From NCBI GenBank assembly GCA_029564115.1, contig JAKQQP010000461.1:1-25106 (forward strand): DNA of 25,106 bases, written 5' to 3'. This document shows positions 1 to 25,106 of this stretch, piece by piece. Position numbers and translations under genes: made by a program. Numbering within the stretch: position 1 is the first letter of the stretch; each line of letters begins with the position of its first letter. The stretch comes from Candidatus Rifleibacteriota bacterium (lineage in GTDB: Bacteria; Riflebacteria; Ozemobacteria; Ozemobacterales; Ozemobacteraceae). Below the pieces are notes generated by a model. The model did not search any database, was not told the DNA's origin, and saw only the letters and a program-made list of their open reading frames with translations.

Positions 1-1914
1 CCCGTCATAAGGCGTGGTAAATGAACTCGAAGCGAGAGCTACTTCAAATCTGAGCTGATCACCGTTCTGCACCTGTGTTCGACCTGGCGGCTGAACAACG
101 AAGCTCCATTTCGCATCGGTTTTTGCCGGGGGTTCGGTGTCAATTTGTACTGCCGCTGAATCAAAAGTAACCTGGTTTTTTACTGTACTGCTATCCCAGG
201 CGTAAACTTTAAAAAATTTGCTGGTATCAACGCTTCCAGAAGCTACTGTTATGGTTTTTCGCCAGAAATTCTGGTTTTCATTTGTCAGGATCTCTTCGGT
301 TGCCCCACCCAATGCGGTCAGATCGATCCATACTTTTCCGCCCAGAGCGGTGTTAACGCCGGTAACAGTAGCTTCAACAGTAACCTGGTCGCCAATGACT
401 ATGGGGCCGGTTCCTGAAGCTTTCGTAAGAGTTAGGGAGGTTATCGCAGGCGGAACATTGTCGATAAATATATCGGGGGTTGTGGTTTTGAAAACCAGAT
501 TTCCCGAAGCAGCTCTCCCGGTTATGACAAAGTTCATATCGACGCCGTCTACGGGGGTGCCGGCAGATAGAGTGTAGGTTCCGATATATGTTCTTTTCTT
601 GGGGTCGATGGCATCTTCGGTTACGGACCCCAGAGCGTAAGCATTCGAGCCGCCGATGGCCGTCAGGTCGACAGTCACATTAAGAGGGTCTTCTGAGGTT
701 ATTACGGTCTTGAATTGCAGGCGGGTGCTGAGACTGGCGACGTATGTCGGGCCGAATGTCAGAGGTGGCGGGGAATAAACACTGGCGTTGGCTGAATCCT
801 GCGATGGAAGCGCGAGATCTATGCTGCTGAGATATGCCGTCGCCGTTGAAACGTTGCCGGCGTTATCGACTACTCGGTAAACGAAGGGATACTGATTTCC
901 GAAAACCAGAGGGTTCTCTGTGAGAAAAAGGGTGGCGGTATAGGTTATGTTTGCGCCTGGCGATGGGGTTGATGTTGGGGTCAGGGTCGGCAGGGCAATA
1001 CCTGCGTCTGTGAATGAGGCACATTCGACGGTAACGACGTCGTTATCATAGCCGTTGATGGTAATCGAAAAGTTGAGAACGTGCCCTGGGAGTGCTGTAA
1101 CAGTTGATCCGGCTGCGTTTGTAACGCTTCTAGCTGCAATGAATGGGGCTCTGGTGTCTGCGTTGAGGGAAAAGTCTGTGTGTACAGAAACGTTGCCACG
1201 GCCATCGGTCAAGGTGACCGGGATTTGATACGCACCGTCGAGATTGTCGGGAATATTGATGTTTTGTAAAATGAATTGTGGCGGCAAAGCTGGAGCATTG
1301 CTGTGCGTCATTGGGTTGTTGTTTGCCAGACTGATGTTTGCCAGGTTCAGGTTGGCTGTTTGCAGAGTGTCAGAAGTCGAGAGGTTTTGGTAAAAGGTTA
1401 CTGTTTCCCCTTTTTTAACGGGAGTGCCGGTGTAGTCGATGAAGCCAGCAGAGCCATTGACTTTGGCAGTCATGATACCGGATCTCTCAGGCCGTACGTT
1501 ATCAAGTTTGACCGGGGCATAGCTTGAGTCGTCGTCGATGCCATCTGTGTTACCAACGATAAATCTGGTGTTATCTTCTGTGTTGTTTTTAGAACCTTGA
1601 AGAACGGTCCAGTTTACTGTGGCGGCATAACTGGTCCCCCCCAGGTTTGTTACCGACATTGCAACATTGGGATTTCCTTCGGCAGGAACAACGACAAAAG
1701 CTGTTGGTTGTGGTGCCGAAATGTCACTGGTGAAGTAAACTGTGTAGCTTATGCGGTCGCCGATACGGGCAATGTTGTCGCTGGGCTCGCCATTGTCGAA
1801 CACATAAGCAGTGCCATTGGTGATTACCGGGGCGGCCGCAAATGCTGTTGATAAACCTGAAACAAGAAAAAGAATCAGGATTAAGGCTCTGAATACCCCG
1901 ACCATACTTCTCAT
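1..1914 (-). CDS. Large exported Ig-like-repeat protein (N-terminal 638 residues; runs off the left edge)
   Basis: The frame is open without a stop from the ATG at 1914 to the window edge, so the C-terminus is missing. AAGGAG lies 5 nt before the start. Residues 1-26 form a Sec signal peptide (Arg at 2 and 9, hydrophobic core LILILFLV, likely cut after AFA). The rest is Thr/Ser/Asn/Val-rich and nearly Cys-free, typical of beta-sandwich surface proteins. Ig-like modules recur: segments with V-D-L-T-A-I-G-G near residue 415 and I-D-L-T-A-L-G-G near residue 533 lie about 118 residues apart, each preceded by an N-V/E-P-P-A junction. A phrase V-V-D-N-A-G-N-V near residue 350 is common in bacterial Ig-like domains. 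The role is probably a surface or secreted adhesin or matrix protein; the exact family is not recognised. A sigma-28-like promoter upstream suggests co-expression with late flagellar genes (inference). Confidence 0.8.
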   Translation of the reverse strand, partial: MRSMVGVFRALILILFLVSGLSTAFAAAPVITNGTAYVFDNGEPSDNIARIGDRISYTVYFTSDISAPQPTAFVVVPAEGNPNVAMSVTNLGGTSYAATVNWTVLQGSKNNTEDNTRFIVGNTDGIDDDSSYAPVKLDNVRPERSGIMTAKVNGSAGFIDYTGTPVKKGETVTFYQNLSTSDTLQTANLNLANISLANNNPMTHSNAPALPPQFILQNINIPDNLDGAYQIPVTLTDGRGNVSVHTDFSLNADTRAPFIAARSVTNAAGSTVTALPGHVLNFSITINGYDNDVVTVECASFTDAGIALPTLTPTSTPSPGANITYTATLFLTENPLVFGNQYPFVYRVVDNAGNVSTATAYLSSIDLALPSQDSANASVYSPPPLTFGPTYVASLSTRLQFKTVITSEDPLNVTVDLTAIGGSNAYALGSVTEDAIDPKKRTYIGTYTLSAGTPVDGVDMNFVITGRAASGNLVFKTTTPDIFIDNVPPAITSLTLTKASGTGPIVIGDQVTVEATVTGVNTALGGKVWIDLTALGGATEEILTNENQNFWRKTITVASGSVDTSKFFKVYAWDSSTVKNQVTFDSAAVQIDTEPPAKTDAKWSFVVQPPGRTQVQNGDQLRFEVALASSSFTTPYDG

Positions 1915-2007
1915 AGCGACTCCTTATTGCAGACCGGACTGTATAATTTTTTGTTGTTCAGTGACCCGTCCGGGTTTGTATGCCGACAAAATGATTAATC
2001 CCGATGA

Positions 2008-2035
2008 TTATCGGCCTGTTCCGATCGCAAAATTA
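2008..2035 (-). promoter_or_regulatory. Sigma-28 (FliA)-like promoter for the exported Ig-like protein
   Basis: On the minus strand, a perfect GCCGATAA -10 element (2015 down to 2008) is preceded by TAATTTTG, 16 nt after TAAT. The sigma-28 consensus is TAAAGTTT-N11-GCCGATAA, so the spacing is one base longer than ideal. The predicted transcript would start near 2001 and give an untranslated leader of about 87 nt before the ATG at 1914. The -10 is exact; the -35 is only partial. Confidence 0.5.
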
Positions 2036-2082
2036 GAAAAAAATGACTGTCTTAATCTGCACTTTTTTATTTCTCATAAAAT

Positions 2083-2146
2083 GGGACAGCTTCGTTTCAC
2101 TCGCAGTAACAGTTTCCGCTTTCGACTCGTTCTCGCAGTGACAGTT
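2083..2146. repeat. Dispersed intergenic repeat, two degenerate copies
   Basis: Two adjacent copies (2083-2114 and about 2120-2146) read on the minus strand as CTGTyACTGCGAG followed by a CGAA-rich stretch. A third copy lies at 13805-13835 in another intergenic region. The pattern resembles the widespread CGTCATTGCGAG...GCGAAGCAATC class of bacterial intergenic repeats. The stretch 1915-2382 otherwise holds only the promoters, this element and the 7-bp array. Confidence 0.5.
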
Positions 2147-2235
2147 TTTTCTAGCCTGCTTTGCGGCCAACAATAACGATCAAGACGACGATTTATGAAC
2201 TGCTTTACTTACAGAGAAAGTTTTGGTCAGCTTGC

Positions 2236-2356
2236 CCGCCACTGCCCACTATTTGCTACTCACTACCCACTACCCACTACCCACTACCCACTGCCCACTA
2301 TTTGCTACCCACTACCCACTACCCACTATCCACTATCCACTAACCACTAACCACTG
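2236..2356. repeat. Heptanucleotide tandem repeat array (CCCACTA)n
   Basis: About 17 imperfect 7-bp units of the type CCCACTA run through this stretch, with variants CCCACTG, TCCACTA and ACCACTA towards the right end. A longer unit, CCCACTATTTGCTAC, occurs twice (near 2246 and 2295), so part of the array was duplicated as a block. Short ORFs across it are low-complexity Pro/Thr/His/Tyr artefacts. It sits between the divergent exported-protein gene and the DUF2877-like gene. Confidence 0.85.
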
Positions 2357-2367
2357 CTCTCATGGTG

Positions 2368-2376
2368 TGGTATCAT
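2368..2376 (+). promoter_or_regulatory. Extended -10 promoter directly before the DUF2877-like gene
   Basis: TGG-TATCAT matches the TGnTATAAT extended -10 form. There is no good -35 17 nt upstream, as is usual for extended -10 promoters. A start point 7 nt downstream falls on the A of the ATG at 2383, which implies a leaderless mRNA. Near-identical motifs precede the genes at 12451 and 17404. Confidence 0.5.
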
Positions 2377-2382
2377 AAAAAT

Positions 2383-3240
2383 ATGGTTGAAAATAACAGT
2401 GATTTTCTCAATGTTGTGATGGTCGATCGGCAGCTCTTGAATTACTCAGGAGTTGTCGGTTCTTATGCGGTAAGATTGCGCACCGCCAAGCGTATTGTAC
2501 TTTTTTCGCTGACCGGGCGAATGATCAATCTTGTTGCTGCTCCGCACACCTGTGGCCCCGACTTTATCCTTTTCGACAGATTGCCTGGCCTTGACGAATC
2601 ATTGCCCGAAGATGGCTGGGTTTTTGAAGACGCCAGTCTGAGAGTGCCTTTCGTCGGTAAGCTGAATCTTGCAGGCGCCCCCGGTTTTTTTGAGTCAGAT
2701 GCAAGTATCGGGGTAAGAGATTTCCCGGGGCATCTGAAAAGTATGATCAGCAGACGATTGCGTCAGCCAGATTGTGAGTTTCTCAAAGAGCTCGAACAGC
2801 CTCTCGATACCCTGGCAAAATCAATAAAAGAACATCTGATCGAATCTGCCGAGATTCCGGTAATCGGGGTGGCCGGCCTCGGAGACGGCGAAGTGGCGGC
2901 CGGTGACGCGGCGCTTTGCGGCATGCTTTTGACCACCAGATGTTTTTCGTTTGGCGGTCGCTTCAAAATGTCATGGTTTCAACGCCTGGCGGTCGAGATT
3001 CGCCGCTTTCTCCACCGTTCTGGCAGCTACGGCCGCAACTGGATCAACTACGCCATCGACGGCAGAATGACCGAGACACAACAGCTTTTTTTCAATGCCA
3101 TGGCCCGTGATTTTGAAGGCGCCGGCGAATTGTTCGTTAAAAAGATTGCCGACGATGATGTGATAAATGGCAAAGCCTTTCTGGCAGGGGTTAATTTGAT
3201 TTTGGACATGATTCAGAGCGGGGTCTTCAGCCGCGGATGA
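2383..3240 (+). CDS. DUF2877-like protein, apparently leaderless
   Basis: Encodes 285 residues from the ATG at 2383. An in-frame ATG at 2362 would add seven residues, but it overlaps the promoter -10 and has no ribosome site. The pattern fits DUF2877 (AllH/YlbF-like). The N-terminal part reads V-G-S-Y near residue 25, then a beta-rich region and a C-G-P-D-F-I-L-F segment near residue 57. The central V-A-G-L-G-D-G-E-V-A-A-G-D near residue 165 replaces the usual G-L-G-P-G-L-T-P-S-G-D-D-F loop. The C-terminal part has T-x-T-Q-Q and a final G-K-A-F-L-A-G. Family members occur with the FdrA-type carbamoyltransferase system of purine catabolism, but none of those partners is seen here, so the function is open. 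No signal peptide or membrane segment is visible. The changed G-D-D loop suggests a divergent member. Confidence 0.7.
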   Translation: MVENNSDFLNVVMVDRQLLNYSGVVGSYAVRLRTAKRIVLFSLTGRMINLVAAPHTCGPDFILFDRLPGLDESLPEDGWVFEDASLRVPFVGKLNLAGAPGFFESDASIGVRDFPGHLKSMISRRLRQPDCEFLKELEQPLDTLAKSIKEHLIESAEIPVIGVAGLGDGEVAAGDAALCGMLLTTRCFSFGGRFKMSWFQRLAVEIRRFLHRSGSYGRNWINYAIDGRMTETQQLFFNAMARDFEGAGELFVKKIADDDVINGKAFLAGVNLILDMIQSGVFSRG

Positions 3241-3260
3241 AGGCGGATGAAAAGAGAAGG

Positions 3261-3463
3261 CCGCGGATGAACACAGATAGACGCAGATAAAGGCAAAGAA
3301 GAGAGAGAAAGAGAGAGAAAGAGAGAGAAAGAGAGAGAAAGAGAAAGAAAGAGAGCCACGGATAAACTCGGATAGACGCAGATAAAGGCTAAGAAGAAAG
3401 AGAAAGAGGAAGAGAAAGAGGAAGAGGAAGAGAAAGAGAAAGAGGAAGAGAAAGAGGAAGAGG
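3261..3463. repeat. Compound repeat: GGATGAACACAGATA-type unit plus purine tract, duplicated
   Basis: A unit of about 40 bp (3261-3300: CCGCGGATGAACACAGATAG...) is followed by four exact copies of GAGAGAGAAA (3301-3340). A diverged copy of the unit (3356-3395: CCACGGATAAACTCGGATAG...) is followed by a second tract of AAAGAGGAAG-type units to about 3463. The head sequence resembles a family of bacterial intergenic repeats with alternating GGAT/AGAT steps. The second tract is almost pure purine on the plus strand, so H-DNA or slippage is plausible. A minus-strand ORF here reads poly Leu-Phe and is an artefact. Confidence 0.75.
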
Positions 3464-3650
3464 GTTATAGTGGGTGGGGAGTGCTGACTGGCGCAACATC
3501 GGAAGATAAAATGATCATATTTGAACAATGGTTGGCAAAGCAAAAAGGTCGCAATCTGTTGTGAAAAGCGTATATTTAATTGCAATATAGAAAAATAGAG
3601 AAAAAAAGTTAAAATAGATAGCAATTTGGCGAAATGGTTCGATAAATCAG

Positions 3651-3680
3651 TTTAATCGTCTTAAATCGTCTTTAATGACC
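3651..3680. repeat. Three 10-bp direct repeats just upstream of the flagellar promoter
   Basis: TTTAATCGTC, TTAAATCGTC and TTTAATGACC follow one another without gaps and end 2 bp before the -35 of the sigma-28-like promoter at 3683. Spacing by one helical turn places each copy on the same DNA face, as expected for an activator or repressor operator. The protein is unknown. Confidence 0.5.
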
Positions 3681-3682
3681 CG

Positions 3683-3709
3683 TAATTAACCGGTTAAATG
3701 TGACGATAA
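3683..3709 (+). promoter_or_regulatory. Sigma-28 (FliA)-like promoter of the flagellar operon
   Basis: TAAT (3683-3686), a 15-nt spacer and GACGATAA (3702-3709) differ from TAAA-N15-GCCGATAA by one base in each box. The start point would be near 3716, leaving an 80-nt leader before 3797 and about 320 nt before flaG. The position upstream of late flagellar genes (flaG, fliD, fliS) supports the assignment. Confidence 0.6.
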
Positions 3710-3774
3710 ATACTATAAGGATAAGAGGAAAGTGTGTCTGTTTGACTTTTTCTCTGGCAAGGAAGCGATCTGGA

Positions 3775-3794
3775 CAGATTCAAGGAGGAATCTG
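3775..3794 (+). promoter_or_regulatory. Hairpin with the ribosome site in its loop (CsrA-type site)
   Basis: CAGATTC and GAATCTG form a perfect 7-bp inverted repeat around the loop AAGGAG, which with the next base is the Shine-Dalgarno sequence of the ATG at 3797. GGA in a hairpin loop overlapping a ribosome site is the classic binding signature of CsrA/RsmA. Further GGA motifs lie at about 3719, 3726, 3760 and 3772 in the same leader. No csrA gene is present in the window, so the regulator is inferred. Confidence 0.5.
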
Positions 3795-3796
3795 AA

Positions 3797-4021
3797 ATGC
3801 AGACTCTATTATTGGCAGAAGTTAATGACTTGATGAAGCGCGCAAAAAAACTATTCGGGCTGACATTTTTGAGTTCCGGGTTGCTGCGTGCTTTTGGCAA
3901 AATTCTGCCCAGACTGCATAAAAAATCTCTCAATTTGTCTGGTATATATTTTCTGACCGGTTTCGTCGTTGCCGAATCCGAGTCGGAATTTTATTTTACC
4001 CGGATGTTGCCTGTATATTGA
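3797..4021 (+). CDS. Small unknown ORF at the head of the flagellar operon
   Basis: Encodes 74 residues behind a very strong ribosome site (AAGGAGG, 8 nt before ATG) that lies in the loop of a hairpin. The N-terminal 45 residues are Lys/Arg/Leu-rich and could form an amphipathic helix. The C-terminal part shows no pattern. It ends 16 nt before flaG, close enough for translational coupling. No family is recognised. It could be a true small protein, a leader peptide controlling flaG, or a chance ORF; the ribosome site is the main argument for translation. Confidence 0.4.
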   Translation: MQTLLLAEVNDLMKRAKKLFGLTFLSSGLLRAFGKILPRLHKKSLNLSGIYFLTGFVVAESESEFYFTRMLPVY

Positions 4022-4037
4022 AAGGAGCGTGGAAACA

Positions 4038-4391
4038 ATGGAAATTGGGAATGTACGGCCTGTTCTTGAACCAACAATAAGTGGTAAGCCGGTCGAGGCT
4101 GTAAAAAATCAGGGAGAAATCTCTGACGGTAAAGTTCTTGAAGCTGCAAAAGAAAATAAAGAGAAAAGTGAAGAAGAACTCAAAGAAGCGGTCGATAAGT
4201 TAAATAAGACTGCGGTGATTTTTGACAGATCATTGCGGTTCCAGGTGCATGACAAAACTCATCGCACCATGGTTTCCGTGGTCGACATCGTTCAGGATAA
4301 AGTCATCAGGCAGATTCCGACCGAAGAAGTTCTTGATCTTGTGGCTAAAATGGATGATTACCTTGGTCTGATATTTGATAAAAAAGCATAA
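4038..4391 (+). CDS. flaG: Flagellar protein FlaG
   Basis: Encodes 117 residues. AAAGGAG lies 10 nt before the ATG at 4038; an in-frame upstream extension lacks a ribosome site. Residues 1-55 are charged and probably disordered (Lys/Glu-rich, coiled-coil tendency). Residues 57-115 carry the FlaG core: L-R-F-Q-V-H-D, then V-D-I-V-Q-D-K-V-I-R-Q-I-P and E-E-V-L-D-L-V-A-K-M. The I-R-Q-I-P-x-E-E block is the family hallmark. FlaG proteins influence filament length and are usually encoded next to fliD, as here. Length is typical of the family. Confidence 0.9.
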   Translation: MEIGNVRPVLEPTISGKPVEAVKNQGEISDGKVLEAAKENKEKSEEELKEAVDKLNKTAVIFDRSLRFQVHDKTHRTMVSVVDIVQDKVIRQIPTEEVLDLVAKMDDYLGLIFDKKA

Positions 4392-4412
4392 ATAAGGTGA
4401 ATTGAAAGAAAG

Positions 4413-4429
4413 TCAGACGGTCTGATTTT
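4413..4429 (+). terminator. Weak hairpin plus T-run between flaG and fliD
   Basis: TCAGA-CGG-TCTGA followed by TTTTC lies in the 54-bp gap. The stem is only five pairs and fliD continues in the same direction, so at most it would attenuate read-through or stabilise the flaG 3' end. The fliD ribosome site (GCAGGAGG) follows at once. Confidence 0.25.
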
Positions 4430-4445
4430 CGGCAGGAGGCGTAAA

Positions 4446-7424
4446 ATGGTAAGCAGCATCAGTAGAAACTGGGTAGGCGGGCTTTCGAGTGGTCTCGACA
4501 CGCAATCGTTGATCGACCAGCTCATCAAAGCGGAGAGCTTTTCCAAGTTCAGCCTGCAAAGAAAGCGCAATACTATAACTTACCAGCGCGACATGCTTCA
4601 GGAGGTTAACCTGAAGCTGTTTGACCTGCAGAATAAAGCGACAGACCTGACTTTCAGCAAAACCTTCAATTCAAAAAAAATCGATTCGAGTGACCCGCGA
4701 ATTGTAAACGCCAGAGCCACTACTGAAGCGGCTATTGGCAGTTATACCGTTCATGTTAAGCAGATTGCCACCGCTACAAGTGTGGCGTCAAAAGCGAAAC
4801 TGGCCAGTTCTCTCGAACTTGGTCAGAACATCACTTCTGACAAGAAACTTGGCGGTTCTTCAACTACTCTCGATGCTCTTGGGGTGTCTCCCGACAACCT
4901 TGAGGTGCGCATCGTCGGTGGCGGTTCGGGTACCTTCAACATTACTCCGGGTGTCGATGGTTCGAATTCGGTCGAAGATATGGTTACGCTGATGAATGTC
5001 AGCATAGCGAACAAACCTGAACTGAAGGGCAAGCTGAATGTTTCTTTCGACGACAAGAGCAACAGGCTGAAATTCAACCTGCTCGATCCGAGCCTCAAAC
5101 TTGAGATTGCTGACAGCGGCACTTCGAATATTATTTCTTCGATGTTCGATGCCGGCGGGCAGATTGAACTCAATAAAGATATTCCGGTAAAAGATTCTGT
5201 TCTGAAAAATATCAGATCAGGCATGAACGCAACCCTTGCTGATCTTGGCATCAATCAGGGCACTTTCAATATTGAAAGAAGCGAAACCGGTATCAGTGAG
5301 GCATTTGATATTTCCGGTCTGTCGTCAGACACTTCAGTTTCCGATCTGTTAAGCTTTCTCAACAGGGAAATAGATACTCGTGGCAGTCTGGTCAAAGGTG
5401 GCGTTCCTACCGGTAATCCAGCTGATCGTCTGGTTGAGTTTCGCTTTGACTCTGCCAGCGGCAAACTGCGTCTTCTCAATACCAGCTCGGCAGATTCTTC
5501 TCAAATCCACATTACTGACGGTTCTGGTAACATGTCGGCGAAACTTTTCGGTTCAGCCAACAAAGTTTCGTTGCTCGACAAGGGCGAAAAGCTGGCCAGT
5601 GAGACTTTTGCTATTCCGGTAAGCTCTGGTACTTTTACGGTTGATGGAGTTCAAATCAGCGTTAATGCCCAGACTGACGATCTGCAGGGTGTTCTGTCGC
5701 GAATAACTGCTTTAACTGATATCAACGCCACTTACGATTCTGCCCGCGATGTCATCACTTTCACCCGCAAAGATGGCAGCAACGCCCCGATCGGGGTTGG
5801 CTCATCGACAGATACCAGTAACTTTCTCAGCGTTACCGGCATGATTGCCGGCAGCCAGGCCGCTGCCGCAAATTTGAGCAGTTCCGGCAATCTCGCTAAA
5901 ACCCTCGACCAGGTGAGAAATTCTGATCTGACAAGCGAATTCGGTGCGGTCGCCGGTACTCTGCGCGTTATGGTCAACGGTCAGGCCAATGATATCGCCT
6001 ATGATGGCAGCGAGTCTCTGCAGCAGATTCTCGACAAAGTTTCGGCGCTGAAGGGTGTTGAAAAAGCCTATTATGACGCTTCAACCGGTAAGGTTAATAT
6101 TATCGGTCAGGATAAAGGCGCTTCGGCAACTCTTGAAGTTCGCGATATCAATGGTGGTAACCTCGCTGCCTCTCTAGGTCTAGATACCGGTGCTGCGAGC
6201 GGTTCTGATTATGGCGCTTCATTGACCAGTTCAAGACCGATTTCTGAAGTTAAAACCTCTTCACCCCTCAATGCTGCAGGTTTTGCGAATTCGATTACCG
6301 CCGGAACTTTCAGCATCAACGGCGTGAAGTTTTATATCGGCAGTACTTCGAGTATGACCCTTGATTCATTGATCAGTTCGATCAACAGTAATGCTAAAGT
6401 AGGCGTTAAAGCTCATTACGATCCGACCAACGGCCAGTTTGTGCTCACTTCTACCGAAACCGGTAACCGTGCGGTTGCTCTGGGGGCTGCCGACGATACA
6501 AGTAATTTTCTTTCAGCCATGGGGTTGAGTGGTGCCGTTCAAAATGTAGGCAAAAATGCCATTTACAGCGTAGACGGGTTGTATGGTGGCGCTGATCAGG
6601 TCAGCCAGACCAACAGTGTTACCAATGCCATACCTGGTGTCACTTTCGACCTTTACAACGTTACCAGTGCCGCCGGCACTATTATCAACGTCGAAGCCGA
6701 TACCGAAGTAGCTTCTAAGGCTATCAGCGAATTTATCACTGCTTACAATGAAGTGACCGAACTCGTTTATTCGCGTCTTTCTGAAGAACGAGACTGGGAA
6801 TTAACCGCTCTGACCGACAGTGAAAGAAATGCTCTCAGCGATGCGGATCTCAAGGCATACGAAGATGCCTACAAAGTGGGTCTGCTTTCGGGCGACAATA
6901 CCCTGAGATCGGTCAGATCACAGATGCGCATGGTGATGTCTTCTATCGTCCCTGGTGTTGATAAGATGTTCGACAGCCTTTCTGACCTTGGTATCAACAC
7001 TGGCGCCGTTGGTTCTGATTACAAGGCCACAATGGTCGGAACTCTGCAGATAAGCAGTCAGGAGAAGCTTGAACAGGCTCTGCGCGAGAATCCTGACAAG
7101 GTTGCCGAACTTTTTAATCGCGATTCGACCGATCCAAACAAAATGGGTATTGCCAGACGTCTTAAATTCTCGCTCAATGAATTTACCCGGTCAGACGGTC
7201 TTCTGACGAAACGGGTTGGTCGCTCGGGTGTGGCTTCAAACAGCGAAATGGATAAACAGATCAGTTTGATCAACAGTCAGATAGCCACCCAGGAAGAACG
7301 CTTGAAGAGCAGAGAAGAAGCCCTGTTAAAGCAATTTGCCAGTCTTGAAACCGCTCTGACGAACTACCAGTCACAGGCGACTGCCTTTTCCAACCAGCTT
7401 TCGCAGTTGTCTGGAGGCAAGTAA
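4446..7424 (+). CDS. fliD: Flagellar filament cap protein FliD (extra-long)
   Basis: Encodes 992 residues, about twice the enterobacterial protein. AGGAGG lies 7 nt before the ATG. The N-terminal domain starts with the family signature G-L-S-S-G-L-D-T-Q-S-L-I-D-Q-L (residues 11-25), followed by a coiled coil to about residue 70. Five IN-type modules follow, each opening with G-T-F/L and closing with Y/F-D...S-G-K/Q, at about residues 162, 272, 395, 504 and 620. The C-terminal FliD domain starts near residue 690 (Y-S-V-D-G) and ends in a long coiled coil (about 930-990) ending S-N-Q-L-S-Q-L-S. FliD forms the pentameric or hexameric cap that folds flagellin at the filament tip. The extra modules would be surface-exposed on the cap and are the variable, often adhesive or antigenic, part. 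Confidence 0.95.
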   Translation: MVSSISRNWVGGLSSGLDTQSLIDQLIKAESFSKFSLQRKRNTITYQRDMLQEVNLKLFDLQNKATDLTFSKTFNSKKIDSSDPRIVNARATTEAAIGSYTVHVKQIATATSVASKAKLASSLELGQNITSDKKLGGSSTTLDALGVSPDNLEVRIVGGGSGTFNITPGVDGSNSVEDMVTLMNVSIANKPELKGKLNVSFDDKSNRLKFNLLDPSLKLEIADSGTSNIISSMFDAGGQIELNKDIPVKDSVLKNIRSGMNATLADLGINQGTFNIERSETGISEAFDISGLSSDTSVSDLLSFLNREIDTRGSLVKGGVPTGNPADRLVEFRFDSASGKLRLLNTSSADSSQIHITDGSGNMSAKLFGSANKVSLLDKGEKLASETFAIPVSSGTFTVDGVQISVNAQTDDLQGVLSRITALTDINATYDSARDVITFTRKDGSNAPIGVGSSTDTSNFLSVTGMIAGSQAAAANLSSSGNLAKTLDQVRNSDLTSEFGAVAGTLRVMVNGQANDIAYDGSESLQQILDKVSALKGVEKAYYDASTGKVNIIGQDKGASATLEVRDINGGNLAASLGLDTGAASGSDYGASLTSSRPISEVKTSSPLNAAGFANSITAGTFSINGVKFYIGSTSSMTLDSLISSINSNAKVGVKAHYDPTNGQFVLTSTETGNRAVALGAADDTSNFLSAMGLSGAVQNVGKNAIYSVDGLYGGADQVSQTNSVTNAIPGVTFDLYNVTSAAGTIINVEADTEVASKAISEFITAYNEVTELVYSRLSEERDWELTALTDSERNALSDADLKAYEDAYKVGLLSGDNTLRSVRSQMRMVMSSIVPGVDKMFDSLSDLGINTGAVGSDYKATMVGTLQISSQEKLEQALRENPDKVAELFNRDSTDPNKMGIARRLKFSLNEFTRSDGLLTKRVGRSGVASNSEMDKQISLINSQIATQEERLKSREEALLKQFASLETALTNYQSQATAFSNQLSQLSGGK

Positions 7425-7458
7425 CCTGAATATTCATAAAAATCTTGAAGGTGAAACT

Positions 7459-8070
7459 TTGGAAATATTATTGAACGGCACTCCTCTCGAAATTGAAGGT
7501 ATCGACAGCGAGGTAACCATTCTTCAGTTGATCGAAGTTGTTGAAGAATCGCTCAAGGGCACTGGCAGCACAGTTATTGAGATAATTCTCGATGGTGAAG
7601 CTTACAGCCCTGACGAAAGCGATAAGTTGTCGGAATTGCTGTTGGCGAGCTTTGCAAAAGTCGAGATAACGGCTGCAACAGCTACGGATATGGTTAGAGC
7701 CGCTTTTGAAGACGGTGAAGCAGGTGTCGATCACCTGGAAGAGCTGGCACATGCAGTTGCTTCGGAGCTGAGAATCGGCAAAATCAAGCCGGCCATGGAT
7801 AGCTACGTCGAGTTTGTCGATGGGGTGGAATGGTTGGTGACGATGCTCAATAACGCTCATCGCGCTTTTGCTGCCGGCATGGCGGAGTCCTCTGTCGAGG
7901 CGGATCGGCAGCAGTTACTGGTTCGGATGAGCGAACAGATGGCCGGTGTGCAATCTGCCCAGGAATCGGAAGACTGGGTTGGTGTTGCTGATATTCTCGA
8001 ATACGAGTTTCCTGAGATTTTTGTCGAAGCACGCCGCCTGATAGCCAAAATTCTTGAATGCAGCGGTTGA
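7459..8070 (+). CDS. Unknown flagellar-operon protein, 203 residues
   Basis: Starts at TTG 7459, with GAAGGTGA 5 nt upstream; no ATG or GTG sits in an equivalent position. Residues 1-70 look like a small alpha/beta (beta-grasp-like) domain with alternating hydrophobic strands: E-I-L-L-N-G-T-P-L near residue 2 and V-I-E-I-I-L-D-G near residue 39. Residues 75-203 are acidic and all-helical, with a long central helix region (A-F-A-A-G-M-A-E). No Cys pairs, signal peptide or membrane segment is visible. It lies 34 nt after fliD and 3 nt before maf, so it is translated with both. A chaperone for FliD, like FliT, or a partner of Maf is possible from position and helix content, but no family is recognised. 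Confidence 0.85.
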   Translation: MEILLNGTPLEIEGIDSEVTILQLIEVVEESLKGTGSTVIEIILDGEAYSPDESDKLSELLLASFAKVEITAATATDMVRAAFEDGEAGVDHLEELAHAVASELRIGKIKPAMDSYVEFVDGVEWLVTMLNNAHRAFAAGMAESSVEADRQQLLVRMSEQMAGVQSAQESEDWVGVADILEYEFPEIFVEARRLIAKILECSG

Positions 8071-8073
8071 TGA

Positions 8074-10014
8074 ATGAATAATGAAATGCTCAACAGGAAT
8101 CTGAATGCTTTGCGCCGGCACCCCGGCGCTTTCAGTGTCGTATGTGAGGCAGTGAAAACATGGCGTTCGGCTTCTTATCTCGTTGAGCAGGCCAAAACCG
8201 GCCACCCGGCCTTGATCTGCCAGGTCGAAGGGCAGCGGGCGGTGTCTTACCACAGTCGTTATGACCCGGTTAAAGAGGCCGAGAAGCAGGTGCAGGCCGG
8301 TTATGATGGCCAGACGCACGCAATGTTGCTGGGCTTTGGTCTCGGTTATATGGCTGAGCAATTACTCAGCAGGCTTACGCAAAGGGTAGCCGGGCCACAA
8401 CTGTTCGTTATCGAGCCAGATGCTGGAGTTTTTCTTGCGGCGTTGCAGGCTAGAGATCTTACCAGTTTTCTCAACGACAGCCGGGTAAGCCTGAGCGTCG
8501 GTTTGACAGCTGATGAAGTGGGGGAGCTGTGGAGCACGAACCTCGACTGGACGGCTCTTGAACGCCTGGCGATCGTCGACCATCCGCCTTCTGTGGGCAG
8601 GTTTAAACAATATTTTGAGCGCTTGGTCGAAAAAATCAGGTATCTGTGTAATCGTTCCAAGGGTAATCTTGTCACTCTCATGCATGCCGGTTTTGAATTT
8701 CATTCCAATTATTTTGCCAACCTCGCCGCCGGCTTTGAGTTGCCCGGAGTAGAGCGTCTTTTCGATCGCTTTAAGGGTGTTCCGGCTGTGGTTGTGGCTG
8801 CGGGGCCGTCTCTCGACCGCAATATGCATCTTCTTAAAGATGTTAAGGGGCGTTTTCCGATTGTGGCGGTTGATACTGCCCTCAGGCAGCTTGTTGCCAA
8901 CGGCATCAAGCCTGATATCGTCTGTGCTGCCGACCCTTCTTACGAGAATTCGCTCGATTTTGTCGGCGTCGAGAACGAAACCGATGTGGTGCTGGCGGTC
9001 GAACCCATGACTCACCCCGATATATTCGCCAGTTTCAAGGGGCCGAAAATGCTGATGACTTTCGGCGGTGGTCTGCACCCGGTTTTTAAAGACATGCGCG
9101 AACCGGTCGGCACTCTCGGGTGCTGGGGTTCTATCGCTACGACTGTATTTGATCTGGTTCGCCGTCTTGGGGCGGATCCGATCGTTTTTCTCGGGCTCGA
9201 CCTGTCGTTTCAGGATGGGCGATTGCATGCCCGTGGCTCTTATTCTGACGACCTGTTTTTTGAAAAAGTGCATCAGTTCACTTCGATCGAACATGAAGCG
9301 GCTGATTATATCAATACCCGCGGAGTTTTTAAGTTTGCGCGGGCCGATGGCGCTGTTCTTTACACAGACCAGAATATGAAGTTGTACAAAGACTGGTTTG
9401 AAGATCAGTTTCGTCAGACTTCTGCCCGCATTATCAATGCCACTGAAGGCGGTATTGTCGATAAATACGTTGAAAGAATGCCTTTTGCGAAGGTAATCGA
9501 GCAGTTTGCAGACAAAGCTGCTCCGGTTGCGGCAATTATCGGCGAAGCTTTGACTAAACCGGTTAAGGTTGATCGGCAGGCTTTGCTGAACCGCCTTGCC
9601 GGTTTCAAGAAGATGCTTCTGCAGAACGAAAACGCGGCAAGGCGTGCCGTTTCGGCCTGCCGTAAACTTCTGAGTTCTTCTGCGAATGTTGTTGCCGATA
9701 ACCTCGATGGCCGTGCCCGCGCCGAGTTTTTTGACGTTCTGCAGCTGCATGATGCTATCTGCAGTGACAAAGATCTGTTCCCGTGGTTTTCAGTTCACCA
9801 GACACGCTTTATCACTCGTCACACAATGGAAATACAGAGCCTCAAAGGAAACTCTGATACGACCGTCGAGCAGTGGCTGCGGCAGATTCTTGAATTTTTT
9901 GCCGCTCTCGACAGATTTCATGAATATCAGATCCCTTTGCTGCAACAGGCGATTGATTCCCTCAACAGGCAAAACAAATCGAAAAACGGTTCTGAGGGAG
10001 AGTTAATGCAATGA
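8074..10014 (+). CDS. maf: Motility accessory factor (Maf, DUF115/MAF_flag10), nonulosonic acid transferase
   Basis: Encodes 646 residues, typical for Maf proteins. The central DUF115 domain (about residues 235-400) shows V-V-V-A-A-G-P-S-L-D, then V-D-T-A-L-R-Q-L, G-I-K-P-D-I-V, A-A-D-P and F-L-G-L-D-L-S-F. These are the nucleotide-sugar binding core related to archaeal MptE and sialyltransferase-like folds. The N-terminal ~200 residues include L-G-F-G-L-G-Y near residue 90, usual for the family; the C-terminal ~200 residues are helical. Maf proteins attach pseudaminic or legionaminic acid to flagellin Ser/Thr in the cytoplasm before export. The pse genes at 19757-25106 would supply the donor. 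The gene overlaps fliS by 4 bp and has no strong ribosome site, so coupling to the upstream gene is likely. Confidence 0.9.
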   Translation: MNNEMLNRNLNALRRHPGAFSVVCEAVKTWRSASYLVEQAKTGHPALICQVEGQRAVSYHSRYDPVKEAEKQVQAGYDGQTHAMLLGFGLGYMAEQLLSRLTQRVAGPQLFVIEPDAGVFLAALQARDLTSFLNDSRVSLSVGLTADEVGELWSTNLDWTALERLAIVDHPPSVGRFKQYFERLVEKIRYLCNRSKGNLVTLMHAGFEFHSNYFANLAAGFELPGVERLFDRFKGVPAVVVAAGPSLDRNMHLLKDVKGRFPIVAVDTALRQLVANGIKPDIVCAADPSYENSLDFVGVENETDVVLAVEPMTHPDIFASFKGPKMLMTFGGGLHPVFKDMREPVGTLGCWGSIATTVFDLVRRLGADPIVFLGLDLSFQDGRLHARGSYSDDLFFEKVHQFTSIEHEAADYINTRGVFKFARADGAVLYTDQNMKLYKDWFEDQFRQTSARIINATEGGIVDKYVERMPFAKVIEQFADKAAPVAAIIGEALTKPVKVDRQALLNRLAGFKKMLLQNENAARRAVSACRKLLSSSANVVADNLDGRARAEFFDVLQLHDAICSDKDLFPWFSVHQTRFITRHTMEIQSLKGNSDTTVEQWLRQILEFFAALDRFHEYQIPLLQQAIDSLNRQNKSKNGSEGELMQ

Positions 10015-10439
10015 GTAACCCGTATACCCAGAATGCTGCTTATCGAAAAACGCAGGTGGAGACAGCTTCGCCTGAGGCCCTCATATTGATGCTTTATGAC
10101 GGGGCGCTGCGATTTATGGGGCAGGCAGAGATTGCTTTCGAAGAAAAGAATATCGAGCAGATCAGCAATATGCTGTTGCGTGTTCAGGCTATATTTGCCG
10201 AACTCATGAGCGCCCTCGATAAAGAGAAAGGCGGCGAAATTGCCGTGAATCTCGAACGTCTCTATGTGTTCTTTCTCGAGAAGCTCGGCGAAGCGAACGT
10301 TAAAAAAGACATCAAACCCATGCTGGAAATCAAGCCGCTGGTACAAAACTTGCGCAATACATGGGAAGAAGCCATGCAGAAGCTGCAGACTTCACAGCAG
10401 ATAACGCCGCCGCGCCCGCGATTGAACGTGGCAGTTTAA
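10011..10439 (+). CDS. fliS: Flagellin export chaperone FliS
   Basis: Encodes 142 residues. The start overlaps the maf stop as ATGA, and GAGGGAGAG lies about 11 nt upstream. The N-terminal signature N-P-Y...A-Y-R-K-T-Q-V-E-T-A-S-P-E-A-L-I-L-M-L-Y-D-G-A (residues 3-34) is diagnostic, followed by the four-helix bundle and the A-L-D-K-E-K-G-G-E-I-A-V-N-L loop (about 68-82). FliS binds the flagellin C-terminus, prevents early polymerisation and delivers it to FlhA. Residues 128-142 are a Pro/Arg-rich tail beyond the usual end. Confidence 0.95.
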   Translation: MSNPYTQNAAYRKTQVETASPEALILMLYDGALRFMGQAEIAFEEKNIEQISNMLLRVQAIFAELMSALDKEKGGEIAVNLERLYVFFLEKLGEANVKKDIKPMLEIKPLVQNLRNTWEEAMQKLQTSQQITPPRPRLNVAV

Positions 10440-10461
10440 GCCAGAAAGGCAGGTGAGTTTA

Positions 10462-10644
10462 TTGTCCGCAATCAATTCTGTAGGCAGTAATGGTGCAGCA
10501 ACCGCCGAACTGATGAAAATTCTCGAAAGTAATCAGCAGGCAACCGTAGAACTGGCCGAAAAGATGGTTAAAATGGCAACTGGTGCCAGAGTCGCCGAGG
10601 CCGAAGCAACAGGCCTGGGCAGGGCAATTGACCTCTATGCCTGA
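10462..10644 (+). CDS. Small YjfB-like putative motility protein
   Basis: Encodes 60 residues from TTG 10462, which has AGGTGA 5 nt upstream; a GTG at 10453 would add three residues but sits only 3 nt after its AAAGG. The same AGGTGA-TTG arrangement starts the gene at 7459. The protein is one Ala/Glu/Met-rich helix (A-E-L-M-K-I-L-E, then E-L-A-E-K-M-V-K-M-A) ending G-L-G-R-A-I-D-L-Y-A. This resembles the short YjfB putative motility family, which ends in a Gly-Asn-x-Ile/Val-Asp motif. As the last gene before the operon terminator it probably has a flagellar role, but none is established. Confidence 0.7.
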   Translation: MSAINSVGSNGAATAELMKILESNQQATVELAEKMVKMATGARVAEAEATGLGRAIDLYA

Positions 10645-10684
10645 TTTTTATCTTTTTTTTGCCGGTGGTTTGCGGTAAGATTTT

Positions 10685-10720
10685 GCCGGGTATCTTCATT
10701 GATACCCGGCTTAATTTTGT
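10685..10720 (+). terminator. Rho-independent terminator of the flagellar operon
   Basis: GCCGGGTATC (10685-10694), loop TTCATT and GATACCCGGC (10701-10710) form a perfect 10-bp stem, followed by the T-rich TTAATTTTGTTT. It begins 41 nt after the YjfB-like gene. The next gene's ribosome site starts at 10723, so the terminator isolates that gene unless read-through occurs. Confidence 0.85.
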
Positions 10721-10734
10721 TTGGGGAGATCGTT

Positions 10735-12393
10735 ATCAGCACCGGTATCATTTTTTACGTAAGCGGGTTGAAGAACCTGTACCGCAGCGATGTTGACCTG
10801 CAGAGTCCTGTGGTTGGTGGCCTGACTGCCCTCGAAATCCTTTTTAAACGGTTCCAGGGGCGCGGGAGTATTGCCGGAATGGTTCTTTCTTTGCCTGACA
10901 GCGAAAAATACGTTTCTCTGGCCGGGCAGGCCGAAATTCTCGGAATAAAAGTCAGCCGGTTCGCTGCGGCTTCGATTCAGGAAAAGCCTCTGGCGTTGCA
11001 GCAGCAGCGCTGGAACCTGGAAGATGACAGCGGTAACGATACCTGGCTGGGTGCAGCATTTGCTCAGGCGATAACTGAAATGGGCTGGCAGACCGCAATT
11101 ATGGTGCCTCTGACAAACCTTCTGGTTGAGCCTGATGCCGTGTTTTCGAGTCTTGTTCTGCATCGGCGTGAGTCTTTCGATATGACTGCCGCCGAAGAAC
11201 GCATCTGTGGCGCTGCCTGGTATATATTTGAAGCAGACCTTATCAACGGGCTGATGAAAAGTCATGCCGAGCTGATGTGGGCCCGCGGCGGTCTGGCGTG
11301 GGCGCTGCGCAAACCGTTGTACCCGTTTAAAATTGGTGCTTATCACTGCCCCAGAACCAGACCAGGCGTTGTCGCAGATTTGCGTTTGAATTCAAATCGT
11401 GCATTTCACACACTTTCAGTGGCCGCTGGTGCCGAATTCGCCTCCTCAGACTTTTCATACGATGAATGGCTTGCTAATTCTGGCTGGCAGGTCGCCTGGT
11501 GTGATTTTGCGCCGTTGATTATCAATGTTGAACCGGCCAGTCTATGTCAGGCTTCCTGTTTTGCCTGTGTCTACCCGCAAATGCAGCGTGAAAAACTGCT
11601 GATGACCCCCGAAATTTTTTCCCGAATCATAGATTCGTTCGACCCTGGTGATGACTGTCGATGGGTGTTTTCTGGTATGGGCGAGCCTTTGCTCAACCCT
11701 TTCATCGATCAGATGATTGCCAGAACCGCAAAGTTCAGTTCCATGCTGGTAACTTCGCTTCAAAAACTGCCGGTTGCCGATTTTCCGTATTCTGCTGTCG
11801 ATCAGATAAGAATCAGCACTGATGCTCTCACTGAAGAAGACTTCCGGCAGCGCCGTAACGGTTGTATCTGGCAAAACATCGAAAGCTTTCTCGATCTGGC
11901 CAGAGTTCGCAAACAAAGCGACAGCAAGGCTTTCCCTGAAATTGGCGTGAGTTGTTTGCGGCACCGGTTATCTGAAGCGCAGTTGCAGTCGTTTATCAAT
12001 TACTGGAAACAGGTTGTAAGGCCTGTGTTCAGAGAGCATTTTTTTCGTTGGCCGTTCGATACCGTTTCTGAGGCGATACAGTGGTTTCAGATCCTCGGTG
12101 AGGCTGAGTTTTTAAAAGCTCATACCCGGACTTCGCTGGTCGATTTTACGCCGGTTCGGCGCCGCCCCTGCCGCAATGCAACTCTTAGCCTGACGGTGCT
12201 CAGCGATGGTGGCGTGACGATTTGCCCTTATGATTTTGAGGGCCGGCATGTTTTTGCCAACGTCAAAGATGCTTCGCTCAAAGAAATCTGGCACTCTGAA
12301 TCCGCCAGAAACTTCAGAAACAAACATCTGCAGCTGCAACTCGAGACCACACCGGATTGTCAGAGTTGCCCCGACTGGTATCACCCTGTTTGA
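10735..12393 (+). CDS. Radical SAM/SPASM protein with SpsF-like N-terminal domain (spiro-SPASM-like)
   Basis: The frame is open from upstream of 10699. GGGGAG (10723-10728) points to ATC at 10735, 6 nt on; TTGs at 10699 and 10717 lie in or at the terminator and lack ribosome sites, and TTG 10768 would cut the domain. From 10735 the protein has 552 residues. The N-terminal ~230 residues resemble an SpsF/NTP-transferase fold (G-I-I-F-Y-V-S-G-L, then V-V-G-G-L-T-A-L-E-I-L-F) without the R-x-G-S-x-R-L-P-G-K nucleotide loop. A radical SAM core begins with C271-x3-C275-x2-C278 and has G-M-G-E-P-L-L-N-P. A SPASM domain near the C-terminus has P-C-R-N, T-I-C-P-Y-D and D-C-Q-S-C. This layout matches the spiro-SPASM proteins known from spirochaetes; their substrate is unknown. 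Location directly after maf/fliS suggests flagellar or sugar modification (inference). Confidence 0.85.
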   Translation: MSTGIIFYVSGLKNLYRSDVDLQSPVVGGLTALEILFKRFQGRGSIAGMVLSLPDSEKYVSLAGQAEILGIKVSRFAAASIQEKPLALQQQRWNLEDDSGNDTWLGAAFAQAITEMGWQTAIMVPLTNLLVEPDAVFSSLVLHRRESFDMTAAEERICGAAWYIFEADLINGLMKSHAELMWARGGLAWALRKPLYPFKIGAYHCPRTRPGVVADLRLNSNRAFHTLSVAAGAEFASSDFSYDEWLANSGWQVAWCDFAPLIINVEPASLCQASCFACVYPQMQREKLLMTPEIFSRIIDSFDPGDDCRWVFSGMGEPLLNPFIDQMIARTAKFSSMLVTSLQKLPVADFPYSAVDQIRISTDALTEEDFRQRRNGCIWQNIESFLDLARVRKQSDSKAFPEIGVSCLRHRLSEAQLQSFINYWKQVVRPVFREHFFRWPFDTVSEAIQWFQILGEAEFLKAHTRTSLVDFTPVRRRPCRNATLSLTVLSDGGVTICPYDFEGRHVFANVKDASLKEIWHSESARNFRNKHLQLQLETTPDCQSCPDWYHPV

Positions 12394-12420
12394 GGCTGGT
12401 TAGTTTATTTGGGCGGGGTG

Positions 12421-12429
12421 TGGTAAAAT
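12421..12429 (+). promoter_or_regulatory. Extended -10 promoter of the pterin dehydratase gene
   Basis: TGG-TAAAAT fits an extended -10; the surrounding GTGTGGTA is identical to that before 2383. The -35 region (near 12401) is poor. Transcription from about 12436 would leave a 15-nt leader carrying GGGAGG. The promoter lies between the radical SAM gene and its neighbour. Confidence 0.45.
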
Positions 12430-12450
12430 TATCGGTATGGGAGGAAAAAT

Positions 12451-12771
12451 ATGACAGAACACCGTGTTTGCGTTCCTTGTTCTTCTGATGTGCCGCCTCT
12501 CGAACGGGAGGCCTGCGAAACCTATCTTGCCGGGTTGCCGGAGTGGCAGCTCGATGCCGATGCTACCGAAATTGTCAGAAAATTTACTTTTAAAGATTTT
12601 ACTCAGGCAATGGATTTTGCTGTCAAGGTCGGTCGCTTGTGTGACGAAATGGGGCATCACCCGGTTTTGACCGTTGGCTGGGGCTTTTGCCGGGTCAGAT
12701 TCAAGACTTCTAAGATTAATGGCCTGCACAAGAACGATTTCGTGATGGCGGCACACGTGAACCATCTTTGA
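12451..12771 (+). CDS. phhB: 4a-hydroxytetrahydrobiopterin dehydratase (pterin carbinolamine dehydratase)
   Basis: Encodes 106 residues, the normal family length; GGGAGG lies 6 nt before the ATG. The enzyme dehydrates 4a-hydroxytetrahydropterin formed by aromatic amino acid hydroxylases. The active-site block E-M-G-H-H-P (H69, H70, P71) is followed by V-G-W-G, V-R-F-K-T and G-L-H-K-N-D-F, all conserved. The N-terminus has P-L-E-R-E-A and L-P-E-W-Q-L as usual. No hydroxylase gene is present here, and homologues in bacteria without one may recycle other pterins, so the physiological substrate is open. The N-terminal C-V-P-C pair is common in this family. Confidence 0.93.
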   Translation: MTEHRVCVPCSSDVPPLEREACETYLAGLPEWQLDADATEIVRKFTFKDFTQAMDFAVKVGRLCDEMGHHPVLTVGWGFCRVRFKTSKINGLHKNDFVMAAHVNHL

Positions 12772-12787
12772 CTTGGAGTCGGGTAAT

Positions 12788-12822
12788 AAAAAAAACAGAC
12801 ACCGGTCGGTGTCTGTTTTTTT
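12788..12822. terminator. Bidirectional rho-independent terminator
   Basis: CAGACACC (12796-12803), loop GGTC and GGTGTCTG (12808-12815) form a perfect stem flanked by an A-run on the left and a T-run on the right, so it works in both directions. It ends phhB on the plus strand and the convergent Cys-rich gene (ending at 12841) on the minus strand. Confidence 0.9.
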
Positions 12823-12840
12823 ATTCGGGTTTAGACAGAA

Positions 12841-13713
12841 TTATTTGCAGCTTTTGCAGCCAATGTGAGCTTTGGCTTTGATGCATTCGCAGTTTTCGCC
12901 GCACTTGCCTTCGCTGCAGCATTTGCAGTCAGCGGTTCCGCAGCATTTGCAAGTCATCTTGGCTTTGTCGCCGCAGGCGTCTTTGTTCATTTTGCAGGCT
13001 TTTTTATGGAAATGCATTTTTTTGAACTTCTTTTCGCTGCAGGCTTTTTTGCATTCTTCTTCGCTCATGCTTTTGCATGCTTCTTTACCCATTTTTTCGC
13101 ATTTTTCTTTGCACGCAGCCATTTTATGGGCTTTTTTGCAGTGCATTTTTTTGCACTTCATCATTTCGCCGCAAGCTTTTTTGCATTCTTCTTTATTCAT
13201 GCCTTTGCATGCTTCTTTACCCATTTTTTCGCATTTTTCTTTGCATGCTGCCATTTTGTGGGCTTTTTTGCAGTGCATTTTTTTGCACTTCATCATTTCG
13301 CCGCAGGCTTTTTTGCATTCTTCTTTATTCATGTCTTTGCATTCAGACTCGCAGACATGTTTTCTGTGTTTGCGTGATTTTTTGTTGTAGCGGGACCAGG
13401 GCTTTTTGGCTTTAGGAGCTTCTTTGAGTTCTTCTACCTGTTTTTCTTCAACCTGTTTGCCGCTGGCAACGTTTTCGAGATAGTTTTCCCACTCAGCTTT
13501 TTTTTCGGCGAAAGTCAGATTGAGAATTTCGAGGTTCTGACGATCTTCGACGGTGGGGTTGCTTTTGGTGACCAGGCTCAGAATCTGCTGTCTGAGCGAC
13601 TGCATCTGACCAATGTGTTCGAGCCATGCCTCATTGCTGACTGCGCTGATTGTGCCGGCGAAAGCGGGCATTGCAAACATGAATCCAAGAAGAATTACCA
13701 GTAATTTCTTCAT
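12841..13713 (-). CDS. Exported Cys/Lys/His/Met-rich repeat protein, putative metal binder
   Basis: Encodes 290 residues from ATG 13713, with GGAGGT just upstream; an in-frame ATG at 13767 lies in the promoter. A clear signal peptide (M-K-K-L-L-V-I-L-L-G, likely cut after A-F-A-G/A-F-A) directs it to the periplasm or outside. Residues 20-118 are Cys-free and helical, with a K/E-rich linker. Residues 119-290 contain about 31 Cys with many Lys, Met and His. Two near-identical 44-residue repeats (125-168, 169-212) each carry C-x7-C-x3-C-x5-C-x4-C-x8-C-x3-C; a third is partial. The tail has C-K-C-C-G and C-K-C-C-S clusters. Spacing resembles metallothionein-like or copper/zinc-binding proteins, but no family is recognised; metal storage or detoxification is inferred. 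Confidence 0.85.
   Translation of the reverse strand: MKKLLVILLGFMFAMPAFAGTISAVSNEAWLEHIGQMQSLRQQILSLVTKSNPTVEDRQNLEILNLTFAEKKAEWENYLENVASGKQVEEKQVEELKEAPKAKKPWSRYNKKSRKHRKHVCESECKDMNKEECKKACGEMMKCKKMHCKKAHKMAACKEKCEKMGKEACKGMNKEECKKACGEMMKCKKMHCKKAHKMAACKEKCEKMGKEACKSMSEEECKKACSEKKFKKMHFHKKACKMNKDACGDKAKMTCKCCGTADCKCCSEGKCGENCECIKAKAHIGCKSCK
13078..13341 (-). repeat. 132-bp tandem duplication in the Cys-rich gene
   Basis: Units 13210-13341 and 13078-13209 are almost identical at DNA level, so the duplication is recent or kept by recombination. Each encodes one 44-residue Cys-rich module. The following segment, up to about 13020, is a diverged partial third copy. Confidence 0.85.
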
Positions 13714-13745
13714 ATTACCTCCGGTACTGAAATTTGAGTGATACC

Positions 13746-13774
13746 ATTTTACTGTACTTTTACTCAATTTGCAA
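13746..13774 (-). promoter_or_regulatory. Sigma-70-like promoter of the Cys-rich gene
   Basis: On the minus strand, TTGCAA (13774-13769), a 17-nt spacer and TAAAAT (13751-13746) fit TTGACA-N17-TATAAT. Transcription would start near 13739 and leave a leader of about 26 nt with GGAGGT before the ATG. No clear metal-regulator operator was recognised. Confidence 0.55.
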
Positions 13775-13804
13775 AATTTGATGATCAGAGCAGGAGAGAA
13801 AAAT

Positions 13805-13835
13805 GGACTGCTTCGCTTTGCTCTTAGTGCCAGTC
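13805..13835. repeat. Second site of the dispersed intergenic repeat
   Basis: On the minus strand it reads CTGGCACTAAGAGCAAAGCGAAGCAGTCC, matching the copy at 2083-2114 (CTGTTACTGCGAGTGAAACGAAGCTGTCC), including the following ATTTT. Its ends GACTG/CAGTC form a short inverted repeat. It lies in the 186-bp gap between the Cys-rich gene and the envelope operon; the rest of that gap holds no gene. Confidence 0.5.
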
Positions 13836-13899
13836 GGGCTGACTTTGCAGGTATGGAGCAACACTGGATTGGTTCGCTGGGCTTGTAATAACGTTGGGA

Positions 13900-14685
13900 T
13901 CAGCGAGAGCTTGGAGTGGTGCCTTTGCGAAAGCTGGTAAAATGCATTTCGCCTTTTTTCAGATCGATCGCATCGAGATTGAGTTTGAACGGAAACTTCT
14001 GGAGATCGAGAACCGGATTTATCTTTTTAATGATCATACCGACAAAAGATCTGGGCATGGTCATGCGGTTAACTTTCATTTTATTTGAATGAAACCAGAT
14101 TTCGCGGCCCTCTTTGATTGAAAGTCTGCCCGTTGCCCAGAATTCAACTTTTACCAGGCCGTATTTGGTCGATCCTGACAGTTCCATGTTGTCGTTTTTT
14201 ATCAGAATGCGGGGGCGATCAACCTTGATTGACTTGCTTTTGGCTTCAAGAAAAGCGTTCAAATCAGTTTCGAGTATGCTTACGTCCATGTTGATATTGC
14301 TCATGGAGACAGGATCTATTTTGTCTTCGACCAGAAGTTTTCGGGTGTCGAGCTGGACATCTTCAAAGTCGATGTCGGCTCTGTTGAGGGTAAGATTGTC
14401 GACGCTGCCCCTGGAAGTATGAACGACGATTTTTTTGAATTTGCCCAGAGCGGTCTCTTCGTCGTCGATTGGCGTTAATTCGATACTCAGAGTTGCCGGG
14501 TTTTCGAGAAGCTTGTTCATCGAAGATATGAGTTTGCGCTCGATTATTGACGGGTCAGAAGCAATCTGGGCGGTTATTTCAGGGTCGGGAGAGTAGTTAT
14601 CGCCGTTATCGGCCAGAAGCGGTGTCAGGCCCGCAAACAGAATGATCATGAATATTGAGGCGAAAAGCCGGCTGTGGTTTTTCAT
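13900..14685 (-). CDS. LmeA/DUF2993-like exported lipid-binding protein
   Basis: Encodes 261 residues from ATG 14685 with AAGGAAC upstream; longer readings would overlap the preceding gene. Residues 1-25 are a signal peptide (hydrophobic I-F-M-I-I-L-F-A-G-L, cut after L-L-A). The mature part shows the DUF2993 pattern: an N-terminal helix (I-E-R-K-L-I-S-S-M-N), beta strands with V-D-N-L-T-L-N-R-A-D-I-D-F-E-D-V, then L-E-T-D-L-N-A-F-L (about residue 158) and repeated K-V-x-F-x-A-x-G-R-L strands. The fold is related to tubular lipid-binding proteins, and mycobacterial LmeA binds phospholipid. Encoded 10 bp after the nucleotidase-like gene and with the LptF/G permease, it probably acts in periplasmic lipid handling (inference). 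Confidence 0.8.
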   Translation of the reverse strand: MKNHSRLFASIFMIILFAGLTPLLADNGDNYSPDPEITAQIASDPSIIERKLISSMNKLLENPATLSIELTPIDDEETALGKFKKIVVHTSRGSVDNLTLNRADIDFEDVQLDTRKLLVEDKIDPVSMSNINMDVSILETDLNAFLEAKSKSIKVDRPRILIKNDNMELSGSTKYGLVKVEFWATGRLSIKEGREIWFHSNKMKVNRMTMPRSFVGMIIKKINPVLDLQKFPFKLNLDAIDLKKGEMHFTSFRKGTTPSSR

Positions 14686-14695
14686 CGCTGTTCCT

Positions 14696-16222
14696 TCAAT
14701 CGAAAAGATTGTCATCAGATATTCTAATTGTTTTAAGGGCAATTTGCCAGAGGTTCCAGAGAGTGTTGCCGTCATAATCAGCCATTGCTGATTTAACGAG
14801 GCTTCTGGCGATTGCCGGGTCTTTGAGAGTGTTTCGTGTTGTGACGATGGTATAAAATCTGTCAGCGGCAACCGGCTGCCCGCTGACTCGCAATTCTCGC
14901 ATCTGCCCGCCCAGCGCCGAAAATTCGCACCCTGAAAAAATTATACTGTTCAGACCACGGTTTTGTGCCAATGTTTCGCCGAGTTTTTGCAGTTCATTGC
15001 CAGAAAGCCTGAAGCTGAACAGTAGATCATTGGGAAAGCTGTGTAGCGGGCTGGCAGCGGTAACAAAGTTGTCGTCAAGATGCCGTATTTCAGGTGGAAC
15101 CACTATGGCAAGGTCAGCCGACATCCCTGAGCGAAGAAAATATGAGAAGGCGGCGTCGCTGAAGCGCCATGCTTTCGTAGTTGGCCCTGATGTGGTTTTT
15201 ATAACCCGCAGGGTTTCGAACAGAGCTGGTTTTATTCGTTGCATTGCCTCCCGGCTCCAGTATCGGGCGTTTTCGGATTTTCCGGAAGCGAGTGGCAGCA
15301 TCCGCAGACTGATGCGCGGCGTACCGTTGTAGCGTCTGAATATACTCAGCATGGGAAGAAAACGATACCCCGGCTGCAGTGACATGGTAAAAACATTGCC
15401 GTCCGGTTCTGCTTTCCATGAAGCCGGTGAAGGTGAATGACCCGGTGACGGCATCTGTATGAGAAGATGGTGCCCAGGGCGGGTTTTGAGCTCGCGGGTC
15501 AGGGCTGCTATCGCGGCCTGGTCGTCATATATGAGAGAAAGGCTGATGTCGAACTGGTCGAATTGTGGATTCAGGCGCTTGAGTGCTCTGACAGGTGAGT
15601 CAACGTTTGAAGTGACAAGGGTCTGACGGGGTAGTTCTTTACACCAGCTGGCGGCGACGAAATTGAAGAACCACAAAGAGCCTCGTGACAGCTTTTTTAC
15701 AAAAAAGTGTTTGAACAGTGGCGCAGTCTCACCGTTGTCGAGATTTGTGAAAATGCGGTTGCCGAGAACGCCAGCTGATCTCGCCGTGTTGAACATTTCG
15801 AGGTCAGCCGGTGTTAGAGCCCCTGCTTCAGGGTTGCAACGCCCGATAAGTTCGCGTTCAAAACGCCCGGAGTCGATAAAGCTCAAAGGTGCATACAAAT
15901 CGGAATCGTTGCCAATGGCGAGAACCAGATGATCTTTGGTGCGATCCTTTTTGAAGGCAGCGATAATGTCCGGTAGTTTCCAGGCATCTGAATGGGTGAA
16001 TTTGTTGTCCGGGGTGAGCTCAGATAGTTTGCCCTGCAGGTTACCCGGCAAAAAAATCTGAATTGGTCGAAAAACTTCTGCTTCGGCCTTTTGTGGCAAC
16101 AAAATGAGCATCAAAAGGCCAAGACACGACATAGAAACACAGGCAAAAATGAAGCTAAGCCCGGCAAAAGGCCGCGATCGCAAAATTTTTGGCATGTCAA
16201 TGTAGATGTTTGGCTCAGTCAT
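14696..16222 (-). CDS. Degenerate 5'-nucleotidase/UshA-like exported protein
   Basis: Encodes 508 residues; its ATG lies inside the permease end (8-bp overlap). Met10 is an alternative start. Residues 20-48 are a signal or anchor segment ending A-E-A. The layout follows UshA-type enzymes: an N-terminal metallophosphoesterase-like part and a C-terminal 5'-nucleotidase domain (about 390-480, with L-F-S-F-R-L-S-G-N-E-L and G-Q-P-V-A-A-D-R-F-Y-T-I). The catalytic motifs have drifted: the usual N-D-x-H-G is P-G-N-L-Q-G, the G-D block reads I-G-N-D-S-D, and G-N-H-E-F-D is G-N-R-I-F-T. Metal ligands therefore seem lost, suggesting a non-catalytic binding protein. The operon with LptF/G and LmeA suggests an envelope role. 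Family assignment is moderate. Confidence 0.75.
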   Translation of the reverse strand: MTEPNIYIDMPKILRSRPFAGLSFIFACVSMSCLGLLMLILLPQKAEAEVFRPIQIFLPGNLQGKLSELTPDNKFTHSDAWKLPDIIAAFKKDRTKDHLVLAIGNDSDLYAPLSFIDSGRFERELIGRCNPEAGALTPADLEMFNTARSAGVLGNRIFTNLDNGETAPLFKHFFVKKLSRGSLWFFNFVAASWCKELPRQTLVTSNVDSPVRALKRLNPQFDQFDISLSLIYDDQAAIAALTRELKTRPGHHLLIQMPSPGHSPSPASWKAEPDGNVFTMSLQPGYRFLPMLSIFRRYNGTPRISLRMLPLASGKSENARYWSREAMQRIKPALFETLRVIKTTSGPTTKAWRFSDAAFSYFLRSGMSADLAIVVPPEIRHLDDNFVTAASPLHSFPNDLLFSFRLSGNELQKLGETLAQNRGLNSIIFSGCEFSALGGQMRELRVSGQPVAADRFYTIVTTRNTLKDPAIARSLVKSAMADYDGNTLWNLWQIALKTIRISDDNLFD

Positions 16223-17300
16223 TAATATTTTTTACGATGTAAAAGCCGACAAAGGCGAAGATAATGTTCTGTGCCCAGGCGGCGAGCATCGGAGGCAGAA
16301 AGCCTGATTTTCCCAGGGCGGTAAACAGACTCATCATCACATAATAGATGAAAATGATAAGTATCGAGACGCCAAAGCCGATGAAAGCCCCGCTGCGGTT
16401 ATTCGTCAGGCCAAAACTGGCACCGATTATGGCAAAGAAGAAGCTGGCGAAAGGCAGAGAAGTTTTCATGGCCAGGCCGACACGCATTTCTGTGGTATCC
16501 ATGAATTGAGTGCGTTCATATGCTTCAATGCGCCCTTTAAGCTCGTTGTAACTCATCTCGGTGGGTTTTTTGCTCTGTCTGGCAAAATCTTCGGGACTTT
16601 CTTCTATTGTGGGCACACGCAGCTCAGGCATTGTAGACGGCGCTGTCAGACCCTGAGTCGGGTCGTAAGCCTGTTCGATGACAGCTTTTAAAACCCAGGC
16701 GCTGCCGTCCCATTCGGCGGTAGCGGCTGAAATGCGCTTTTTTAAAACGCCTGTGTCGTCATAATATTCCAGCAGAACTTTTTCCATCAGGCCGCGTTTT
16801 TCATACACCTTGCGGGCATAGGCGAAAGCACCGTCAGACGTGCGCATAACCGAGTTCTCGGTAGCTTCAGGTTCAACCAGGCGCATGATTTCCTGGCGGC
16901 GGATGTTTCTGGCCTCCTGGTTGGCGGTCGGCACAACCAGTTCGTTGAAAACGAAGCTGACAGCGGTTATGAACAGTGCAAAAATTACCACCGGCAGCAT
17001 GATTCTGAAAAAGTTCGTGCCGCCGGCTCGCAGTGCAGTGGTTTCAGAGTCTTTCGACATGCGGCCGAAAACAAGCAGATTGGCCAGCAGAACCGACATC
17101 GGGAAGGTGAAAATCATGTCTTGCGGCAGGCGGTTGAGAAACCAGCGACCCATGACGCTCATCGGAATATTTTCGTTGACGATGCTTTGCAGTGTCGACA
17201 TCAAGGGATCGATGGCGATGATCGTCACAAAAAGAAAAAAGCCAAAGAGAAAAGGCCCGATCAACTGTGTGATTATGTATTTGTCGAGTATTCTGATCAT
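16215..17300 (-). CDS. LptF/LptG-family permease
   Basis: Encodes 361 residues, the usual family length. It starts M-I-R-I-L-D-K-Y-I. Three membrane helices lie in the first ~120 residues (about 13-33, 60-80, 98-120), a periplasmic beta-jellyroll domain at about 125-265, and three helices in the last ~90 residues. The motif R-M-S-K-D-S-E-T-T-A-L-R-A-G-G near residue 80 is the coupling region that contacts the LptB ATPase. LptF and LptG form the membrane part of the ABC exporter that drives lipopolysaccharide to the outer membrane, so the organism is diderm. Only one of the two is in this window. The start lacks a ribosome site, and the mRNA leader is short (about 42 nt). It is the first gene of the three-gene operon. 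Confidence 0.92.
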   Translation of the reverse strand: MIRILDKYIITQLIGPFLFGFFLFVTIIAIDPLMSTLQSIVNENIPMSVMGRWFLNRLPQDMIFTFPMSVLLANLLVFGRMSKDSETTALRAGGTNFFRIMLPVVIFALFITAVSFVFNELVVPTANQEARNIRRQEIMRLVEPEATENSVMRTSDGAFAYARKVYEKRGLMEKVLLEYYDDTGVLKKRISAATAEWDGSAWVLKAVIEQAYDPTQGLTAPSTMPELRVPTIEESPEDFARQSKKPTEMSYNELKGRIEAYERTQFMDTTEMRVGLAMKTSLPFASFFFAIIGASFGLTNNRSGAFIGFGVSILIIFIYYVMMSLFTALGKSGFLPPMLAAWAQNIIFAFVGFYIVKNIND

Positions 17301-17344
17301 TGTATGGAGATTAACTCATGCGGGTTTAAAATTTTAAAGTCAGG

Positions 17345-17353
17345 TGGTATTAT
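17345..17353 (+). promoter_or_regulatory. Extended -10 promoter of the ugd-pse operon
   Basis: TGG-TATTAT matches the extended -10 form seen before 2383 and 12451. A TTTAAA lies 17 nt upstream as a poor -35. Transcription from about 17360 leaves a 44-nt leader with AAGGAAG before ugd. It overlaps the divergent promoter for the permease operon. Confidence 0.5.
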
Positions 17354-17377
17354 GAGCCTCAATTTGTCAAAATTCAA
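17349..17377 (-). promoter_or_regulatory. Divergent sigma-70-like promoter of the LptF/G operon
   Basis: On the minus strand, TTGAAT (17377-17372), a 17-nt spacer and CATAAT (17354-17349) fit sigma-70. Its -10 covers the same bases as the plus-strand -10 of ugd, so both polymerases cannot sit at once. This may couple envelope and glycan gene expression (inference). Confidence 0.4.
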
Positions 17378-17403
17378 CCGTTCATGAGAAAGGAAGCAGA
17401 AAA

Positions 17404-18723
17404 ATGAAAATCGCCATGATAGGAACAGGTTACGTCGGGCTGGTTACCGGCACCTGTTTCGCTGAATCTGGAAACGATGTAATCTGCGTCGACACCAATG
17501 AAAAGAAAATTAATGACCTGAAAAATGGCATTATTCCAATATATGAGCCCGGCCTCGACGGCCTGGTAAAAAGAAATGTCGAGGAAGAACGGTTATCTTT
17601 CACTACCAATCTTGAAGAAGCGGTAAAAAAGTGTCTGCTGCTTTTTATCGCGGTCGGAACTCCGCCCGGCGAAGATGGTTCTGCCGATCTGCAGCACGTA
17701 TTGAACGTGGCCCGCGGTATCGGTCGCACGATGAGCGAATATCGCATTGTCGTTGATAAATCGACGGTGCCGGTCGGAACTGGCGCCCGGGTGAAAGCAG
17801 TGATTCAGGAAGAGCTCGACCGACGCGGCGAAAATATTCCCTTCGATGTGGTCAGCAACCCGGAATTTTTGAAAGAGGGAAATGCCATCGACGATTTCAT
17901 GAAGCCTGACCGTGTTGTCATCGGCTGTGACGACGTTAGAACCGGCGAGCTGATGAAAGAACTTTACGGCCCATTCGTCAGAACCGGCAAACCCATTCTG
18001 ATCATGGATCTCGCCTCGGCAGAAATGACCAAATATGCCGCCAACGCTATGCTGGCTACTCGAATTTCGTTCATGAACGATATTGCCAACCTTTGCGAAA
18101 AACTTGGCGTCGATATTTCGCAGGTTCGCCAGGGGATCGGCTCAGACAGCCGAATTGGTTACCCATTCATTTTTCCGGGTGCCGGCTACGGCGGTTCCTG
18201 TTTTCCAAAAGATGTTCAGGCTTTGTTGAAAATGGGTGAACAGAACGGTTACCAGCTTGAGATTCTTGAAGCTGTCGAGGCTGTGAACGCCCGCCAGAAA
18301 AAAGTGCTGTTCAACAAGCTCAAAGCTCGGTTTGGCGGTGATCTGAAGAATATGACCGTGGCAGTCTGGGGTCTGGCGTTCAAGCCAAACACCGATGACA
18401 TGCGGGAAGCACCTTCGATCGTTCTGATCGAGAATCTACTGGCTGTTGGTGCCAAAGTGCGTGCTTATGACCCCGAAGCGGCTAAAGAAGCACACAAGAT
18501 TTTTGGCGACCGCATCGTTTATGGTAAGAAGGTTTATGATGTTCTCGACGGCGCCGATGTTCTCGTGATCGTCACCGAATGGAACGAATTCAGAAGACCT
18601 GATCTTGAAAAAGTGAAAAATCTGCTGAAAAATCCGATCATTTTTGATGGCCGCAACTTGTTCGAGCCGAAGAAAATGGCGCAGCTCGGTTTTGAATACG
18701 AGGGAATTGGGAGAAAACAATGA
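17404..18723 (+). CDS. ugd: UDP-glucose 6-dehydrogenase
   Basis: Encodes 439 residues; AAGGAAG precedes the ATG. It oxidises UDP-glucose twice with NAD to UDP-glucuronate. The N-terminal Rossmann motif is G-T-G-Y-V-G-L (residues 7-13), followed by V-G-T-P-P near residue 82, S-T-V-P-V-G-T near residue 121, and E-F-L-K-E-G-N-A near residue 158. The catalytic cysteine is Cys266 in [10 protein letters not shown]. The C-terminal domain has [13 protein letters not shown]. All key residues are present. It overlaps the next gene by 4 bp (ATGA) and heads the operon with the pse genes. UDP-glucuronate is not a pseudaminic precursor, so it feeds another surface sugar. Confidence 0.95.
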
Positions 18724-19721
18724 AACTTATTTTGCCGGTAGCCGGCAAGGGAACAAGATTACGCCCACACACTTTTACCAAACCAAAATCGCTGGTGAGG
18801 GTTGCCGGGAAAACCGTTTTACAGCATGTTATCGACGGTCTGAAAAAGTTGAAGATCGACGAATTTATCATTATTACCGACGAGAATGGTCATATCATTC
18901 AGCGTTATATCGAAAAGCATTATCCCGGGCTGAATGCCGTTTATATTCAGCAGACAGAACTGCTGGGGCCGGCGCATGCAGTCTCTCTCGCTGCCCCGCG
19001 CATCAAGGCTGGTGATGACGTTCTCGTGGTGTTCAACGATACTTTGTTTGTGACTGACCTGACGCGCATTCCGATCCTTTGTGAAGGCCTTGACGGGCTG
19101 ATTTATTCAAAAGAGGTCGATGATCCGAAACGTTTTGGCGTCAATGTCATGAAAGACAACATCATTGTCGACATGGTTGAAAAGCCTGACGAACCGGTCA
19201 GCAACCTGGCTCAGGTGGGTATGTATTACCTGCGTGACGGTTGTCGTTTTATGGAATACATTCAGCGCAGTATTCAGCAGAATCTGCGTGTCAAGGGTGA
19301 ATTCTATCTTCCTGAAGTTTTCAAACTCATGATCAAAGACGGTATGCGTCTGGGAGCGCCTGAAATCGAAGAGTGGCTCGATTGTGGCAAGCCTGATACG
19401 CTGCTGCAGACCAACAGGTTTCTGCTCGAAAGAGCGCAGGGCAATCACATGTGCATCGAGGGCTGCGTCATTATTCCGCCGGTTTCGATTCACCCGACTG
19501 CTGAAGTCAGGCACAGCGTCATCGGTCCATATGTTTCGATCGCCAAGAACTGCAAGATTCACGATTCAGTCATTAGAAACTCGGTTATCAATCCTTATTC
19601 GGTATTGCGCAACATCATGCTCGACGAATCTTTGATCGGCGATGCCGTTGAATTGAGCGGGCAGCTGCAGCGTCTGAACATCGGCGACAACAGCGTGATC
19701 AACTTCAGCGGGCACAGCTGA
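18720..19721 (+). CDS. Sugar-1-phosphate nucleotidylyltransferase with beta-helix C-terminus
   Basis: Encodes 333 residues. The N-terminal NTP-transferase domain (1-235) has the signature [12 protein letters not shown] (4-15) and P-K-S-L (22-25), F-N-D-T near residue 104, then V-E-K-P and E-W-L-D-C-G-K-P. The C-terminal ~95 residues show hexapeptide-like repeats (V-I-I-P-P-V, V-I-G-P-Y-V, S-V-I-R-N-S-V) of a left-handed beta-helix. This matches long RmlA/GlmU-type enzymes, such as glucose-1-phosphate thymidylyl- or uridylyltransferases. The substrate cannot be told: UDP-glucose for the upstream ugd is plausible, as is UDP-GlcNAc for PseB. It sits between the two, with a 4-bp overlap upstream. 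Confidence 0.9.
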
Positions 19722-19756
19722 CGAACGCAGGTTTCCTGCCAGGGAGAACTTAAACA

Positions 19757-20740
19757 ATGCTTACAGGCAAATCGATTCTGATAACCGGCGGCACCGGATC
19801 TTTTGGCAAGGCCTTCGTTCGCAGAGTCTTGCGTGACCACCAGCCGCACAAGGTGATCGTGTATTCGCGTGACGAATACAAGCAGTATCAGATGGCACAG
19901 ATGTTCTCGTCAGACCGCCTGAGGTTCTTTCTTGGCGATGTTCGCGATGAAAAGCGTCTCTATCGCGCTCTAACCGGCGTAGATTACGTCATTCATGCGG
20001 CGGCGATGAAGCAGGTGCCAGCTTCAGAATACAACCCGTTTGAAGCCGTTCAGACCAACATCATGGGGGCGCAGAATCTGATAAATGCAGCTCTTGAAGC
20101 CGGGGTGCAAAAGGTGGTCGCTCTCAGTACCGACAAGGCCTGTAACCCGGTTAACCTCTACGGGGCTACCAAACTTTGTTCTGACAAGCTCTTTATTGCT
20201 GCTAACGCCTATTCTGGCAAGCTGGTTACCCGTTTTGCCGTGGTCAGGTATGGCAACGTTCTCGGGAGCCGGGGCAGCGTGGTGCCGCTGTTTCGTGATC
20301 TGGCCGCCAAAGGCGAAGAGATTCCCATTACCGATGAGCGTATGACCAGGTTTTCGATAACTCTGCCTGAGGCAGTTCAGTTTGTAATCGATTCTTTCGA
20401 ACTCATGTACGGTGGTGAGCTTTATATACCTAAAATACCCAGTCTGCGAGTGGTCGATCTTGCCGAAGCAGTTGCTCCGGGCATTAAAATTCGCCAGATT
20501 GGCATAAGGCCGGGCGAAAAACTGCACGAAATGATGATTTCGCGTGATGATTCCCGGCATCTGTTTGAAGTTGGCGATCGATACATCAAAATGCCAGATT
20601 TTCCGTTCTGGAAGGTCAGGTTGCCGGAAGGGGCCGTGCCGGTTGTTGACGGGTTCGAGTATGCCAGCGACACCAACAATATCTGGTTGAATGCAGAGCA
20701 GCTAAGAGATGTGCTCAAACAGGAAGGCGTCGTCGAGTGA
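19757..20740 (+). CDS. pseB: UDP-GlcNAc 4,6-dehydratase (inverting), PseB
   Basis: Encodes 327 residues; GGGAGAAC precedes the ATG. It converts UDP-GlcNAc to the 4-keto-6-deoxy L-arabino intermediate, the first step of pseudaminic acid synthesis. It is an extended SDR protein: NADP-binding G-G-T-G-S-F-G (11-17), H-A-A-A-M-K-Q-V-P near residue 80, T-D-K (125-127), and the Y-x3-K pair (Y135, K139) in N-L-Y-G-A-T-K. The early A-A-M-K and the T-D-K-A block separate PseB from RmlB-type dehydratases. The length fits soluble PseB rather than the large membrane FlaA1/CapD type. The stop overlaps pseC (GTGA). Confidence 0.95.
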   Translation: MLTGKSILITGGTGSFGKAFVRRVLRDHQPHKVIVYSRDEYKQYQMAQMFSSDRLRFFLGDVRDEKRLYRALTGVDYVIHAAAMKQVPASEYNPFEAVQTNIMGAQNLINAALEAGVQKVVALSTDKACNPVNLYGATKLCSDKLFIAANAYSGKLVTRFAVVRYGNVLGSRGSVVPLFRDLAAKGEEIPITDERMTRFSITLPEAVQFVIDSFELMYGGELYIPKIPSLRVVDLAEAVAPGIKIRQIGIRPGEKLHEMMISRDDSRHLFEVGDRYIKMPDFPFWKVRLPEGAVPVVDGFEYASDTNNIWLNAEQLRDVLKQEGVVE

Positions 20741-21942
20741 AGTTCATACCTTACGGGCGTCAACATATAACTGAGGCCGATATTGCGGCAGTGGTCGCGG
20801 TTCTCGAATCTGACTTTCTCACACAGGGGCCGGCCATAGAAAAATTTGAGAGGGCAGTCTGCCTCGAAACCGGTTCCCGTTTTGCGGTTGCCTGCAGCAA
20901 TGGCACGACAGCCCTGCATCTTGCTGCTGTCGCCGCCGGCGTCGGGCCAGGCGACACGGTGGTGGTGCCGCCGATAACCTTTGTCGCCAGCGCCAACTGC
21001 GCCCGTTATAACGGCGCTGAAGTTCTTTTTGCCGACATCGACCCGGCAACTCTGACCATGTCGCCGCTGGCCTGTAGAAAGATTCTTGAACGCTGCGCTG
21101 CGGCCGGTTGCCCGGTAAAGGCTGTCGTTACAGTGGACCTGGCCGGGCACCCCTGCGATATGCAGGCTTTTGCGCTTTTAAAGAAAGAGTTTGACTTTGT
21201 CTGGATTCAAGATGCCTGCCATTCGATCGGCGCGAGCTGGGAAGATAATCTCGGCATTCGCTGGAAGGTTGGAGAATTCCCGGAAGTGGACTTTACCGTT
21301 TTCAGTTTCCACCCGGTGAAGCACATCACGACAGGCGAGGGCGGGATGATCGTTACACCGTCTGAAACCTTTGCAGAAAATATGAGAAGGCATCGCAGCC
21401 ATGGCATTGTTCGAGATGCATCGGGTTTTTGCAACAACTCCGAAGCTTTTGCCGCAGACGGCAGCGCTAACCCCTGGTATTACGAAATGCAGAGTCTGGG
21501 TTTCAATTATCGAATGACCGATATTCAGGCGGCTCTGGGCACTTCGCAGTTAACGGGTCTTGCCGAAAATATTCTGCGGCGCCGCAGTATCGTCAATGCC
21601 TATAAATCACGCCTTGCCGGTTTGCCTTATGTCAGCTTCCCGGAAGTGGCTGAAGGGGTGGGGCATGCGTTTCATCTGGCTGTGATCAAAATAGACTTTG
21701 CCGCCGCCGGGCGTGAGCGGGCAGTGGTAATGAATGCTTTGAAGGCTGAAGGCATTGGCACTCAGGTGCATTATATACCGGTGCCGATGATGCCTTATTA
21801 TGCAGGGGCAGCAGCAGAAGAAGACTATGCCGAGGGGCTGGCCTATTATCGCCAGGCACTGTCGCTGCCATGCTTCCCGCAGATGAATGATGAAGATATC
21901 GAGCGGGTGTGCGCCGCCTTAAAGAAAGTTTTGGGCTTATGA
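20737..21942 (+). CDS. pseC: UDP-4-amino-4,6-dideoxy-N-acetyl-altrosamine transaminase, PseC
   Basis: Encodes 401 residues from GTG 20737, overlapping pseB by 4 bp, with AGGAAGG upstream. A DegT/DnrJ/EryC1 aminotransferase that moves an amino group from glutamate to C4 of the PseB product. The PLP lysine is K195 in F-H-P-V-K-H-I-T-T-G-E-G-G; D-A-C-H-S-I-G-A lies before it, and N-Y-R-M-T-D-I-Q-A-A-L-G follows. The N-terminal Y-G-R-Q-H-I-T-E-A-D-I is the PseC hallmark. The C-terminal G-I-G-T-Q-V-H-Y-I-P-V is intact. Confidence 0.95.
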   Translation: MKFIPYGRQHITEADIAAVVAVLESDFLTQGPAIEKFERAVCLETGSRFAVACSNGTTALHLAAVAAGVGPGDTVVVPPITFVASANCARYNGAEVLFADIDPATLTMSPLACRKILERCAAAGCPVKAVVTVDLAGHPCDMQAFALLKKEFDFVWIQDACHSIGASWEDNLGIRWKVGEFPEVDFTVFSFHPVKHITTGEGGMIVTPSETFAENMRRHRSHGIVRDASGFCNNSEAFAADGSANPWYYEMQSLGFNYRMTDIQAALGTSQLTGLAENILRRRSIVNAYKSRLAGLPYVSFPEVAEGVGHAFHLAVIKIDFAAAGRERAVVMNALKAEGIGTQVHYIPVPMMPYYAGAAAEEDYAEGLAYYRQALSLPCFPQMNDEDIERVCAALKKVLGL

Positions 21943-22730
21943 ACAAGCATGTAGAACGCGTTAAAAACCAGGTGATAATTCAAGCCAGAATGGGGTCGAC
22001 GCGTCTGCCTGGAAAAACAATGATGCCGCTGGCCGGCCGGCCGGTGCTCGAACACGTGGTCAGACGCAGCGGCGCTGCGATGCTGGTCGATCGCGTCGTC
22101 GTTGCTACCACCGATCTGGCAGGCGATGACGAACTCGAACGCTGGTGCGCAGAAAATGCGGTGCCATGCGTCAGGGGCAGCTCAGACGACGTGCTGGCCA
22201 GATATGTTCTGGCTGCCGAAAAGTTTCCGTGTGAAAATCTGGTGAGAATCACGGCTGATTGCCCGCTGATCGACCCCGGAATCATCGATGCGCTGCTTTC
22301 TCTGCACCTCGATGGTAATAAAGATTATACTGCAAACGTCATTCCGCCGACTTTTCCGGTGGGGTTCGATGCCGAAGTGGTTAAAACAGAGGTTTTGCGC
22401 CAGGTTGGCGAAAAGGCCACCCTGAACTCGCATCGAGAACACGTGACCCTTTATATTCGCGAGAATCTCGAACAGTTTGCTGTGGCCAACCTGAGTTACG
22501 GCAAAAATTACGAGCATATCAGGCTCACTCTCGACCGCGATGCCGACTATCAGCTTTTGCAGGCTGTATTTGCCCACTTTGCCGCCTCACCGCCACTGTT
22601 TTCGTTTTATCAGGTGATGGATTTTCTGCTGCAGAACGAGCATCTTATTACGATAAATGCCCAGGTAGACCGTTTTGAAGGGATGAACAAATCGGCTGCC
22701 GCCGAGAATCGAAAACTCAAATGGCAGTGA
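21939..22730 (+). CDS. pseF: CMP-pseudaminic acid synthetase-type cytidylyltransferase (SpsF/PseF-like)
   Basis: Encodes 263 residues from ATG 21939, overlapping pseC by 4 bp; a GTG inside pseC was discarded. It activates the finished nine-carbon sugar with CTP to the CMP donor used by glycosyltransferases. The SpsF-family nucleotide loop Q-A-R-M-G-S-T-R-L-P-G-K (15-26) is complete, with M-P-L-A-G-R-P-V-L-E-H following, R-I-T-A-D-C-P-L-I-D-P near residue 104, and R-E-H-V-T-L-Y near residue 166. It is of the SpsF type found in Bacillus-like clusters rather than the Campylobacter PseF type. The radical SAM protein at 10735 carries a related but loop-less domain. Confidence 0.88.
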   Translation: MNKHVERVKNQVIIQARMGSTRLPGKTMMPLAGRPVLEHVVRRSGAAMLVDRVVVATTDLAGDDELERWCAENAVPCVRGSSDDVLARYVLAAEKFPCENLVRITADCPLIDPGIIDALLSLHLDGNKDYTANVIPPTFPVGFDAEVVKTEVLRQVGEKATLNSHREHVTLYIRENLEQFAVANLSYGKNYEHIRLTLDRDADYQLLQAVFAHFAASPPLFSFYQVMDFLLQNEHLITINAQVDRFEGMNKSAAAENRKLKWQ

Positions 22731-24016
22731 AGCTGAGTCGCCACGGGCTGATGAATGTCAGAACCGCCGTTTTCAGAGTCGATGCCGGGCCTGGTATTGG
22801 CATGGGGCATTTTATGCGTTGTCGCACCCTCGCTTTTGAGTTGATAAGCCGCGGCTGGGATGTTTATTTTGCCGGTTGCGGTCTGCCCGCTGATATGCTC
22901 GAACAGACACCCGGCAACCCGGCAAAGACGATCAAATTGATCGACTTGCAGAGTTTTTTGAATTCGAAATCAGATGCGATGAGTTTTTATTCGCTTCTGA
23001 CCGGGCAGTTTAACGGGCTGGTCGATTGTGCCGTCATTGATACCTACAGTTACAGCCGCGATGATTTTGCTTTGTTTCAACGTTTCAATACTCAGCGGTT
23101 GCCGATCATCGTGATCGATGATCTTGCTGACCGTGATACGCCGGCGCAGATTGTCATAAATCCCAACCCGCTGTTCGAACCGCTGCCATACGAGCGCCAG
23201 AAAATACCGCTTATTCTCTGCGGGCACGAATACACGCTCGTCAGACCGGAAATATCACGACTGATAGGCAGGCCATACCGGCATGACGGCCCGGTGATGG
23301 TTTCTCTGGGCGGCGGCGATGTGGTAGATTACCTGCTGAAGGTGCTTGACGCGATACCTGATGATCTCGAAAACAGTTTGTGCGTTTCTGTTTCTGATAA
23401 TTGCCCCAGAGCAAAACTCGAAGCCTGGGTTGCCCAGAACCCGACGCGGCGTTACCTCAATTTCGACAGCCGGAAGTTTCCTGAGCTGCTGGCCAGCGCG
23501 GCGCTTGCCATAACCGGTGGCGGCACCACCCTCTGGGAAGTCTACGCTCTGGGTATGCCCAGTTTCTGCCTGCGGTGGGTAGAGAATCAACGTCAGACTT
23601 CTTCGGTAATCAAAGAGCAGGCGACCAGTTTTCTTATGGATATCGTCTCGCATTTTAATATAAATCTGCAGTCAGAATGGCTTGGCGGCAGTCTGAAAAC
23701 CATTGCCGAGACGGTGGGGTTACCGGCGAATTCTCGAGCTCTTCAGCAACAGGAATTTTGCGTCGATGAATTGATAAGTCGTTCGCAGACCAGCCTGGGA
23801 ATCGGCAACAGTGATTTGATCGATTCTGCTTTTATCGCTGCGATGTTGAGGCGTTGCTGCCATGAACCTGAATTCTGGCGGCAGATGATCGAGAGACAGC
23901 AGGCATTGATCGATGGTCGCGGTGTCAGTCGTTGTGTCGATGCGATCGAAAAGTTTACTTGGCGCGAGGTTCCTTTATTTGAAGCCGACTGGAGAAGGAA
24001 TTATGAAAATTGGTAA
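22721..24016 (+). CDS. pseG: UDP-sugar hydrolase PseG, with a large C-terminal insertion
   Basis: Encodes 431 residues, against about 275 for Campylobacter PseG. It overlaps pseF by 10 bp; Met11 (22751) is another possible start and begins nearer to the conserved core. PseG removes UDP from the acetylated altrosamine sugar. The core has F-R-V-D-A-G-P-G-I-G-M-G-H-F-M-R-C (catalytic His about 29), I-D-D-L-A-D-R near residue 129, S-L-G-G-G-D near residue 191, and A-I-T-G-G-G-T-T-L-W-E. The usual C-terminal pattern I-D-G-R-G-V-S-R appears only near residue 396, so about 90 residues (roughly 300-385) are inserted. The extra part has no recognised domain. The 3' end overlaps pseI by 14 bp. Confidence 0.9.
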   Translation: MAVKLSRHGLMNVRTAVFRVDAGPGIGMGHFMRCRTLAFELISRGWDVYFAGCGLPADMLEQTPGNPAKTIKLIDLQSFLNSKSDAMSFYSLLTGQFNGLVDCAVIDTYSYSRDDFALFQRFNTQRLPIIVIDDLADRDTPAQIVINPNPLFEPLPYERQKIPLILCGHEYTLVRPEISRLIGRPYRHDGPVMVSLGGGDVVDYLLKVLDAIPDDLENSLCVSVSDNCPRAKLEAWVAQNPTRRYLNFDSRKFPELLASAALAITGGGTTLWEVYALGMPSFCLRWVENQRQTSSVIKEQATSFLMDIVSHFNINLQSEWLGGSLKTIAETVGLPANSRALQQQEFCVDELISRSQTSLGIGNSDLIDSAFIAAMLRRCCHEPEFWRQMIERQQALIDGRGVSRCVDAIEKFTWREVPLFEADWRRNYENW

Positions 24017-25046
24017 ATTCGAAATAGGCGAAAACAAGCCCTGCTTTATAATTGCAGAGGCCGGCAGTAACCATAACAGAGATTTTGACAACGCGAAAAA
24101 ACTTGTCGATGTGGCGGTAGAAGCCGGTGCAGACGCGGTAAAGTTTCAGATTTTTTCTGCAGAGGCTATTTATTCTAAAAAAACGCCAATGGCCAGCTAT
24201 CTTAAAAAGGGCAATCTGACCAAAGATAATGAAACCCTCTGGGACCTGATCAAAAGAATCGAAATTCCCAGACACTGGACGCCCGATTTGAAGGCCTACT
24301 GCGATAAAAAAGGCATAATGTTTCTTTCGACGCCGTTCGATTTGAAGGCTGTTGACGAGCTTGAAGCCGCCGGGGTCGAAGCTTACAAGGTCGCCAGTTT
24401 CGAAATCACTCACCTACCGATGCTGCGTAAAATTTCGGCGACGGGCAAGCCGATCATTCTTTCGACAGGCATGGCCAGCCTTGAAGATATCGAAGTCGCT
24501 CTGGCGGCCATCAGAGAGGGAGGCAGTAGCCAGGTCGCCCTTCTGCACTGTGCCATTGCTTACCCGCCCCGTTACGAAGACATCAATCTGCGAGCCATGG
24601 ATACCATGAAACAGGCTTTTCAGGTACCGGTAGGTTTTTCTGACCATACGATGGGGCACGTTACCGATGTGGCCGCCGTGGCACGCGGTGCTTGTATCAT
24701 CGAAAAGCATTTTACCCTTTCGCGCAATCAGGAAGGGCCTGATCACCCGTTTTCGCTTGAACCGGCTGAACTCAAGGAGATGATCACGGCCATCAGGCAG
24801 ACCGAAAAAATTCTCGGAACACCTTTTAAATACCACACTGAGGCCGAAAATGAGCTTTATCGTATTGCCCGGCGCAGCCTGGTCGCTGCAATGGCGATAC
24901 CCGCCGGAACAGTGATCACCGAAGATATGCTGGCTGTAAAACGCCCCGGTTTTGGTATTCCGGTCAGGCACATGAATATAGTCGTTGGCAGAACGGCAAA
25001 GGTCGATATCGATGAAGACGATATTCTCAAATGGGAAATGATCTAA
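24003..25046 (+). CDS. pseI: Pseudaminic acid synthase PseI
   Basis: Encodes 347 residues from ATG 24003, with GGAGAAGG upstream; a longer reading into pseG is not supported. It condenses the hydrolysed altrosamine with phosphoenolpyruvate to pseudaminic acid. The NeuB-type TIM barrel shows I-I-A-E-A-G-S-N-H-N (15-24), D-A-V-K-F-Q near residue 46, S-T-P-F-D near residue 103, G-F-S-D-H-T-M-G near residue 213, and I-E-K-H-F-T near residue 234. The C-terminal SAF domain (about 287-347) has R-R-S-L-V-A, G-T-V-I-T and K-R-P-G-F-G-I. Legionaminic and sialic synthases are close relatives; PseB/PseC context favours pseudaminic acid. Confidence 0.94.
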   Translation: MKIGKFEIGENKPCFIIAEAGSNHNRDFDNAKKLVDVAVEAGADAVKFQIFSAEAIYSKKTPMASYLKKGNLTKDNETLWDLIKRIEIPRHWTPDLKAYCDKKGIMFLSTPFDLKAVDELEAAGVEAYKVASFEITHLPMLRKISATGKPIILSTGMASLEDIEVALAAIREGGSSQVALLHCAIAYPPRYEDINLRAMDTMKQAFQVPVGFSDHTMGHVTDVAAVARGACIIEKHFTLSRNQEGPDHPFSLEPAELKEMITAIRQTEKILGTPFKYHTEAENELYRIARRSLVAAMAIPAGTVITEDMLAVKRPGFGIPVRHMNIVVGRTAKVDIDEDDILKWEMI

Positions 25047-25106
25047 AGCTGCGCCGTTGGCGTGACGAAGACTGTCTGTTGCTGCACGCCTGGCGGCAGC
25101 ACCCTG
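25031..25106 (+). CDS. pseH: Start of PseH-like GNAT acetyltransferase (cut by the window edge)
   Basis: Only 25 codons are present, from ATG 25031 inside the end of pseI (16-bp overlap). They read L-R-R-W-R-D-E-D, then L-L-L-H-A-W-R-Q-H-P, the opening of RimJ/PseH-type N-acetyltransferases, where an aromatic-Arg-Asn/Gln-x-Pro turn follows the first helix. PseH acetylates the C4 amine between PseC and PseG. It is the one pathway step otherwise missing, which supports the call. Confidence 0.75.
   Translation, partial: MGNDLKLRRWRDEDCLLLHAWRQHP

Follow-up and report, generated by a model that had tools for sequence, protein, structure and literature searches.

Background

BtrN, a 2-deoxy-scyllo-inosamine dehydrogenase (4m7t), is composed of a radical SAM core with the cysteine spacing CX3CX2C (PMC9012708) and a Twitch domain with four ligating cysteines, whose auxiliary cluster has been suggested as the acceptor of a second electron (PMC6231123, PMC9012708). 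SPASM domains, of which Twitch is a truncated form, carry seven cysteines in the pattern CX9-15GX4C-gap-CX2CX5CX3C-gap-C (PMC6231123). In spirochaetes, the spiro-SPASM protein (TIGR04321, here from relatives of Leptospira) has an SpsF-like domain followed by a radical SAM core and a Twitch domain. A literature search by the name spiro-SPASM found nothing, and the term 'radical SAM' has no occurrence in the available part of a paper on Leptospira nonulosonic acids (PMC3438082). Since Leptospira FlaB1 is probably glycosylated (PMC13144727), a role of this architecture shared with spirochaetes may be considered.

Another flagellin-modifying enzyme, the flagellin lysine methyltransferase FliB, also contains a [4Fe-4S] cluster (PMC8598068). 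The fusion protein described below was compared with FliB only through its NCBIfam matches, among which there was no FliB model, although the library may have none. A literature search for radical SAM enzymes that act on flagellin glycans gave no paper on the subject.

Results and discussion

The DNA analyzed (the window) is a stretch of 25,106 nucleotides from a Candidatus Rifleibacteriota bacterium. One of its genes encodes a protein of 552 residues, when ATC is taken as codon 1, in which an SpsF-like domain, a radical SAM core and a Twitch domain are fused (Table 1). This confirms the fused radical enzyme noticed in the initial annotation, the interpretation of which was supported in part. 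For the fusion, the domain composition and fold match, the losses at conserved SpsF positions, the pattern of cysteines, the synteny and the co-occurrence were computed here. Named homologs belong to Candidatus Riflebacteria, Rifleibacterium and Ozemobacteraceae. Twelve of 15 genome records have Riflebacteria-type names, and the other three (G002, G005 and G006), titled Erysipelotrichia, Methylomirabilis and 'bacterium ADurb.Bin157', group within the same phylum set.

Table 1. Position of the fusion gene, its domains and neighbouring features in the window
Feature	Position	Strand	Remarks
FlaG	4038..4391	+	PF03646 95 bits
FliD (filament cap)	4446..7424	+	
Conserved protein between fliD and maf	7459..8070	+	No NCBIfam/Pfam match at limits used; kept in loci
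Candidate Maf-type (MptE-like) flagellin glycosyltransferase	8074..10014	+	PF01973 133 bits; PseD model 69 of 670 bits
FliS flagellin chaperone	10011..10439	+	TIGR00208 102.9 bits, over cut-off
Small conserved ORF, 60 codons	10462..10644	+	In 11/15 loci; no family over cut-off
Shine-Dalgarno-like GGAG (10725-10728)	10725..10737	+	6 nt before proposed ATC start (10735-10737)
SpsF-like - radical SAM - Twitch fusion, whole gene from ATC start	10735..12393	+	
SpsF/cytidylyltransferase-like domain, residues 13-262	10735..11484	+	Conserved SpsF positions mostly lost
Segment aligned with SpsF RxGSxRLPGK loop, residues 22-31	10762..10791	+	SGLKNLYRSD; LYR conserved
Radical SAM core, residues 269-484	11503..12150	+	CX3CX2C at 11545-11568
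Twitch auxiliary-cluster domain	12151..12390	+	PF13186 49.8 bits; C491, C509, C554, C557 (codons 12169, 12223, 12358, 12367)
PseB	19757..20740	+	TIGR03589 507 bits, over cut-off
PseC	20737..21942	+	TIGR03588 461 bits, over cut-off
Intact SpsF-like cytidylyltransferase	21909..22730	+	RMGSTRLPGK loop; PF02348 91 bits
PseG-like	22721..24016	+	TIGR03590 144.8 bits, slightly under cut-off 153.55
NeuB/PseI-type nonulosonate synthase	23913..25046	+	TIGR03569 407.5 bits, over cut-off; TIGR03586 326.5 bits, under

The SpsF / CTP_transf_3 cytidylyltransferase fold is present in the N-terminal domain, and the loop consensus and most other conserved positions are absent. The RxGSxRLPGK loop was found in 0/78 family proteins, and 5 of 28 conserved SpsF positions are kept, among them R51, G171 and D227 at 100%. 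PF02348 gave no match to the fusion protein up to E 1. The loop had first been described as gone; the consensus is indeed absent, but a simple loss was rejected, since the aligned segment replaces the loop. The domain resembles SpsF-type cytidylyltransferases (6oew and the intact enzyme encoded downstream in the window) in fold and order of elements, and differs from them by an extra segment with EKP...QQRW...EDDSG in most members. Judged from these sequence features, the domain probably binds a substrate rather than activating a sugar, in line with the degenerate domain originally proposed.

The CX3CX2C motif, conserved in 78/78 family proteins, and the SAM barrel fold place the central domain in the radical SAM superfamily, as first annotated. 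The seven cluster cysteines are all invariant in 26/26 members, as is GxGEP (G326, G328, E329 and P330), a SAM-binding motif. PF13186 matches the fusion but cannot tell SPASM from Twitch. The SPASM cluster domain of the initial annotation was corrected to a BtrN-type Twitch domain: CX2CX5CX3C occurs in 0/78 family proteins, a full SPASM domain is ruled out by the cysteine count, and the four cysteines present, as in BtrN, predict a single auxiliary cluster. These four are invariant in the same 26 members, and their strict spacing is found in 70/78 proteins. The eight exceptions are P0032 (420 residues), P0053 and P0055, which do not have CxxCxDWY, and P0034, P0036, P0047, P0049 and P0051, in which CxxCxDWY is kept but spaced differently.

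BtrN was the best solved relative of the fusion by sequence, and also by fold among radical SAM chains; the first three Foldseek rows were BtrN, SuiB and 6oew. BtrN has no SpsF-like domain, its 246-residue chain being aligned to model residues 269-561 with 18% identity. In the sequence alignment the last two gaps between auxiliary cysteines are equal in both proteins; the position of the first auxiliary cysteine of BtrN, and hence its 18-residue gap, is our assumption.

The window protein shares the layout of the spiro-SPASM protein, but scored 77 bits against TIGR04321 (cut-off 250), a cut-off exceeded in 0/15 genomes, and membership in that family was rejected. The isolated N-terminal domains of the two families gave no mutual match (E 0.024, probability 2%). 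In a tree of the radical SAM core (41 rows) each family formed one clade (100/99), the placement between them being weak and the branches long. The spirochaete-like architecture suggested earlier stands as a shared layout.

Loci L124 (9277-11767) and L125 contain a third type of SpsF-like - radical SAM - Twitch fusion, after which comes another radical SAM gene; both lie in a group of nucleotide-sugar genes. Genomes G033 and G034 have no full-length member of the window family and encode instead a fusion of 517 and 508 residues, respectively. The N-terminal domain of the G034 protein scored 57.7 bits against the SpsF profile; with PF02348 the protein reached 19.0, below the cut-off of 22.6 (the G033 copy was not listed), and it matched TIGR04321 from end to end with 130 bits, also below the cut-off. 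The gene order in G034 is RmlD, GT2, WbqC, fusion, radical SAM, epimerase and PIG-L, and that in G033 is identical. This order of sugar genes ties the architecture to sugar metabolism.

A viral or plasmid origin of the fusion was rejected, as two pattern scans of viral contigs (28 and 54 matches) gave no relative and a plasmid search gave no full one: in the best 10 of 11 plasmid records identity was at most 25.2%, the match started at a query residue of at least 214, and none covered 80% of the query. In the first 50 rows of predicted viral structures radical SAM and sugar-nucleotide proteins were found separately. The Leptospira interrogans protein matched one plasmid record, in the core only.

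Upstream of the fusion gene the order is flaG, fliD, a conserved gene, the Maf-type gene, fliS and the 60-codon ORF, whose product presumably resembles a YjfB-type motility protein. A gene for pterin-4a-carbinolamine dehydratase (12451-12771) follows the fusion gene and is downstream of it in 9/15 loci; further on are ugd, a nucleotidyltransferase gene, pseB, pseC, the spsF-like and pseG-like genes and that of the NeuB/PseI-type synthase. The synthase scores above the NeuB and below the PseI cut-off, and the cytidylyltransferase far below that of PseF (24.8 of 205.7 bits). The sugar may thus not be plain pseudaminic acid. The reverse strand at 12841-13767 encodes a protein with repeated Cys/His/Lys-rich units (CKKMHCKKAHKMAACKEKC), which has no Pfam match and has relatives in several loci. 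Purine-rich simple repeats of the agagagaaag and gaaagagg types occupy the intergenic positions 3295-3465.

Conservation of this arrangement was determined in a phylum set of 39 genomes, 22 of which gave some match to the fusion and 19 a full-length one, the other 20 serving as comparison group. The fliS gene lies just upstream in 17/19 genomes, within 0.6 kb in 16 and at 2.6 kb in G015 (L015), and this adjacency is kept down to 40% protein identity. Maf is present in 12/15 loci; it was missed in L013 and L014, and also in L001, where the contig begins inside fliS. No flagellar gene was found among the ten neighbours scanned in G013 and G014. The copies at L013 and L014 are the most diverged (33-35% identity) and lie beside unrelated genes, FliS and flagellin being encoded elsewhere in their genomes. 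Radical SAM hits of 645 and 450 aa were seen in G011 and G008, respectively, and the one ORF scanned with Pfam at L129 gave no match.

In these counts, for which completeness of the assemblies was not given and kinship was ignored, FliS occurred in 19/19 genomes with the fusion and 11/20 without it (Fisher p 0.0012), flagellin in 19/19 and 14/20 (Fisher p 0.020), and MptE-like genes in 19/19 and 12/20 (Fisher p 0.0033). PseC over the cut-off was found in 16/19 against 3/20 (p 2e-5) and SpsF in 14/19 against 6/20 (p 0.010). The fusion was absent from 5/5 genomes with neither FliS nor flagellin. The conserved position beside flagellar and Maf genes is that expected of a flagellin glycosylation locus, as originally suggested, and co-occurrence with maf and pse genes, the lack of which had been named beforehand as refuting the suggestion, was found.

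The codon aligned with the ATG or GTG found in other orthologs is ATC in the window. Among 15 loci this codon is ATC in three, ATA in four, ATT in two, ATG in four and GTG in one, and L014 has an ATG four codons upstream. Thus 9/15 loci (L001-L005, L010, L012, L013 and L015) have ATC, ATA or ATT; with G025-G028, which have an ATG one codon upstream, the total is 9/19 genomes. No ATG, GTG or TTG occurs between the upstream in-frame stop and this codon in eight of ten such sequences (the nine loci and the window), the exceptions being L003 and the window. GGAG or GGAGGT lies 6-7 bases upstream in 7/10, and a G-rich stretch instead in L001, L010 and L015. ATC, ATA and ATT were found at none of 116 start positions aligned for 13 neighbouring genes of these loci, some of the positions being at least one codon off the real start. 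Automatic gene calls in the family often begin within the domain (P0018 and P0022, for instance, at MTALQIL). We infer from these sequences that the fusion gene may be initiated at ATC, ATA or ATT.

Initiation factor IF3 controls its own gene, infC, through such a non-AUG start. In 15 of 18 readable infC loci (of 30), ATC or ATT stands at one place, six codons before the search pattern, and seven of the 15 have no in-frame ATG, GTG or TTG upstream; the remaining loci (L111, L119 and L120) have ATG three codons before the conserved place. The infC loci with ATC or ATT are L096, L098-L105, L107-L110, L113 and L122.

A sugar substrate is favoured because of the fused SpsF fold, BtrN as the closest solved relative and the sugar cluster of the sister fusion, and a flagellar role because of the synteny. 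We estimate at about one in two the probability that the fusion acts in flagellin glycosylation as a radical SAM oxidoreductase, or as a related enzyme that modifies a sugar by radical chemistry. The substrate, reaction and order of steps that we infer are as follows. The SpsF-like domain would no longer activate a sugar, but would bind the substrate and present it to the radical SAM barrel; this substrate is plausibly a sugar of the nonulosonate type, linked to CMP or to flagellin. SAM at the CX3CX2C cluster would yield a 5'-deoxyadenosyl radical that takes hydrogen from a sugar carbon, and the Twitch cluster, with four cysteines as in BtrN, could accept the second electron, so that a keto sugar or a follow-up product is formed. 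Maf would join the sugar to flagellin bound by FliS.

Radical SAM enzymes that act on proteins are near matches in the sequence as well as the fold comparison, so a peptide substrate has to be weighed. One of the flagellar proteins (flagellin, FliD or FlaG) could be modified by the fusion at a side chain, the SpsF-like domain serving as a protein-docking scaffold; this is rather unlikely, given that the best sequence match is a cyclitol enzyme, that the added domain is a sugar-activating fold, and that the sister fusion is located in a group of sugar genes, none of its nine neighbours scanned (of 17 ORFs) being flagellar. It is quite improbable that the fusion acts on a nucleotide sugar destined for lipopolysaccharide, capsule or some other polysaccharide, its flagellar neighbourhood being historical. 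The two genomes with the gene away from flagellar genes, the polysaccharide-type cluster of the sister fusion, and the downstream Ugd and nucleotidyltransferase, with LptF on the other strand, agree with such a role, but the retained fliS adjacency and the absence of the fusion where both FliS and flagellin are missing argue against it.

A role as maturase of a metalloenzyme or cofactor, to which the profiles ranking next point by their names, is very improbable: TIGR04317 and TIGR04311 match 26/26 members, but the window protein scores far below their cut-offs (63.8 of 380 and 48.2 of 400 bits), and no candidate target enzyme was seen among the window genes with a family match. Equally remote is a role without catalysis, as regulator or sensor of glycosylation, which would fit the degenerate N-terminal domain and the expected weakness of the start codon, but not the invariant cluster cysteines and GxGEP stretch.

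Conclusions

A more specific form of the sugar reading is put forward tentatively, as one that is itself unlikely to hold in every part. A dead cytidylyltransferase would have been recruited to dock the substrate of a radical SAM sugar dehydrogenase, and the enzyme would edit the nonulosonate of the flagellar filament in its CMP-activated or flagellin-linked form. This would apply to Riflebacteria and, given the same layout, to spirochaetes; in some Riflebacteria, translation of the enzyme would be kept low and tied to IF3 through the conserved AUC/AUA/AUU start. If real, such a start would extend the infC type of initiation to a gene that does not belong to translation. In Riflebacteria the layout known from spirochaetes is accompanied by a conserved location next to maf, fliS and pse genes and by a sister fusion in a sugar cluster, and these make the substrate class testable: the sugars of the flagellar glycan.
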